Assembly: GCF_034479635.1 (NCBI RefSeq)
Contig: NZ_CP140153.1
Location: forward strand, 503,501 to 567,500
Source of the DNA: Guyparkeria halophila
Lineage (GTDB): Bacteria; Pseudomonadota; Gammaproteobacteria; Halothiobacillales; Halothiobacillaceae
Direction of reading: 5' to 3'
Length of the DNA: 64,000 nucleotides
Part shown: piece by piece, positions 1 through 64,000 of the stretch
How the letters are laid out: each line of letters begins with the position of its first letter
How positions within the stretch are numbered: position 1 is the first letter of the stretch
Notes under the pieces: generated by a model
Database searches by the model: none
Told to the model about the DNA's origin: nothing
The model's input: only the letters and a program-made list of their open reading frames with translations
Position numbers and translations under genes: made by a program

Positions 1-426
1 CTTGTACAGCTTGCCGCCCGCGTGAACTACGCCGGTGACGTCGTCGGTCTCGCCCATGCGGATACGGGTGGAGACGAACGGGTTGGCGCCGGACAGGTCG
101 AAGGAAGCGACCAGCGGGGTCGGGTTCTTCGATACGAAGATGGCGACCTTGTCGGAGTCGGCGATGGAAGACTCGACGGTGACCGGGACAACCGCGCCGT
201 TCTCGGCGATGTCCGGGGCCTTGACGGAGACGTCGCCGGACTCGGCAGCGTCAGAAGAACCGAACAGCTCGTTCAGGCCGTTGTCCATGCTCTCGGAATC
301 GAAAGCGGCAGACGGCCAGTCGGCCGCCAGAACCGCACGCGGGGACAGCAGGCCGGCACCAACAGCCAGACCAGCAGCACTGGCAGCGAGGCTGCCCTTC
401 AGAAATACGCGACGCTTGGTTTGCAT
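1..426 (-). CDS. soxY: Thiosulfate oxidation carrier protein SoxY (partial)
   Basis: SoxY is the periplasmic subunit of SoxYZ that carries sulfur intermediates on a C-terminal cysteine arm during thiosulfate oxidation. The visible N-terminal 142 residues begin with a twin-arginine signal (KRRVFLK near residue 4, hydrophobic stretch, cleavage after LAA near residue 35), followed by the SoxY beta-sandwich (stretch around IFVSKNPTPLVASFDL). The C-terminal GGCGG-type arm lies beyond the window edge, so the carrier cysteine cannot be checked. The start at 426 has a strong GAGGAG ribosome site 8 bases upstream. A sigma-54 type promoter lies upstream and a sigma-54-dependent regulator is the next gene. 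Family assignment is confident; soxZ and other sox genes presumably continue to the left. Confidence 0.92.
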   Translation of the reverse strand, partial: MQTKRRVFLKGSLAASAAGLAVGAGLLSPRAVLAADWPSAAFDSESMDNGLNELFGSSDAAESGDVSVKAPDIAENGAVVPVTVESSIADSDKVAIFVSKNPTPLVASFDLSGANPFVSTRIRMGETDDVTGVVHAGGKLYK

Positions 427-470
427 ATCTTAACTCCTCGTTAATGTGTGGGTGTCCACGCCTTCAGTGA

Positions 471-486
471 AGCATGGCCCGTGCCA
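471..486 (-). promoter_or_regulatory. Predicted sigma-54 (-24/-12) promoter of soxY
   Basis: Reading leftward the site is TGGCACG, four bases, then ATGCT. It matches the RpoN consensus TGGCACG-N4-TTGCW at all defined positions but one, with the invariant GG and GC separated by exactly 10 bases. The expected transcript start is near 460, leaving a leader of about 34 bases that contains the soxY ribosome site. The neighbouring response regulator is of the sigma-54-activating type. Confidence 0.72.
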
Positions 487-536
487 GATTTGTAACTCAT
501 TGTCGTAGCAGGGGAATGTGGGGTTTGGGGCGCCCG

Positions 537-581
537 TTGCAAGTTGCAATCTGCAATATTGATGCGTCCGGCATTGCAATG
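537..581. promoter_or_regulatory. Candidate upstream activating sequence (TTGCA inverted repeats)
   Basis: The stretch holds TTGCAA (537-542), the inverted repeat TTGCA-ATC-TGCAA (544-556) and the 10-base palindrome CATTGCAATG (572-581). It lies about 80-120 bases upstream of the predicted sigma-54 transcript start of soxY, the usual place for enhancer binding by NtrC-type activators. That it binds the adjacent regulator is inference from position and symmetry. Confidence 0.5.
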
Positions 582-616
582 AGTCCGGCCGCGTTCAGTG
601 CAAGGGCGCGTGGCGA

Positions 617-1972
617 TCACTTCTTGCCGTAGTTCTGCAGCTTGCGCCAGAGGGTCGACTTGTTGATGCCGAGGATGTTGGCGGTCTTCTCGCGGTTGCC
701 CTCGGTGTGCTTGAGCGTCTTTTCGATGTAGCGACGCTCGAGCTCCTCGAGGGTCGGGAGATCGGCGTCGATGGCGCTCGTCTCGTTACCGGTTGCCACC
801 GGCGCGGTGTCCTCACCCACCAGTTCCAGGTCGATCTCCTCGCTGTCGGACAGGGCCACGGCCCGCTCGATGGCATTCTTGAGTTCGCGCACGTTGCCGG
901 GCCAGGGGTAGTCGAGGATCGCCCGCTCGGCACGTTCGGTCAGGCGTTGGGCCGGCCGGCGAAATCGGCCAGCGAACTCGTCGATGAAGTGCTGGGCGAG
1001 GGCCGGGATGTCCTCGCGTCGTTCGCGCAGTGGCGGCATCAGCAGGCGCACCACGTTCAAGCGGTGATAGAGGTCGTGTCGGAACGTGCCCTCGCGCACC
1101 ATCTCGGCGAGGTTGCGATTGCTCGCGACGATGAAACGCACGTCGATGGGAATGGTCTGCACCCCGCCGACGCGGGTGATTTCCTGTTCCTGCACCACTC
1201 GCAGCAGTTTGACCTGCATCGCGTCCGAGATGTTGCCGATCTCGTCGAGAAAGACCGTGCCGCCACTGGCGACCTCCAGCAGGCCGGGCTTCGCGGTGTT
1301 GGCGCCGGTGAAGGCGCCCTTCTCATGGCCGAACAGCTCGTTCTCCAGCAGCGTGTCGGTCAGCGCGCCGCAGTCGATCACGATGTACGGCGTGCCGGCA
1401 AAGTCGGAGCGTTCGTGGGTGGCGCGTGCGGCCAGTTCCTTGCCCGAACCGGATTCGCCCTCGATCATCACGTTGATGCGCACGTCGCGGATCTTGTCGA
1501 GGATGTGATACACCGCCTCGATCGCCTTCGACTGGCCCAGCATCGCCCGTTCGCCCGGCTCGGCCGCGGCGGGTGGCTGGGTCGGCCCCTCGTCGAGCAG
1601 CCGGCGCACCAGGTCGATCAGCTCCTCGGGGTCGTAGGGCTTCTTGACGAAATCGCTGGCGCCGAGCCGCAGCGCCTGGATGGCGTTGTCGATGGTGGAA
1701 TAGCCGGTGATCAGGATCACCGGCAGTTCCGGCCATTCGCCGCGCAGCCATTCCAGGAATTCCAGGCCGTTCATGCCCGGCATCTTGAGATCCGAGATGA
1801 CCAGGTCGACCGCGTTGTCGGTCAGCCATGTCTGGGCGGCCTCGACCGACTGAAAGCCGTGCACCGTCAACCCTTCAGTGTGCGCGTAGCGCGTGAACAG
1901 GTCCGAGGCGCGTTCGTCGTCGTCGACGAAGGCGATGACCGGTGGGTTGTCGTTTGGCCTGGCAGTCGTCAT
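617..1972 (-). CDS. Sigma-54-dependent response regulator (NtrC family)
   Basis: A 451-residue transcriptional activator. Residues 12-125 form a receiver domain with the acidic pocket VDDDE and phospho-acceptor Asp61 (VISDLKMPG). The central AAA+ domain (about 145-375) has Walker A GESGSGKE, the sigma-54 contact loop GAFTGA and Walker B GGTVFLDEIG. A Fis-type helix-turn-helix ends the protein (NREKTANILGINKSTLWRKL). All hallmarks for activating RNA polymerase with sigma-54 are intact. It overlaps the upstream kinase gene by 4 bases (ATGA) and its product faces the soxY promoter. The TspS/TspR system of Acidithiobacillus caldus, which controls sox, is the closest functional analogue I know; the specific link here is inference. 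Confidence 0.9.
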   Translation of the reverse strand: MTTARPNDNPPVIAFVDDDERASDLFTRYAHTEGLTVHGFQSVEAAQTWLTDNAVDLVISDLKMPGMNGLEFLEWLRGEWPELPVILITGYSTIDNAIQALRLGASDFVKKPYDPEELIDLVRRLLDEGPTQPPAAAEPGERAMLGQSKAIEAVYHILDKIRDVRINVMIEGESGSGKELAARATHERSDFAGTPYIVIDCGALTDTLLENELFGHEKGAFTGANTAKPGLLEVASGGTVFLDEIGNISDAMQVKLLRVVQEQEITRVGGVQTIPIDVRFIVASNRNLAEMVREGTFRHDLYHRLNVVRLLMPPLRERREDIPALAQHFIDEFAGRFRRPAQRLTERAERAILDYPWPGNVRELKNAIERAVALSDSEEIDLELVGEDTAPVATGNETSAIDADLPTLEELERRYIEKTLKHTEGNREKTANILGINKSTLWRKLQNYGKK

Positions 1973-3981
1973 GGCGTCGGTGTCGATTGTTTGGATGTTT
2001 CCGGTGGGCGGATGACGCGCGGTCGCGCCTTGTGGCGCGGCAGCACCACCCGGGCGAGCACGCCGGTGGCGTCGGGTTCGCCCAGGTCACGCCGATTTTC
2101 CAGTGTCAGTTCGCCGCCGTGGTACTGCACGATCCCCAGGCTGATCGACAGCCCCAGGCCCGTGCCGCGATCGACCGCTTTGGTGGTGAAGAACGGGTCG
2201 AAGATCTGCTCGATCACCTCGGTCGGCAGGCCGCCGCCCTCGTCGCGGATCTCGATCCGGACGGTTTCGTCGAGGCATTCGGCCTGGATCAGTATATGCC
2301 CGCCGGTGGGGCTGGCGTGGATGGCGTTGCGCACCAGGTTGGCAATCACCTGCTCCATCTGGCCCGGGTCGAATTCCGCCTCGCAGCGCGCGGTGGCGCT
2401 GAGCAGGGCCAGGTGCACGTCCGCCTCCATGGCCTCGGGCTCCATGCGATCGATCACCTCTTCCAGCCACTCGGCCAGCGCGATGGTCTCGTGCTCGGGG
2501 GGGAGCTGGCGGGCGAAGTTCATCACGCCGCGCACGATGCGACTGGCGCGATGCGCCTCGGCGCGCAGATCGCTCATGTCCTCGCGGATCCCGGGCTGGT
2601 CGGCCGGGAGCTGGCGCTCGACCAGCCGGGTGAGCGTGAGGATGTTGTTGAGCGGGTTGTTGATCTCGTGGCCGATGCCGGCGGCCATCTCACCGATCGA
2701 GGCGAGCTTGGCCTGTTGCAGGGCCTTCTTCTCGGCGCGGTCGCGTTGCCGGGCCTCGCTGGCGAGTTGCTCGGTCAGGTAGCGGAACGAGGCCTGCAGC
2801 TCGTGGACCTCGGTGGTGCGCGAGTCGACCGGGATGGGGTCGTCACGGTCACCGTCGGCGAATCGCTTGAGACTTTCGGAAAGCCGGATGATCGGCCGGG
2901 AGAAGAATCGTGCCCCAAGCCCCGCGAACAGCAGGCTCATCACGAGGGCCAGCAGGCCGAAGCCGAACAGGCTCAGCCGGATGTCGCGAAACGGGGCGGT
3001 GGTGATGTCGGCCGGCAGCTTGAATGCCACGAACCACGAGGCAAGGCTGTGCGGGTAAGGGTGGTACTCCTGGTAGTAGTAGCGGGTATCGCCGTCCTTG
3101 CTCAGGTAGGAGCCGTTTGATTGCGCCACGGCGGCATCCCAGAATGCCCCGTCGTCGATCTTCTGGACGTCGGTATAGTCGGCCGTGCCGCCGTTTTCGA
3201 ACGGGCTGATGAAGCTGATGTTGCGCTGATCGTCAAACAGCAGCAGGCCGTCGCGCGCGGGGATGGCCGTGTTGTGTTCGATGATCATCACCTTGCCGTC
3301 CCGGGGGCGGGGCGAGAACGAGAGTATCTCGTCGAGTTGCTCGCCGAAGGTGTTGACCACCACGTAACCGGCGGTCCGGTCGTCGACGTTGCGCAGCGGG
3401 CGCACGGCATACAGGGTGCTCGGTTCACGGTCGGGCAGCGCATCGCCGAAGGCCAGCGGCAGGGTCATGAAACTGATCTGGTCGGTGGGCAGGTCCTCCA
3501 GCCGCCGGAGGAAGCGGTTGTTGTCGAATTCCTCCTCGACGTAGTTGACCTGTCCCAGGCTGTCGAACGAGGGCGAGGCGACCCGTCCCAGGGTGACCTT
3601 GATTACCGTGTTGCCGGCCGCATCGAGAATGCGGATACTCCCCAGCCCCGGCACCGTGCGTTGCAGGCCGGCCAGAAAGCGGTTGGCATTGATGCGCATC
3701 GAGGTGAGCTCGGGGTGACGAATGCCCATGGACGAGGCCATCAGGGCATTGAGCATCGTCTGGATTTCCTGCGATTGCCCGATGCCTTCGACCACTTCGC
3801 GCTCGTAGCGCATCCGGTTGCTCATCTCGCCGATTAGCGAATCGATGTTCTCGTCGATCTCCCGGCTGACTTCCTTCTGAAACCGCTGTTCGCTGTAGCT
3901 GGTCACGCCCCATACCAGGAGCACGAGCGGCACCAGGGTGGCGGTAAAGGTCCACAGGAAGATGTTGACCGGCAGACGCAT
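1969..3981 (-). CDS. Membrane sensor histidine kinase
   Basis: A 670-residue kinase: first membrane segment at residues about 7-27, a large periplasmic sensor region (about 30-345, Cache-like by size and position), second membrane segment (LSLFGFGLLALVMSLLFAGL), HAMP and coiled-coil linker, HisKA with the phospho-accepting histidine in GHEINNPLN, and an ATPase domain with N box NLVRNAIHAS and G boxes DEGGG and GTGLGL. The ATG at 3981 is preferred to one at 4023 because it begins just before the first membrane segment and leaves room for the divergent bioF. It is translationally coupled to the sigma-54 response regulator and presumably phosphorylates it. The ligand is unknown; a reduced sulfur compound is plausible from the neighbouring sox gene. 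Confidence 0.88.
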   Translation of the reverse strand: MRLPVNIFLWTFTATLVPLVLLVWGVTSYSEQRFQKEVSREIDENIDSLIGEMSNRMRYEREVVEGIGQSQEIQTMLNALMASSMGIRHPELTSMRINANRFLAGLQRTVPGLGSIRILDAAGNTVIKVTLGRVASPSFDSLGQVNYVEEEFDNNRFLRRLEDLPTDQISFMTLPLAFGDALPDREPSTLYAVRPLRNVDDRTAGYVVVNTFGEQLDEILSFSPRPRDGKVMIIEHNTAIPARDGLLLFDDQRNISFISPFENGGTADYTDVQKIDDGAFWDAAVAQSNGSYLSKDGDTRYYYQEYHPYPHSLASWFVAFKLPADITTAPFRDIRLSLFGFGLLALVMSLLFAGLGARFFSRPIIRLSESLKRFADGDRDDPIPVDSRTTEVHELQASFRYLTEQLASEARQRDRAEKKALQQAKLASIGEMAAGIGHEINNPLNNILTLTRLVERQLPADQPGIREDMSDLRAEAHRASRIVRGVMNFARQLPPEHETIALAEWLEEVIDRMEPEAMEADVHLALLSATARCEAEFDPGQMEQVIANLVRNAIHASPTGGHILIQAECLDETVRIEIRDEGGGLPTEVIEQIFDPFFTTKAVDRGTGLGLSISLGIVQYHGGELTLENRRDLGEPDATGVLARVVLPRHKARPRVIRPPETSKQSTPTP

Positions 3982-4021
3982 GCGGGCGAGCCTCGGGGTG
4001 CGTCCGGCCGACGGCCGGCGC

Positions 4022-5209
4022 ATGGATTACGGTGAAGGTGACGCTATCACAAAGCATGATTGGACACAGTGGCTCGACGAGCGCGCGGCGGCCGGGCTGA
4101 CCCGGCGGCTGAGGGTGGCCGGCTCGCCGCAGGGGGCGCGCATGCGGATCGACGGGCGCGAGTATCTGGCGTTCTGTAGTAACGACTATCTCGGGCTGGC
4201 CAACGATCCGCGACTGGCGATGGCCATGCGCGAGGGCATCGACCGCTATGGGGTGGGCGCCGGCTCGGCGCACCTGATCAACGGCCACTTCGAATCCCAT
4301 CAGCGGTTGGAGGATGAGCTGGCGAGCTGGCTCGACGTGGATGCCGCGCGGCTCTTTTCCACCGGCTACATGGCGAACCTGGGTGTGGTCGGGGCCTTGA
4401 TGGGGCGCGGCGACACCGTGATCGCCGACCGGCTCAATCACGCCTCGCTGATCGATGCCGTGCAACTCTCCGGTGCGCGCCTGTCACGCTATCGCCACAA
4501 CGACCTGGCCGATCTCGAGGCCCGTCTCGAGCGGGCGCGCGGCGAGCGCATGATCCTCACCGACGGCGTGTTTTCCATGGATGGCGACATCGTGCCGTTG
4601 GCCGAGCTGGTCGAGCTGGCGGAACGATTCGATGCCTGGTTGGTGGTCGACGAGGCGCACGCCTTCGGTGTCCTCGGCGACCAGGGGCGGGGCAGTTTCG
4701 AGGCGGCGGGGCTGGTTCCCGGCGAGCGGGTGCTGCGGGTCGGCACCCTGGGCAAGGCCTTTGGTACGGCCGGGGCCTTCGTGGCGGGGGCCGCCGAGCC
4801 GCTGGCGGTATTGCTGCAACGGGCACGTACCTATCTGTTCACCACGGCGCAGCCACCGGCCGTGGCCGAGGCCTCGCGCGCCGCGCTGGCGATCGTGCGC
4901 GACGAGGGCTTTCGTCGGGACCGCCTGGCCGACCTGGTCAGCGCTTTTCGGGCGGGCGTGGCCGGCATCGAGGGGCTCGAACCGATGCCGTCATCCACCC
5001 CGATCCAGCCCCTGACGGTGGGTGAGGCGGACCGGGCGCTGGTCATGGCCGAGCGGCTCGACGCGGCGGGGCTCCTGGTGCCGGCAATCCGCCCGCCAAC
5101 CGTCCCGGTGGGTGGCTCGCGCCTGCGGGTCACCCTCAGTGCCGCACACGATCGGGACGATCTGGAAGAACTCCTGTCGGCCTTGCGTGAATGCACTAGT
5201 ATTCCCTGA
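4022..5209 (+). CDS. bioF: 8-amino-7-oxononanoate synthase
   Basis: A 395-residue PLP enzyme of the alpha-oxoamine synthase family, which condenses pimeloyl-[ACP] with alanine in biotin synthesis. Signatures include CSNDYLGLA near the N terminus, GSAHLINGHFESHQRLE, the Asp of VVDEAHAFGVLG that contacts the cofactor ring, and the PLP lysine in TLGKAFG. The length is normal for BioF. The ATG at 4022 was chosen because an in-frame upstream ATG at 3938 would lie inside the divergent kinase gene. No other bio gene is adjacent. Confidence 0.9.
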   Translation: MDYGEGDAITKHDWTQWLDERAAAGLTRRLRVAGSPQGARMRIDGREYLAFCSNDYLGLANDPRLAMAMREGIDRYGVGAGSAHLINGHFESHQRLEDELASWLDVDAARLFSTGYMANLGVVGALMGRGDTVIADRLNHASLIDAVQLSGARLSRYRHNDLADLEARLERARGERMILTDGVFSMDGDIVPLAELVELAERFDAWLVVDEAHAFGVLGDQGRGSFEAAGLVPGERVLRVGTLGKAFGTAGAFVAGAAEPLAVLLQRARTYLFTTAQPPAVAEASRAALAIVRDEGFRRDRLADLVSAFRAGVAGIEGLEPMPSSTPIQPLTVGEADRALVMAERLDAAGLLVPAIRPPTVPVGGSRLRVTLSAAHDRDDLEELLSALRECTSIP

Positions 5210-5399
5210 CAGACCGGGGTGCTTGCGGTACGAGGGCGTTTCGCCGCGAGTTCGGTGGAACCAACCGGATTGCCGGGAGTCTCAGGCGGGCGTCTGAGGC
5301 CTGCCAAGTGGCCGTTCAAGGCCCCGTGGCACACATTCAGCCGGATGCGAGCGCTCGAATGGCCGCGCGTTTCCGGCCGTTATCCAAGGAGAGATGAAC

Positions 5400-6053
5400 A
5401 TGAAACCCATGACGTTGATCGCGATTGCCGCCAGTGCGCTGATCGTGGCTGGCTGTGCCCAGAACCCCTACACCGGTGAAAACCGCAAGACCGCGACGGG
5501 CGCCACCGTCGGCGCCGGTGCTGGCGCGCTGCTCGGCAATGTGATCGCCGGCTCGGGCAACAAGACCGGCGGTACGCTGATCGGTGCAGCCGTGGGCGCG
5601 ACCGTCGGTGGCCTGGTCGGTCGCCAGATGGATCAGCAGGAACGCCAGCTGCGCCAGGACATGGCGGGCACCGGCGTGGACGTGCAGCGACAGGGCGACA
5701 CCATCCGCCTGCAAGCACCCGAGTCGATCACCTTTGCCACCAACAGCGCCGACATCAAGCCGCAATTCCGTGGCGCGCTCGATCAGCTGGCCCGGTCGAT
5801 CCAGCAGTACCCGAACACCGTGGTGCGCGTCGAGGGCCACACCGACTCGACCGGTTCGGCGAGCTACAACCAGGACCTGTCGCTCAACCGCGCCCAGAGC
5901 GTGACGAGCTACCTGGCACGCTCCGGCGTGGATGCCAGCCGTCTGCAGCCGGTCGGTTACGGCTTTAGTCGTCCGATTGCGACCAACGACACCGCTCAGG
6001 GTCGCGCGCAAAACCGTCGGGTCGAGATCCTGATCCTGCCCGCACAGCAATAA
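5400..6053 (+). CDS. OmpA-family outer membrane lipoprotein (YiaD-like)
   Basis: A 217-residue lipoprotein. The lipobox LIVAGC puts the acylated cysteine near residue 19. A glycine-zipper segment rich in GAxxG follows (about 35-80), then an OmpA C-terminal peptidoglycan-binding domain (about 100-217) with ITFATNSADIKP, VEGHTDSTGS and AQNRRVEILI. An ATG two codons upstream (5394) exists, but AAGGAG at 5386-5391 is spaced correctly (8 bases) only for 5400. A strong terminator follows 25 bases after the stop, so it is probably monocistronic. The likely role is tethering the outer membrane to peptidoglycan. Confidence 0.88.
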   Translation: MKPMTLIAIAASALIVAGCAQNPYTGENRKTATGATVGAGAGALLGNVIAGSGNKTGGTLIGAAVGATVGGLVGRQMDQQERQLRQDMAGTGVDVQRQGDTIRLQAPESITFATNSADIKPQFRGALDQLARSIQQYPNTVVRVEGHTDSTGSASYNQDLSLNRAQSVTSYLARSGVDASRLQPVGYGFSRPIATNDTAQGRAQNRRVEILILPAQQ

Positions 6054-6077
6054 ATCGCGATTTAGGTCGCAATGGCA

Positions 6078-6107
6078 AAGGCCCCGGCTCAGTCCGGGGC
6101 CTTTTTC
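6078..6107 (+). terminator. Rho-independent terminator of the OmpA-like lipoprotein gene
   Basis: Ten-base stem AAGGCCCCGG / CCGGGGCCTT with a six-base loop, followed by a T-rich tail. The convergent DUF192 gene ends inside it: its stop codon lies in the loop. Confidence 0.9.
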
Positions 6108-6601
6108 TTGGTGGCGCCGACGGCAACGGGTGGGTCAAGCCGGCTGCCCGGTTCCAGTGACAAGCGGCTTGCCGTGCCGGCGGGCAGTTCCAGGACGTAA
6201 TGCGCCGCTTGATGGCTCGGATAGCCGGGACAGGGATCGCTGCGGCAGGGCGGGACGGCCTCGTGCAGGTGAACCAGGCGCCAGTCGGCATCGAGATAGA
6301 GGATGTCGATCGCAAACGAGACGTTCTTCATCCAGAACGAGCGCGGCGCCTCGTCGGGGTAGACGAACAACATGCCCTGATTGCTCCCCAGTGAGGGGCG
6401 GTGCATCAGTCCTCGCTGGCGGCTCGACGGGGTGGTCGCCAGTTCGACCTGGAAACGCTCATCGCCCAGCCACATCACCTGCCGGGCACCGTCGTCGGAT
6501 GACGGGCTGCCCCACGCCAGCCAGGCGATCAGCAGCATCGTGCCCAGCAGGATGGTGGCGGTGAGCGGGCGCAAGGCCAGGGGCTGAGGTGAAGAGATCA
6601 T
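6089..6601 (-). CDS. DUF192 family protein
   Basis: A 170-residue protein with an N-terminal membrane anchor or signal (ATILLGTMLLIAWLAWG) and a DUF192 domain covering the rest. Typical motifs are RGLMHRPSL, GMLFVYPDEAPRSFWMKN and FAIDILYLDADW. DUF192 proteins are small, often exported beta-barrel-like proteins of unsettled function. The start at 6601 was chosen over 6703 because it places the hydrophobic segment near the N terminus. The last codons encode KKKAPD and run into the terminator of the convergent gene. Confidence 0.82.
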   Translation of the reverse strand: MISSPQPLALRPLTATILLGTMLLIAWLAWGSPSSDDGARQVMWLGDERFQVELATTPSSRQRGLMHRPSLGSNQGMLFVYPDEAPRSFWMKNVSFAIDILYLDADWRLVHLHEAVPPCRSDPCPGYPSHQAAHYVLELPAGTASRLSLEPGSRLDPPVAVGATKKKAPD

Positions 6602-6648
6602 GCGAGCAGCATAGCGCCGAAGCGACCGGGGTGCCGGAGTTGATCGCC

Positions 6649-6677
6649 CTGACGAGCCCGGCGCGCACTGATAAGAT
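6649..6677 (+). promoter_or_regulatory. Predicted sigma-70 promoter of malic enzyme gene
   Basis: CTGACG (-35), a 17-base spacer and TAAGAT (-10) lie about 30 bases before the malic enzyme start. It is a reasonable but not strong match. Confidence 0.45.
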
Positions 6678-6708
6678 AAGCGCCCCTCATCGACACCGCT
6701 CAAGCCCC

Positions 6709-7983
6709 ATGACTCAACGTTCCGATGCCGAACAACGGCGCGCCGAGGCGCTCGACTACCACGCCCACCCGCAGCCGGGGAAGATCGCCACGGCGATCAC
6801 CAAGCCCACCGAGACGGCGCGTGATCTGGCCCTGGCCTACTCGCCGGGCGTGGCCGAGCCGGTGCGCGCGATTGCTGCCGATCCCGATGCCGCCTGGCAG
6901 TACACCGCCCGCGGCAACCTGGTGGCGGTGATCTCCGACGGCTCGGCGATCCTGGGGCTGGGCGATCTCGGCCCACTGGCATCCAAGCCGGTGATGGAAG
7001 GCAAGGGCGTGCTGTTCAAGCGCTTTGCCGACATCGACGTGGTCGATCTCGAGGTCGAGGCGGAAAATCCGCAGGCCTTCATCGACACGGTGCGGCGTCT
7101 CGAGCCCTCTTTCGGTGGCATCAATCTCGAAGACATCTGCGCGCCGCGCTGCTTCGAGATCGAGGCGGCGCTGAGCGACGTAATGGACATCCCGGTCTTC
7201 CACGACGACCAGCACGGCACGGCGATCATCATTGCCGCCGGGCTGACCAACGCCCTGCGCCTGCAGGGCAAACGCCTCGACGAGGCGAAGCTGGTGCTGG
7301 TCGGGGCGGGCGCGGCCGGCACGGCCACCCTCAATCTGCTGCTGGACATGGGCCTCAAGCGCGAGAACCTGTTGGTGGTGGATCGCGTCGGCGTGCTGCA
7401 CGAGGGGCTCGACGACCTGCCCGAGCATCACCGTCGCTTCGCCGCGGCCACCGAGGCGCGCACGCTCGCCGAGGCACTGGTGGGCGCCGATGCCTTCGTC
7501 GGCCTGTCGGCGCCCAATCTGCTGAGCGAGGAGATGCTTGCCAGCATGGCGGACAAGCCGGTGGTATTCGCCCTGGCCAATCCCGACCCGGAGATCCTGC
7601 CCGAGCTCGCCCACCAGGTGCGCGATGACCTGATCATGGCGACGGGGCGCAGCGATTACCCCAACCAGGTCAACAACGTGCTGGCCTTCCCGTTCATCTT
7701 CCGCGGCGCGCTCGATTGTCGCGCCCGGCGGATCACGGCCAACATGAAGATCGCCTGCGTCGAGGCGCTGGCGGCACTCGCCCGCGAGGCGGTGCCCGAG
7801 TCGGTACTCAAGGCCTACGATCTCGACGCGATGGCGTTCGGTCCCGAGTACATCCTGCCCAAGCCGTTCGACCCGCGCCTGATCGAGCGCCTGCCGGCGG
7901 CCGTGGCCAAGGCCGCCGAGGCCGACGGCGTGGCCCGCACGCCCTACCGTCCGCATGCGATGCCGGAGGCAGGCTCACAATGA
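6709..7983 (+). CDS. NAD(P)-dependent malic enzyme (short form)
   Basis: A 424-residue enzyme that oxidatively decarboxylates malate to pyruvate. It has the N-terminal malic domain (YSPGVAEP, KPVMEGKGVLFKRFADIDVVDLEV, FGGINLEDICAPRCFEIE, FHDDQHGTAII) and the NAD-binding domain (VLVGAGAAGTATLNLL; ALANPDPEI). It resembles the malic part of MaeB but lacks the phosphotransacetylase-like C-terminal domain. The start at 6709 fits the family N terminus; earlier ATGs in frame would add an unrelated stretch. It overlaps the downstream exonuclease gene by 4 bases (ATGA). In an autotroph it probably interconverts C4 and C3 pools. Confidence 0.9.
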   Translation: MTQRSDAEQRRAEALDYHAHPQPGKIATAITKPTETARDLALAYSPGVAEPVRAIAADPDAAWQYTARGNLVAVISDGSAILGLGDLGPLASKPVMEGKGVLFKRFADIDVVDLEVEAENPQAFIDTVRRLEPSFGGINLEDICAPRCFEIEAALSDVMDIPVFHDDQHGTAIIIAAGLTNALRLQGKRLDEAKLVLVGAGAAGTATLNLLLDMGLKRENLLVVDRVGVLHEGLDDLPEHHRRFAAATEARTLAEALVGADAFVGLSAPNLLSEEMLASMADKPVVFALANPDPEILPELAHQVRDDLIMATGRSDYPNQVNNVLAFPFIFRGALDCRARRITANMKIACVEALAALAREAVPESVLKAYDLDAMAFGPEYILPKPFDPRLIERLPAAVAKAAEADGVARTPYRPHAMPEAGSQ

Positions 7984-8897
7984 GTCAGGCGCGTGCCTGG
8001 TTGATCGACGCCCACGCCCAGATCTGGCGGGCGTGGCACGTCTACGACAAGGAACGCACCGATCGTGCCGGTCGGCCGGTCAACGCGCTGCTGGGTTTCG
8101 CCGACTACCTGCTGGCCCTGCTGGAGTCGACCTGGCTGCCCAACCAGCCGGCGCCGATCATCGCCGCCATCTTCGACGCCCCCTGTGGGCGCGGGCATCG
8201 CCAGGCGATCTACCCCGACTACAAGGGGCATCGCCCCCCGCATCCCGCCGATCTCACCGAGCAGTTCCCCCGCTGCCGGGAGCTGGCGGCAGCGGCCGGT
8301 TTCGGGGCGCTGGATCACGCCGGCTTCGAGGCCGACGACGTCATCGGCACGTTGGTGGGTCGGTTGCGCAACCGCGAGCGGGCCGTGACCATCGTGACCG
8401 GCGACAAGGATCTTGCCCAGCTGCTGGGCCCGGACGACCGCTGGTATAACCCGATGCGCGGTTCGGTGATGGCCTACGGCGACGTCGAGCGGCGCTTCGG
8501 CGTGCGCCCGGCGCAGATCGCCGATTGGCTGGCGCTGACCGGCGACGTGGCCGACAACATCCCCGGCGTGCCGGGCATCGGCCCGCGCACCGCCGCCCGG
8601 CTGCTGCGCAAGCATGGCTGTATCGACGGCATCTACGAGAACCTCGCGGCGGTCTACGGCATGAAGTTCCGCGGCGCCCCGCGCGCCCAGCGGCTGCTCC
8701 AGGAGCACGAGGCGCAGGTGCGACTGTCGCGCCGGCTGACCGAGATCGTCTGCGACCTGCCGTTGGCCGAGACCCCCACGCCATGGCAAGGCATCGACCG
8801 CCCCGCGCTGGTCGGGCTACTCGAGCAGGCGGGGGCCGACCCCGCCCAGATCGAGCGCTGGGAAGCCTGGGACGCCCCGCTCGTGCGTTCCGCCTGA
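7980..8897 (+). CDS. 5'-3' exonuclease / flap endonuclease family protein
   Basis: A 305-residue protein matching the nuclease domain found at the N terminus of DNA polymerase I and in stand-alone ExoIX (Xni) proteins. Metal-binding acidic residues are visible in WLIDAHAQIWRA, AAIFDAP, HAGFEADDVIGTL and IVTGDKDLAQLL. The helix-hairpin-helix DNA contact is ADNIPGVPGIGPRTAARLL. No polymerase domain is attached. It begins within the malic enzyme stop (ATGA) and is followed closely by rluE. A role in flap or gap processing in DNA repair is inferred from the family. Confidence 0.85.
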   Translation: MSQARAWLIDAHAQIWRAWHVYDKERTDRAGRPVNALLGFADYLLALLESTWLPNQPAPIIAAIFDAPCGRGHRQAIYPDYKGHRPPHPADLTEQFPRCRELAAAAGFGALDHAGFEADDVIGTLVGRLRNRERAVTIVTGDKDLAQLLGPDDRWYNPMRGSVMAYGDVERRFGVRPAQIADWLALTGDVADNIPGVPGIGPRTAARLLRKHGCIDGIYENLAAVYGMKFRGAPRAQRLLQEHEAQVRLSRRLTEIVCDLPLAETPTPWQGIDRPALVGLLEQAGADPAQIERWEAWDAPLVRSA

Positions 8898-8909
8898 GGC
8901 GTTAATGAC

Positions 8910-9455
8910 ATGACCCTGCTTGCCTTCAACAAGCCATTCGATTGCCTCTCCCAGTTCACCGCCGAGGCCAACAGCCCGGCGGCGAGCCTGGCCGACTGGA
9001 TCGACTTCCCCGGCGTCTATCCGGCTGGACGTCTCGATCGCGACAGCGAGGGCCTGTTGCTCCTCACCGACGACGGTCGCCTGCAGAATCGGTTGGCCGA
9101 TCCTCGCCACAAGCTCGCCAAGGTCTATCTCGCCCAGGTCGAGGGCGAGATCGACGCGGCCGCGCTGGCCGCCCTGCGTGCTGGCGTGACCCTCAAGGAC
9201 GGCCCCACCCGCCCGGCGGGCGCCGAGCCGGTCGTCGAACCCGACTGGCTTTGGCCGCGCGATCCGCCGGTGCGCTATCGCAAGAGCGTGCCCACCAGCT
9301 GGGTGCAGATCACCCTGCGCGAGGGCCGCAATCGCCAGGTGCGACGCATGACCGCCCACGTCGGCTTTCCCACCCTGCGCCTGATCCGCGTCGCGATCGG
9401 CCCTTATCGGCTCGATGGTCTCGCCCCGGGCGAATGGCGTGAACTGACGGCCTGA
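8910..9455 (+). CDS. rluE: 23S rRNA pseudouridine synthase (RluE family)
   Basis: A 181-residue RsuA/RluB/E/F-type pseudouridine synthase without an S4 domain, as is usual for RluE. The catalytic aspartate lies in the motif [14 protein letters not shown], and [21 protein letters not shown] is the conserved C-terminal motif. RluE modifies U2457 of 23S rRNA in E. coli. It starts 12 bases after the exonuclease gene and is probably co-transcribed with it. Confidence 0.88.
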
Positions 9456-9687
9456 AGGGCCCTTGCCCGGCGGGCCTGTCGCGATCACGCCATTCCCGGA
9501 TTTCCGCCCCGGTTCGTCGGGTAAAATCCGTTTTTCCGCAATGGGTTAGCCCGCAAATGCGTCCCGTTATCACCCCCTGCTTTGCGCCAGGGGCGATTAT
9601 CCGGTAGATTGCGCGATCCGCTCGGCGCGGCGGAGTGCCCGAAGTCGCTGCTTTGATGTTTCAGAACAGTGACTTGCGGGGTGACAG

Positions 9688-10899
9688 GTGAGCAAGAATA
9701 CGGGGCGTGCCATGAACATCATGAAGCAGTTTGTGCTGGGTCGTCGGCTGGTGGGCGGCTGGGCGTTGGATCAGGGCGTCACGCTCGACGATGCGGCGGC
9801 CATTCGTCTGGCCGAGAGCTTGGCCGAACGTGACTGGCAGACCCCCCGGGCCGCTGACGACCTTGACCTGTCGCTGCTCTCCTTTCTGGTCCTGGAGACG
9901 GCCCACCGCTACTACGTCCAGGCCGACAAGGCGCTCAAGACCTGTCAGTCCGAGGAAGGGCGCACGCTCTACCCGGCCGCGATGCTCCCCGAGCGGCTGG
10001 CCGACCTCGCCGCCACGCTGCGTTTCTACGATCAGGCGCCGGTCATGGCCGAATCCCTGCCGGTCAATGGGCTGGCGAGCCTGCAGAGCCTGACCAACAC
10101 CCTGTTCGCGGTGATCGCCGCGCAGTTCCCGGAGCACATGGCCGAGGTGCACCCGCAGACGATGCGCGCCGAGGTGGCTGAGGTGGTTCGTGCGGACTTC
10201 GCGCGCCAGGCCGCGCACGTGCCGGTCTACTCGCCCACGCACCTGGAATTCATGGGGGCGGTCGACAAGACCCGCTGCATCTTCGCCCCGTCGGGCAAGT
10301 ACTGGGGGGCACGCGACTACGACCCGGCGCGTGGCTTCGATGCCAACGTGCGCCAGTTCGGCGAGGACCTGTTCCGGTTCATGACGGTCGCGCACAAGGA
10401 AAAGTTCAAGGGCCTGGCCTTCCGCCTGCCGGCCTCGTACAGCAGCTCGATCGAGCGGCTGGCCGAGGCCACCGCGACATTGCTCGACGGGCTCAACCGC
10501 ATCGACCCGGCCGGGTCGGACTGCCTGCGTCACGTGGATGACAGGGCCGGCTGGAAGTTCGTGTGGGCCGGCGAGAGCATGTTCCTGACCGCCTTCGGCG
10601 TCTGCTACCCGGCCGATCACCCGCGCAACCCCTACGGCTTCGATTACACCTACTTCTTCTTCCAGCCGGATTTCGTGCTGCGCAATCACCCCGGGTTGAT
10701 CGACGGCAAGGAAGAGATCTCGCGCCAGCGCATCCTCGCCTCGTTCCGCAAGGACGGCATGGACTACGACAATGCCGGCAAGGAGGCCGAGCACGCCCGC
10801 TATCTCCGCCCGATGGCATCCGATGGCCCGGCCGTGGCCTGGTGGGAATACCTGCCTGCCCGGCGGACGCTCGAGGAGCCACTGCCGGCGGCCGTCTGA
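9688..10899 (+). CDS. Hypothetical protein, 403 residues, family not recognised
   Basis: A soluble-looking protein with no signal peptide or membrane segment and no motif I can name. It is rich in aromatic residues in the C-terminal half (FDYTYFFFQPDFVLRNHPG near residue 315; VAWWEYLPA near the end) and has a few scattered cysteines. The codon usage matches the neighbours, with strong third-position GC, so it is very likely a real gene. The start may be GTG at 9688 or ATG at 9712; the ribosome-site evidence does not settle this. It stands alone between rluE and a convergent operon, with a 232-base leader region upstream. Confidence 0.75.
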   Translation: MSKNTGRAMNIMKQFVLGRRLVGGWALDQGVTLDDAAAIRLAESLAERDWQTPRAADDLDLSLLSFLVLETAHRYYVQADKALKTCQSEEGRTLYPAAMLPERLADLAATLRFYDQAPVMAESLPVNGLASLQSLTNTLFAVIAAQFPEHMAEVHPQTMRAEVAEVVRADFARQAAHVPVYSPTHLEFMGAVDKTRCIFAPSGKYWGARDYDPARGFDANVRQFGEDLFRFMTVAHKEKFKGLAFRLPASYSSSIERLAEATATLLDGLNRIDPAGSDCLRHVDDRAGWKFVWAGESMFLTAFGVCYPADHPRNPYGFDYTYFFFQPDFVLRNHPGLIDGKEEISRQRILASFRKDGMDYDNAGKEAEHARYLRPMASDGPAVAWWEYLPARRTLEEPLPAAV

Positions 10900-10915
10900 G
10901 CCTTCCTTCGAGCGA

Positions 10916-10946
10916 CCGTCCGACCTCCCGGACGGCCGTTCTTTCC
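10916..10946 (+). terminator. Possible terminator between convergent genes
   Basis: Stem CCGTCCG / CGGACGG with a six-base loop and a T/C-rich tail, located just after the 403-residue gene and before the end of the convergent operon. The tail is not a pure T run. Confidence 0.5.
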
Positions 10947-10966
10947 TTCCCCTTGCCGCTGTGCCG

Positions 10967-11530
10967 TCAGTCCACCCGCGAAAGCAGGGCGGCGCGCAGC
11001 TTGTCCGATAGCGGCGGCTCGGCCAGCCAGATGCCGAAATAGGCCCGCGCCAGTTCGCGGTCGTCCGACTCGAAGCGGGTCTCTCCATTGAGGCTCAGGC
11101 TCAGTCGCGGCCCCTCGGGCTCCCAGTCGAGTCGATAGCGATCGCCGTCGGTGACGTCGATCATGGCGTTCTGGATCGCGTCGATCTTGGGACGGATGAT
11201 CTCGCGCTGTTCGGCCTCGTACTGATCGTCCAGGGCCGCCCAGGTGGCCTTGCGGATGTCCTCCACGCCGACGTCCCGGTGGTATTCGAGGATCAGGGTC
11301 ATGGGCACCTCGGCGTTGACGATGGCGGCCTTGTCAGCCTCGGCCGGGGCGTAGAGCGCCGCGTCGTACACGTCCCAGAGCATGTAGCTGGCGGTGCCCG
11401 ATCCCAGCAGGACCAGCGGGGTCTCGCCCAGCGCACCCGGTGGAGTGACGTCCTCGGCGGCAGCCGGGACGAGCGCCGCGCCGATCATCATTGCCAGGCC
11501 GGTGCCCAGCAGGGCCTCGCGGCGGATCAC
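10967..11530 (-). CDS. Chalcone isomerase-like periplasmic protein
   Basis: A 187-residue protein with a cleavable-looking N terminus (RREALLGTGLAMMIGAALVPAAAED) followed by a chalcone-isomerase-like fold: GETPLVLLGSGTASYMLWDVYDAALY and the later YFGIWLAEPPLSDKLR segment are typical of the bacterial family. Bacterial members are not known to isomerise chalcones, and some bind fatty acids. It starts with GTG at 11530, overlapping the DUF3833 stop by 4 bases, and is the last gene of the six-gene light-regulon candidate operon. Confidence 0.78.
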   Translation of the reverse strand: MIRREALLGTGLAMMIGAALVPAAAEDVTPPGALGETPLVLLGSGTASYMLWDVYDAALYAPAEADKAAIVNAEVPMTLILEYHRDVGVEDIRKATWAALDDQYEAEQREIIRPKIDAIQNAMIDVTDGDRYRLDWEPEGPRLSLSLNGETRFESDDRELARAYFGIWLAEPPLSDKLRAALLSRVD

Positions 11531-12081
11531 GGCGCACTCCCGTCCGGGTCGGACTTGGTGAAGAACAGCGTCACCTCGCCGACCCGGATGCCGAATTTCT
11601 TCACGGTCGCCCGGTTGATCACCACGTTCTCGCTCTGCCGGATCATCCAGTCGTCGAAGGCGACGTCGATGGTCGAGTCGCCATAGGGCAGGCGCAGCAC
11701 GTAGCGCCAGTTCAAGGCCTGGCCCATCTCCCTGCCTTCGGCGGTGCCGACGATATCGCCGGCCCGCCCGACGTAGGTCTGCTCGCCGGTAGGCGTGATG
11801 CGCCAGGTGCGCTGGTCGGTCTCGCCGTCGTCGTAGACGAAGTCCTCGTCGAGGACGAATTCCTCGCCCTCCCAGTAACCGTCGATCTCGACGCGGAACT
11901 GACGTTTGATTTCCCCGCCCCGGCTCTCGAATATCCCGTAGGCCCAGGTCTGGCCCTCGAAGTAGTCGGTCAGGTCGAAGGCGGGCGTAGTGCCCCGGAA
12001 CTGCTCGAGTTTCATGCTGCTGCATCCCGTGAGTAACAGGGTGAGGGCGACGGTTGCCGCCACGGTGACGCGTCGAATCAT
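11527..12081 (-). CDS. DUF3833 lipoprotein
   Basis: A 184-residue lipoprotein with lipobox LLLTGC (acylated Cys near residue 20). The DUF3833 domain includes FEGQTWAYGIFESRGGEIKRQF, DEDFVYDDGETDQRTW and the basic-acidic strand pattern NWRYVLRLPYGDSTIDVAFDDWM. The function is not established; members usually travel with cfa, DUF1365 and chalcone-isomerase-like genes, exactly as here. It overlaps both neighbours by 4 bases (ATGA upstream, GTGA downstream), so translation is probably coupled along the operon. Confidence 0.85.
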   Translation of the reverse strand: MIRRVTVAATVALTLLLTGCSSMKLEQFRGTTPAFDLTDYFEGQTWAYGIFESRGGEIKRQFRVEIDGYWEGEEFVLDEDFVYDDGETDQRTWRITPTGEQTYVGRAGDIVGTAEGREMGQALNWRYVLRLPYGDSTIDVAFDDWMIRQSENVVINRATVKKFGIRVGEVTLFFTKSDPDGSAP

Positions 12082-13388
12082 GGCGTGGTTCCTCGCAGGG
12101 TGGTTGGTCTCAATTGGGGTTCGGTGTCGGTCAGCTGGCGGAAGACCAGCCAGGCGGCCGCAAGCTTGAACGCCACGGGCAGCGCGCCGTAGGTGACGGC
12201 CAGGGCGGTGGTCTCGCTGTCGCCGGCCTCGAAGCCGGCCAGTGCCAGCACGCCGTAGCCCACTCCGACCGCCACGGCCAGGGCGAGCTTGGTGGCCAGT
12301 CCCAGCAGGCCGAAGAACAGCCCGGCGCGGTCACCGCCGCCGTCGTCACTGTCGATGCCGGCGATGTCGGCCTGGATCGAGGCCGGCAGGGCCATGTCGG
12401 CGCCCAGGCTCAGGCCCGAAACCGCGCAGATCAGGGCGAACCAGGCGACGTCCCCGCTCCCCAGCCACGGCGCGAACGAGAAGCTGATCGCGGCAAGCAG
12501 GATCGAGGCGCCCCAGGCGCGCCGCTTGCCGATGCGCCGCGCCACCGCCGTCCAGGCGGGCAGCGCCGCAATGCCGGCACCGAAATACAGCAGCAGGAGC
12601 CAGCCCAGCCAGTCCTGCGCACCCAGCCGATCGGCGACGAACATCAAAAACAGCGCCGCCGGGATGCCGTTGGCCAGGTTGTTGAGGAAATAGCCGCCCA
12701 GCAGGCCACGCAGGCGGTGGTTGTGCTTGAGCAGCGGCCAGCCGTGACGCCAGTCGACCTGCGGGCGATGGACGGCCGGCTCTGGGGTGGCCGCCGCCAT
12801 GAGGAGAAAGCCGGCTGGCAGCCCGATCGCCATCAGCCAGAACACGGCCGTGAGTACGTCCGCCGGGGCCTCGCTGCCCAGTAGGATCGGCAGGGCGGCG
12901 GCGAGCACGGTGCCCACCAGGGCCAACCCCTCGCGTCCGGCCGCCAGCCGGGTGCGCCCGTGCGGCGACGGGTCGGCCTCCGCGCCCAGGCTGGTGTAGG
13001 GCAGCTGGATCATGGTCCAGCCGAGGAAGGCGGCCAGGCCCCAGAGGTAGAGGTGCCAGAGGCCGACGTCGTCGTCCGGGCGCAGCAGGAACCACAGCGA
13101 GGCGATCAGCAGCGGCATGCCGGCGCCCATCAGCCACTTGCGTCGATGGCGGCCGGGGATCCGGTCGGAGAGATAACCGACCACCGGGTCGGTAATCACG
13201 TCCCACAGCCGGGTGAGCATCAACGCGGTGCCGACGGCGGCCAGTCCCAGCCCCAGTTCGTTGGCGTAGAACGGCGGCAGGTAGACGTACAGCGGAATAC
13301 CCATCAGCGCCAGCGGCAGGCTGGGGGCACCGTAGGCGAGTACCTGCCATAGATTCAGTCGCGGCGTTGTGCTCGCCGTCGGGTTCAC
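12078..13388 (-). CDS. MFS transporter (sugar:cation symporter-like)
   Basis: A 436-residue carrier with about 12 hydrophobic segments, of the MFS_2/GPH type (LTRLWDVITDPVVGYLSDRIPGRHRRKW near residue 55-80 is the diagnostic loop). The GTG at 13388 is chosen because it overlaps the cfa stop by 4 bases (GTGA) and gives the family N terminus; the longer open frame would extend deep into cfa. The substrate is unknown. Relatives in cfa/DUF1365 clusters may move a lipid or its precursor, but this is inference from context. Confidence 0.82.
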   Translation of the reverse strand: MNPTASTTPRLNLWQVLAYGAPSLPLALMGIPLYVYLPPFYANELGLGLAAVGTALMLTRLWDVITDPVVGYLSDRIPGRHRRKWLMGAGMPLLIASLWFLLRPDDDVGLWHLYLWGLAAFLGWTMIQLPYTSLGAEADPSPHGRTRLAAGREGLALVGTVLAAALPILLGSEAPADVLTAVFWLMAIGLPAGFLLMAAATPEPAVHRPQVDWRHGWPLLKHNHRLRGLLGGYFLNNLANGIPAALFLMFVADRLGAQDWLGWLLLLYFGAGIAALPAWTAVARRIGKRRAWGASILLAAISFSFAPWLGSGDVAWFALICAVSGLSLGADMALPASIQADIAGIDSDDGGGDRAGLFFGLLGLATKLALAVAVGVGYGVLALAGFEAGDSETTALAVTYGALPVAFKLAAAWLVFRQLTDTEPQLRPTTLRGTTP

Positions 13389-14635
13389 GGACGTTCCAGG
13401 ATGACCTGGGCGACGTTGATCCGGCCGGCGAGAAAGCCCGCCTCGCAATAGGCGAGGTAGTAGCGCCAGGTCTGACGGAAACGGTGATCGAACCCCATGA
13501 TGTCCAGTTCGTCCTCGACGGCGTCGAAGCGCTCGCGCCACCGGGCGAGCGTGCGGGCATAGTCGTGACCGAACAGGGCGGTCTCGCGCACCGACAGCCC
13601 GGCGGCGGCCGCCCCGGCCTCGAAGCGCTCGATCGAGGGCAGCATGCCGCCGGGGAAGATGTAGAGCTGGATGAAATCGGGTTCGCGGCGGTAATCCTCG
13701 AACGCGTCTTCGTCGATGGTGATCACCTGGATCGCCGCGCGGCCGCCGGGCTTGAGCCGGTCATGAACCGTCTGGAAGAACGTCGGCCAGTAGCGCTCGC
13801 CGACCGCCTCGAACATCTCGATCGAGACGATGTGATCGAACCGTCCGTGCTGGTCGCGGTAGTCGGTCAGTTGCAGGCGGGCGCGGTCATCGAGGCCGGC
13901 CGAGGCGAGCCGGTCGCGGCCGTAGGCGAGCTGCTCGGTGGACAGGGTCAGCCCGTCGACCTCGAGGCCGCGGCGGGCGGCGGTCTCGGCCAGCCCTCCC
14001 CAACCGCAGCCGATCTCCAGCAGCCGGTTTCCCGGGCGGGTCTCGAGCCGATCGAGCAATCGGTCGTACTTGCGTTGCTGGGCGGTGGCCAGCGACTCGT
14101 CGGGCTCGGCGAACACCGCCGCGGAATAGGTCATCGACTCGTCGAGCCACAGCCGGTAGAAGTCGTTGCCCAGGTCGTAGTGCGCCGCGATATTGCGCCG
14201 GCTGCCGCGGCGGTGATTGGCACGCAGCGCATGCTGGATGCGATGACCGAGTCGAGCCCAGAAGCCGGGGCGCAGCTCGTGGCCGATCGCCTCGACGTTG
14301 CGCGCGCCGATCTCGAGCAGGCCGGTCAGGTCATCGGTGGTGAAGTCTCCCTCGATGAAACCCTCGGCGATGCCGATGTCACCCAGGCGGGCGATGCGGG
14401 AGAGCAGTCGCGTGGGATGGAGCAGGTGCACGCTGGCCGACAGCTCGGTTTGCTCGGTACCGGTGCACTCGGCCACGCCGCCATCCTCGGTGGTCACCCG
14501 GAGGCGGCCGATGCGGATGTTGGCGAGGAAATGACCGACCCAGCGGGCGCTCAATGGCAGCGCGTGTTCGGCCGGCCGCTCGCCGGCGGTCGAACCCGAG
14601 ACCGGGCTCAGGTTCCGTGTCTGGACGATGGGCAT
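13385..14635 (-). CDS. cfa: Cyclopropane-fatty-acyl-phospholipid synthase family methyltransferase
   Basis: A 416-residue SAM-dependent enzyme that adds a methylene or methyl group to unsaturated acyl chains of membrane phospholipids. Key motifs are AHYDLGNDFYRLWLDESMTYS split over residues about 165-190, the SAM loop LLEIGCGWGGLAE, MFEAVGERYW and YIFPGGMLPS. The start at 14635 has GGAGGT six bases upstream and lies 28 bases inside the end of DUF1365. Together with the oxidoreductase and DUF1365 genes it could make cyclopropane, methylated or furan fatty acids; the exact product cannot be read from sequence. Confidence 0.88.
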   Translation of the reverse strand: MPIVQTRNLSPVSGSTAGERPAEHALPLSARWVGHFLANIRIGRLRVTTEDGGVAECTGTEQTELSASVHLLHPTRLLSRIARLGDIGIAEGFIEGDFTTDDLTGLLEIGARNVEAIGHELRPGFWARLGHRIQHALRANHRRGSRRNIAAHYDLGNDFYRLWLDESMTYSAAVFAEPDESLATAQQRKYDRLLDRLETRPGNRLLEIGCGWGGLAETAARRGLEVDGLTLSTEQLAYGRDRLASAGLDDRARLQLTDYRDQHGRFDHIVSIEMFEAVGERYWPTFFQTVHDRLKPGGRAAIQVITIDEDAFEDYRREPDFIQLYIFPGGMLPSIERFEAGAAAAGLSVRETALFGHDYARTLARWRERFDAVEDELDIMGFDHRFRQTWRYYLAYCEAGFLAGRINVAQVILERP

Positions 14636-15408
14636 GAACTGACCTCCGATGCCGGTGGTGGTGGGCTCTTGTGGAAACGCCCACCCTTGAGCCAGATTTT
14701 CAGGGCCTGCCAATGGATCAGGCCGATGACCTTGACGGTGAGAAACGGGATGCGCAGTGCCTCGAGCATCAGTCGTCCATCCGTGAGCTCGCGACGTTGC
14801 GCGTTGTGGGTAGCGACCAGCGTCAGGGTTTCCTCGCCATCCGGGCCGAGTTCGGTCTCGCGGATCGACACGCCCAGCCGCTCGCCGGGGCGCGAGAGGC
14901 GGAAGTGGTAACGCATGTTCATGGGAAGGAACGGCGAGACGTGAAACACCTTGTCGGCCTGGGCGCGAAAGGGTTTTGCCAGCGGACGGCCATGGTCGTG
15001 CAGGAAATAGTGGTGATGTCCGCCGAAGGTGTTGCTGACCTCGCAGTCGATCGCGACCAGCACGCCGGTCCGGTCGTGGCAGTACCAGACGGTCAGCGGG
15101 TTGAACTGGTAGCCGAGCACCCGCGGATAGGCCGAGACCAGGATCGTGCCGCCCTCGATGTCGATGCCCTGGGTGCGGGCGATGGCCGTGATCCAGTCGC
15201 GCAGCGGCATGTCGCGGCGCGGGCCGTGATCGCGATCGTGGATCGAGAACAGGTTGAAACGGTTGTGCGACAGCAGGCGCTGATTCGGGAACCCGGCCTC
15301 GAGGTCATCGAGATCGACCAGCAGTGAAAACACGCGATAGCGAAAGCGGTAGCAGGCCCGCGTGAACCGCTGGTGCATCACCCAGCCCTGGTAGAGCGCC
15401 GAGTTCAC
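14608..15408 (-). CDS. DUF1365 family protein
   Basis: A 266-residue DUF1365 protein, recognised by YRVFSLLVDLDDL, GYQFNPLTVWYCHD, VSNTFGGHHHYFL and the C-terminal IHWQALKIWLKG. The biochemical role is not established; the family nearly always sits between a flavin amine-oxidase-like gene and cfa, as here, and is linked to modified fatty acids. It starts with GTG at 15408, overlapping the oxidoreductase stop by 4 bases. Confidence 0.88.
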   Translation of the reverse strand: MNSALYQGWVMHQRFTRACYRFRYRVFSLLVDLDDLEAGFPNQRLLSHNRFNLFSIHDRDHGPRRDMPLRDWITAIARTQGIDIEGGTILVSAYPRVLGYQFNPLTVWYCHDRTGVLVAIDCEVSNTFGGHHHYFLHDHGRPLAKPFRAQADKVFHVSPFLPMNMRYHFRLSRPGERLGVSIRETELGPDGEETLTLVATHNAQRRELTDGRLMLEALRIPFLTVKVIGLIHWQALKIWLKGGRFHKSPPPPASEVSSCPSSRHGT

Positions 15409-16736
15409 GCCGCCTCCGAGCCGTCAACCGGGGACGCGCTTTCCCACGGAATGGTCGCGCCGAGCTGCCGGGCGATGGCCACGGCCGAGGCCAGTCCGTC
15501 CTCGTGGAAGCCGTAGCCCGTCCAGGCGCCGGCGTAGAAGGTGCGACGGTGCCCTTGCAGGGCCGGCAATTCGGCCTGGGCGGCCACCGCCCGGGCATCG
15601 AAGACCGGGTGGTAATAGGTGATCTCGCGCTCGACGAGAGACTCGCGGGGCGGCTCGAAGGGGTTGAGGGTCACGAGCCAGTCGTGGGCCGCGTCCAGTC
15701 GCTGCAGGTGGTTCATCCAGTAGGTCACGGCCACGGCTCGCTCGCCGTCGGCGTCACGTCGGCCCAGGTAGTTCCAGCTCGACCAGACCTGGCGTCGGCG
15801 GGGCATCAGGTTCGTGTCGCGATGCAGGAAGGCGCGATTCTCCTGGAAGCGGAACGAGCCCAGCACGCCGGCCTCGGTCGCATCCGGCCGGTCGAGCGAG
15901 GCGAGTGTCTCATCGGCGTGTCCCGCCATCACCACCGCATCGAAGCGGCGATCGTATTCGGGCAGCGTGACGCCGTTTTCATCCCGATCGACCCGGTTGA
16001 CGGGGTGTGCCGGCAACGCCACGAAACGGCGTTCGGCCAGCATCCGGTCGACGTAGCGTCGCGAGCCGCCCTGTACCGTTTCCCATTGCGGGCGATCCTG
16101 CACGTTCATCAGGCCGTGGTTGTCGAAAAACTGCAGGAAACTTCGTGCTGGGAAGGCGCGCATCTGTCGGGTCGGGCAGGACCAGATCGCCGCGGCCATG
16201 GGCAGCAGGTAATCCTCGGCCAGTCGCGGCGAAAAGCGGTGCTGCTCGAGGAATTGGCCCAGGGTAAGTGTGCCGAGCGAATCGCCGGCGAGCGCCGCCT
16301 TGCCCAGGCGATTGAAGCGCAGGATCTCGGCGACCATGCGCAGGAAACTGGGTCGCAGCAGGTTGCGGCGCTGGGCGAACAGGGTATTGAGGTTGTCGCC
16401 GCTGTACTCCAGTCGACCGTTGTCCATGCTCATGCCGAACGACATGTCGGTGGGCTGGGTGGCGATGTCGAGTGACTCGAGCAGACCGAACAGATGCGGG
16501 TAGTTGGGCCGGTTGCAGACGATGAAGCCGCTGTCGACCGCCACGCCCCCGCCGCGGCCATCCTCGACCAGGTGGGTATGGGTGTGGCCGCCGATGTAGT
16601 CGTTTCTCTCGAACAGCGTGACGCGATGCTGCTGGCCCAGCAGCCAGGCCGCGCCCAGCCCGGCAATGCCCGAACCGATCACGGCGATCTCGAGCGGTCG
16701 GTCGGTTGGCGATGTAAAGAGAAGGGTCTGGCTCAC
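15405..16736 (-). CDS. FAD-dependent amine-oxidase-like oxidoreductase
   Basis: A 443-residue flavoprotein. The N-terminal Rossmann motif [17 protein letters not shown] with the downstream acidic residue [12 protein letters not shown] binds FAD, and [22 protein letters not shown] near the C terminus is the second FAD motif. This subfamily resembles carotenoid/fatty-acid desaturases and accompanies cfa. The start is GTG at 16736, with GGAG six bases upstream. It is the first gene of the operon, and its promoter region contains four tandem 11-base-spaced boxes (16771-16811) matching a LitR/CarH-type operator. Confidence 0.85.
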
Positions 16737-16770
16737 TTTCTGCTCCGAGGCGTCGGCGGGATCCGAATTG

Positions 16771-16811
16771 TTCTATAGTCAGTGTATAAACGTTGTACAG
16801 GTTTTGCACAG
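16771..16811 (-). promoter_or_regulatory. Predicted LitR/CarH-type operator, four tandem boxes
   Basis: Read leftward, four boxes of the form nTnTACAn follow at exactly 11-base steps: CTGTGCAA, CTGTACAA, TTATACAC and CTATAGAA. Box 2 and box 4 also contain -35-like TGTACA and -10-like TATAGA with a 16-base spacer, so bound repressor would cover the promoter of the leftward oxidoreductase operon. Tandem 11-base boxes are the known operator layout of CarH. The same array occurs at litR (31747-31787). Confidence 0.7.
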
Positions 16812-17004
16812 AAATTTGCGTCGCCATGTTTTCCGTTTCCATCTTCCCGATCTTCCGCGTGGGTTGTCGCCCGCCGGACGACACGGCCAGGTCCGGTCGG
16901 CGTGGCCGAATGCGGGCTCTGCGCGGTCGTCGTCGCCATCGGGGCGGTTCTCGGCATCGCCTGCGGTATTGCCAGGATGCGGCATGGTCGGGCCCTGGGT
17001 CCTG

Positions 17005-17163
17005 ATGGCCCGACAGGCGCGCAATCACCGGGCCAATCGGCCGAGCAAGGTCTGTCCAGTCTGTCGCCGACCGTTCACTTGGCGACGCAAGTGGGCCCGC
17101 GACTGGGATCGCGTTATCTACTGCTCCGAACGCTGCCGCCGCACCAGGAAATCGCATGACTGA
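17005..17163 (+). CDS. DUF2256 zinc-ribbon-like small protein
   Basis: A 52-residue protein. The core [18 protein letters not shown] followed by VIYCSERCR has two CxxC-like pairs and matches DUF2256, a family found beside photolyase/cryptochrome genes. The two cysteine pairs suggest metal binding. It starts at ATG 17005, and its last 8 bases overlap the start of the photolyase gene, so the two are probably translationally coupled. Longer in-frame starts exist upstream but would add non-family sequence running through the operator. Confidence 0.8.
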
Positions 17164-18754
17164 ATCCTCTGTCCGTCACCTGCTGGTCGTGCTCGGCGAT
17201 CAGCTCAATGCCGACAGCGTCCTGTTCGATGATGCCGATCCGACTCGTGATGTCGTCTGGATGGCGGAGGTGGCCGGCGAGGCGACCCATGTCTGGTCGC
17301 ACCAGTCGCGCATTGCGCTGTTTCTCGCCGCGATGCGTCACTTTGCCGCCGATCGCCGGGTGGATGGCTGGCGGGTCGACTACCGCGAGCTGCCTGCCCG
17401 TGCCGAGACCGACGCCCTGCCGACCCTGGAGGCGGCGCTGGTCGAGGCGATTGCGCGCTGGCGCCCCGATCGCGTCATCTGGGTCTGTCCGGGCGAGTAC
17501 CGATTGCGACGGAGCTTGAAGGCGGTGGTCGAGGAGGCTGGGGTTGTCGCCGAGGAACGACCCGATCGGCATTTCCTGGTCGACGAGTCGTGGTTCGGCG
17601 AATGGGCGGGCGGGCGCAAGACCTTGCGCATGGAGCATTTCTACCGTGCCCAGCGCCGTCGGTTTGCCGTGCTGATGGATGGCAAGGAGCCGGTCGGGGG
17701 CAAGTTCAATTTCGATGCGGCCAATCGGCGGTCGTTCGATGCCCGCGGGCCGGGGCTGTTGCCCGAGCCGGCCCGGTTCTCGCCCGATCGGATCACCCGG
17801 GCGGCGCTCGATCGGGTGGCCGAGCGATTCGCCGATCATCCCGGCGGTGAGCATCAGGCCCTGGAAAACTTCGACTGGCCGGTTACCCCGGCCCAGGCCG
17901 AGCAGGCGCTAGCCGATTTCCTCGAACAGCGGGCGACCGGATTCGGCGATTACCAGGATGCGATGTGGACGGGCGCGCCCTGGCTGTATCACTCGCGGTT
18001 GTCCGCGGCGCTCAATCTTAAGCTGATCGACCCGCGCCGAGTGATCGAGGCGGTGCAAGCGGCCTATCGAGACGGGCGTATGCCGCTGGCGGCCGCCGAG
18101 GGGTTCATTCGACAGGTGCTGGGCTGGCGCGAGTTCGTCCGCGGGTTGTACTGGTGGGCGATGCCCGACTACGCGGCCGGCAACGCGCTCGAGGCGCGGG
18201 AATCGTTGCCGTCGTTCTACTGGCAGGGGCGAATGCCCGGTGGCGAGGCTATCCCGATGGCCTGTCTCGATCAGACGATTGGCCAGACGCTAGAACTGGG
18301 GTACGCCCACCACATCCAGCGCCTGATGATCACCGGGCTGTTTGCCCAGTTGCTGGGCGTGCGCCCGCAGGCGGTCCACGAGTGGTATCTCGCGATCTAC
18401 GTCGATGCCGTCGAATGGGTGGAGCTACCCAACGTGATGGGCATGTCCCAGTACGCCGACGGTGGGCTGATGGCGAGCAAGCCGTATGTCGCCTCGGGGC
18501 GTTACGTGCAGCGGATGAGCAATTACTGCAGCCACTGCCGCTTCGATCCGGGCGAGGCCACGGGGGAGTCGGCCTGCCCGTTTACCACCCTCTACTGGGA
18601 CTTTCTGCTGCGCCACCGGGAGCGATTCGCCCACCACCCGCGCACGGCGCTGCAGTGGAAGCATGTCGAGCGCATCGACGCCCCACGCGCCGCGGCGATT
18701 CGCGAACAGGCCGAAGCATGGCGTGAGCGGCTGTCACGATCCGCTGGCCGTTAG
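17156..18754 (+). CDS. phrB: Cryptochrome/photolyase, FeS-BCP (PhrB-type) family
   Basis: A 532-residue protein of the bacterial (6-4) photolyase/cryptochrome group. It begins with the antenna domain ([14 protein letters not shown]) and has the family motifs [41 protein letters not shown] and the C-terminal [21 protein letters not shown]. Cysteines in MACLD, NYCSHC and SACPF fit the four-cysteine 4Fe-4S site of this group. It repairs UV photoproducts using light, or acts as a light sensor. It is coupled to DUF2256 and shares an intergenic region with a LitR-type operator, so light induction is predicted. Confidence 0.9.
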
Positions 18755-18951
18755 CGATACTCCGCGCGAATCCGGAATTCCCTGTTTTTTTCATGGGCTT
18801 GTGCGTCTCGTCGTGGCCGGCTCTGGTGGCCCCGGACGCGGATTTCTGGGATAATCTAGCGTTGGAGCGCGCCTGATTTTTGCGCTTGTCCCGCCGCCTA
18901 ACCGAGTTGCCCCTTGCCGGGCGGCTTGGCCTTCACCGGAGCCCCCGGCCC

Positions 18952-20838
18952 ATGCGCGAGCTCGCTGCCATTCGACTGATTCGCCGCAAGGCGATGCTGC
19001 TTGCCGTGCTGGGCGTTTTCGTCAGCGGCATTCTGGTCGCGGTGGTAACGGCGGTCCCCATGTACCAGTCGGCGCGCGACGGACTCGAGCGCAGCACCTT
19101 GATGGGGATCCAGGCGCAGGGAGCGGCCCTCGACAACCTGGTGCAACGCTACGAGGGTGTTGCTCGCCAGGTCACCAGTCGCACCGAGATCCGTCGCCGT
19201 CTGGAATCATATGTCGACGGGGAGCTCTCCCTGGATCGCCTGGTCGCCTTCACCCAGTCGCACGTGTCCGATGCGGTCGACAGCTCACCGGCGTTGGTGG
19301 GCATCAAGCGTCTGGGCCCGTTCGGCGAGGTGATCGTCGACGCGGGCGCCGGCGAGATGCCCGGCCTGTCGATGCTGGTCGAGCTCGACGACATCGAAAG
19401 CCGGCTGGTGCGTTCCGGTGATCGCATCATCTGGCGGACTCTCTCTCCGATCCGCGACGACCAGGGCCGCCGGCTGGGCACGGACGTGCTGTTCTTCGAG
19501 GTCGACAGCCTCGTTCGGTTGCTCAATCGCGCACGCGTTCTCGAGCCATCGGCGCGCGGTTTTCTTCTCGATCGCGCGGGTGGGCGCGTCGTGGGCGTCG
19601 ATGCACTGGACGAGGGCCTGGTCATGTCGTCGGCCAGCGAGGTGCTGACGGGAGACTTGTCGCGTGTCGACCCGGCCCGGTCGGGCGTGGTCTGGCCGGA
19701 CCTGGACAGCCAGGGTGGTGTGCTGTTCTACACGCCGGTGGGCGGCGGGCGTTGCCTGCTGCTGGTCGAGGTCGGGTTCTGGGCGTTCTACCAGCCGGTG
19801 ATCATGCGCCTGCTCTGGCCGTTGGGTCTGGTGTTTCTGTTGTTGCCCATCGTCGCCTGGTTGACCGCCCGGGCGCTTCGCCCTGTCCTGCAGCGCCTGA
19901 CCGAACAGTCCGAGGAGCTGGAGCATTCCGCCGGCGAGATTCGGCTGGCTGCGAGTGTGTTCGAGGGCACCGGCGAGGCCGTGATGATCACCTCGCCGAA
20001 CCATCGAGTCCTGCGCGTCAACCCGGCGTTCACCCGCATTACCGGTTTCGAGGGCGACGAGGTGGTCGGCCGGCCGATGACCGACCTGTTCCAGCTGGAC
20101 GAGTCGGACAGCGAGCGCCTGGAGGCCATTTGCAGCCGGTTGGGGCGCGATCACAGCTGGGAAGGGGAAATGGACTACCGCAACCGGCAGGGCGAGCGCA
20201 TGACCGCCCTGCAGACCATCAGTCAGGTGGCGGACGATCAGGGACGCGTCAGTCATTACATCCACATCTTCAACGACATCACCGAGAGCAAGGCCGCCCA
20301 GCGGCAGATCCGCCACCAGGCACGCCACGACGCACTCACGGACCTGCCCAACCGTGCCTCGATGTGGTTTTGCATCGAGCAGGCCGTCGAAGGCGCACGA
20401 GCGGACGGCGGGCGCGTGGCCGTGTTGTTCCTCGACCTCGACTACTTCAAGGAGGTCAATGACCGGCTCGGTCACGCCATGGGTGACCGATTGTTGCGCG
20501 AGGTGGCCGAGCGGTTGCGTCGCCTGCTGCGCCACGAGGACATCGTCGGCCGGCTGGGGGGCGACGAGTTCCTGATTCTGCTGGAGGGGTTGCCGGCACC
20601 GCGGTTTGCCGGTCAGGTAGCGCACAAGGTGATCGAGGCGCTGACCCAGCCGTTCGAGATCGAGGGCGAATCGATCCAGATCGGTGTATCGATCGGCATC
20701 GCGGTGTTCCCGGGGCAGGCGGCGGATGCCGACGGGCTGATTGGTCACGCTGATTCGGCCATGTATGAGGCCAAGGCGGCCGGGCGCGACACGTACCGTT
20801 ACTTCGATCGGGGTGTCGGGGCCACCGCGGGCGACTGA
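18952..20838 (+). CDS. Membrane PAS-GGDEF diguanylate cyclase
   Basis: A 628-residue protein: membrane segment (about 13-36), a periplasmic sensor region (about 40-290), second membrane segment (LLWPLGLVFLLLPIVAWLTA), a PAS domain (about 325-440) and a GGDEF domain (about 455-620). The active-site motif GGDEF is intact, and RHED five residues before it is a proper inhibitory I-site, so it should make cyclic di-GMP under product feedback. There is no EAL domain. I chose ATG 18952; a TTG at 18880 would add 24 residues. A bidirectional terminator follows. Confidence 0.88.
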   Translation: MRELAAIRLIRRKAMLLAVLGVFVSGILVAVVTAVPMYQSARDGLERSTLMGIQAQGAALDNLVQRYEGVARQVTSRTEIRRRLESYVDGELSLDRLVAFTQSHVSDAVDSSPALVGIKRLGPFGEVIVDAGAGEMPGLSMLVELDDIESRLVRSGDRIIWRTLSPIRDDQGRRLGTDVLFFEVDSLVRLLNRARVLEPSARGFLLDRAGGRVVGVDALDEGLVMSSASEVLTGDLSRVDPARSGVVWPDLDSQGGVLFYTPVGGGRCLLLVEVGFWAFYQPVIMRLLWPLGLVFLLLPIVAWLTARALRPVLQRLTEQSEELEHSAGEIRLAASVFEGTGEAVMITSPNHRVLRVNPAFTRITGFEGDEVVGRPMTDLFQLDESDSERLEAICSRLGRDHSWEGEMDYRNRQGERMTALQTISQVADDQGRVSHYIHIFNDITESKAAQRQIRHQARHDALTDLPNRASMWFCIEQAVEGARADGGRVAVLFLDLDYFKEVNDRLGHAMGDRLLREVAERLRRLLRHEDIVGRLGGDEFLILLEGLPAPRFAGQVAHKVIEALTQPFEIEGESIQIGVSIGIAVFPGQAADADGLIGHADSAMYEAKAAGRDTYRYFDRGVGATAGD

Positions 20839-20870
20839 GACGCCCGTCCCGGCCGGCAGCCGGGCAAAAG

Positions 20871-20904
20871 AAAGCCCCCGCGGCATCGCCGGCGGGGGCT
20901 TTTG
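20871..20904. terminator. Bidirectional terminator between GGDEF gene and prk
   Basis: Stem AAAGCCCCCGC / GCGGGGGCTTT with a short GC-rich loop; flanking A and T runs let it work in both directions for the two convergent genes. Confidence 0.88.
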
Positions 20905-20926
20905 CGTGCCAGTGGCGAACAGCGCC

Positions 20927-21820
20927 TTAGCTGTTGCGTTCCTGGATCAGGCGATGGATGCGCGGGGTCAGGATCAGGTCCATCGCGTAGCTCATCTTGC
21001 CGCCCGGCACCACGATGGTGTTGTAGCGGGACATGAACGAGTGCGGGATCATCTGCAGCAGATACGGGAAGTCGACGCCGAACTCGTCCGGATCGCGGAA
21101 GCGGATCACGACCACGCTCTCGTCCGGCGTCGGGATGTCGCGGGCGATGAACGGGTTGGAGGTGTCGACGGTCGGCACGCGCTGGAAGTTGACGTCGGTC
21201 TCCGAGAACTGCGGGGTGATGTAGTTCACGTAGTCCGGCATGCGGCGCAGGATGGTGTCGACGATCTTCTCGGCGGAGTAGCCCCGCTCGGCGTTGTCGC
21301 GGAAGATCTTCTGGATCCACTCGAGGTTGACGATCGGCACGACGCCGACGCCCAGGTCGACGTGCTCGGCGACGTTGACGTCATCGGTCTTCACCAGGCC
21401 GTGCAGGCCTTCGTAGAACAGCAGGTCGGAGTCGGCCGGGATGTCTTCCCAGGGGGTGAACTCGCCCGGACCGAGGTTGGTGTTCAGGCGCGCGTTGTGC
21501 TCGGCGGCCTCCTCGTCACTGTGCAGGTAGTAGCGCTTCTTGCCGGAGCCGGACTCGCCGTAGCTCTTGAACAGCTCGCCCAGCTTGTCGAAGTGGTTGG
21601 CGGCCGGGCCGAAGTGGGAGAAGAAGTTGTTGCCCTTCTCGGCCTCGGCGGCCATGCGCTCACGCATGTCCTTGCGGTTGAGTGCGTGGAAGCTGTCGCC
21701 CTCGATCACGACCGGCGAGATTTCCTCGCGGCGGAAGATGTGGTTGAAGGCACTCTTGACGGTGGACGTGCCGGCGCCGGACGAGCCGGTAACCGCGACA
21801 ACGGGATGCTTCTTGGACAT
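20927..21820 (-). CDS. prk: Phosphoribulokinase
   Basis: A 297-residue class I (proteobacterial) phosphoribulokinase, which makes ribulose-1,5-bisphosphate for Rubisco in the Calvin-Benson-Bassham cycle. The P-loop is TGSSGAGTST; the catalytic and substrate segments EGDSFHALNRKDM, DLLFYEGLHGLV and VNLEWIQKIFRDNAERGYSAE are all present, and the length is normal. The start at 21820 has AGGAGG five bases upstream. A good sigma-70 promoter lies at 21945-21973. With soxY it marks the organism as a sulfur-oxidising autotroph. No other Calvin-cycle gene is in the window. Confidence 0.96.
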   Translation of the reverse strand: MSKKHPVVAVTGSSGAGTSTVKSAFNHIFRREEISPVVIEGDSFHALNRKDMRERMAAEAEKGNNFFSHFGPAANHFDKLGELFKSYGESGSGKKRYYLHSDEEAAEHNARLNTNLGPGEFTPWEDIPADSDLLFYEGLHGLVKTDDVNVAEHVDLGVGVVPIVNLEWIQKIFRDNAERGYSAEKIVDTILRRMPDYVNYITPQFSETDVNFQRVPTVDTSNPFIARDIPTPDESVVVIRFRDPDEFGVDFPYLLQMIPHSFMSRYNTIVVPGGKMSYAMDLILTPRIHRLIQERNS

Positions 21821-21944
21821 GGTCCCTCCTGTTGGAAAGCAATAAAAACGAGACGTGGAAAGCGGTGGAATTCGGTCGGTTGGCCGGCAAGGAGCGCGGC
21901 GATCGCGGCGCGGCTCGACTCACCCGGCAAAACGAAAGCCCACG

Positions 21945-21973
21945 ATAATAGGGGTTTACGCCACCGGGAACAA
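21945..21973 (-). promoter_or_regulatory. Predicted sigma-70 promoter of prk
   Basis: Reading leftward: TTGTTC, a 17-base spacer, then TATTAT. The predicted transcript start is near 21938, giving a leader of about 118 bases before the prk ATG. Confidence 0.6.
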
Positions 21974-22033
21974 GTTGCTGACTATCGAATAGGGGCCCCG
22001 GCTGGGCGGCCCGACGGCCCACCGTGAGGAAGC

Positions 22034-22315
22034 TCAGCTCTTTTCGGCCGATGGGGCTTGTCGCCGGCGCAGCCGTTGCAGATGAATGTTCCTGGCCAGC
22101 CGGATACTGGGGCGCACAAGATACTGGACCGAGGCCATGACGAAGATCCAGGCCCCGGCCGACTCGTAGGTCGGGCTGAGGAAGGCCAGGCTCCCCAAGG
22201 TGAACCAGAGGCCGATCAGGAAGTCGTTGGCCAGCACCGCCGTCTCGTAGCGACGCCGGATGACCAGGGCGTCCGGGCCGAGGGTCAGGGTCAGCGCGGG
22301 ATCGCGATCCGTCAT
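22034..22315 (-). CDS. YrhK-domain membrane protein
   Basis: A 93-residue protein with two predicted membrane segments (LANDFLIGLWFTLGSLAFLS and AGAWIFVMASVQYLVRP) preceded by the family motif VIRRRYETA. YrhK-like proteins have no settled function. It starts two bases after the trmB stop and is the last gene of the ygfZ-thiG-trmB-yrhK run. Confidence 0.8.
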   Translation of the reverse strand: MTDRDPALTLTLGPDALVIRRRYETAVLANDFLIGLWFTLGSLAFLSPTYESAGAWIFVMASVQYLVRPSIRLARNIHLQRLRRRQAPSAEKS

Positions 22316-22317
22316 CG

Positions 22318-23019
22318 TCAGCGGCGTCGGTAGAGCAGGTCGAAGACCTGGTGGCCGCGCTCCTCGCCGCGTCGCTCGAACTTGGTGCGCGGGCGCCAGT
22401 CGGGCCGCGCGTTCTCGCCGCTGCCCTCGTGCTCGGCGACGAATGTCGGATGCGCGTCGAGCACCTCGCGCATGTGCTCGGCGTACTCGGTCCAGTCGGT
22501 CGCCAGGTGCCAGAGCCCGCCGGGCTTGAGACGACTGGCGACCAGATCGGCGAACGCCGTCTGCACAATGCGGCGCTTGTGATGGCGCTTCTTGTGCCAG
22601 GGGTCGGGGAAGTACAGCAGCAGCCGATCCAGGCTGCCCTCGGCTAGTCGCTCCTCGACAAACGGGACCGCATCGCCGCAGACCGCCTTGAGGTTGGTTA
22701 GGCCGAAGTGCTCGATGCCGTTGAGCAGGTGGCCCACGCCCGGACGGTGAACCTCGATGCCGATGAAGTCGCGATCGGGATCTTTCGCGGCCATCTCGAC
22801 CAGGCTGTCGCCGTTGCCGAAACCGATCTCCAGGGTCAGCGGTGCGGCCCGGCCGAACAGCTCGGCCGGGTCGATGCGCTCGCCCTCCGCCTCGATTAGG
22901 TATTTCGGCCCCAGTTCGTTCAGTGCCCGCTGCTGCCCCGGGGTGAGCCGGCCCTCGCGGCGGATGAACGAGCGGATGCGGCGCCGGATGCCATCACTCT
23001 TTTCGGTCGCGTCACTCAT
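22318..23019 (-). CDS. trmB: tRNA (guanine-N7-)-methyltransferase
   Basis: A 233-residue SAM-dependent enzyme that methylates G46 of tRNA. Diagnostic motifs are LTLEIGFGNGDSLVEMA, the family-specific LLYFPDPWHKKRHHKRRI and ATDWTEYAEHM. The start at 23019 gives the usual N terminus, and an earlier ATG at 23091 lies within the end of thiG. It is closely spaced behind thiG (4 bases). Confidence 0.94.
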   Translation of the reverse strand: MSDATEKSDGIRRRIRSFIRREGRLTPGQQRALNELGPKYLIEAEGERIDPAELFGRAAPLTLEIGFGNGDSLVEMAAKDPDRDFIGIEVHRPGVGHLLNGIEHFGLTNLKAVCGDAVPFVEERLAEGSLDRLLLYFPDPWHKKRHHKRRIVQTAFADLVASRLKPGGLWHLATDWTEYAEHMREVLDAHPTFVAEHEGSGENARPDWRPRTKFERRGEERGHQVFDLLYRRR

Positions 23020-23023
23020 GGGA

Positions 23024-23836
23024 TCAGAAGAACAGGCCGTCGATGGGCGACGAGGCGCTGGCAAAGCGCTTTCTGGGCATGCGCCCGGCAAGGAAGGACT
23101 CGCGGCCGGCCTCGATCGCCTTTTTCATCGCCGAGGCCATCAGCACCGGATTCTTGGCGTGGGCGATCGCGCTGTTCATCAGCACGCCGTCGCAGCCGAG
23201 CTCCATCGCCACGGCGGCATCCGAGGCCGTGCCAACACCGGCGTCGACAATGATTGGCACCTCGGCGTTCTCGATGATGGTCATCAGGTTGTACTTGTTC
23301 TGGATGCCCAGCCCGGAGCCGATCGGCGCGGCCAGCGGCATGACCGCGACACAGCCGATTTCCTCGAGCCGTTTGGCGACGATGGGGTCGTCCGAGGTGT
23401 AGACCATCACCTCGAAGCCGTCCTCGACCAGGGTCTCGGCGGCGAGCAGGGTGTTGGTGATGTCCGGGTAGAGGGTCTTCTCGTCGCCGAGCACCTCGAG
23501 CTTGACCAGGTTGTGGCCATCGAGCAGTTCGCGAGCGAGCCGGCAGGTGCGCACCGCCTCGGTGGCGGTGTAGCAGCCGGCGGTGTTCGGCAGGATGGTG
23601 AAACGCTCCGGCGGCAGCACGTCGAGCAGGTTGGGCTCGTCCGGATTCTGGCCGATGTTGCTGCGCCGGATCGCCACGGTGACGACCTCGGCCCCGGCGG
23701 CCTCGGTGGCCTCGTGGGTCTCGGTCATGTCCTTGTACTTGCCGGTGCCGGTCAGCAGGCGTGAGGTGAAGCGGCGACTGCCGACAATCAGCGGTTGGTC
23801 GGCCGTCGGGCTGGATTCGGGACGGTTGTCAGTCAT
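23024..23836 (-). CDS. thiG: Thiazole synthase
   Basis: A 270-residue ThiG, which builds the thiazole phosphate of thiamine from deoxyxylulose phosphate, ThiS thiocarboxylate and dehydroglycine. The Schiff-base lysine is in [28 protein letters not shown] and [18 protein letters not shown] complete the TIM-barrel phosphate sites. No thiS or TPP riboswitch is visible next to it. It lies 38 bases downstream of ygfZ and ahead of trmB. Confidence 0.95.
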
Positions 23837-23874
23837 GGGCGTGGTTTCGTTGCGTGTGATGTGCGGGGTGGCGG

Positions 23875-24933
23875 TCAGTGCCGGGCGCCGGCCCGGTGGC
23901 TGCCGCCCTCGATGGTGTCGTGCGGGTCGAGGCTCAGGGCCAGGCCGTCGATCGTCAGCGAATCGTGCAGATGCTTGAGCTTGATCACGGTGAGCACCAG
24001 GCTGCCCGAGTCATCCGGCAGCGGGGCGCTGCGCACCACTTCGCCGGCCGACTGGTCCTTGTCGTTGATGACCGCGGTGCCGGGCGTCGGCGGGGCGAGC
24101 CCGAGCACATGACCGGCAAACAGGCGCCGATTGGGCTTGCCCAGGTAATGCATCCGGGCAATGACCTCCTGGCCGGGATAGCAGCCCTTCTTCAGGCTGA
24201 AGGCCTCGAGCTCGTCGAGGTTGATCCATTGCGGCACGAAGTGCTCGGCCGTCGCGCTCGTTACCTCGGGCAGGCGGTCCTCGATCTCGGCGCGCTCCCA
24301 GTGATCGGTCGCGACGATGGCCGTGTCGCCGGTCGCGGCGCGGACCATGGCGCTCAGGTCGCTGGTCGGGCCATGGATGGCAATGCGCATGCCGGTGTTC
24401 GCGTCCTGTTCCTCGCGCAGGAACAGTCGACCCTGTGCATCGACGACGGCGGGCCAGCGGCCGGGCGCCGGTTTGGCCTCGCGCAGCCGCTCGATCGCCT
24501 CACAGGCGATGGCGTCATCGAACGGGCATGCCATCGACGCGGCCTCAGCCGGCCAGATCAGTCCGAGAGCGGCCTGATCCTCGGCCAGCGACAACTGCAC
24601 GTCGCGTCGCAGGACATACATCTGCAGGCGCTTGAGCAGCCCGGGGGCGAGTTCGGTGCGCGTGACGAGGCGGAAGCCGTCCTGGTGCGCGGCGATGCGC
24701 AGCAGTCCCATCGCCCGGCCCTTGGCGCTGCAAAGCGCGGAGAAGGCGGCGGCCCCGTCGGTCAGGGCGTTGACGTCCTGCGTGAGGATCGCGTGCAGAA
24801 ACGCGCGCGCCTCCGAGCCGGTGACCTCGATCACACGACGGTCGGGCAGGTCGGTCAGCAGAATCGCACCGGCGGCCGGGGTGGCGTTCGGCTGCATCAG
24901 GTCGTGCCAGGTTGTAGTGTTCGCGTCGGACAT
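23875..24933 (-). CDS. ygfZ: Folate-binding protein YgfZ
   Basis: A 352-residue tetrahydrofolate-binding protein of the GcvT-like fold, needed for maintenance of some iron-sulfur enzymes. The family signature K-x-G-C-Y-x-G-Q-E is present as [13 protein letters not shown] near residue 245. The ATG at 24933 is preferred; one at 24954 in frame would add seven residues. It is divergent from ygfX. Fe-S enzymes LipA and the photolyase in this window are the kind of clients the family supports, but no specific link is shown. Confidence 0.92.
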
Positions 24934-25024
24934 TGGCGCATTCAAGGTCGTCAAGGATGGTGCGCAAGGATAGCATCACCCCCGGCGGCTTCGCTGCGAT
25001 GGATGAGTTGATCGAGGTGTGCCC

Positions 25025-25486
25025 ATGGAACGGGTATCGGAAGGATTCAGTGAGCGGCTGGTCGCCGACCGCGGCTTGCTGGCGGCCTGGATGGGGCTGG
25101 TATTGGCCGCCTGGCTGGCAATGAGCCTGATCGTCTGGCAGGCGCCCCGGCCGGTTGGAGCCGACACGCCGCTACCGGAATGGCTGTGGCGTGCGGCGGC
25201 CTGGCTGGTGGTCTCCGGGTGGTTATGGCGTTGCCTGCGTCACCGTCCACCCGGCTTTGCCATCGAGGGCCAGCTGGCCTGGTCGGCGGGGCGCGCCGAG
25301 GTGTTGCTGCCCAGTGGCGAGTCGATCCGCGGTGAGACGCGCGTGCTTTGGCAGGGCCCGTTGCTGGTCGGGGTGGCCGTCGATGACGCCGGTTCCGGGC
25401 GGGTCACCCTCTGGCTGACGCCGTGGCGGTTGGGTCGGCGCGGATGGTGGCGACTGCAGCGCTTCTTGATGCTGGGGGCGCCGTGA
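25025..25486 (+). CDS. ygfX: YgfX-like inner membrane protein
   Basis: A 153-residue protein with two membrane segments (GLVLAAWLAMSLIVWQ and AAAWLVVSGWLWRCL) and a short soluble tail ending WRLGRRGWWRLQRFLMLG. This layout and the position beside ygfZ match the YgfX/CptA family. YgfX usually follows sdhE (ygfY), which is absent here. GAGGTG sits five bases before ATG 25025; a GTG at 25019 is an alternative. The assignment rests on topology and context and is moderate. Confidence 0.6.
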   Translation: MERVSEGFSERLVADRGLLAAWMGLVLAAWLAMSLIVWQAPRPVGADTPLPEWLWRAAAWLVVSGWLWRCLRHRPPGFAIEGQLAWSAGRAEVLLPSGESIRGETRVLWQGPLLVGVAVDDAGSGRVTLWLTPWRLGRRGWWRLQRFLMLGAP

Positions 25487-25513
25487 TCAGCCAAAAAGTC
25501 GGCACGGATGGAA

Positions 25514-26191
25514 CTAGTCGTGCCGACCTTGCCTGGGCGAGCCGAGATGCCGGAGGCGGCGGTCGAGGTCGATGATCTGCTCGCGCAGGGCCTCGGGTGA
25601 GCGGTCGTTGACCAGCTCAAAGTCGGCGATCGCCTGGCGGGCGCGGTCATCGACCTGGGCGGCGATCAGTTGCTCGGCTTGCCGGGCATCGATGCCCGGG
25701 CGGGCGGTGAGCCGCTCGCGCCGAAGCGCGGGTGGGGCGGTCAGGGTGATCACGGCATCGAGCCAGTCGCGGTAGGCCGGCCAGACCGAGGCCTCGGCAA
25801 GCAGCGGCACGACCACCAGCACGTAGGGCGCCTGTCGAGCCGCCGCCGTCGCGCGTTCACGGGCCCTTGTCCGGATGGCCGGGTGCAGGATCGCCTCCAG
25901 TGCGGCGCGCTCCCCCGGCTGATCAAGGATGATCCGACGGAGCCGGTCGCGATCCAGTCGGCCGTCCTCGAGCAGGATCCCGCCGCCGAATCGAGCCTGA
26001 ATCGCATCGAGGCAGGGGCTGCCCGGCTCGACCAGCTCGCGGCTGATCGCATCGGTATCGATGATCGGAATGCCCAGCTCGGCAAAGATCGATGTCGCCA
26101 GGCTCTTGCCGCTGGCAATCCCGCCGGTCAGGCCGATGGGGCGCCCGGCGGTCTCACGCTCTGGCGACGGAGTCGAGGTCGGGATCGTCAT
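25514..26191 (-). CDS. coaE: Dephospho-CoA kinase
   Basis: A 225-residue P-loop kinase for the last step of coenzyme A synthesis. Motifs: IGLTGGIASGKS, IDTDAISRELVEPGSP, the HPAIR segment and VLVVVPLLAE. It has a slightly extended N terminus compared with most CoaE. It follows pilD by 7 bases, the usual pilB-pilC-pilD-coaE order of gammaproteobacteria. Confidence 0.95.
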   Translation of the reverse strand: MTIPTSTPSPERETAGRPIGLTGGIASGKSLATSIFAELGIPIIDTDAISRELVEPGSPCLDAIQARFGGGILLEDGRLDRDRLRRIILDQPGERAALEAILHPAIRTRARERATAAARQAPYVLVVVPLLAEASVWPAYRDWLDAVITLTAPPALRRERLTARPGIDARQAEQLIAAQVDDRARQAIADFELVNDRSPEALREQIIDLDRRLRHLGSPRQGRHD

Positions 26192-26198
26192 GCCCGGA

Positions 26199-27083
26199 TC
26201 AGAGTGGGCCGCCCAGGTAGGCGCTCATGATCGGCTCGCCGAGATACAGGGCTATCAGCCCGGCGATGGCCAGATAGGGGCCGAAGGGGATGGGAATGCG
26301 CCGGTCGTGGCGCAGCAACAGGATCATGGCGATGCCGATCACGCTGCCGGCCAGAGCTGATAGCAGGATCACCAGCGGCAGCAGTTGCCATCCCAACCAG
26401 GCACCCAGCGCGGCCAGCAGCTTGAAATCGCCGAAGCCCATGCCTTCCTTGCCGGTGAGCAGCCGGAACAGCCAGTACACCGACCACAGGGCGAGGTAGC
26501 CGAACACGGCGCCCAGCACCGCCTCGTCGAGCGAGAGGTGATAGGCCGGCAGCAAGATCGGCAGCAGCAGGCCCAGCCATAGCAGTGGCAGGGTGAACAC
26601 GTCGGGCAGCAGCTGGGTCTTGAGGTCGATGATTGAGGCGGCCAGCAGGGCCCAGCTGAACAGGAAAACCGCCAGTGCCAGCGCGGTCGGGCCGAATTGC
26701 CAGGCGGCCAGGCCGATCAGCGCGGCACTCGCGAGTTCTACCAGCGGGTACTGCCAGGAGATGGCCCGGCCGCAGTTGGCGCAGCGACCGCGCAGCCACA
26801 GCCAGCTGAGCACCGGGATGTTCTGCCAGGCACGGATCGGGGTGCCGCAGGAGGGGCATCGCGAGCGGGGGTGGACCAGGTTGAAGGGCGCGTCGTCCGC
26901 CGCGGCGGGGGTCTCATCATCGGCCAGCAGGGCGCGGCATTCGCGCCGCCACTCGCGCTCCATCATCACCGGTAAGCGGTTGATCACCACGTTGAGAAAA
27001 CTGCCCACCAGCAGGCCGAACAACGTGGCGACGCCGATCCAGAGGGCCGGGTATTGCTGGAAGATCGCTTGCAGTTCGGACAT
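26199..27083 (-). CDS. pilD: Prepilin peptidase / N-methyltransferase
   Basis: A 294-residue membrane protein that cleaves and N-methylates type IV prepilins. Two CxxC pairs (CPSCGTPI and CANCGRAI) form the cytoplasmic zinc site; the two catalytic aspartates are in DLKTQLLPD and GFGDFKLLA. About eight membrane segments are visible. It sits between pilC and coaE. Confidence 0.95.
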   Translation of the reverse strand: MSELQAIFQQYPALWIGVATLFGLLVGSFLNVVINRLPVMMEREWRRECRALLADDETPAAADDAPFNLVHPRSRCPSCGTPIRAWQNIPVLSWLWLRGRCANCGRAISWQYPLVELASAALIGLAAWQFGPTALALAVFLFSWALLAASIIDLKTQLLPDVFTLPLLWLGLLLPILLPAYHLSLDEAVLGAVFGYLALWSVYWLFRLLTGKEGMGFGDFKLLAALGAWLGWQLLPLVILLSALAGSVIGIAMILLLRHDRRIPIPFGPYLAIAGLIALYLGEPIMSAYLGGPL

Positions 27084-27105
27084 GTTTCAAGTGCCTGACA
27101 TGGAA

Positions 27106-27127
27106 ACGGCCCGGTGAGGCGGGCCGT
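27106..27127 (-). terminator. Weak hairpin between pilC and pilD
   Basis: Eight-base stem ACGGCCCG / CGGGCCGT with a six-base loop, in the 71-base gap between pilC and pilD. The following TTTCC is a poor tail, so it may attenuate rather than stop transcription. Confidence 0.35.
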
Positions 27128-27154
27128 AAGGGAATCGAGCCGGCGGCGTGGGGA

Positions 27155-28387
27155 TCAGACCACGGCGCCCAGCTTGAAGATCGGCAGGTACATGGCGATG
27201 ACCAGGCCGCCGACGACGATGCCGAGGAATGCCATGATCATCGGCTCGAGCAGGCTCGACATCGCATCCACCATGTTGTCGACCTCTTCCTCGTACATGT
27301 CGGCCACCTTGGCCAGCATGTTGTCGAGCGCGCCGGTCTCCTCGCCGATGGCGACCATCTGGATGACCATCACCGGGAAGAGGTTGGATTGCTGCATGCC
27401 GATGCGCAGTGGCGAGCCGGCGGAGACCAGGTCACGCATGCTCATCACCGCGTCGCGGAACACGGCGTTGCCGGTCGCCCCGGCGGTGGGCGGCAGGGCC
27501 TCGACCAGCGGCACGCCGGCGGAGAACATGGTCGACAGGGTGCGGGCGAAACGCGCGATCGCGGACTTTTCCATCAGCGGGCCGAAGATCGGCAGCTTGA
27601 GGATCATCCGGTCCAGGAAATGGTTGAAGCGATCCGAGCGGCGCTTGACGAAGACGAACAGAAAGATCACCGCGGCGATACCGCCGAAGATCCAGTACCA
27701 GTATTCCCGGAACAGGTCGGACAGGCCGATGACAAACTGGGTAAAGGCGGGCAGGTCGGCGCCGAAGCCCTGGAACAGCGATTCGAATTGCGGGATGACG
27801 AAGATCAGCAGGATCGCGGTGACGATGAAGGCGACCACGAGTACCGCCGTCGGGTAGAACAGCGCCTTCTTGATCTTGCCCTTGAGGCTTTCGGTCTTTT
27901 CCTTGTAGGTCGCGATGCGATCAAGCACCACTTCCAGCGCACCGGATTGCTCGCCGGCGCGCACCAGGTTGACGAACAGCTCGTCGAAGTACTTGCGGTG
28001 CCGATCGAGGGCGTCGGCGAGGTTGGTGCCACTCTCGACGTCGTTCTTCACGTCGTTGATGAGGTCCTTCATCGTCTTCTTTTCGGCGCTCTGGGCAATG
28101 ATGTCCAGGGCCTGCACGATCGGCAGGCCGGCGGTCATCATGGTCGCCAGCTGTCGGGCGAAGGTGGCAATGTCGCGCGGCTGGACCGGCTTGGAGTTGG
28201 AGAACAGCGGCTTGGCCTTGCGCTTGACCCGGATCAGGGTCATGCCCAGCCGGCGGATCTCGGCGCGCACGGCGGTGTCGTTGAACGCCGCCATCTCGCC
28301 CTTGATCACCCGGCCTTCCTTGGTGCGCGCCTCGTAGCTGAAGACGGGTTTTTCGGTGGTTTTGTTCTTGCGTGCCGCAATGGCCAT
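27155..28387 (-). CDS. pilC: Type IV pilus inner membrane platform protein
   Basis: A 410-residue PilC/GspF protein with two tandem T2SF domains (about 75-195 and 275-400) and the hydrophobic anchors of the family (VLVVAFIVTAILLIFVIPQFESL; AFLGIVVGGLVIAMYLPIF). ARQLATMMTAGLPIVQALDII and the second-repeat ARTLSTMFSAGVPLVEAL are the paired repeat signatures. It lies between pilB and pilD in the standard order. Confidence 0.96.
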   Translation of the reverse strand: MAIAARKNKTTEKPVFSYEARTKEGRVIKGEMAAFNDTAVRAEIRRLGMTLIRVKRKAKPLFSNSKPVQPRDIATFARQLATMMTAGLPIVQALDIIAQSAEKKTMKDLINDVKNDVESGTNLADALDRHRKYFDELFVNLVRAGEQSGALEVVLDRIATYKEKTESLKGKIKKALFYPTAVLVVAFIVTAILLIFVIPQFESLFQGFGADLPAFTQFVIGLSDLFREYWYWIFGGIAAVIFLFVFVKRRSDRFNHFLDRMILKLPIFGPLMEKSAIARFARTLSTMFSAGVPLVEALPPTAGATGNAVFRDAVMSMRDLVSAGSPLRIGMQQSNLFPVMVIQMVAIGEETGALDNMLAKVADMYEEEVDNMVDAMSSLLEPMIMAFLGIVVGGLVIAMYLPIFKLGAVV

Positions 28388-28415
28388 CTTGTCTCTCCCT
28401 TGAGCCCGGCCGGGT

Positions 28416-30113
28416 TCAGTCCTTGGTGACGCGGTTGATTTCCTCGAGGCTGGTCACGCCGGCGAGGACCTTCTTCAGGCCCGAGCGCCGCAGGTCGGGA
28501 ATCCCCTCCTTGTGCGCCTGGTCGGCAATGTCGATCGCGTTGCCGCCTTCCATGATGATCCGTCCCATTGCCTCGGAGACCGCCATGACCTGATAGATGC
28601 CGACCCGGCCCTTGTAGCCGTTGGTGCACTGGTCACAGCCGACGGCCTTGAAGATCTTGGGCGACCCGGCCAGGTCCTCGTCGGTGAACCCCTCGCGGCG
28701 GAGTTCCTCGTCGGGGATGCTCTCCTTGGTGCGGCAATTATTGCACAGGCGCCGCGCCAGTCGCTGGGCGATGATCAGGCTGACCGACGAGGCGATGTTG
28801 TAGGCCGGCACGCCCATGTTGACCATCCGCGTGAGCGTCTGCGGCGCATCGTTGGTGTGCAGGGTCGAGAGCACCAGGTGGCCGGTCTGGGAAGCCTTGA
28901 TCGCGATCTCGGCCGTTTCCAGGTCGCGGATCTCGCCCACCATGATCACGTCGGGATCCTGACGCAGGAACGCGCGCAGGGCGTTGGCGAAGGTCAGTCC
29001 CACCTTGGGGTTGACGTTGACCTGGTTGATGCCCGGCACCACGATTTCCGCCGGATCCTCGGCGGTCGAGATGTTGCGGTCGCCGGTGTTGAGGATGTTC
29101 AGGCCGGTATACAGCGAGACCGTCTTGCCCGAGCCGGTGGGGCCGGTGACCAGGATCATGCCGTAGGGCTTGTCGAGCGCGTCCATGTAGAGCGCTTTCT
29201 GCTCGGGCTCGTAACCGAGCTGGTCGATCCCCAGCTGGGCGCTGGTCGGGTCGAGGATACGCAGCACCACCTTTTCGCCGAACAGGGTGGGGCAGGTATT
29301 GACCCGGAAGTCGATCGAACGGCTCTTGGACAGCTTGAGCTTGATGCGCCCGTCCTGCGGTACGCGTCGCTCGGAAATGTCCATCCGGCTCATCACCTTG
29401 ACCCGCGCGATGATGCGATCGGAGAGGTTGGCCGGCGGCTTGGCGCTCTCGGTGAGCATGCCGTCGATGCGAAAGCGCACCCGGAACTGCTTTTCGTAGG
29501 GCTCGATGTGGATGTCGGAGGCCCCCTTGCGGATGGCGTCGGTCAGGAGCTTGGTGACGAACTTGACCACCACGTCGTCCTGAATCGAGGCATCCTCGAC
29601 GTCGTGGGCCTCCTCGTCCTCGCGCTCGAACTCGACGTTCGACAGATCGTCGTCGAGCTCGTCGCCCAGGGCATCCATGCTGTCGCTGAGCGCTTCCTCG
29701 AGCACGCGGGCGATCTTGGGCGCCTCGGCGACCACCGCTTCGATCGCCATGTTGGTCGAGAAGCGAAAGCCGTCGATGGCGCCGGTGTCGGACGGATCGG
29801 CCACGGCCACCGTCAGGCGACGGCCGCGCTTGAACAGCGGCAGCGCCATGTTGGCCTGCAGGACCTTTTCGGGGACCAGCTTTAACGGCAGGTCGCTGGT
29901 GTCGATGGCATCGAGATCCACCAGCGGCAGGCCGAAGCGCTTGGAGGCGACCGCGGCGATGGTCGCCGCCGACACGCCCTCGGCGATTACGGTATTGAGC
30001 AGCGAGTCCTCGCTGCTGTCAGCCTTGGTTTGAAGGGCCTTCGCCTGGTCGGAGGACAGGGCGTCCTCCCTGACCAGGGCGCTGAGCAGTCCATTGACGG
30101 GGGGTGCGCTCAT
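28416..30113 (-). CDS. pilB: Type IV pilus extension ATPase
   Basis: A 565-residue hexameric ATPase that drives pilus assembly. It has the N-terminal MshEN-like domain (about 60-150), Walker A GPTGSGKT, Asp box, Walker B and His box in DVIMVGEIRDLETAEIAI and STLHTN, and the tetracysteine zinc site (CNNC and CDQC). The start at 30113 is chosen because the upstream extension is low-complexity and unrelated to the family. No pilA lies in the window; the gene upstream is the LOV protein. Confidence 0.95.
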   Translation of the reverse strand: MSAPPVNGLLSALVREDALSSDQAKALQTKADSSEDSLLNTVIAEGVSAATIAAVASKRFGLPLVDLDAIDTSDLPLKLVPEKVLQANMALPLFKRGRRLTVAVADPSDTGAIDGFRFSTNMAIEAVVAEAPKIARVLEEALSDSMDALGDELDDDLSNVEFEREDEEAHDVEDASIQDDVVVKFVTKLLTDAIRKGASDIHIEPYEKQFRVRFRIDGMLTESAKPPANLSDRIIARVKVMSRMDISERRVPQDGRIKLKLSKSRSIDFRVNTCPTLFGEKVVLRILDPTSAQLGIDQLGYEPEQKALYMDALDKPYGMILVTGPTGSGKTVSLYTGLNILNTGDRNISTAEDPAEIVVPGINQVNVNPKVGLTFANALRAFLRQDPDVIMVGEIRDLETAEIAIKASQTGHLVLSTLHTNDAPQTLTRMVNMGVPAYNIASSVSLIIAQRLARRLCNNCRTKESIPDEELRREGFTDEDLAGSPKIFKAVGCDQCTNGYKGRVGIYQVMAVSEAMGRIIMEGGNAIDIADQAHKEGIPDLRRSGLKKVLAGVTSLEEINRVTKD

Positions 30114-30219
30114 CGATCCGCCTATGCGTTGTCGCGTCCGTGTTCTCTGCCCCGGGAGCGGGGCGGCATGCGCAAAGCATGCCCGCTTGGCCGGTTTCTG
30201 ACAAGGTTCCTCAGCCGGT

Positions 30220-30669
30220 TCAGTCGGCTGCGCCCGACTCCTGATGGGATTCGAGCTCGGCGATCCGGGCACGCAGGCGCTCGTTCTCCTCGCGCATTTG
30301 GACCAGTTCGGTCACGTCGCGCTGGATGCCGATGAAGTAGGTCAGGTGATCGTCGTCGTTGAATACCGGGGTAATCGACAGCTCGTTCCAGAACAGGCTG
30401 CCATCCTTACGGTAATTGCGCAGCACCACGCGGGTCGCCTCGCCGCGGCGAATGGCCTCACGGATTTCCGCCAGTGGGCTCTGGTCTCGATCTCCGGCCT
30501 GTAGGAAGCGGCAGTCCTGGTAGAGGATTTCTTCCTCGGAGTAGCCGGTCAGTTCCTCGAAGGCCTGATTCGCATAGATCAGGATGTTGTCCGAGCCTTC
30601 CTGCTCGGCAATCACGATCCCGTCCGTGGAGGCGTTGACCGCCTTCTTCAGCAGATTCGCATCCAGCAT
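30220..30669 (-). CDS. Short LOV blue-light photoreceptor
   Basis: A 149-residue single-domain LOV protein. The photoactive cysteine is residue 53 in QDCRFLQ, followed by FMN-contact motifs VLRNYRKDGSLFWNELSITPV and YFIGIQRDVTE; a short coiled-coil tail (REENERLRARIAELE) follows. The QDCRFLQ variant, length and tail closely resemble Pseudomonas putida PpSB1-LOV (the PplR1 type), which sits beside a LitR regulator. ATG 30669 has AGGA at good distance. It is 87 bases downstream of litR in the same direction and probably co-transcribed. It is expected to form a cysteine-FMN adduct under blue light and to act on LitR. Confidence 0.92.
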   Translation of the reverse strand: MLDANLLKKAVNASTDGIVIAEQEGSDNILIYANQAFEELTGYSEEEILYQDCRFLQAGDRDQSPLAEIREAIRRGEATRVVLRNYRKDGSLFWNELSITPVFNDDDHLTYFIGIQRDVTELVQMREENERLRARIAELESHQESGAAD

Positions 30670-30756
30670 CAAGGTCCTGGATCTCCTGTTGCGCGTTGGA
30701 CAACGCATTGTGACACAGACGAAACGATGTCCACAGGGAGGGGCGATCGGGGAGGG

Positions 30757-31774
30757 TCAGTGCCGGGTCAGGCGGGCCGGGGCCGGTTCGGGGCGTCCGA
30801 GTGCCTGAGCCACTTGTTCGCGACAATGCTGGATGTCCTTTTCCACCAGATCGCGCCAGCGCTGCATGAAGTCGACCGCCTGGTCGCCGTTCTCGGGTTC
30901 GAGCAGGGGCAGCTCGCACCAGAAGACCCGCGCCCCGGCGGCGCTGCCGACCGGATGCTCGGGTGGTGTCGTGTCGAGGCGAATCCAGGCGCGTGCCCCC
31001 CCAGCGGCGCGCCATCTGCTCGCGCTGAGTCTCGTTGAGGCCGGTTGGCAGCAGCCGGACATGGAACTGATCGTCGTGCAGGGCGGTGAACAGTCGCAGG
31101 CCGCCGGCGGAGAACGGCCGGCCCGGGACCAGGTTGTCGATCACGATCACCGGGGCGGCGGGCCGCCCCGGTGCTTCGGCAACCCATTCCGCCCGCCCCT
31201 TGATGTACTCGGCCAGCCACACCAGCCCCAGGTCCCGGTCTGGCCAGGCGGTGCGCGCCTCGAGTTGGGCGAGTGCCTCGATCAGCACCTCGCGCAGATA
31301 GTCCTCGGGGGTGAGCCACATCAGGGCGGTAGCCTCGGCCGTGCGCAATTCGGATGGATCGAGGTCAATCGCCGCGCGCATCACCCGGTCGAGCAGCGAG
31401 CGTGGTGGCGAGATGGGAGATGGCGTCGCTGTCGGCGGGGCGGGTTCGCGCGTCTCCCTGCCGGTGTCGGCCCCTTCCTGTTCGAGCAACGAGGCGATCT
31501 GGGCGAAGCCCATGCCGCTCTCGGCCAGCTCCTGGATGCGCTGGATGGTGCGGATGTCCGCCTGGCTGTAGAGCCGGTGTCCGGCCGGGGTGCGCGTGGG
31601 GCGGATCAGGTCGTAGCGACGCTCCCAGGCGCGCAGGGTGATCGGGTTGACCCCGGTGATCTGCGATACCGATCGGATGGGCAGCAAGGCCTGGCTTTCG
31701 GTTTCGGCTGGGCTGGATTCGGTCGTGGACAAGGCGCCACCTGCGACGTATCGAGTGATGTATAACTTCTGCAT
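30757..31774 (-). pseudogene. litR: LitR-type MerR light-response regulator, frameshifted
   Basis: The N-terminal MerR helix-turn-helix (IRSVSQITGVNPITLRAWERR, split here as IRSVSQITG and NPITLRAWERRYD; then GHRLYSQADI) and a middle domain read in one frame to RRWGG. At a run of seven G (30996-31002 on the opposite strand) the frame is lost; one G fewer joins it to a coding-like tail (ARAWIRLDTTPPEHP ... RPEPAPARLTRH) ending at 30757, giving about 338 residues. No cobalamin-binding histidine motif is seen, as in the class of LitR that works with a LOV protein. The span runs from ATG 31774; a TTG at 31732 with AGGTGG five bases ahead is more likely because the operator covers 31747-31787. Confidence 0.8.
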
Positions 31775-31787
31775 CGATATTGTAGCA
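31747..31787 (-). promoter_or_regulatory. Predicted LitR/CarH-type operator at litR
   Basis: Read leftward, four boxes at exact 11-base steps: TGCTACAA, CGATGCAG, TTATACAT and TCGATACG. The third is a perfect nTnTACAn, and the others are weaker. The array has the same orientation and the same strongest third box as the one at 16771-16811. It lies between litR and the divergent SDR gene, so autoregulation and control of the SDR/NTF2 pair are predicted. Confidence 0.55.
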
Positions 31788-31885
31788 GCCCTCGGCTACG
31801 CTCGTGTCGTGATTTCCGACAAGATCTCCGCGGGGGCGCCGGCTGCTGTCCGGCCCTCGAACGGGGCAATGCGAGGCCCAAGTTA

Positions 31886-32674
31886 ATGACCGACTCAAAA
31901 GCGAATTCGAATGCCCGTACCGAACGGATCTACTGGCTGGTGGGCGCGAGCAGCGGCATCGGCGCGGCCCTGACCGATCGCCTCGTGGCGCGGGGGTATC
32001 GGGTCGCGATCTCGGCACGTCACCAGGAGCGCCTGGATGAGCGTGCCGCGCGCGATCCGGATCGCGTCCTGCCGCTGGTCGCCGACGTGACCGATCCGCA
32101 ATCGATGGCGACCGCCTACCGGGCGTTGGTCGCGGAATGGGGGATGCCGGACTCGGTGATCCTCAATGCCGGCGACTACGAGCCGATGGGGCTGGCGGAC
32201 TTCGATCCGGCGTTGTTCGAGCGGCTGATCCGGGTCAATTTCCTCGGGGCGGTCAACGGCATCGAGACCGTGCGCGAGGACTTCATCGCGAGGGGTGCGG
32301 GCGAGATCGTGCTCACCGCGAGCGTCGCCGGGTATCGGGGCTTGCCCTACGCCGCCCCCTACGGTGCGAGCAAGGCGGCGATGATCAACCTCGCCGAGTC
32401 GCTGCACCCCGAATTCGAGCGGGCGGGGGTGGCGATCCGGGTAATCAATCCCGGCTTCGTGCGCACGCGTCTGACCGACAAGAACGACTTTGCCATGCCG
32501 GGTCGCATCGAGCCGGACAAGGCCGCCGACCTGATCGCCCGTGGCCTGGAGGGGCGTGGCTTCGAGATACTCGCGCCGCGCGGATTCGGTTGGGTGATGA
32601 AGGGGCTGAGACTGCTGCCCTACGCGCTGTATTTCCGGCTGACCCGCCGGATGCTCAAGGAGCCCGGGCAATGA
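31886..32674 (+). CDS. Short-chain dehydrogenase/reductase
   Basis: A 262-residue SDR with cofactor motif LVGASSGIGAAL, ILNAG, catalytic Ser in TASVAGYRG and Tyr/Lys in YGASK. The tail WVMKGLRLLPYALYFRLTRRML is typical of SDRs linked to cfa and DUF1365 clusters, where they are thought to act on lipids. It is divergent from litR across the predicted operator, and its stop overlaps the next gene (ATGA). The substrate is unknown. Confidence 0.88.
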   Translation: MTDSKANSNARTERIYWLVGASSGIGAALTDRLVARGYRVAISARHQERLDERAARDPDRVLPLVADVTDPQSMATAYRALVAEWGMPDSVILNAGDYEPMGLADFDPALFERLIRVNFLGAVNGIETVREDFIARGAGEIVLTASVAGYRGLPYAAPYGASKAAMINLAESLHPEFERAGVAIRVINPGFVRTRLTDKNDFAMPGRIEPDKAADLIARGLEGRGFEILAPRGFGWVMKGLRLLPYALYFRLTRRMLKEPGQ

Positions 32675-33132
32675 GCGTGCCCGGGCGTGGTCTCAACAAC
32701 GCGGCGGCCCTCGAGCGTTATGTCGGTGTGATGGAGAACCTGCGGGCGGATCATCTCGGGGCACTGGAAACGGTCTATGCCAACGGGGCGCGCTTCGTCG
32801 ACCCGTTCAACGAGGTGCGCGGGATCGAGGCCATCCAGGCGGTGTTCGCCCACGGTTTTGCCCAATGCCCCGGAATGCGGTTTCTGGTGCAGGCCCGGGC
32901 GGTGGATGGCGATTGCGCCTTGCTGCGGTGGCGCATGCAGTGCGACACATCGTCGCCGGGGCTGTCGATCGAGGGCATGTCCGAACTGAAGCTGGGTGGC
33001 GACGGCCGGGTGGTCGAGCATGTCGACTACTGGGACCCGGCCCGCCAGCTCTACGAGCGCGTCCCCGTCCTGGGCTGGCTGATGCGACGTATCAGGGCCC
33101 GCCTGGCCGCCCCGGATTCCCCGAGCCGTTGA
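32671..33132 (+). CDS. NTF2-like (SnoaL-type) protein
   Basis: A 153-residue protein of the nuclear transport factor 2 fold: LERYVGVMENLRADHLGALETVYANGARFVDPF, HGFAQCPGMRF and HVDYWDPARQLYERVPVLGWLMR. Members of this type accompany the SDR in LitR or ChrR-controlled clusters. The fold often forms small ligand-binding pockets or isomerases; the role here is unknown. It overlaps the SDR stop by 4 bases, and its 3' end overlaps the convergent MFS gene by 41 bases. Confidence 0.82.
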   Translation: MSVPGRGLNNAAALERYVGVMENLRADHLGALETVYANGARFVDPFNEVRGIEAIQAVFAHGFAQCPGMRFLVQARAVDGDCALLRWRMQCDTSSPGLSIEGMSELKLGGDGRVVEHVDYWDPARQLYERVPVLGWLMRRIRARLAAPDSPSR

Positions 33133-34477
33133 GGCGGTCGGGCTCGTCGATAGCCCCCGGTGGCCCCTCATAGTCCTCCCAGGCCGGGTCGGTCTCGTAG
33201 ATGGGCGGGGCCGCGTCGTTGACGTGTTCGCTCGCCGGCGGGGTTTCGGTCTCCTCCTCGGTCGCGCGTGGGTCGAGTTCCAGACCGGCCGCCGAGGTGC
33301 GGTGGGTGAAGACGTAATCGCCGCGTTCGTCGTCCGGCACCGGCGCGTCGATCAGGATGCGCCAGAAGATCAGCAGGATCATGGTGCCGAGCGCGGCCAG
33401 CACGAACAGTGGAAAGCCGGCTGCCCCGAACCAGCCCATGGCCAGGCCGCTGACCATCGGTCCCACGGCCGAGCCCGCGCCGTTGACCATCAACAGGCCG
33501 CGCGTGCCTTCCAGTACCTGGTCGCTCGACAGGCGGTCGTTGGTCTGCGCGACACTGATAGCGTAGAGCGAGAAGGAAAAACCGCCGAAGACCAGCGCCA
33601 GGGCGAACAGGCTCCAGCCCGGGAACCACTCCTGCAACGCCAGCAGTACCGAGAAGGCCGCGCCGATCGTCGAGATCACGATCAGCACGTAGCGGCGGTC
33701 ACGGCCGTCGGAGAGTCGCCCGATCGGCCACTGCAGCAGGCCGCCGCCGACGATGATCGCGGCGACGAAGGTGGCCACCTGGGTGTCGGGCAGACCGACT
33801 CGGTTGGCGTAGACCGCGGCCATGCCGTAGATGGTGCCGGTGATCGTGCCGGACATCGCCGCGCCGATCACGCCGGTGGGTGCCAGGCGGAACAGCTCGA
33901 GGAGCGGCAGGCGGGTGGTCTCCATCGGTGGCGGTTGGCTCACCCGGGTCAGGGCGATCGGCACCAATCCGAGCGAGAACAGCAGGCCGACGATGGCGAA
34001 GGTGGACACCTCCATCGGCCCGTAGATGCCGATCAGGAACTGGCCGGCGCCGTAGGCGAACAGGCTGACCATCATGTAGATGCCGAACACCTGGCCGCGG
34101 TGCGTGGTCACTTTCTCGTTGATCCAGCTCTCGATCACCATGTAGAGACCCAGCAGGGTCACGCCATTGATCAGTCGCAACAGCATCCAGAACCAGGGCT
34201 CGACCCACAGGCCGTGCAAGATGGCCGCCGCCGAGGAAATCGCCGCCAGGGCGGCGAAGGTGCGAATGTGGCCCACCCGGCGGATGATGGCCGGGATGGT
34301 GAGCGTGCCCAGCACGTAGCCGATGTAGAAGGCCGACATGACCAGGCCGATGGTGCCGTCGGAAAACCCCTCCTCCGCGGCGCGCAGACCGAGCAGGGTC
34401 GCCAGCAGGCCGGAGCCGGCCAGCAGCACACCCATGCCGGCGAGCAATGACTGCACCGAAAATACCGTGCTAAGCAT
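33092..34477 (-). CDS. MFS transporter (YcaD-like)
   Basis: A 461-residue carrier with 12 hydrophobic segments. SAFYIGYVLGTLTIPAIIRRVGH and VIESWINEKVTTHRGQVFGIYMMVSL are characteristic of the YcaD-type MFS family. The C terminus carries an acidic, proline-rich tail of about 70 residues, longer than usual. The substrate is unknown. It lies 37 bases downstream of apaH but is not part of the conserved operon elsewhere. Confidence 0.82.
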   Translation of the reverse strand: MLSTVFSVQSLLAGMGVLLAGSGLLATLLGLRAAEEGFSDGTIGLVMSAFYIGYVLGTLTIPAIIRRVGHIRTFAALAAISSAAAILHGLWVEPWFWMLLRLINGVTLLGLYMVIESWINEKVTTHRGQVFGIYMMVSLFAYGAGQFLIGIYGPMEVSTFAIVGLLFSLGLVPIALTRVSQPPPMETTRLPLLELFRLAPTGVIGAAMSGTITGTIYGMAAVYANRVGLPDTQVATFVAAIIVGGGLLQWPIGRLSDGRDRRYVLIVISTIGAAFSVLLALQEWFPGWSLFALALVFGGFSFSLYAISVAQTNDRLSSDQVLEGTRGLLMVNGAGSAVGPMVSGLAMGWFGAAGFPLFVLAALGTMILLIFWRILIDAPVPDDERGDYVFTHRTSAAGLELDPRATEEETETPPASEHVNDAAPPIYETDPAWEDYEGPPGAIDEPDRLNGSGNPGRPGGP

Positions 34478-34513
34478 CGTTCGACTCCGCGGCGTGGTGG
34501 GCGACCTGCGGGT

Positions 34514-35350
34514 TCACTTGTCGACCTTGGGCGTCTGGGCGCCTGGGCAGTCAATGGCGAACAGGGCCTCGTCTTCCAGGCGCAGGGCAGTCAGCTGATT
34601 TCCCCACAGGCAGCCCTGGTCGATGCCCCAGGCATTGGCTCGCCCTTTTGCCCGCCCCAGCGTCGACCAGTGGCCGAAGACGATCCGCTGGTCGGCCATG
34701 GCCCGGCCGGGCATGGCGAACCAGGGGGTCAGTGCCGGATCGGCATCGGCCGGGGGGCGCTTTTCCCGGAAATCCAGTCGACCGTCGGCATGGCAGTAGC
34801 GCATGCGGGTGAACACGTTGATCGCGAAGCGTTGCCGGTCGGCCGGGGTGAGGTTGTCGTCCGGGTGGTCGCTCTGGTTGCCGAAGATATCCTCGAAAAA
34901 CGCCAGCGGTTCGTGTGTCTGCATGGCCGTCTCGGTTTCCCGGGCGGCCGCTCGGGCCGCTTCCAGGCCCCAGGCGGGGTGGATGCCGGCGTGTACCAGG
35001 GTCCAGTCGAGGCCGGGGTCGTGATGCAGCAGGGGGCGGTGACGCAGCCAGTCGATCAGCTCGTCGCCGTCCTCGGCGGTCAGGATGGGTTCGAGCGTGT
35101 CGCGACCGCGGGCTACCCGGGTGCCGAAATAACAGCCCAGCAGGTGGATGTCATGGTTGCCCAGGACGGTGACGGCGCGATCCCCCAGGTCACGGACGAA
35201 CCGCAGCGCCTGGAGCGATTGTGGGCCCCGGTTGACCAGATCGCCGACGAACCAGAGTCGGTCGGTTGCCGGGTCGAAGTGGATCTGGTCGAGCAATGCC
35301 TCAAGCGGGTCGAGGCAGCCCTGAAGGTCGCCGATTGCGTAGGTGGCCAT
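34514..35350 (-). CDS. apaH: Diadenosine tetraphosphatase
   Basis: A 278-residue symmetrical Ap4A hydrolase, splitting Ap4A into two ADP. Metallophosphatase motifs are YAIGDLQGCLD, FVGDLVNRGP, VLGNHDIH and the later LVHAGIHPAW and VFGHWSTLG. The position downstream of apaG is the normal gammaproteobacterial order. Confidence 0.95.
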   Translation of the reverse strand: MATYAIGDLQGCLDPLEALLDQIHFDPATDRLWFVGDLVNRGPQSLQALRFVRDLGDRAVTVLGNHDIHLLGCYFGTRVARGRDTLEPILTAEDGDELIDWLRHRPLLHHDPGLDWTLVHAGIHPAWGLEAARAAARETETAMQTHEPLAFFEDIFGNQSDHPDDNLTPADRQRFAINVFTRMRYCHADGRLDFREKRPPADADPALTPWFAMPGRAMADQRIVFGHWSTLGRAKGRANAWGIDQGCLWGNQLTALRLEDEALFAIDCPGAQTPKVDK

Positions 35351-35453
35351 GAGGTGGGCGATTTCCGTCGCGTGATGGTGGACAAAGGGGGCAATGCTAG
35401 CACCCGCGGGCGATCGACGAGCTGGTCGATTTGCCCCTCAGTCGGCGGCGGGA

Positions 35454-35855
35454 TTACTGGATGGTGCGGAAGGCCGCCGGGGCGACCAGGTCGAAGGTCG
35501 GGATGGTTACCCGGAGCACGTCGCCCTGATCGCTGACAAAGCCATAGTCGCCCCACATCCGGCCCGCGGGTGACTCGATCACCGCGCCGGAGCGGTAGGC
35601 GAATTGCTCGCCGGGAAGAATCCGGGGTTGTTCGCCCACCACGCCTTCGCCGCGCACCTCTTTGAGGCAGCCGTTGCCATGGTCAATCACCCAATGGCGG
35701 TCCGTCAGGGTGACCGGCTGGTCGCTGTCGTTCTCGATCACGATCTCGTAACCGAAGGCGAACCGCTGCACGGTGGTCTCGCTGTGCTCCGGCACGAACA
35801 CGGCGCGCGGACGGATGCGGATCGATTCGGCAAGGGGGGAGGCGGTCAGCATCAT
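35454..35855 (-). CDS. apaG: ApaG protein
   Basis: A 133-residue ApaG/F3 beta-sandwich protein. Family strands FGYEIVIENDSD, LTDRHWVIDHGNG, VRGEGVVGEQPRI and GRMWGDYGFV are all present. The biochemical function is unclear; it is conserved next to rsmA and apaH. It begins within the pgl stop codon (ATGA). Confidence 0.93.
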   Translation of the reverse strand: MMLTASPLAESIRIRPRAVFVPEHSETTVQRFAFGYEIVIENDSDQPVTLTDRHWVIDHGNGCLKEVRGEGVVGEQPRILPGEQFAYRSGAVIESPAGRMWGDYGFVSDQGDVLRVTIPTFDLVAPAAFRTIQ

Positions 35856-36574
35856 GGGTCACCTGCCGCGGCGCGGTCGACGAACCAGTGAGTGGCGCGT
35901 TTGGCGGCCAGCCGCTCGGCCGGCAGCTCGGCCAACCCGTCGCGGATGCGCGCGAGCGACGGGCGCTTGTCCTCGCCCAGCACCAGGAAGACCACATTGC
36001 GGGCGGCCTCGAACACCGGGAAGGTCAGCGTCAGGCGATGGCCGTGCAGCTTGGCGACCGGGTTGACCACCACCAGACGCTCGCGTTCGCGCAAAGCCGG
36101 GGTGTCCGGGAACAGCGAGGCGAAGTGCCCGTCGCTGCCCAATCCCAGCAGGGTGACGTCGAAGCGGGGCACCTTGCCCGCGGTCCAGCGCCGCAGGGCC
36201 ATCTCGTAGGCATCCGCGTCCCGTTCGGGGTCGCGTTGCTGATCCGAGATCATCGGGAAGGTGCGGTGCGGCTGGATGCCCAGCGGCTCGAACAGGGACA
36301 ATCGCGCCATGCGGAAATTGCTGTCGGGGTGGTCCAGCGGCACATTGCGCTCGTCTCCGAAATAGAACTCCACCGCTTGCCAGTCGAGGGCATCGCGGTA
36401 GCGATGGGCGAGCAGCTGGTAGAGCCGGCGTGGCGTACCCCCGCCGGCCAGTGCGAGTCGGGCAACGCCACGGGCCCGTATGGCCGCGGTCAGTCGTTCG
36501 ACCAGGAACTCGGCGCAGGCGGCAAAGACGTCTTCGGCCTTTGGATAGGCATGGATGTCGGCGGTGGCGGACAT
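35852..36574 (-). CDS. pgl: 6-phosphogluconolactonase
   Basis: A 240-residue enzyme of the DevB/SOL type hydrolysing 6-phosphogluconolactone in the oxidative pentose phosphate pathway. Motifs are LALAGGGTPRRLYQLL, FYFGDERNVPLDHPDSNFRMAR and LLGLGSDGHFASLFP. ATG 36574 gives the family N terminus. It is inserted between rsmA and apaG in an operon that usually has these two adjacent, and is coupled to apaG by ATGA. No zwf is next to it. Confidence 0.92.
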   Translation of the reverse strand: MSATADIHAYPKAEDVFAACAEFLVERLTAAIRARGVARLALAGGGTPRRLYQLLAHRYRDALDWQAVEFYFGDERNVPLDHPDSNFRMARLSLFEPLGIQPHRTFPMISDQQRDPERDADAYEMALRRWTAGKVPRFDVTLLGLGSDGHFASLFPDTPALRERERLVVVNPVAKLHGHRLTLTFPVFEAARNVVFLVLGEDKRPSLARIRDGLAELPAERLAAKRATHWFVDRAAAGDP

Positions 36575-36655
36575 GGCCGTGTTGTTCCTGCGGTAGATGG
36601 AGAAGGCGATGGTGCCGGCAGGCACCACCCGGACCACAAGTCGACCGGCGGCCGG

Positions 36656-37489
36656 TCAGTTGCTGGGGTCGAGCCGCCGGGCCAGCGTCAGGAACGCGGG
36701 GATATCCAGTGCCTGAGCGCGTAGCGACGGGTCGATACCCGACGCCTCAATTGTTGACGCTGGCATGAGGGGTTTCAAGTTGTTGCGCAGGGTCTTGCGA
36801 CGCTGGGCGAAGGCGGCGGTGACCAGGCGCTCGAAACCGGCCTGCTCGGCAGGCGGCACCAGCGGCTCGGAGCGAGGCGTGAGGCGGATGACGCTCGAGT
36901 CGACCTTCGGTGGCGGATTGAAGGCCTCGGGCGGGACATCGAACAGGTGTTCGACCTTGGCGTGCATGGCGGTGAGCACGCTCAGTCGCCCGTAGGTCGA
37001 ATCGCCGGGTGCGGCGGCCAGGCGGTTGCCGACTTCGCGCTGCACCATGAACACCATCTCGCTGATTTGCCCGCGCTGGGCCAGCAGTCGGGTGATGAGG
37101 GCCGTGGCGATGTTGTAGGGCAGATTGCCGACCAGCGTCAGTGGCGGCGTGAGTCCGTGGGCCTCGGCCAGCGCGGCCAGATCCAGTCGCAGGGCATCCT
37201 GGGGCACCAGCTCGACCTGTCGGCCGACGCCCTCGGCGTCGAGCTTGATGCGCAGATGCCGGATCACGTCGCGGTCGAGTTCGATCGCGATCACGCGATT
37301 GCCGCGCTGGGCCAGTGGCACGGTGAGTGCCCCCAGCCCCGGTCCGATTTCGATAACGGGGCCGTCGCCCGGGGTCGCGCCGAGGATGCGGTCGATCACG
37401 CCGTAGTCCACCAGGAAGTTCTGGCCGAAGCGCTTGCGCGCTCGGTGGCCGTCCTGGATGCCCTTGGCGGGGTTGCTCGAGGACGCCAT
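36656..37489 (-). CDS. rsmA: 16S rRNA dimethyladenosine transferase
   Basis: A 277-residue KsgA/RsmA that dimethylates A1518 and A1519 of 16S rRNA. Motifs are KRFGQNFLVD, the SAM loop VIEIGPGLGALT, the catalytic NLPYN and the C-terminal FAQRRKTLRNNLK. It starts 2 bases after pdxA. Confidence 0.96.
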   Translation of the reverse strand: MASSSNPAKGIQDGHRARKRFGQNFLVDYGVIDRILGATPGDGPVIEIGPGLGALTVPLAQRGNRVIAIELDRDVIRHLRIKLDAEGVGRQVELVPQDALRLDLAALAEAHGLTPPLTLVGNLPYNIATALITRLLAQRGQISEMVFMVQREVGNRLAAAPGDSTYGRLSVLTAMHAKVEHLFDVPPEAFNPPPKVDSSVIRLTPRSEPLVPPAEQAGFERLVTAAFAQRRKTLRNNLKPLMPASTIEASGIDPSLRAQALDIPAFLTLARRLDPSN

Positions 37490-37491
37490 GA

Positions 37492-38475
37492 TCAGGCCGC
37501 TGCCCGCTGAGTGATCTCGGCGGCCAGCGCGATCGCCGCGGCCAGCGAGCCGTGCTCGGCGCGCCCGGTGCCAGCCAGGTCCAGGGCGGTGCCGTGGTCG
37601 ACGGAGGTGCGCACGATCGGTAGGCCGAGGGTAACGTTAACCGCGCGGCCGAAGCCGGCGTACTTGAGCACCGGCAGGCCCTGGTCGTGGTACATCGCCA
37701 GTACGGCATCGGCGCCGTCGAGGTGGCGGGGCGTGAACAGCGTGTCGGCCGGCAAAGGTCCGATTGCCTGAATGCCGCGCTCGCGCATGGCCTCGAGCGT
37801 CGGCCCGATCACACGGATTTCCTCGTCGCCCAGGTGGCCCGATTCCCCGGCGTGCGGATTGAGCCCGGCAACCAGGATGCGCGGTTGCGGCTTGCCCAGC
37901 CAATCGACCAGCGCGGCATGCAACGTCTCGAGCACCGTGGTGAGGGTGTCGCCAGTGATCGCGGCCGGTACCTTGGCCAGGGGCAGGTGGGTGGTGGCCA
38001 GTGCCACGCGCAGGGTGTCGGCCGCCAGCATCATGACCGGCGTGCCGCCGACCCGTTCGGCGAGATATTCGGTGTGCCCGGTAAACGGGATGCCGGCGTC
38101 GTTGATCACCCCCTTGTGCAGGGGGGCGGTGACCATCGCGGCGTAGCGGCCGTCACGGCAGCCCTCGCTGGCATGATCGAGCATGGCGAGCACGTGGCGC
38201 GCGTTGCCCGGGTCGAGCCGGCCGGGCGTGACCGGGTTTGCTGCGGCCAGGTGATGGAAGCGAAAGCCGGATGCGGCTGACGTGGAGTCATCCGCTGCCG
38301 GCCAGTCGAACGGTAGACCCAGGGAGTCGGCGCGTGCCGCGAACACGTCCCGGTCGCCCAGGACAACCAACTCGCCCGGGGGCGTGAAGGCCGGGTCGGC
38401 GGCGAGTGCGAGCAGCAGGTCCGGGCCAATGCCGGCCGGTTCGCCGCTACTGACGACCAAGCGCACGCTGGCCAC
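37492..38475 (-). CDS. pdxA: 4-hydroxythreonine-4-phosphate dehydrogenase
   Basis: A 327-residue NAD-dependent enzyme of pyridoxal phosphate synthesis. GEPAGIGPDL at the N terminus, metal-binding histidines in TAPLHKGVI, YHDQGLPVLKY and the closing TSVDHGTALDLAGTG identify PdxA. Its 5' end overlaps the 3' end of surA by 29 bases. Confidence 0.95.
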   Translation of the reverse strand: MASVRLVVSSGEPAGIGPDLLLALAADPAFTPPGELVVLGDRDVFAARADSLGLPFDWPAADDSTSAASGFRFHHLAAANPVTPGRLDPGNARHVLAMLDHASEGCRDGRYAAMVTAPLHKGVINDAGIPFTGHTEYLAERVGGTPVMMLAADTLRVALATTHLPLAKVPAAITGDTLTTVLETLHAALVDWLGKPQPRILVAGLNPHAGESGHLGDEEIRVIGPTLEAMRERGIQAIGPLPADTLFTPRHLDGADAVLAMYHDQGLPVLKYAGFGRAVNVTLGLPIVRTSVDHGTALDLAGTGRAEHGSLAAAIALAAEITQRAAA

Positions 38476-39877
38476 TGGCGTCGTTGACGGTGCCGGTCAG
38501 GCGGTTCTCGATATAGGCCTCCGAGCGCAGGCGGCGGATGTACTTGGTCAGCTCCTCGTCCGCGCGACGCTCGCCAATGGCGTTGCGTGCCTGCTCGCGC
38601 AGGTTCTCGCCGGAAACCTCCTGGCGGCGCTGGTCGTTGACCCGCAGGAAATGGAAACCGAACTGGCTTTCGAACACCGGGCTCAATTGCCCGATCCGGG
38701 CCGATTCGAGCGCATTGGCAAAGGCCGGCACCATGTCTTCGGGGTTGACCCAGCCGAGATCCCCGCCGCGCTGTGCCGAGCCCGGATCGTCGGAGAACTC
38801 GCGTGCGATCGAGGCGAGCGTGGCATCGCCGCTGGCGACCTGCGCGCGCAGCTGTTCGGCCAGCTCGCGGGTCGCGGCCGGGTCGCGATCCTCGCGGGGA
38901 CGCAGCAGCACGTGCTCGGCCCGGTACTGCGTCACGGCCGCGCTACCGGTGGTGGTGCGAGTGTCGCTCACCTTCACGATGTGAAAGCCGTTCGGGCTGC
39001 GGATGATGTCGCTGACCTCGCCGGCCTCCATGCCCTGGACGACGGGCAGGAACAACGACGGGATGCGCGCCGGATCACGCCAGCCCAGGCTGCCGCCCTC
39101 GTCGGCATTGAGGGCATCCGACCGTTCGGCCGATACGCGCGCGAAATCGGCGCCGTCGACCAGCTCGTTGCGAATGTCACGAGCACGCGCCTCGGCCGCT
39201 TCGATCGCCTCGGGCGAGGCGTTCTCCGGCACGGAGACCAGGATCTGCGCCAGGCGGTACTCGGTCTGCTCGGCCGAATTGCCGGTGCGCTGCTCGATGT
39301 AGGTATCGATGTCGCGATCGGAGACGTTGATCTGGCTGTAGACCTCGCGCTTTTGCAACTCCTCGAGGAGCATCTGCTCGCGGATGCCGTCGCGGAACTC
39401 GGCCCAGTCCTGGCCCTGGCCGACGACGGCGTCGCGCAGCTGGGATAGGTTCATGCCGTTGCGCTGCGCGATGCCGTTGAGCGCCTGGTTGAGGCGGGTG
39501 TCGTCGATCTGGATGCCGATCTTGTCGGCTCGCTCGAGCATGGTCGCCTCGGTGATCATGCGGTCGAGCACCCGCTCGCCGAGTCGCTGCTGGTCGGCCG
39601 GACTCATGTTGGCGAGATCCACTTGGCTGCCCAGCTGGGCCACCTCGGCTTGCAGTTCCCGTTGCGTGATGACGCGATCGTCGACCACGGCCACGATGCG
39701 GTCCAGTGGCTGGAAGCCACTCATGCCGGGGTTCTGCTGGACTGACGAGCCGCCGGTGGCCTGGGCGGCGACCGGCGAGGTGGTCAGGGTCATCGAGGTG
39801 GCGGTGAGCAGCAAGGTGGCCAGCACGGCCAGCGGTCGACGCGCGTGGCGGTGTGTCGGGGCGTGCGAAACGGGCAT
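38447..39877 (-). CDS. surA: Periplasmic chaperone / peptidyl-prolyl isomerase SurA
   Basis: A 476-residue outer-membrane-protein chaperone. It has a signal peptide (cleavage after VAAQA near residue 39), an N-terminal SurA domain (DRIVAVVDDRVITQREL) and two parvulin domains (about 215-315 and 330-425, each with FA..SD or FSDDPGSAQRGGDLGW-type motifs). It is next to lptD, its best-known client, in the standard order. Confidence 0.95.
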   Translation of the reverse strand: MPVSHAPTHRHARRPLAVLATLLLTATSMTLTTSPVAAQATGGSSVQQNPGMSGFQPLDRIVAVVDDRVITQRELQAEVAQLGSQVDLANMSPADQQRLGERVLDRMITEATMLERADKIGIQIDDTRLNQALNGIAQRNGMNLSQLRDAVVGQGQDWAEFRDGIREQMLLEELQKREVYSQINVSDRDIDTYIEQRTGNSAEQTEYRLAQILVSVPENASPEAIEAAEARARDIRNELVDGADFARVSAERSDALNADEGGSLGWRDPARIPSLFLPVVQGMEAGEVSDIIRSPNGFHIVKVSDTRTTTGSAAVTQYRAEHVLLRPREDRDPAATRELAEQLRAQVASGDATLASIAREFSDDPGSAQRGGDLGWVNPEDMVPAFANALESARIGQLSPVFESQFGFHFLRVNDQRRQEVSGENLREQARNAIGERRADEELTKYIRRLRSEAYIENRLTGTVNDASGQRALGRQ

Positions 39878-40037
39878 GGATCTACTCGCGGTTGCGGCGT
39901 TGAAAGTCAGTAGCCACTCCGGGGTGGCGGTTCCGGGCTCGGGCGATCATAACGCATTCGACCGGGACGGGCCGATGCCTGGCGGTGCATTGCGGCTCAA
40001 GGCACGCAGAGCGGCATGGCATTCGTGCCGACCTTCC

Positions 40038-42362
40038 TCAGGGATCGAAGCCGAGAATGTCGTCGCGGAACTGGTTGCCGCCGATGCCGCCGAGCCCCTT
40101 GAGCTCGATCTGGAAGACCACGGCGTTGGAGTACTCGGCATCATCGCCCAGGTCGGCGCCGACGTCCGGGCGGACGATGTAGCGCTTGAAGGCCAGGCGC
40201 GCCGACCAGCAGCAGGACTCGTAGCCCACGCCGAGCAACGACTGGACCACCTGCTCGGAGTCGAAGTCGTAGCCGACGCGACCGAGCATCGACCAGCGCC
40301 TTGAGAGCGGCCACGCAAACGAGACGTCGCCCTGGCGGTAGTCGTTGTCATCCGCGGTAATGCCCTCGCGGGTGAACCAGGAAAAGTTCAGGACGCGATT
40401 GTCCTCGCCCCGGTAGCCCAGGCGGGTCTGCGAGCGGGCGATCACTTCCCGGTCGGTGTCGTACTCGGCGGTGAACGAGCCGTTCCAGTGCTGGGTGACG
40501 TCGCTGTAGACCTCGGCGAGCACGGTCGACCCGCCGGCGTCCTTGTAGGTCTCCGGCCGGTTCGGGAGCATCGTTTCGGAAGCCTCGAAACGATAACGCT
40601 GGGCCGCACGTAGCGAGAGCGGCACGGTGCCCTGCTGCGTGTCGATCAACGACCAGGACAGGCCGTAGGTCAAGGCGTTCTCGTCGGCCACCCGGTCGCC
40701 GCCGGAGTAGCGGTTGGCACGGAACAGTTCACTGTAACTAAGCGTCGTCGGTCCGGTGTCGAACAGCGGGATGTCGCTCTGGTCGCGATGCGGCACGTAG
40801 AGATAGTAGAGCCGCGGTTCGAGCAGGGCGCGGTAGCGACCGGTCTCGCCGTAGGCGCGCTCGAAGAACAGGCTGCCATCCAGGCTGGAGATGGGTACGG
40901 TCCGCGTCGCGCTGGTGTCGTAATCCCGTCCGGCATCGATGCTGCCCGGGTCGGCGTCATCGAGCTGGTAGCTGGTGGTGTCGAGCATCACCTCGGGGCG
41001 CAGTCGGTACCAGGTATCGGCAAACGTCTGGCCGAGCCCGATGGCCGCGTGGGCGCGATCACCGGCGATGCGCTCACTCGACGGGTGGGCGAAGCGGGTG
41101 ACGTCGGCGCGCACGCTCAGGCTGGGCGCGACATGCTCGCCCCATTGGCCCAGGCCGAAACGATTGCTGGCAGTCAGTCGCGGCATGATCCGGTACGGGT
41201 ACTGGTACTCGGTCAAGTCCGGGTTGATGGTCTGGTAGCGCTGGGCCTGCAGGCCGAGGTTCCAGCCGCCGCCGGGGCGGGCGTCGATGCGCACGTCGCT
41301 GCGCAGGTGGCTGGTGGTCGACTGATCCAGGTTGGTGGAGAAGTCCTGGAAGAACTGGTCGTCCGAGACGCGATTGATGTCGACGCGGTAGTCGAGCTCC
41401 GGGTTGACCCGCCCGCTGCTGTCCAGGCCCAGCGACCAGCGCGAGCCGCCGTCGACTCGGTCATCCGGCAGGTAGAAGAAATCGAGCTGGTCGCGCCCCA
41501 GGTCCTGCTCACCGAACCGGTGCAGCCAGCGCACCTGCCCGCCCAGCCCCAGGCCCCGCTTGGTCAGCAGGGTCGGGGTAAGCGTGGCATCGAGATTGGG
41601 GGCGATGTTCCAGTAGTAGGGCTGGGCGTACTCGAAGCCGCCCTCGGTGCTGTTGCCGAAGGTCGGATAGAGCAGGCCCGACTGGCGCCGGTCATCGATC
41701 GGGAAGTTGAGGTACGGCGCGTAGAACACCGGCACGCCGCCGGCGCGCAGGGTGGTGTGCCAAGCCTCGCCCCGACCCGTCTCTCGGTTGAGGCTGATCT
41801 CGCGGGCCTGGAATTCCCAATCGCGCTTTTCGGTCGGGCAGGTCGAGAACGTGGCCTGGCCGAGACGATAGTGCTGGCGATCCTGCTGGACGATGGTCTC
41901 GGCCACGCCGGACAGGTGCTGGCTCTCCAGCCAGTAATGCGCCCGTTCTAGGCGACCGGCGTCCGTGTCGAGGTTCAGCTCGCCGCGCTCGGCCTGTACC
42001 GCCATGTCACCGGTCTGCAGCCAGAGATTGCCCTCGGCGGAGACACTGGCCTCGGGGCCCTGCCGGTAGATCAGCCGTTCGCCGCGCACGCGCCGTCCCG
42101 GTTCGTCGACGATGGCATCGCCGATCAGGGTGACGACGCCGTCGGTGCCGTATTCGGCCCGGTCGGCCGAGGCCTTGCCCGGCTCGCCCTCGGCCAGTGG
42201 CTGGTAGGCCGGGCGCTCCGGTCCGAAGGCCGGACACAGGCCGAATTCACCCGTGCCGGGCGCCTCGGCCGAATGCAGCGACTGGCTGGCAGCCAGCCCG
42301 CCGGCCCCGAGGGCGGCGGCGATGGCGATTGCCAGTGGTTTGCGCGTCTTCCCTGACTCCAT
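40038..42362 (-). CDS. lptD: LPS-assembly outer membrane protein LptD
   Basis: A 774-residue outer membrane barrel that inserts lipopolysaccharide at the cell surface. It has a signal peptide (about 1-31), a periplasmic OstA-like N domain (about 60-190) and a large beta barrel. Cysteines in FGLCPAF near the mature N terminus and the adjacent pair in ESCCWSAR near the C terminus match the disulfide pattern needed for LptDE assembly. It starts 10 bases after adk. Confidence 0.94.
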
Positions 42363-42371
42363 GCGTGGGGC

Positions 42372-43037
42372 TCAGCTCTCGGACGACGGGGCGATGGGGT
42401 CGAGGATCGTGCGGAAGTCCGTCGCGATCTGCTCGATTTCCCGCTCGCCGTCGACGCGGGCCAGGCGCCCGTCGCGCTCGTAGTATTCGACCAGCGGGGC
42501 GGTCTGCTCCTGGAAGACCTCCAGGCGACGCCGCACGGTGTCCTCGTTGTCGTCGTTGCGCTGAACCAGTTCGTGCTCGCAGTGGTCACACTGGTGGTCG
42601 GCATCCGGCGGATTGGTGAAGCGATTGAATACCGCGCCACATTCCTTGCAGGTCATCCGCCCGGTCAAGCGCTTCATCAGCTTGTCGAGCGGCACGTCGA
42701 TGAGGATGCCGAGCTCCAGCGGGCGCTCGAGGCCCTCGAGCATCTCGTCGAGCGCCTCGGCCTGCGCGATATTGCGCGGGAAACCGTCGAGGATGAAGCC
42801 GCGTTGGGTGTCCGGTTGGGACAGGCGTTCGCGGATCATGCCGAGCACGATGTCATCGCTGACCAGTTGGCCCTCGTCCATGGCGGCCTTGGCCTTGAGG
42901 CCGAGCTCGGTGCCCTCCGCCACGGCGGCGCGCAGCAGGTCGCCGGTCGAGATCTGCGGGACCTTGTAATGTTCCACCAGGCGCGCTGCCTGTGTGCCCT
43001 TGCCCGACCCCGGGGCGCCCAAAAGTACGATTCGCAT
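42372..43037 (-). CDS. adk: Adenylate kinase with cysteine-rich lid
   Basis: A 221-residue long-form adenylate kinase: P-loop [15 protein letters not shown]-binding GDLLRAAV and [12 protein letters not shown]. The lid domain has four cysteines in two CxxC pairs (CKEC and CDHC), the zinc-binding type common in Gram-positive bacteria, rather than the His/Ser/Asp/Thr lid of E. coli. ATG 43037 was chosen at the family N terminus. It is directly upstream of lptD and divergent from ppa. Confidence 0.95.
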
Positions 43038-43223
43038 GGTTTTCCAGATCTTGATAGCCGTGGCGATTGCCGTGGATTTTGCCGACCGAATTCGAGACCG
43101 GGACTCCGGTCGACCGGCGAAAAACGGTATCATAACGAAAACACCGCGGCTTGCCTCGCGCTTGCCACGAAACGACCGTTTTTCTTCGTTCAAATCGACA
43201 CGCAATCAATCGAGGCTGATTTC

Positions 43224-43754
43224 ATGGACCTGTCCAAGATCCCCGCCGGCAAGAACCCGCCGGAAGACATCAATGTCGTTATCGAAATCCCGGTGCAGGG
43301 CGTTCCGGTCAAGTACGAGCTGGACAAGGATTCCGGCGCGCTGCTGGTCGATCGCTTCATGGCGACCTCGATGTACTACCCGACCAACTACGGGTTCATC
43401 CCGCAGACGCTCTCCGACGATGGCGATCCGGTCGACGTGATGCTGGTCGCGCCGCTGCCGCTGCAGCCGGGTTCGGTGATCCGTGCGCGCCCGGTGGGCA
43501 TGCTGGAGATGACCGACGAGTCGGGCGTCGACGCCAAGATCATCGCCGTGCCGCACGACAAGCTCACCCCGCACTACCACGACGTCAAGAAGGTCGAGGA
43601 CCTGCCGGGCTTTCTGCTCGAGCAGATTCAGCACTTCTTCGAGCAGTACAAGGCGCTCGAGCCGGGCAAGTGGGTCGAGTGCAAGGGCTTTGCCGACAAG
43701 GCCGCGGCCTGCAAGGAGATCGAGGACTCGATCGCCCGCCACGAGCAGCAGTGA
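43224..43754 (+). CDS. ppa: Inorganic pyrophosphatase
   Basis: A 176-residue family I soluble pyrophosphatase. The signature DGDPVDVML provides metal-binding aspartates; [19 protein letters not shown] and the C-terminal [14 protein letters not shown] are typical. It drives biosynthetic reactions by removing PPi. It is monocistronic, with its own terminator. Confidence 0.96.
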
Positions 43755-43801
43755 TCCGGTGTGAGTCGGAGCGTGGTTTGCGTCCGACATGACTGAGTTG
43801 A

Positions 43802-43844
43802 CGCGGCCGGCGGGGTGCTTCCCTGTCGGCCGCGCTTGTTTTCC
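43802..43844 (+). terminator. Terminator of ppa
   Basis: Eight-base stem CGCGGCCG / CGGCCGCG around a 17-base loop, followed by CTTGTTTT, 47 bases after the ppa stop. Confidence 0.7.
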
Positions 43845-43910
43845 CCGATGGCGCCGATTGTGATGGCGCCCCGGGTCCACCTCGAGTAACGGCGAGCCCC
43901 GAGCGAATCG

Positions 43911-45749
43911 ATGCTAGATCGTCTCCATGACCATGGCCGGGCCCGGCGGGTATTCCGCCAGCGGATCCTGTTCGCGGCCCTGATCTCGCTCGTCGTCGTC
44001 CTCACCTTGCTGGGGCGCGCCGCCTGGCTGCAGATCGCCCAGCACGATCACTACCTCGCCAAGGCGGAAAAGAACCGCACCCGCCTGGTGGTCGTGCCGC
44101 CCGAACGCGGGCGGATCTTCGATGCCCAGGGCGAAGTGGTGGCCGACAATGTCGCCACCTACCAGGTGCAGATCACGCCCGAGCACAGTCAGGACGTGGG
44201 CGTCGAGCTGGCCATGCTGGCCGACGTGCTGGGGCTGGACACGCGCGCCGTCGAGGCGCTCGAGGAGCGCATCCGGGTCAGTCGCCGCTTCGATCCGGTG
44301 CTGGTCAAGGCCGATCTCGACGAGGTCGAGCGGGCGCGGATCGCGCGTCTCAAGCCCTGGCTGCCGGGCACCGAGATCGTCTCCAGCCTCAAGCGGGTCT
44401 ACCCCTATCGTGAACTGCTGGCGCACGTGGTCGGCTATGTCGGGCGCATCAACGCCGAGGACGTCAAGCGCCTCGATCCGGACGCCTACCAGGGCACGCA
44501 GTACATCGGCAAGACCGGCATCGAGCGCCAGTACGAGGATCGTCTGCATGGCGAGCCGGGCTACCGGGTGGTCGAGGTCGACGCGCTGGGTCGCGAGGTC
44601 AAGGTGCTCGACACCCAACGTCCGGTGCCGGGCAAGGACATCGCCCTGACCATCGATGTCGGCCTACAGGGCGTGGCCGCCGCCGCCCTGGGGGAGTACG
44701 CCGGCGCCGTGGTCGCCCAGGATCCGCGTGACGGGGCGATTCGTGCCCTGGTTTCCCGGCCGTCGTTCGACCCCAACCTGTTCGTCGACGGCATCAGCCA
44801 CAAGGCCTATCGCGAGTTGCTCGAGGACCCGGACCGACCGCTCTACAACCGGGCGACGCGGGCCACCTACCCGCCAGGCTCGACCATCAAGCCGGTGATG
44901 GGGCTGGCCGGCATGGAGTACGGGCTGATCGATCCGGACGAACGTTTCTTCGCCGGGCCGTATTACCAGATCCCGGGCAATGACCATCGCTATCGGGACT
45001 GGCGTAAGTGGGGTCACGGCTGGGTGGACTTCGAGGAATCCGTGTTTCGCTCGGTCGATGTCTACTACTACGACCTGGCGTTTCGGATGGGCATCGATCG
45101 CATGCACGCGTTCCTGACCGAGTTCGGCATCGGGCAGGAGACCGGCATCGACCTGCCGGGCGAGTCGGCCGGCCTGATGCCCTCGCGCGACTGGAAGCAA
45201 CGGGTCAAGCAGCAGGTGTGGTTCCCCGGCGAGACGGTGATCGCCGGGATCGGCCAGGGCTACATGCTCTCCACGATGCTTCAACTGGCCGACATGACGT
45301 CCACCCTTGCGCTCTCCGGCGTGCGTCACGTCCCGTGGCTGGTCGCCGATGATCGCGAGCCACAGCCGCGCCTGACGCTGTCGAGCGATGATTATTGGCA
45401 GCGGGCGCGCGGGGCGATGCGTGCCGTGGTCGGCCACGAACGCGGCACGGCACACAAGATCGAGGCCCCTTATCCGATCGCGGGCAAGACCGGCACGGCC
45501 CAGGTGTTCTCGGTGGCCCAGGACGAGGAATACGATGCCGAGGAGCTCGAGCGTCGCCTGCACGATCATGCGCTGTTCGTCGGCTTTGCCCCCTTTGATG
45601 ACCCCAAGCTGTCGGTGGCCGTGATCGCCGAGCACGGGGGCAGCGGGTCGGGGACCGCCGCGCCGATCGCGCGCCAGGTGATGGACTTCTGGTTCGGTGT
45701 CGAGCCGGATGCCGACGTCCAGCCCGAATTTTCCGAGCACGGGGACTGA
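43911..45749 (+). CDS. mrdA: Peptidoglycan transpeptidase PBP2
   Basis: A 612-residue class B penicillin-binding protein for cell elongation. It has an N-terminal membrane anchor (ILFAALISLVVVLTLLGRAAW), a dimerisation/pedestal domain (about 60-230) and a transpeptidase domain with Ser in PPGSTIKPV, the second motif region around SVDVYYYDLA and KTG in IAGKTGTAQVF. It is followed 3 bases later by rodA, its glycosyltransferase partner. Confidence 0.95.
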   Translation: MLDRLHDHGRARRVFRQRILFAALISLVVVLTLLGRAAWLQIAQHDHYLAKAEKNRTRLVVVPPERGRIFDAQGEVVADNVATYQVQITPEHSQDVGVELAMLADVLGLDTRAVEALEERIRVSRRFDPVLVKADLDEVERARIARLKPWLPGTEIVSSLKRVYPYRELLAHVVGYVGRINAEDVKRLDPDAYQGTQYIGKTGIERQYEDRLHGEPGYRVVEVDALGREVKVLDTQRPVPGKDIALTIDVGLQGVAAAALGEYAGAVVAQDPRDGAIRALVSRPSFDPNLFVDGISHKAYRELLEDPDRPLYNRATRATYPPGSTIKPVMGLAGMEYGLIDPDERFFAGPYYQIPGNDHRYRDWRKWGHGWVDFEESVFRSVDVYYYDLAFRMGIDRMHAFLTEFGIGQETGIDLPGESAGLMPSRDWKQRVKQQVWFPGETVIAGIGQGYMLSTMLQLADMTSTLALSGVRHVPWLVADDREPQPRLTLSSDDYWQRARGAMRAVVGHERGTAHKIEAPYPIAGKTGTAQVFSVAQDEEYDAEELERRLHDHALFVGFAPFDDPKLSVAVIAEHGGSGSGTAAPIARQVMDFWFGVEPDADVQPEFSEHGD

Positions 45750-45752
45750 TTC

Positions 45753-46892
45753 ATGGCCAGTGATCGTCTGCAACCGACACGCTGGGGCGACCGGCTGGGC
45801 ACCACGCTGCGCTCGGTGTTCAAGCTCGATCCCATCCTGCTGTTCTTCGTCGCGGTGATTGCCATGATCGGCGTGGTGGCCGGCTATTCGGCCGCCGAGC
45901 AGAGCGAGGCCTGGGTTGAACGCAGTATCGTGCGCCTCGGGTTGGGGTTCGGCCTGATGCTGCTGATCGCCCAGATCCCGCAGCGCTGGTTCTTCGCCGT
46001 CGCGCCCTGGCTCTATGCCATGGTGGCGCTGATGCTGGTGGCCGTCTGGCTGGTCGGTGACATGGGCGGCGGCGCGCGGCGCTGGCTCGACCTGGGTGTC
46101 ATCCGTTTCCAGCCGGCCGAGCTGATGAAGGTCGCCATGCCGATGATGATTGCCTGGTTTCTCGCCCGACGCCCCCTGCCGCCAAGGCCGCTGGACGTGC
46201 TGGTGGCGGTGCTCGCGGTCGGGATTCCCACCGTCCTGATCGCCGGCCAGCCGGATCTGGGCTCGTCCCTGCTGATCATGGCCTCAGGCCTGTTCGTGCT
46301 GTTCTTCGCTGGCCTTTCCTGGTGGTACCTCGGCGCGTTTGTCGGCCTGGTGATCGCCGCCATGCCGGTGATGTGGTTCTTCGTCATGCATGCCTACCAG
46401 AAGGAGCGCGTGCTGACCCTGCTCGACCCGACCAGCGACCCGCTGGGCGCCGGCTATCACACCATCCAGTCGATGATCGCGATCGGCTCGGGTGGCGTCT
46501 GGGGCAAGGGCTGGCTGCAGGGCACCCAGTCGCATCTCGACTTCCTGCCCGAGGGCACCACGGACTTCATCCTCGCCGTGTACGCCGAGGAGTTCGGTCT
46601 GATGGGGCTGCTGGTGCTGTTCCTGCTGTATCTCGCCGTCATCTGGCGCGGGCTGTGGATCGCCGAGCACGCCGAGTCGGTCGAGGGGCGCCTGCTGGCC
46701 GCCTCGATCTCGATGACCTTCATGGTCTACGTGCTGGTCAATGCCGGCATGGTGCTGGGGCTGTTGCCGGTGGTCGGTGCGCCCCTGCCGTTGATGAGTT
46801 ATGGCGGCACCGCGCTGGTGACCATCATGGTGGGTTTGGGTATGCTGATGAGCATCCGCACACAACGCAGTTTCCTGGGGCACAACCGCTGA
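45753..46892 (+). CDS. rodA: Peptidoglycan glycosyltransferase RodA
   Basis: A 379-residue SEDS-family polymerase that works with PBP2 in the elongasome. Ten hydrophobic segments and the SEDS motifs GGARRWLDLG, QPAELMKVA, QPDLGSSLL, HLDFLPEGTTDFI and PLPLMSYGGTALV are visible. Its stop overlaps the mltB start by one base (TGATG). Confidence 0.95.
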   Translation: MASDRLQPTRWGDRLGTTLRSVFKLDPILLFFVAVIAMIGVVAGYSAAEQSEAWVERSIVRLGLGFGLMLLIAQIPQRWFFAVAPWLYAMVALMLVAVWLVGDMGGGARRWLDLGVIRFQPAELMKVAMPMMIAWFLARRPLPPRPLDVLVAVLAVGIPTVLIAGQPDLGSSLLIMASGLFVLFFAGLSWWYLGAFVGLVIAAMPVMWFFVMHAYQKERVLTLLDPTSDPLGAGYHTIQSMIAIGSGGVWGKGWLQGTQSHLDFLPEGTTDFILAVYAEEFGLMGLLVLFLLYLAVIWRGLWIAEHAESVEGRLLAASISMTFMVYVLVNAGMVLGLLPVVGAPLPLMSYGGTALVTIMVGLGMLMSIRTQRSFLGHNR

Positions 46893-47905
46893 TGACACAC
46901 GCTTTGACCCGCGCCACGCAAGGCGTTCTGGCCGCCGCCTTCCTCGCCGTTGGCAGCGCCCAGGCCGGCGAGTACCTCGACCGCGAACCGGTGCAGGCCT
47001 TCATCGACCAGGCGGTCGGCGAGACCGGCGTTCCGCGCGAGCAGATCGAGGCCTGGCTGGGGGATGCCGAGTACCAGCAGAAGATCATCGATGCGATCAC
47101 CCGCCCGGCCGAGTCCAAGACCTGGGGCGAATATCGACCCATCTTCCTCACCGACAAGCGCATCGAGCGTGGCGCGGCGTTCATGCAGGAGCACGGCGAG
47201 TTGCTCGACGAGGTCGCCTCGACCTACGGCGTCTCGCCCTACGTGATCACCGCGATCATCGGCGTGGAAACTTACTACGGGCGCATCACTGGCGGCTACC
47301 GGGTGATCGACGCGCTGGCGACATTGGGCTTTGATTACCCGCGCCGCGGGGAATTTTTCCGCGGCCAGCTGGTCGACTTCATCCGGCTGGCCGGTGAGGA
47401 AGGTATCTCGATGGACAAGGCCGAGGGCAGCTACGCCGGGGCGATGGGCCTGCCCCAGTTCATCCCGTCGAGTTACCGGCATTACGCGGTCGACGGCGAC
47501 GGCGACGGGCACCGCGACCTGTGGGACAGCCACCATGACGTCTTCGCCAGCGTGGCCAACTACTTCGTCGAGCACGGTTGGGGGCAGGGCGAACCGGTGA
47601 TGTTCGAGGTCGACATCAATGATGCCGAGGTCGACGACCTGCTCAACCAGGCACGGGATCTCGCGCCCAAGACCACGCTGGGCGAACTGCGCGAGCGGGG
47701 CGTGGCCGTGCCCGATGACGCGCCGGTGCCCGACGACTTCGAGGTGATGCTGTTCACCCTCACCGATGGTGACGCGGTGGCCTATCAGGTGGGGCTGAAC
47801 AATTTCTATGTCATCACCCGGTACAATCACAGCGTGCTCTACGCCACGGCCGTGTGGCAGCTGGCCCAGGCCATTGAAGGGGCGGTCGGCGATCGCGACG
47901 AATGA
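46892..47905 (+). CDS. mltB: Membrane-bound lytic murein transglycosylase B
   Basis: A 337-residue family 3 lytic transglycosylase. The N-terminal signal (GVLAAAFLAVGSAQA) lacks a lipobox cysteine, so it may be soluble periplasmic, unlike E. coli MltB. The catalytic glutamate is in IIGVETYYGRITG; GSYAGAMGLPQFIPSSY and DLWDSHHDVFASVANYF are conserved. It is coupled to rodA. Confidence 0.93.
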   Translation: MTHALTRATQGVLAAAFLAVGSAQAGEYLDREPVQAFIDQAVGETGVPREQIEAWLGDAEYQQKIIDAITRPAESKTWGEYRPIFLTDKRIERGAAFMQEHGELLDEVASTYGVSPYVITAIIGVETYYGRITGGYRVIDALATLGFDYPRRGEFFRGQLVDFIRLAGEEGISMDKAEGSYAGAMGLPQFIPSSYRHYAVDGDGDGHRDLWDSHHDVFASVANYFVEHGWGQGEPVMFEVDINDAEVDDLLNQARDLAPKTTLGELRERGVAVPDDAPVPDDFEVMLFTLTDGDAVAYQVGLNNFYVITRYNHSVLYATAVWQLAQAIEGAVGDRDE

Positions 47906-47915
47906 GGTAACCGGC

Positions 47916-48758
47916 ATGACGGGGCAGCGGTTGTTCGTGACGGGGTTTTCGTGGTCGGCGACTGCCGTCCCCATTGTCGTCTTATTGTTCGCCCTGCTGC
48001 TGGCCGGTTGCGCGAGCGGTCCCTCGCCGGATCGGGTCGCGACCCGCGATGCCGTGCCGCGCGACGAACCCTACTCGACCCGCGGCAACCCCGATAACTA
48101 CACCGTGCTGGGCAAGCGCTATACGGTGCTTGCGAGCAATGCCGGGTTTCGCGAGCGCGGTGTTGCCTCCTGGTACGGCAACAAGTTTCACGGGCGACCG
48201 ACCTCGTCGGGCGAGCCCTATGACATGTACAAGATGACCGCGGCACACAAGTCGCTGCGCCTGCCGACCTACGTTCGGGTGACCAATCTCGACAACGGCA
48301 AGAGCGTGGTGGTGCGCGTCAACGATCGCGGTCCGTTCGTCGAGGGGCGGATCATCGACCTGTCCTATGCCGCGGCACACAAGATCGAGATGACCGGCAA
48401 GGGAACCGTGCCGGTCGAGATCGAGGTGATCGGGTCGGAGGGCACGCGTACCGCCGCCCGATCAGCCGCGCCGGCAAGGAATCCCGGCAAATCACGGAAC
48501 CTCGGGCCCCGCCCGATGCCCAATGCGCGCTGGGGCGAGAACGTCTTCGTCCAGATCGGCGCGTTCCGCAACGCGGACAATGCCGAAGCGATCGGGGCGC
48601 GGTTGCGTCGTGCTGGCCTGTCCGCGGTCAGTCAGTCGGCTGGTGGCTGGACCCGCGTACGGGTCGGGCCGCTGGCCTCGGCCGACGAGTTCGATTCGGT
48701 GCGCGAGCGCCTCTATGAGCTCGGCTTTCAAGAAACAACGATGGTGGTTAAGAAATGA
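47916..48758 (+). CDS. rlpA: Septal ring lytic transglycosylase RlpA
   Basis: A 280-residue lipoprotein (lipobox LLLAGC, Cys near residue 32) with a double-psi beta-barrel catalytic domain (about 80-170: GVASWYGNKFHGRPTSSGE, VRVNDRGPFVEGRIIDLS) and a C-terminal SPOR domain (about 205-280) that binds denuded septal glycan. GAGGTAA precedes ATG 47916. The next gene starts inside its stop (ATGA). Confidence 0.93.
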   Translation: MTGQRLFVTGFSWSATAVPIVVLLFALLLAGCASGPSPDRVATRDAVPRDEPYSTRGNPDNYTVLGKRYTVLASNAGFRERGVASWYGNKFHGRPTSSGEPYDMYKMTAAHKSLRLPTYVRVTNLDNGKSVVVRVNDRGPFVEGRIIDLSYAAAHKIEMTGKGTVPVEIEVIGSEGTRTAARSAAPARNPGKSRNLGPRPMPNARWGENVFVQIGAFRNADNAEAIGARLRRAGLSAVSQSAGGWTRVRVGPLASADEFDSVRERLYELGFQETTMVVKK

Positions 48759-49927
48759 TCAATGCCTTGTCCGCGACATGGCGACGTGGCTGGCTTGCCG
48801 GCCTGCTGGCGACGACCCTGCTTTCCCTCATGGCGACGGCGTCTCACGCCGCCCTGCCGACGCCGGGGGCGCCCGACCTGTCGGCTCGGTCCTACGTGTT
48901 GCTGGACTACGGTACCGAACAGGTGATCGTCGATCGCGATGCCGACCGCGCCGTGCCGCCGGCGAGCATCACCAAGCTGATGACCGCTTATCTCGTCTTC
49001 CAGGCGATCCAGAGCGGCAACATCGCCCTCGACGATCAGGTGACCGTCAGCGAAAAGGCCTGGCGCATGGGCGGCTCGCGCATGTTCATCGAGGTGGGTA
49101 AGCAGGCATCGGTCGAGGAATTGCTGCAGGGCATGATCGTGCAGTCGGGTAACGATGCCGCCACCGCCCTGGCCGAGTACATCGGCGGCAACGAGGACTC
49201 GTTCGTCGCGCAGATGAACGCCACCGCCGAGCGCCTGGGCATGACCGAGACGCACTTCGAGAATCCCACCGGCTGGCCGGCCGAGGGGCATTTGATGTCC
49301 GCGCGCGACATCGCGACTCTGCTCTCGCGCCTGATCCACGAATACCCGGACCTCTACCAGTACTTTCGCCAGAAGTCCTACACCTACAACGGCATCAAGC
49401 AGTACAACCGCGAGAAGCTGCTGTTCCGCAACGAATGGGTCGACGGTGGCAAGACCGGTCATACCGAGGCGGCGGGGTATTGCCTTGCCACGTCCGGTGC
49501 GCGCGATGGCATGCGCCTGATCGCGGTGGTGCTGGGCACCGACAGTGACGAGGCGCGCAACAACCAGGCCGAGGCGCTACTCAACTACGGCTTTCGCCAC
49601 TTCGAGACCGTCGACGTGCGCTCGGGCGGTGAGACGCTGGCCAGCCCGCGCGTCTACAAGGGCGAGACGGACGAAACCCCGGTGGGTCTGCGCCAGGATC
49701 TGTCCGTGCTGGTGCCGAAGAACCAGCGTGACCAGCTCGCCGTCAGCCTCAAGCTCGATGGCGAGCTGGTCGCCCCGCTGAACGAGGGTGATGCCGTCGG
49801 CTCACTGGTGGTGCGCCTCGGTGAGCAGGCCATCGCCGAGCGACCGGTGGTGGCCCTAGCGGACAACCCCGAAGGTGGTCTGGTCAAGCAGGCCACCGAC
49901 AGCTTCTGGTTGTGGTGGGACAACTGA
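48755..49927 (+). CDS. dacC: D-alanyl-D-alanine carboxypeptidase (PBP5/6 type)
   Basis: A 390-residue class C penicillin-binding protein. It has a signal peptide (cleavage after SHA near residue 31), SxxK in PASITKLMTAY, SxN in QSGNDAAT, KTG in DGGKTGHTEAAG, and the C-terminal PBP5 domain with an amphipathic tail (VKQATDSFWLWW). It trims pentapeptides in the periplasm. The exact paralogue letter (dacA or dacC) cannot be fixed. It overlaps rlpA by 4 bases and the aminotransferase by one. Confidence 0.92.
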   Translation: MINALSATWRRGWLAGLLATTLLSLMATASHAALPTPGAPDLSARSYVLLDYGTEQVIVDRDADRAVPPASITKLMTAYLVFQAIQSGNIALDDQVTVSEKAWRMGGSRMFIEVGKQASVEELLQGMIVQSGNDAATALAEYIGGNEDSFVAQMNATAERLGMTETHFENPTGWPAEGHLMSARDIATLLSRLIHEYPDLYQYFRQKSYTYNGIKQYNREKLLFRNEWVDGGKTGHTEAAGYCLATSGARDGMRLIAVVLGTDSDEARNNQAEALLNYGFRHFETVDVRSGGETLASPRVYKGETDETPVGLRQDLSVLVPKNQRDQLAVSLKLDGELVAPLNEGDAVGSLVVRLGEQAIAERPVVALADNPEGGLVKQATDSFWLWWDN

Positions 49928-50799
49928 TGAGGGGCCAGCCACGGCCGGTCTACCTCAACGGCGAGTGGTGCGACACCGAAACGGCCCGCGTATCGGTGTT
50001 CGACCGTGGTTACCTGTTCGGCGACGGCGTCTACGAGGTGATCCCGGCCTTCGCCGGGCGGCTGTTCGGGTTGGACGAACACATGGCGCGCCTGTCGCGC
50101 AGCCTCGAGGCGATCGGTATGGCCGAGCCGCTGGGGCGCGACGAATGGCAGGCAATCTTCGATCGGTTGCTGGCTGGCATCGATGCCCCCGACGCGGCCA
50201 TCTACCTGCAGGTCACCCGCGGGGCCCCGGCAAAGCGTGACCATGCTTGGCCGGGGAATGACGTCCCGGCGGGCGTCATGGCCACGGTGTCGCCGATCGG
50301 TTCGATCGCCGGTGGTGCGCGCGTGATCACGTGTCCCGATGCGCGCTGGGCGCGTTGCGACATCAAGAGCATCAACCTGTTGCCCAACACCATGGCGCGC
50401 CAACAGGCCGCCGAGCAGGGCTGCGACGAGGCGGTGCTGGTGCGCGACGGGCTGGTCATGGAAGGGGCCGCCACCAACCTGTTCGCCGTGATCGGCGGTC
50501 GGCTGGTAACCGCGCCGACCGGACCGCGCCTGCTGGCCGGCATCACCCGCGGGCTGTTGCTCGACCTGGTGCACCGCGAGCAGCTGATCGAGGCCGAGGA
50601 ATCCTTCATTACCGTAAGCGCCCTGCGCGAGGCCGACGAGGTGTTCCTGACCAGCTCGACCAAGGATCTCTGGCCGGTAGTCGAGATCGACGGCGAGCCG
50701 GTCGGATCGGGCGCGCACGCCGGTCGGGCGGGGCCGATCACCCGGCGGCTCGATCACCATTTCCAGGCACTCAAACATCCGCAACGGAGTTCGCAATGA
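49927..50799 (+). CDS. dat: D-amino acid aminotransferase (class IV)
   Basis: A 290-residue fold-type IV PLP enzyme. Motifs are VSVFDRGYLFGDGVYEVIPAF split over residues 22-42, the PLP lysine in CDIKSINLLPN, and EGAATNLFAVI. The class also includes branched-chain aminotransferase and aminodeoxychorismate lyase, but location after dac and the FDRGYLFGDGVYE form favour D-alanine/D-glutamate transamination. It is coupled to ybeD by ATGA. Confidence 0.85.
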   Translation: MRGQPRPVYLNGEWCDTETARVSVFDRGYLFGDGVYEVIPAFAGRLFGLDEHMARLSRSLEAIGMAEPLGRDEWQAIFDRLLAGIDAPDAAIYLQVTRGAPAKRDHAWPGNDVPAGVMATVSPIGSIAGGARVITCPDARWARCDIKSINLLPNTMARQQAAEQGCDEAVLVRDGLVMEGAATNLFAVIGGRLVTAPTGPRLLAGITRGLLLDLVHREQLIEAEESFITVSALREADEVFLTSSTKDLWPVVEIDGEPVGSGAHAGRAGPITRRLDHHFQALKHPQRSSQ

Positions 50800-51173
50800 C
50801 CGACGATTCCTCCCCGAAAGGCAATGGCCCACTCGACGGCCGCCCCGACGGGCAGTTGACCTCCTGCGACCCCAACGCCAAGCCCACCACGGTCGAGGAC
50901 GAGGCGGCGCTCGAACGCGAAACCTTGATCGACTTCCCCAGCGAATTCCCGATCAAGATCATGGGGCCGGCCACCGATGCCTTCATCAACGACATCAAGC
51001 AGGCCGTCGACGGCGTCGTGCCCGGCCTGCCCGAATCGGCCTGGAAAGAGCGGGCCAGTGGAAAGGGCAACTTCGTCGGCCTGACCGTCACGTTTACCGC
51101 CACCTCCAGACAGCAGATCGACGACGTCTATCGCGCGATCACCGCGCACCCGGACGTGAAGATGTGTCTCTGA
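50796..51173 (+). CDS. ybeD: DUF493 (YbeD) family protein
   Basis: A 125-residue protein; the DUF493 domain (about 40-125) contains [27 protein letters not shown] and AHPDVKMCL. It has an ACT-like fold and a possible regulatory role. It is conserved between dac and lipB, as here. The N-terminal 38 residues are a polar extension not typical of the family. Confidence 0.9.
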
Positions 51174-51267
51174 TCGAAGCCGGACGCTTGACGCTGATAG
51201 CGTAAAGGGAGGCACGCGGAGCGTCGGGTCGGGTTCGTCTGATTCAGCCGGCTTCCCGCTTCTCACC

Positions 51268-51292
51268 GTGGGTCGGGCTTCAGCCCGACGGT
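51268..51292. repeat. REP-like palindrome before lipB
   Basis: GTCGGGCTTCAGCCCGAC is a compact hairpin with a CTTCAG loop, in the 166-base gap between ybeD and lipB. It resembles other GTAGGAGCGGCTTxAGCCGCGAT-type elements downstream. Confidence 0.6.
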
Positions 51293-51339
51293 CGGCCAGG
51301 AGGCCGGCTTCCCGCCAACTGGTTCCAGGCCTGCCACGC

Positions 51340-51960
51340 ATGTCCCGATCTTCCGAATTCCGATGGCTCGGCGAAGCCCGTGATTACCGCGCCACCTGGG
51401 CGGCCATGCGGCGCTACACGGCCCGGCGCACGCCCGAGACCCCGGATGCCTTCTGGGCCCTGACCCACCCGCCGGTGTTCACCCAGGGGCTGGCCGGTCG
51501 GCCGGAGCATTTGCTGAATCCCGGTTGCATCCCGGTAGTGCCCACCGATCGAGGCGGGCAGGTGACCTATCACGGCCCCGGCCAGTTGATGCTCTATACC
51601 CTGGTCGATCTGCGCCGCGCCGGACTCGGCCCGCGCGACTGGGTGCAGCGCCTCGAACAGGCGGTGATCGACTGGCTGGACGCTCGGGGCGTGGCTGCCG
51701 AGCGCCGGGCCGATGCCCCCGGGGTCTACGTCAATGACGCCAAGATCGCCGCCCTCGGTCTGAAAATCCGCCAGGGGCGCTGTTATCATGGCCTGTCGTT
51801 CAATATCGACATGGACCTGGCGCCGTTCGCCCGCATCAACCCCTGCGGCTACGAGGGTCTGGCCGTCACCGATGTCAAGCGCCTGCTCGGCGAGACCGGG
51901 GCCCTGCCCGACATCGCCCGCGAGCTGACCGCCGATCTGGCCAGATCATCAACGCCGTAG
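51340..51960 (+). CDS. lipB: Lipoyl(octanoyl) transferase
   Basis: A 206-residue enzyme moving octanoate from acyl carrier protein to lipoyl domains. Motifs: [27 protein letters not shown], the catalytic lysine in [12 protein letters not shown] and cysteine in [11 protein letters not shown] 51340 gives the usual N terminus. Its TAG stop lies inside a REP-like element. Confidence 0.94.
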
Positions 51961-51979
51961 GAGCGCCTTCAGGCGCGAT
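51957..51979. repeat. REP-like palindrome overlapping the lipB stop
   Basis: GTAGGAGCGCCTTCAGGCGCGAT: a GCGCCT/AGGCGC hairpin with the GTAGGAGCG lead typical of gammaproteobacterial REPs. The TAG is the lipB stop codon. Confidence 0.7.
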
Positions 51980-52005
51980 ATCCGCTAACGCGACCGCCCT
52001 TTCTT

Positions 52006-52050
52006 GGAGCGGCGGGTACAACTCGCCGACGCGGAGTGCAACTCCGCGAT
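52006..52050. repeat. Double-hairpin palindrome between lipB and lipA
   Basis: Two small hairpins in tandem: GGCGGG-TACAA-CTCGCC and the perfect GCGGAG-TGCAA-CTCCGC (52031-52047). They belong to the same cluster of REP-like elements. Confidence 0.5.
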
Positions 52051-52105
52051 CTACGATGCCCGTTGCGCCACGCGCACGCTGGAGACCCAGCCGGAGAACC
52101 GAATC

Positions 52106-53083
52106 ATGACCGACGCCTCGTACAACGCCGTCAAGCCCGACGCACCCACCCGGGAGATGCGTTCCTCCGACAAGGTCTCGCGTATCCCGGTCAAGATCGA
52201 GCCGTCGGCCCCGATGCGCAAGCCCAGCTGGATTCGCGCCCGGCCGCAGGGCGGGGCGGAGGTCCAGCGCCTCAAGCGCGTCGTGCGCGAGCAGGGGCTC
52301 AATACCGTCTGCGAGGAGGCCAACTGCCCCAATCTGGGCGAGTGCTTCAACAACGGCACGGCCACCTTCATGATCCTCGGCGATATCTGCACGCGGCGCT
52401 GCCCGTTCTGCGATGTCGCCCACGGCAAGCCGCGCCCGGTCGACCCCGAGGAACCCGCGCGCCTGGCCGAGACGGTGCGCGCCATGGGCCTGAAGTACGT
52501 GGTGATCACCTCGGTCGATCGCGACGACCTGCGTGATGGCGGCGCGCAACACTTCGCGGACGTCATCCGCGCCCTGCGCGAGGCCAACCCCGGACTGATC
52601 GTCGAGATCCTCACCCCAGACTTCCGCGGCCGGGTGGAAAAGGCGATCGACATCCTCAGTGCCGAGCCACCGGACGTCTTCAACCACAACCTCGAGACCG
52701 TCCCTGAGCTCTACCGCGCCGCGCGCCCCGGCGCGAGCTACCAGGGCTCGCTGGATCTGCTGGCCGAGATGAAGCGCCGCTGCCCCGACGTGCCCACCAA
52801 GTCCGGCCTGATGCTCGGCCTGGGCGAGACCGATGAGCAATTGCTGAGCGAACTGGCCGACATGCGCGCGCACGGCGTCGACATGCTCACCCTCGGCCAG
52901 TACCTGCAACCGTCGGTCCACCACCTGCCGGTCAAGCGCTTCGTCTCCCCCGAGCACTTCGCCGATCTCGGCCGCCAGGCCGAGGCGCTGGGCTTCACCC
53001 ACGTCGCCGCCGGCCCGATGGTGCGCTCGTCGTACCACGCCGATCAGGGTGGGTTTGATGTGTTGAAAAAAGCGGGGAGCTGA
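52106..53083 (+). CDS. lipA: Lipoyl synthase
   Basis: A 325-residue radical SAM enzyme inserting two sulfurs into octanoyl groups. The auxiliary cluster cysteines are in [12 protein letters not shown] and the radical SAM cluster in [34 protein letters not shown] and [12 protein letters not shown] are standard. ATG 52106 has GGAG nine bases upstream. The 145 bases before it hold REP-like hairpins. Confidence 0.96.
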
Positions 53084-53091
53084 AAGAGCCC

Positions 53092-53114
53092 GTAGGAGCG
53101 GCTTTAGCCGCGAT
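53092..53114. repeat. REP-like palindrome after lipA
   Basis: GTAGGAGCGGCTTTAGCCGCGAT: perfect GCGGCT/AGCCGC hairpin with the standard lead and tail, 9 bases after the lipA stop. Confidence 0.8.
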
Positions 53115-53530
53115 GCCCCGTCGAGAGGGAATAGACCAGAAGTCAGGTGTCAGAAGGCGCGCCGGCCAGCCTGAGCCGCGGTGACGCCGACGGCGATGGT
53201 CCCTCAACTGGGCTTGGGCTACGCGCGGCGCAATGTGAGGCAGGCATTTCCCTATCTGGATTTTGTTCGTTCGCAAGCCGATTGTTGTAAATGTGCCGCA
53301 CCGGCTTCGGAGCTTGTTCCGGTCGGTGTTCACCGGCCCTGACGTGGTGCGTTCCTCGATCGACCGCACTGCGATGTTGCAAAAATGTCACAGTCGGGAA
53401 GTCTTTTTGAAAGAAAACACTGGCTCAGGGTTGTGGCGCTGAAGTCGTTGGCTAGGATGACGTCATCCCTGAAGGGAAGCCCTGCTCAGGGAAACTTGTG
53501 AATCTCACAACCACATTGGAGATGGAACCG
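53115..53530. other. Non-coding region upstream of the first porin
   Basis: No gene is supported in these 416 bases; the open frames that cross it lack coding-like composition. It becomes AT-richer toward the porin (from about 53380). A possible sigma-70 promoter is TTGTGG (53431-53436), 16 bases, TAGGAT (53453-53458), leaving a leader of about 65 bases that ends with GGAG before the porin ATG. Confidence 0.45.
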
Positions 53531-54631
53531 ATGAAAAAGAACATCATTGCAATGGCAGTTGCCGCTGCAGTTGCCGCTCCGGCAGCCGCTATCGCCGACA
53601 CCACCCTGTACGGCAAGATCCACGCGTCTTACGACGTCTTTGGTGGCGATAACGCTTCGAACCAAGATTACAGCTTTTCTTCCAACTCTTCCCGCATCGG
53701 CATCAAGGGCAAGGAGCAAATCTCCGATGGCCTGGCGCTGATCTACAAGTGGGAAGAGGCAGTTGACTGGGGCGACACCGGCGGTGGTATCGGTGGCGCG
53801 CGTAATACGTACGTCGGCTTCACTGGCGATTGGGGTACTGCCCTTGCTGGTCGTCATGACACCCCGATGAAGGGCGTTGGTCGTAAGTACGATCTGTTCG
53901 GCGACACCGTTGGCGATTCTCGCGCAATCATCCGCGGCCGTGGCGCCAACTCGGCAGCTGGTGGCAACACCGTTGGTTTTGACGAGCGCATGAACAACGT
54001 GCTTGTGTACGCTACTCCGGATATGGGTGGCTTCAACGCAATGGTCGCTTACGTATCTGATTGGGATACGGAAACCGTTGATGGCACTACTCGTACCTAC
54101 GACAGCAACAAGTTTGATGCTTGGAGCGTTAGCGCGGGTTACAGCGTTGGTGGGTTCTCCATCGATGGCGCTTACGAGATCCACAATGCCGCGGACATGA
54201 ATGGCGACGGCGATACCTTCGCAACCGATAGCGAAGAAGCTTATCGTGTTGGCGCTGGTTACAAGATGGGCGGCTTCAAGATCGTCGGTTTGTACCAGAG
54301 CATCAGCGATCTCGGCTTTGTAGACGGCGCAGAAGTCGACATGTGGGGCCTCGGCGGCGCCTACAGCTTCGGCAACAGCACCATCAAGGCGCAGTATTAC
54401 ACCGCAGACGACGTGGACGGCGTTAATGACAGCGCTGCCGACCTGTGGGCCGTTGGTTACGACTACAAGATGAGCAAGCAGACCAGCGTCTACGCTGCTT
54501 ACGGGTCCATGACCAGCGATAGCGGCGACTACGTTCTGGCTAGCGGTACCGGTCATGGCGAAAGCCCGGTTCTGGATGCTACTGGCGAAGACAGCAACTC
54601 CTTCTCCGTGGGTATCGTCCACAAGTTCTAA
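53531..54631 (+). CDS. Gram-negative porin
   Basis: A 366-residue outer membrane porin of the OmpC/Porin_4 type. It has a signal peptide (MKKNIIAMAVAAAVAAPAAAIA, cleaved before DTTLYGK), alternating beta-strand segments, the loop DTPMKGVGRKYDLFGDTVGD and the C-terminal phenylalanine (VGIVHKF) required for assembly. Many acidic residues suggest adaptation to salt or cation preference. It shares its N terminus, constriction loop and C terminus with the next gene, so the two are tandem duplicates. Its codons use more T at third positions than the neighbours. Confidence 0.93.
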   Translation: MKKNIIAMAVAAAVAAPAAAIADTTLYGKIHASYDVFGGDNASNQDYSFSSNSSRIGIKGKEQISDGLALIYKWEEAVDWGDTGGGIGGARNTYVGFTGDWGTALAGRHDTPMKGVGRKYDLFGDTVGDSRAIIRGRGANSAAGGNTVGFDERMNNVLVYATPDMGGFNAMVAYVSDWDTETVDGTTRTYDSNKFDAWSVSAGYSVGGFSIDGAYEIHNAADMNGDGDTFATDSEEAYRVGAGYKMGGFKIVGLYQSISDLGFVDGAEVDMWGLGGAYSFGNSTIKAQYYTADDVDGVNDSAADLWAVGYDYKMSKQTSVYAAYGSMTSDSGDYVLASGTGHGESPVLDATGEDSNSFSVGIVHKF

Positions 54632-54657
54632 TCGATCCTGAGATAGATCGGAACCAC

Positions 54658-54683
54658 AAGGGCGCCTTCGGGCGCCTTTTTTG
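54658..54683 (+). terminator. Terminator 1 of first porin
   Basis: GGCGCC-TTCG-GGCGCC stem with a stable tetraloop, followed by seven T-rich bases. The same hairpin follows the second porin. Confidence 0.93.
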
Positions 54684-54693
54684 TTGCAAGAGG

Positions 54694-54719
54694 AAAACGC
54701 CCTGCCGGGCGTTTTTTTA
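54694..54719 (+). terminator. Terminator 2 of first porin
   Basis: AAAACGCCC-TGCC-GGGCGTTTT with a T run, 11 bases after terminator 1; tandem terminators insulate the two porin genes. Confidence 0.9.
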
Positions 54720-54916
54720 GTTCGGCCGCCACGCCGCCATAGGCCCACGCTCAATACCGACTCCCTGCAAAAACGAGTTGTTTTCTTACAACGCATCGCT
54801 GGGACCGCTGTGGCGCCGTAATCATCCTGTCACTCCCTAACCGCAGCATGCCCAGCGTCTGACGGCCAGCCCGTCCGGACCTTTGCAAATTTCATTTGAT
54901 TTCGGGAGTTCCACTG

Positions 54917-56026
54917 ATGAAAAAGCACATCATCGCCATGGCCGTTTCGGCCGCGATCGCCGCTCCAGCGGCTGCCATCGCCGATACCACCCTGTACGGC
55001 AAGATTCATGCGTCATATGATTTCTGGGGCGGTGACGTTGTTGATAACGCCGACTACAGCCTCGCTTCCAACTCCTCGCGTCTCGGCGTCAAGGGCAAGG
55101 AAGCGATCTCCGACGACCTGTCCCTGGTCTACAAGTGGGAAGAGCAGGTCGACTGGGGTGGTGAAGGCGCCGGCATCGGCGGTGCACGCAACACGTTCGT
55201 TGGCTTTTCTGGCAACTGGGGTACGGTCATCTTTGGTCGTCACGACACCCCGTTTAAGGGCGTCCGCGGCAAGTACGACCTGTTCGGTGACACCATCGGT
55301 GATGCGCGCGCCATCGTCCGCGGCCGTGCGCTCGGTTCGAGCACCAACAACTGGGATCAGCGCTACGATAACCAGATTGCCTACTCCACCCCAGATATGG
55401 GTGGCTTTGGTGCAACCGTCGCCTACATCTCGGACACCGACACCCAGGACCTGAACGGTGATGACGTGCTGGATAATCGCACCGATGCGATCAGTGCAAA
55501 CGCGTCCTATGAGGTTGGTGGTTTCGGCATCATCGCTGGCTACGAGCAGCATAACCGTGCTGAGCAAGCTAACTATGAAGACGAGCAGACTGCTTACCGT
55601 ATCGCAGCGCAGTACAAGATGGATGGCTTCAAGGTCATGGGCCTGTACCAGGGCGTTGAAAACGTCAACTATCTCACCGAGTCTCAGGGTGTCGCCCTGG
55701 ACGAGTTCGGCGGCGATATGAGCATGTGGGGTGTCGGTGCCGCTTACAGCTTTGGCAAGAGCACCATCAAGGGCCACTACTTTGCTGCCAGCGAAGTGGA
55801 TAGCCACGCTGACACCGGTGCTGACCTGTGGGCGATTGGCTACGACTACAAGCTGAGCAAGCAGACCACGGTCTACGTTGCTTATGCCGCCGTGTCCAAC
55901 GAGAGTGGTATCGGTGACTATCGGGTCGGCTACAAGACTGGTCACGGCGAAGACGCAGCCGTGGACACTAGCGAGCTGGGCAACGACAGCAACGCCTTCT
56001 CCTTGGGCGTGGTCCACAAGTTCTAA
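54917..56026 (+). CDS. Gram-negative porin (paralogue)
   Basis: A 369-residue porin closely related to the preceding gene: signal MKKHIIAMAVSAAIAAPAAAI, mature start DTTLYGKIHASYD, loop DTPFKGVRGKYDLFGDTIGD and terminal VHKF. The middle third (about 180-280), which should form surface loops, is the most different from the paralogue. The start at 54917 has CGGGAG upstream. Loss of identity in loops with conserved strands suggests divergence of permeability or surface antigenicity. Confidence 0.93.
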   Translation: MKKHIIAMAVSAAIAAPAAAIADTTLYGKIHASYDFWGGDVVDNADYSLASNSSRLGVKGKEAISDDLSLVYKWEEQVDWGGEGAGIGGARNTFVGFSGNWGTVIFGRHDTPFKGVRGKYDLFGDTIGDARAIVRGRALGSSTNNWDQRYDNQIAYSTPDMGGFGATVAYISDTDTQDLNGDDVLDNRTDAISANASYEVGGFGIIAGYEQHNRAEQANYEDEQTAYRIAAQYKMDGFKVMGLYQGVENVNYLTESQGVALDEFGGDMSMWGVGAAYSFGKSTIKGHYFAASEVDSHADTGADLWAIGYDYKLSKQTTVYVAYAAVSNESGIGDYRVGYKTGHGEDAAVDTSELGNDSNAFSLGVVHKF

Positions 56027-56053
56027 CCAATCCTGAGATTGGTCGGAACCACA

Positions 56054-56079
56054 AAGGCGCCTTCGGGCGCCTTTTTTGT
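56054..56079 (+). terminator. Terminator of second porin
   Basis: AAAGGCGCC-TTCG-GGCGCCTTTTTT, identical in its core to terminator 1 of the first porin. Confidence 0.93.
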
Positions 56080-56238
56080 TTTTGATGTGGATACAGGCGC
56101 TACAACGAGAAGGGCGCGGTGAAGCCGAGTGATCGTATCCGGAGGGCATGCGCCCTTCACCTTGAAAAGCATGGGGTGGCGCTTTTGCCGGGGCTTTTCC
56201 TGCGGTATTCCCCGGCGTTATCGGCAGTAGTATGCGGG

Positions 56239-57141
56239 TCAATCGAATCTCGGGCAGTCGGCCAAGGCCGCGGCGAGGCCGGGATAGCGCGGCGTCCACC
56301 CGAGCGCGCGCTGGATGGCGCTGGCATCCACGCGACGGGATTCGCTCAGGAACTCGCGTGCCATCGGGCTGGCCTGCTCGAGGACGGTGGCCAGCGATGC
56401 CTCCGGCGGTTGCGGCAGGCCAAAGTGCGCGGCGATCTGGCGGTAGGTGACGTTGGTCGGGGTGGGCTGGTTGTCGGAGACATTGAAGGTGCCGGTGAGG
56501 GGGTGGCCCGTTTCGATGCGATCGATCAACAGACGCAGGATGTCGGACAGATCCTCGGCATGGATGCGGTTGGACCAGGGTGCCTCGGGCCCGGCGGGCA
56601 CGGGTGTGCCCTGGCGGACCTTATCCACGGGCAGACGATCGCAGGCGTAGATGCCCGTCACGCGCAGCGTGCAGGCGGGGATCTGGTTAGCTTGCGCGTA
56701 CCGTTGGCACTGGCCCTCGGCATTCAGGCGCCGATGCCCCCGATCGTGGGCCGGGGCCGGCGGTGTCGACTCGTCCACCCAGTTCCCGCCCCGATCGCCG
56801 TAGACGCCGGTGGTGCTGATGTAGATCAGGCCGCTCGGCGGGTTCGAGGCCTCGGCCATCCATTTGGCCAGGCGGGTATCGGTCTGTCCCCGGCGCGGCG
56901 GTGGGGCGAGGTAGATCCAGATCGCGCCCTGCGGCGTTGCCTCGGCGGGAAGGTGATCCTCGTCGTCCAGGTCGATCGTGACAGATTGCCAACGACCTTG
57001 ATGGCCGGCGGGGCAGTCAGCCGGGTGGCGGCCGATGGCGACGAGCTCGTGGTCGGTCAGTCGATGGGCGAGTCGTCGTGCGACATCGCCGTAGCCGACC
57101 AGGACGATCGGCGAGCGGTTGGGTTGGGCGTGTGATTGCAT
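56239..57141 (-). CDS. NAD-dependent epimerase/reductase family protein (YeeZ-like)
   Basis: A 300-residue atypical SDR: IVLVGYGDVARRLAHRL is the nucleotide loop, YISTTGVYGDRGG contains the active-site Thr and Tyr region, and LRVTGIY, NRIHAEDLSDIL and FNVSDNQPTP follow the YeeZ/epimerase pattern. The ATG at 57141 is chosen, with 57159 as an alternative. The function is unknown. It stands alone between the porins and the chemoreceptor. Confidence 0.8.
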   Translation of the reverse strand: MQSHAQPNRSPIVLVGYGDVARRLAHRLTDHELVAIGRHPADCPAGHQGRWQSVTIDLDDEDHLPAEATPQGAIWIYLAPPPRRGQTDTRLAKWMAEASNPPSGLIYISTTGVYGDRGGNWVDESTPPAPAHDRGHRRLNAEGQCQRYAQANQIPACTLRVTGIYACDRLPVDKVRQGTPVPAGPEAPWSNRIHAEDLSDILRLLIDRIETGHPLTGTFNVSDNQPTPTNVTYRQIAAHFGLPQPPEASLATVLEQASPMAREFLSESRRVDASAIQRALGWTPRYPGLAAALADCPRFD

Positions 57142-57263
57142 GGGCGGCCTGAACGTCAAGGTGGAGGCAAAGGCGACAAGCCTAGCGCTTCCTCGGGGCG
57201 CCTGCAGTAAGGTCGCTTTCCGATCACCCCAAGGGTTCGTGCTTTCTCAAGTGAGGTCATCAC

Positions 57264-57291
57264 AAAAAACCCGCCGGATGGCGGGTTTTGT
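57264..57291 (-). terminator. Terminator of the chemoreceptor gene
   Basis: AACCCGCC-ATCC-GGCGGGTT followed by TTTTTG on the minus strand, about 30 bases after the chemoreceptor stop. Flanking A/T runs make it usable in both directions. Confidence 0.9.
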
Positions 57292-57319
57292 TGTTTCAGC
57301 GCGTGTGCCGACCGGCGGC

Positions 57320-58960
57320 TTAAAGCTTGAAGCCGGCCAGTCGCGCTTGCAGCTCCTCGGCCAGACGGGCGAGTTCGGCCGAGGCCGTCTTGGTCTGGGT
57401 GGCCCCCTGTGCCGATTCCTCGCTGATCTGCGAGATGGTCTGCACATTGCGGTTGACCTCCTCGGCCACGGCGCTCTGCTCCTCGGCGGCGCTGGCGATC
57501 TGGAAGTTGAGATCGTTGATGCCGTTGACGCCCTGGGCAATCTCGCCCAGGGCCGCCTCGGTCTCCGACATGGCCTGGGTGCTGTGATCGACCTGGTTGT
57601 GCGCGCGCTGCATCGCGGCCACGGCCGCGTTCGAGCGTGATTGCAGCCGATCGATCATGCCGTGGATCTCTTCCGTGGAGCCCTGTGTGCGCGAGGCCAG
57701 CGCGCGGACTTCTTCGGCGACCACGGCGAAGCCGCGCCCGTGTTCGCCGGCACGGGCGGCCTCGATCGCCGCGTTGAGGGCCAGCAGGTTGGTCTGGTCG
57801 GCGATCGCGCCGATCACGTCGAGCACCTTGCCGATCTCCTCGGATTCGGCCTTGAGCGAGTCGATTGTGTCCGAGGACTGGCGGATCTCGTCGGAGAGGA
57901 TGCCCACCGCGTTGACTGCATTGCCGAGGATGGTCTGGCCGTGCTTGGCTGAGTCGTTGGCCGACTGCGCACTCTGCGAGGCATCCGAGGCATTGCGGGC
58001 CACGTCCTCGACGGTGGCGGTCATCTGGTTCATGGCTGCGGCGACCTGCTCGATCTCCTGCATCTGACGCGCCACGCCACGATCGGTCTGCTCGGAGACC
58101 GCCGAGGTCTCCTCCGCGGCGGAAGCCAGCTGCTCGGAGGCCTCGCCGATGCGTTTGAGGGTATCGCGCAGGGATTCGCGCGCGGTGTTCATGTGGGTGA
58201 TGATCTCGGCGATCTCGTCGCGGCTGTCGAGTTGCACCGGCTCGTTGAGGTTGCCCTCGGCGAAGTTGGTGGCAAAGCGGTCGGCCGCCTTGAGGCCACG
58301 CGTGACGCCATGGATGATCCAGGCGGCGATCATGATGATGATCAGGACGTTGATCACCGTGATGCCCAGCGAGATCATCACGTCTTGCTCGACCCGCTCA
58401 CTGGTGCGGGCTAGCTCCTCCTCCATGTTGTCGCGCAGGATGCCCTCGTAGGTGCTCGCTGCCTGCTCGAATCTCGGCAGCACTTCGGTGAGGGTAAGGA
58501 TCAGCAAGGCCTGGGCACCGACGTAGTTGCCTTCCTCAAGTTTCTGGATCAGCGGCAGGAAGGCGACGTTGACCAGTTCTTCCTGCGTCGAGAACAGGGC
58601 CTGCTGAGCCTCGTTGGACTCGGTCTGGCGGTGCTCGATGGTGGCGATCTTGGCGTTGACCTCCTCGAGCGCCGCGAGGTTGTCCCGGATGATGTCCATG
58701 TGCTGGTCGATGCCGTGAGCGTGCATCGCGGCCGTACGCCCCTGCGGATCGTGTTGCAGTGCCAGCAACGACTGGGTGGTCATCTGGTTGAGCAACTGCA
58801 CCGAGGTGCCGACGTGGTTGATCGGCATGATGCGCAACTCGTGGTTCTTCTCGGCGAGTTCGTGGCCCTTGAGTTCGGCATAGATGCCGAACAGGCTGGT
58901 GGCGACCGTGGCGGCGCCGGCAAGGACCACGAGCAGGATGAGTTTGGCCTTGATGGTCAT
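57320..58960 (-). CDS. Methyl-accepting chemotaxis protein
   Basis: A 546-residue receptor with two membrane segments (about 5-25 and 195-215), a small helical-bundle periplasmic sensor between them, HAMP (about 218-270) and a long cytoplasmic coiled coil with the CheA/CheW tip [20 protein letters not shown] continuing [15 protein letters not shown]. No C-terminal CheR-binding pentapeptide is present. The ligand is unknown. A FliA-type promoter upstream ties it to the flagellar regulon. Confidence 0.94.
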
Positions 58961-59077
58961 GGTGGTGGCAATGCTCCTGTAGTGGCTCGAGTCGCCCTGC
59001 CGTCACTTTGGAAACACCCGCGGCAGCGGGGTCATGGGTGACTTTGCGGTGAGGGGCTCTCGCTCGTCTTGTTGGTT

Positions 59078-59104
59078 CTATCGGTCGATCGGCGGCCGAC
59101 TTTA
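59078..59104 (-). promoter_or_regulatory. Predicted FliA (sigma-28) promoter of the chemoreceptor
   Basis: Reading leftward: TAAAGTCG, an 11-base spacer, ACCGATAG. It agrees with TAAAGTTT-N11-GCCGATAA at most positions with exact spacing, about 118 bases before the start codon. Confidence 0.7.
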
Positions 59105-59293
59105 GCGAAGCGCGGGACTTTTCGTCCACGCCGTCGCGCGTGGGGCAGGTCTAGCCAGAATCATGCCGAAGGCAGCTGTTGGTATCGGGGCGACGTCTGC
59201 GCGGGCGTCGGATGCAGGCGCCCGTCGATCGTCAATGGCTTGACGGCCCCGGGCGCCCTGACGATTCATCGAGATCCGTCGGGGACCCGCAAA

Positions 59294-59325
59294 CAAAAAA
59301 CCCCGCGTCGGGAAGGCGCGGGGTC
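59294..59325 (-). terminator. Terminator of dsbC
   Basis: ACCCCGCG / CGCGGGGT stem with a short loop and a TTTTTT run on the minus strand, about 20-50 bases after the dsbC stop. The rest of the 388-base gap (58961-59348) holds the chemoreceptor leader and promoter and no gene. Confidence 0.88.
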
Positions 59326-59348
59326 GGTCATCGAGTGAGGCGAGGTGC

Positions 59349-60116
59349 TCAGCCGCCGCTTTGCTCGATGGCCTGCAGCACGACGTTGGCCGGACGGTAG
59401 CCGGGCATGGCCGCCCCGTTGGGCAGGATGGTGTACGGGGTGCCGCTCATGCCCAGACGGCTGGAGAGCGCCATGTTCTCCTTGATCATGTCATTGCGGC
59501 AGGCCTGGGCATCGACCGAGCCGCCCTTCATGGCGCGATCGAGGGCGTCCTTCGGGTCATCGGCGCAGGCCACTTTCGAGGAGATCTCGAAGCCTTTCGA
59601 ACCCGGCCCCTGTCGCGGCGTGAGGATGTAGGTCACCTCGACGCCGGCCTCACGCAATTTCGGCAGTTCCTTGTGGAGCTTGTCGCAGAACGGGCAGGTC
59701 GGGTCGGTGAGGATGGTGATCGAATGCCTGGTCTCGCCGTCGGCCGGGTAGACCAGCTTGCGCTCACCGGGTACGTCCTCGAGCGCGGCGATGCGCTGGG
59801 CATCCTGCTTGCCCTGGGTCAGGTTCTGGCGGTTCTCGACGTCGATCAGGTCGCCGGCGATCAGGTACTTGCCGTCGGCGGTGACGTAGGCGATCTGCCC
59901 GTTGGAGGTCAGCTCGTAGATGCCCTTGGCGGGTGTTTCCTCGATCGAGTCGATCGGTACGCCCGGCATGTGTTTCTGGATGCTGGCGGTGATCGCATCC
60001 TTGTCGTCGGCCATCACCGCGGTGCTCGGCAAGGCCAGGGCGAAGGCCAGGGCGAAAGCCGGGGGCAGCGCGGTCAGTCCGCGACGGGTGGCAAGCGGGA
60101 GACGAGTGTTTCGCAT
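59349..60116 (-). CDS. dsbC: Thiol:disulfide interchange protein DsbC
   Basis: A 255-residue periplasmic disulfide isomerase. It has a signal peptide (cleavage after VMA near residue 36), an N-terminal dimerisation domain (about 40-100) and a thioredoxin-fold domain with CPFC in DPTCPFCDKLH and cis-Pro loop SGTPYTI. A second cysteine pair (VACADD and AQACRND) matches the structural disulfide of DsbC. It may help fold LptD, which has disulfides. Confidence 0.94.
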   Translation of the reverse strand: MRNTRLPLATRRGLTALPPAFALAFALALPSTAVMADDKDAITASIQKHMPGVPIDSIEETPAKGIYELTSNGQIAYVTADGKYLIAGDLIDVENRQNLTQGKQDAQRIAALEDVPGERKLVYPADGETRHSITILTDPTCPFCDKLHKELPKLREAGVEVTYILTPRQGPGSKGFEISSKVACADDPKDALDRAMKGGSVDAQACRNDMIKENMALSSRLGMSGTPYTILPNGAAMPGYRPANVVLQAIEQSGG

Positions 60117-60296
60117 TGGGTAATCAACCTGGGTTTGTATGGTCGTGTCCGGATATTCGGCCGGCGGCCCGAACTTGGAGTGCCGAGTCCCGGCGGGGTT
60201 CCGTAATCGCCACGTAATTGTGGCATCCCTGCAAGGTCACGGCGAGCGTTGGCGATATTGACCGGCATCGATGGGCTATCACCCCCTGTCGGCGCA

Positions 60297-61202
60297 TCAG
60301 CCGCGCGGGTGGTGCTCGGCGTGCAGGGCCTGCAGACGGGCGGTGGCCACATGCGTGTAGATCTGAGTGGTTGACAGATCGGCGTGCCCTAGCAGCATCT
60401 GCAGGGCGCGCAGATCGGCGCCGTGATTGAGCAGGTGCGTGGCAAAGGCATGTCGCAGGGTATGAGGTGAGGGCAGTCGCGCCAACCCGGCCTCGCGGGC
60501 ATGGTGCTTGAGGCGGTACCAGAAGGCCTGGCGGGTCAGGGGCGTGGCCCGGTTGGTGACGAACACGGCCGCGGTCTGTCGCTCGCCCAGCATCGTCGGT
60601 CGCGCCTGGTCGAGGTAGCGGCGCAGCCAGTCGATCGCCTCGTCGCCGATCGGCACCAGGCGTTCGCGCCCGCCCTTGCCGGTGATGCGCGCCAGGCCGT
60701 GGGCGAGATGGATCTCGTTGAGTCTCAGGTTGACCAGTTCCGAGACCCGCAGGCCGGTGGCGTAGAGCGTCTCGAGCATGGCGCGGTCGCGCAGGCCCAG
60801 CGGCGAGCCGGTGTCGGGGGCGTTCAGCAGGGCCTCGACGTCGGCCTCGCTCAGATCGGTCGGCAGCGCGCGGGGGCGGCGCGGTGCTGGCAGGTCGGTG
60901 GCCGGGTTGGGCTGGATCAATCCCTCGCGATTGGCCCAGGCATAAAACCGGCGCAGGGCCGAGCGCATGCGGCCCACGGAACGTGGGGCCGCCCCCTCGG
61001 CCAGTCGCTCGCCGAGAAGGCGGTTCAGGGCATTGCCGTCGGCGTCGGCCAGGGCGCGGCTTTCGTCCAGTGCGGCGGTCCCCGAGAGTCGGCGCGCGGT
61101 CAATTCCAGGTCGCGTCGGTAGGCCGCGCGACTGTTCTCCGCCAGGTTTTCCTCCAGCCAGAGTGCCTCGATGAAGGCCGTGATCAATTCGTCGTCCCGC
61201 AT
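60297..61202 (-). CDS. xerD: Tyrosine recombinase XerD
   Basis: A 301-residue recombinase resolving chromosome dimers at dif with XerC. The SAM-like N-terminal domain (about 1-90) is followed by the catalytic domain with Arg in ATGLRVSEL, Lys in ITGKGGRERLVP, HTLRHAFATHLL, LLGHADLSTTQIY (His and nucleophile Tyr). ATG 61202 gives the normal length. XerD rather than XerC is favoured by the adjacent dsbC, a common order. Confidence 0.93.
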   Translation of the reverse strand: MRDDELITAFIEALWLEENLAENSRAAYRRDLELTARRLSGTAALDESRALADADGNALNRLLGERLAEGAAPRSVGRMRSALRRFYAWANREGLIQPNPATDLPAPRRPRALPTDLSEADVEALLNAPDTGSPLGLRDRAMLETLYATGLRVSELVNLRLNEIHLAHGLARITGKGGRERLVPIGDEAIDWLRRYLDQARPTMLGERQTAAVFVTNRATPLTRQAFWYRLKHHAREAGLARLPSPHTLRHAFATHLLNHGADLRALQMLLGHADLSTTQIYTHVATARLQALHAEHHPRG

Positions 61203-61846
61203 CGGGCTCGCTCTCGGTGGGTCGTGTCCGCGGAGTTTATATTTCGGCGGACAGCGTGCATGTCGACGGACAGTATGGCGTGCCGGCTCGGGACCATGGC
61301 AGCGAAACGCCTGATCTGACAACGGATCGGCGAGGATTTCCCACCTTTTCAGACCGGTTGTCCACTTTTTTATCCACAATCAGGCCGTCTTTTATGCCGA
61401 TCTACCACAAGCAGCGCCAGGGCGCCAAGCCCCGCCGGGGCGATCGTTCGCCAGTGGCGTCGCGAAATGACAATAACCATGTATAACAACATGTTATTTA
61501 ATTTGCCGAGGTGGGCTGATCCGACTGGCCAAAAAATGCGCAATCCGTGCAACTGCCTGATCGGGCTTTGTCCGGCGTGGTTGTTGGCGTGTTTTCCACT
61601 AGGTTGTCCACAGCTTCTGTGCATAAGTGAAATCGGCCGGAGGCAATCCCTTTTCCACCAACCGGTTAGCGGCGGTTTCTGTCATTTTTTTCGGGATGTG
61701 CCTGCTAAGTCGGACAAGGTGCTTCCCAGCCACGCGGCGAATTTTGCTAATCTTGCGCGGTGCGATTGCCCCGGTCCCGTGCCGGGGCGGTGCCTGCTTC
61801 TATTACAGGTGCGACAAACCGATACACGATTACCGATGGAGTCTAT
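61203..61846. other. Non-coding region with DnaA-box-like sites and an AT-rich palindrome
   Basis: A 644-base gap without a supported gene. It holds a perfect DnaA box TTATCCACA (61370-61378), near matches TTGTCCACT (61358-61366), TTTTCCACT (61592-61600) and TTGTCCACA (61604-61612), and an AT-rich stretch with the inverted repeat ATAAC-AACAT-GTTAT (61483-61497). It must also contain the promoters of acs and xerD. Confidence 0.5.
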
Positions 61847-63808
<1,962 letters not shown>

Positions 63809-63831
63809 GCCATCCGCTCTCGCTGAATCGA

Positions 63832-63867
63832 AAAGCCCCCGTAGCCGATGGCTGCGGGGGTTTTTGT
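63832..63867 (+). terminator. Terminator of acs
   Basis: AGCCCCCG and AGCC arms pair with GGCT and CGGGGGTTT around a GAT loop, followed by a T run. Confidence 0.88.
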
Positions 63868-63879
63868 TTGTGAGTCTGA

Positions 63880-63908
63880 AGCTGATAGCTGATAGCTGGA
63901 AGCTTGAA
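63880..63908. repeat. Short tandem repeat AGCTGAT
   Basis: AGCTGATAGCTGATAGCTGGAAGC directly after the acs terminator: two full copies of a seven-base unit plus a variant. No gene is seen between here and the window end. Confidence 0.6.
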
Positions 63909-64000
63909 GAGATCAGAGCTCAGAGGTCAGTTGGTCGAGGCTTTCCCGTGGTTGACGCCCAGAGGGGGGGCGGGCCAACCATCTCGCCCAGCTTCCGCAT

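Follow-up and report, generated by a model that had tools for sequence, protein, structure and literature searches.

Upstream of a six-gene operon of probable lipid function in Guyparkeria halophila lies an array of TnnACA-type boxes in 11-bp phase, and it is likely that this array is the operator of a light-responsive, LitR-like repressor gated by a LOV protein. The repeats, their phase, their conservation and their placement before the operon were observed directly, as were two further promoters at which repeats of this type recur and a litR-lov gene pair on the same stretch of DNA. The stretch analysed here (the window) comprises 64,000 nucleotides of contig NZ_CP140153.1, and comparisons were extended to the whole genome, to 27 genomes of the family Halothiobacillaceae, to 369 genomes of the class and to 80 named loci with short LOV genes.

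The box array

The array reads on the minus strand, where its four boxes start at positions 16811, 16800, 16789 and 16778, that is, in exact 11-bp steps, and the sequence confirms what a preliminary description had reported on this point. Box 1 (CTGTGCAA, 16804..16811) is a TnnGCA pseudorepeat whose position would suit a -35 element, and several relatives read TTGYRCA at this place. Boxes 2 (CTGTACAA, 16793..16800) and 3 (TTATACAC, 16782..16789) are full TnnACA repeats, the former lying between candidate promoter hexamers and the latter providing a candidate -10 for the FAD operon, TATACA, as well as TATAAA on the plus strand, while box 4 (CTATAGAA, 16771..16778) is a TnnAGA pseudorepeat that is unconserved in the genus. 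The array thereby contains at least three tandem 11-bp TnnACA repeats, full or pseudo, which is the pattern of CarH/LitR direct-repeat operators, and the block has a GC content of 36% in a window of 66% GC.

Measured against T(G/A)TACA, the array reaches 22 of 24 (5+6+6+5 for its four boxes), and the next-best four-box score in the window, among the places listed, is 16, at the litR promoter. None of 5000 dinucleotide shuffles of the surrounding 200 bp reached 22 (maximum 17), nor did any of 20000 dinucleotide shuffles of the 60-bp AT-rich core (maximum 19), and the zero-mismatch triple TRTRCA-N5-TRTACA-N5-TRTACA is found at a single place in the 2.45-Mb genome, which is this array. Taken together, the window scan, the genome pattern search, the mirrored control (see below) and the shuffles led us to reject chance phasing, in agreement with the earlier judgement that such phasing is hard to obtain by chance. 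Elsewhere in the genome, a 3-mismatch match to the triple pattern was noted (L037); a 2-mismatch site (L036), located before a multi-PAS gene, was considered as a further target and dropped, since that gene was found in only one of 11 genus genomes.

The lipid-type operon and its divergent neighbours

All six genes of the operon are on the minus strand. The first encodes a FAD/amine-oxidase-type oxidoreductase (15405..16736; hereafter the FAD gene), whose ORF start at 16736 is approximately 35 bp downstream of the boxes, and it is followed by genes for a DUF1365 protein (14608..15408), a CFA-synthase-type methyltransferase (CMAS, 13385..14713, with the true start probably inside this ORF), an MFS transporter (MFS_2, 12078..13541) and a DUF3833 protein (11527..12081), and, in last place, by an ORF with a chalcone-isomerase-like domain in its 3' part (10967..12025). 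The role in lipids that we infer concerns this operon as a whole. On the plus strand, approximately 170 bp from the boxes, the divergent side begins with DUF2256 (16984..17163) and continues with a photolyase-related protein (17156..18754), which among solved structures comes nearest to PhrB/(6-4) photolyases and CryB, and, directly downstream, with a PAS-GGDEF protein (18880..20838). The latter gene presumably shares an operon with the photolyase, and its position raises the possibility that c-di-GMP signalling is linked to light.

The array may well overlap the promoter of the FAD operon. Candidate hexamers fall in boxes 1 and 3 of most family genomes, and in many of these genomes such a pair, with a distance of 16-17 bp, reaches 7-8 of 12; the highest scores of promoter candidates on the FAD strand are 7-9 of 12. 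In this genome, pairs that begin in box 2 score better than those that begin in box 1, and the TGTACA of box 2, followed after 16 bp by the TATAGA of box 4, scores 8 of 12. A strict sigma-70 scan and a terminator scan returned nothing at either the FAD operator or the litR operator. On the opposite strand, box 3 offers a -10 of the form TATAAA, TATAAT or TATAAC, accompanied by some -35, in seven of nine genus members; in this genome the TATAAA of the photolyase side is present, with no acceptable -35. A shared divergent promoter at the boxes is possible.

The genes opposite FAD vary, and in the sequences compared the boxes follow the FAD gene and not the gene opposite to it. DUF2256 and photolyase are found there in five family genomes (G000, G003, G005, G009 and G010), and the expectation that relatives with both operons would also keep the boxes is borne out in all five, these loci having been fetched by the box pattern, so that they do not constitute a blind test. 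An SDR gene lies opposite FAD in G015, G019 and G021, all with boxes kept; only photolyase fragments remain opposite in G001 and G002, and contig ends lie nearby in G004 and G007. The suggestion that the photolyase side is driven from the boxes is weakly supported: the boxes persist in the three genomes that have the SDR gene, and the TATAA-type -10 in box 3, seen in the genus, is the sole indication of a promoter on that side.

Conservation of the boxes in Halothiobacillaceae

The FAD gene was detected in 17 of the 27 family genomes. With at most one mismatch allowed, the phased-triple pattern has 32 matches, distributed over 17 of the 27 genomes, and the mirrored (backwards) pattern has none in the same set. 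Among the matches, 19 adjoin FAD and 11 adjoin a PAS-MCP gene, and one (G013, L077) has no recognised gene of the system nearby. Beside the FAD gene, and on its strand, such a triple is present in 15 of the 17 FAD-bearing genomes, and the other two (G012 and G015) have a phased pair; none of the 17 is without phased boxes. It is of note that G008 (L075) has kept phased boxes, with one mismatch in the third, at a place where neither FAD nor photolyase was found within 1.5 kb; a CFA-type ORF lies downstream and an ORF resembling the GGDEF gene lies opposite.

The phase itself was assessed in 15 genomes on the 250 bp upstream of the start of the FAD match, regions chosen without recourse to the box pattern; G002 and G019, in which the FAD gene is split over contigs, were left out. 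On the FAD strand, 30 box pairs have a lag of 11, with all 15 regions represented, 17 have a lag of 22 and 3 a lag of 33; the remaining lags from 7 to 35 yield 0-2 pairs each, and the mirror control yielded one box pair in all.

Mean pairwise column identities among nine genus members are 0.96, 0.94, 1.00 and 0.31 for boxes 1 to 4, respectively, and the box columns are 0.97 identical in these genomes, as compared to 0.68 for the linkers and 0.36-0.42 for the flanks. In a second genus, represented by seven genomes, the box columns reach 0.86, the linkers 0.45, the flanks 0.27-0.30 and the position of box 4 0.32; in both genera the sites had first been located by the box pattern. Because of these identities in two genera, boxes 1-3 look to be under selection and box 4 does not; the fourth box seems to be particular to this genome and was given up as an essential part of the operator, its columns in the genus being at background conservation. 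The initial proposal of a LitR/CarH-type operator by the lipid-operon promoter thus gains from the conservation, the phase specificity and the position on the FAD strand, with the correction that three boxes, not four, are conserved. In that second genus, a fourth phased box is present in G022, G024 and G025, and a fifth in G022.

Further candidate operators at litR and at a PAS-PAS-MCP gene

A second operator, at about 31759-31787 on the minus strand, is located at the litR promoter and consists of GCTACA, GATGCA and TATACA at 11-bp steps, where GCTACA forms part of an extended -10, TGCTACAAT. Since its three-box score in the window is only 14 of 18, the claim is carried by conservation and not by score. 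A phased 11-bp pair, with a GATGCA/GATACA-like box and a TATACA/TGTACA-like box, is found in 21 of 24 family litR loci and is absent from L054, L059 and L061; the extended -10 precedes the pair in 15 of the 24, and the -10 box is in 11-bp phase in 11 genus loci and off by 1-2 bp in four others. An operator at this place would also account for the unusual N-terminus 'MQKLYITRY', which would stem from conceptual translation of operator sequence; translation probably does not include the stretch ahead of the TTG at 31732.

The other array lies outside the window, upstream of a gene for a PAS-PAS-MCP protein (L035 1501-1528, corresponding to genome C1:1667727-1667754). Upstream triples scoring 16-17 of 18 are present in nine of ten orthologs, this number being that of orthologs with an upstream region (a 3' fragment in G010 was left out), and mirror maxima are 11-14. 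The boxes span two genera (L084-L088, L092, L297 and L298 besides L035), and the ortholog of G011 has no phased boxes. In G006, which has no FAD match, both the LitR-LOV pair and the PAS-PAS-MCP target are retained.

The LitR-like regulator and its short LOV partner

The gene of the LitR-like MerR regulator lies 15 kb from the boxes, on the minus strand at approximately 30757..31732, its end being approximate and its start probably the TTG at 31732; the MerR HTH at the N-terminus of the product corresponds to PF13411. Of the two MerR_1 genes detected in the genome, the second belongs to a different type, to judge by its sequence and by its neighbour, which we take to be an IHF-type gene. The litR frame of this assembly is broken near 31000, in the C-terminal third, and is intact in 10 genus relatives (L039-L048). 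The break may be a real lesion or a sequencing error; accordingly, this genome may carry a defective switch, or a base call may be wrong.

The nearest solved relatives of LitR by sequence are T. thermophilus CarH (5c8d), 3whp and 2jml. A CarH-like fold is predicted by the AF2 model of an intact relative, L094 (mean pLDDT 81.9), whose best match in a Foldseek search is full-length CarH; since that match has an rmsd of 12-15, the match of the C-domain to T. thermophilus LitR is the firmer one (Z 14.0, rmsd 3.0, 172 aligned). Class I LitRs are characterised by W-x9-EH together with cobalamin-binding motifs, and DxHxxG is a B12 motif. Neither W-x9-EH nor DxHxxG occurs in any of 21 aligned LitRs, no B12-binding Pfam model gave an above-cut-off match in five LitRs (two have a sub-threshold B12-binding_2 match), and the NCBIfam CarH model gives 59 bits vs a cut-off of 400. 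An N-terminal MerR HTH, a four-helix-bundle domain that is kept in the L094 model and the loss of the B12-binding motif in the 21 proteins were all found, so that by modelled fold and motifs the protein fits a class II LitR. Identity over the whole length between the Guyparkeria LitR and 16 aligned LitRs from outside the family is 20-25%.

The short LOV protein (30220..30669, minus strand) has 149 residues and combines a LOV domain and the photoactive-Cys motif YQDCRFLQ with the lack of an effector domain, as is typical of short LOV photoreceptors. Its gene is found near litR in 22 of 24 family LitR loci, and both misses stop at contig ends; the cysteine is a given in this count, because the loci were found with CR[FY]L[QH]. 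The YQDCRFLQ motif is invariant in 10 aligned LOV proteins. The solved structures closest to it, with 7r5n and 3sw1 (the latter presumably PpSB1-LOV) among them, are of short LOV proteins; they share the photoactive-Cys motif and align over nearly the full length (134-143 of its 149 residues in the top five matches to solved structures), the present protein coming from Halothiobacillaceae. Another LOV-like domain is encoded in the genome at C1:829648-830001, inside an open frame of 1385 residues.

A proposed light switch and its alternatives

The LitR-like MerR protein is the likely binder of the boxes. In the dark, it would occupy the 11-bp direct repeats with one DNA-binding domain per repeat, covering the promoter of the FAD-oxidoreductase/DUF1365/CFA-type operon and keeping this operon off. 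Under blue light, the LOV partner would form a flavin-cysteine adduct and remove LitR from the repeats, upon which the lipid operon would be transcribed. LitR would further repress its own litR-lov promoter, by way of the same repeat type, and the PAS-PAS-MCP gene elsewhere in the genome. Binding, dark repression and LOV gating are the steps that we infer in this scheme. Gating by LOV is likelier than gating by B12, because no B12 motifs were found in LitR and its gene adjoins that of a short LOV protein.

Three other explanations have to be weighed. The block could be a core promoter and nothing else, with boxes 1 and 3 as its -35 and -10, and both the distance between the hexamers of these boxes and the AT-rich composition are compatible with that idea; however, box 2, which would then be part of the spacer, is conserved to the same degree as boxes 1 and 3, extra phased boxes extend downstream in three family genomes, phased boxes recur at litR and PAS-MCP, and the match to the sigma-70 consensus is poor, all of which makes this explanation highly improbable. 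It is at least as improbable that a B12-dependent CarH (class I LitR) binds the boxes as a tetramer, as the preliminary description had implied. The geometry of the operator is indeed that of the CarH 11-bp repeats, as given in the available portions of PMC9304148 and PMC8156234, and the LitR C-domain has the CarH fold in the model, but the class I motifs and above-cut-off profile matches are wanting in the LitRs aligned or scanned, the only other MerR_1 gene found in the genome is of a different kind, and the regulator resembles a class II LitR without B12 motifs, encoded next to LOV, so that the idea of a B12 tetramer was abandoned.

Somewhat less improbable, and still unlikely, is that LitR does bind the repeats and responds to a signal other than LOV, the LOV protein acting elsewhere. 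What can be said for it is that evidence for an interaction between LOV and LitR comes from P. mendocina only, as far as the available part of PMC9758184 goes, and that the Guyparkeria LitR is so distant from the LitRs aligned from outside the family; what weighs against it is that LOV follows litR at nearly all of the family loci and that the motif around its cysteine does not vary in the LOV proteins aligned. The LOV-gated LitR operator hence remains the reading that we prefer, and in Guyparkeria the array is a clean candidate operator for such a LitR-LOV switch.

Comparison with known light-responsive systems

According to the available portions of PMC9304148 and PMC8156234, the CarH/LitR operators of Thermus thermophilus, Bacillus megaterium and Myxococcales consist of tandem 11-bp repeats of the form nnnnTnnACAn and also mix full repeats with pseudorepeats. 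The Guyparkeria array resembles them in its head-to-tail 11-bp TnnACA repeats, three or four in number, over a candidate promoter, and differs in that it precedes a lipid-type operon and not carotenoid genes. In addition, and unlike in CarH systems, the candidate LitR is without the B12 motifs that were looked for and has a LOV gene adjacent to it.

Class II LitRs offer a second point of comparison. The operator reported for this class is TGTACA-N12-TGTACA, the DNA binding of the P. mendocina PmlR2/PmSB-LOV system is reportedly lost in light, and the light-inducible genes of P. putida PplR1-3 include the photolyase PhrB and UfaM (PMC9758184, in the part of the text available). As in P. mendocina PmlR2/PmSB-LOV, the LitR and short LOV genes are adjacent in Guyparkeria, and the half-sites are TRTACA as in the class II LitRs of Pseudomonas; in contrast to class II LitR, the FAD operator of Halothiobacillaceae has 11-bp direct repeats only. 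The class II pair T(G/A)TACA-N12-TGTA(C/T)A was not encountered in it, the counts at lags 17-19 on the FAD strand of the 15 family regions being zero.

The operator type is one already known, and what invites closer study is a LitR without B12 motifs that would act on direct repeats alone, together with the PAS-MCP gene as a candidate target. We put forward only tentatively the full combination, in which a LOV-gated, B12-free LitR acts on pure CarH-style repeats and its regulon reaches behaviour through the PAS-PAS chemoreceptor-type protein and possibly GGDEF. If true, the 11-bp tandem mode of binding would be independent of B12 tetramers. Guyparkeria and its relatives are chemolithoautotrophs, and blue light would then switch behaviour genes in non-phototrophic sulphur oxidisers; the repeats at PAS-PAS-MCP predict light control of behaviour besides that of repair and lipids. 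In the open-licence literature, none of the Guyparkeria titles listed concerned a light response.

Distribution in the class and at named LOV loci

The FAD gene was detected at E 1e-60 or better in 114 of 369 class genomes. Box pairs were counted in 78 upstream regions, which are the best 80 of 116 rows minus two from the own genus. Within 250 bp of FAD there are 18 lag-11 pairs, in 10 genomes, and one in the mirror control; the 2 kb further upstream contain seven lag-11 pairs in the same 78 regions, and lesser peaks are seen at lags 20-22 and 32-34. Where the LitR-like HTH is strong, 13 of 35 genomes have a phased triple scoring at least 14 within 250 bp of FAD; the corresponding figures are one of 13 where it is weak and none of 30 where there is none (Fisher p 6e-5, with relatedness ignored and with the cut of 1e-15 for 'strong' set after the values had been seen), and the mirror control gave 2/35, 1/13 and 0/30. 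To judge by these sequences, the presence of the array tracks the LitR-like HTH across the class; 22 of the 35 strong-HTH genomes, including the LOV-bearing G187, G388, G269 and G364, have no triple of at least 14 by FAD.

At 75 named short-LOV loci outside the family, many of them from Pseudomonas, perfect pairs number 33 at lag 11, 34 at lag 18 and 31 at lag 19, and no lag reaches 4 in the mirror control; here, as in the 78 class regions, both strands were counted, so that palindromic boxes count twice. These peaks indicate that at least two spacings exist, of which the N12 pair described in the literature (lag 18) is one, and they prompt the question of how a single MerR-type family can act on 11-bp direct repeats as well as on 17-19-bp pairs. 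In L099-L173, TRTACA boxes with 11-bp and with 17-19-bp spacings often occur within one promoter. Among all 80 named loci, of which the five from Halothiobacillaceae stop short of the FAD gene, a triple of at least 17 of 18 was found only once, in Thioalkalivibrio. In this locus, from Thioalkalivibrio denitrificans (L119), the phased boxes (12767-12804, 17 of 18) stand before FAD, and a short LOV gene and a FAD/DUF1365/CFA/MFS/DUF3833 operon are found together.
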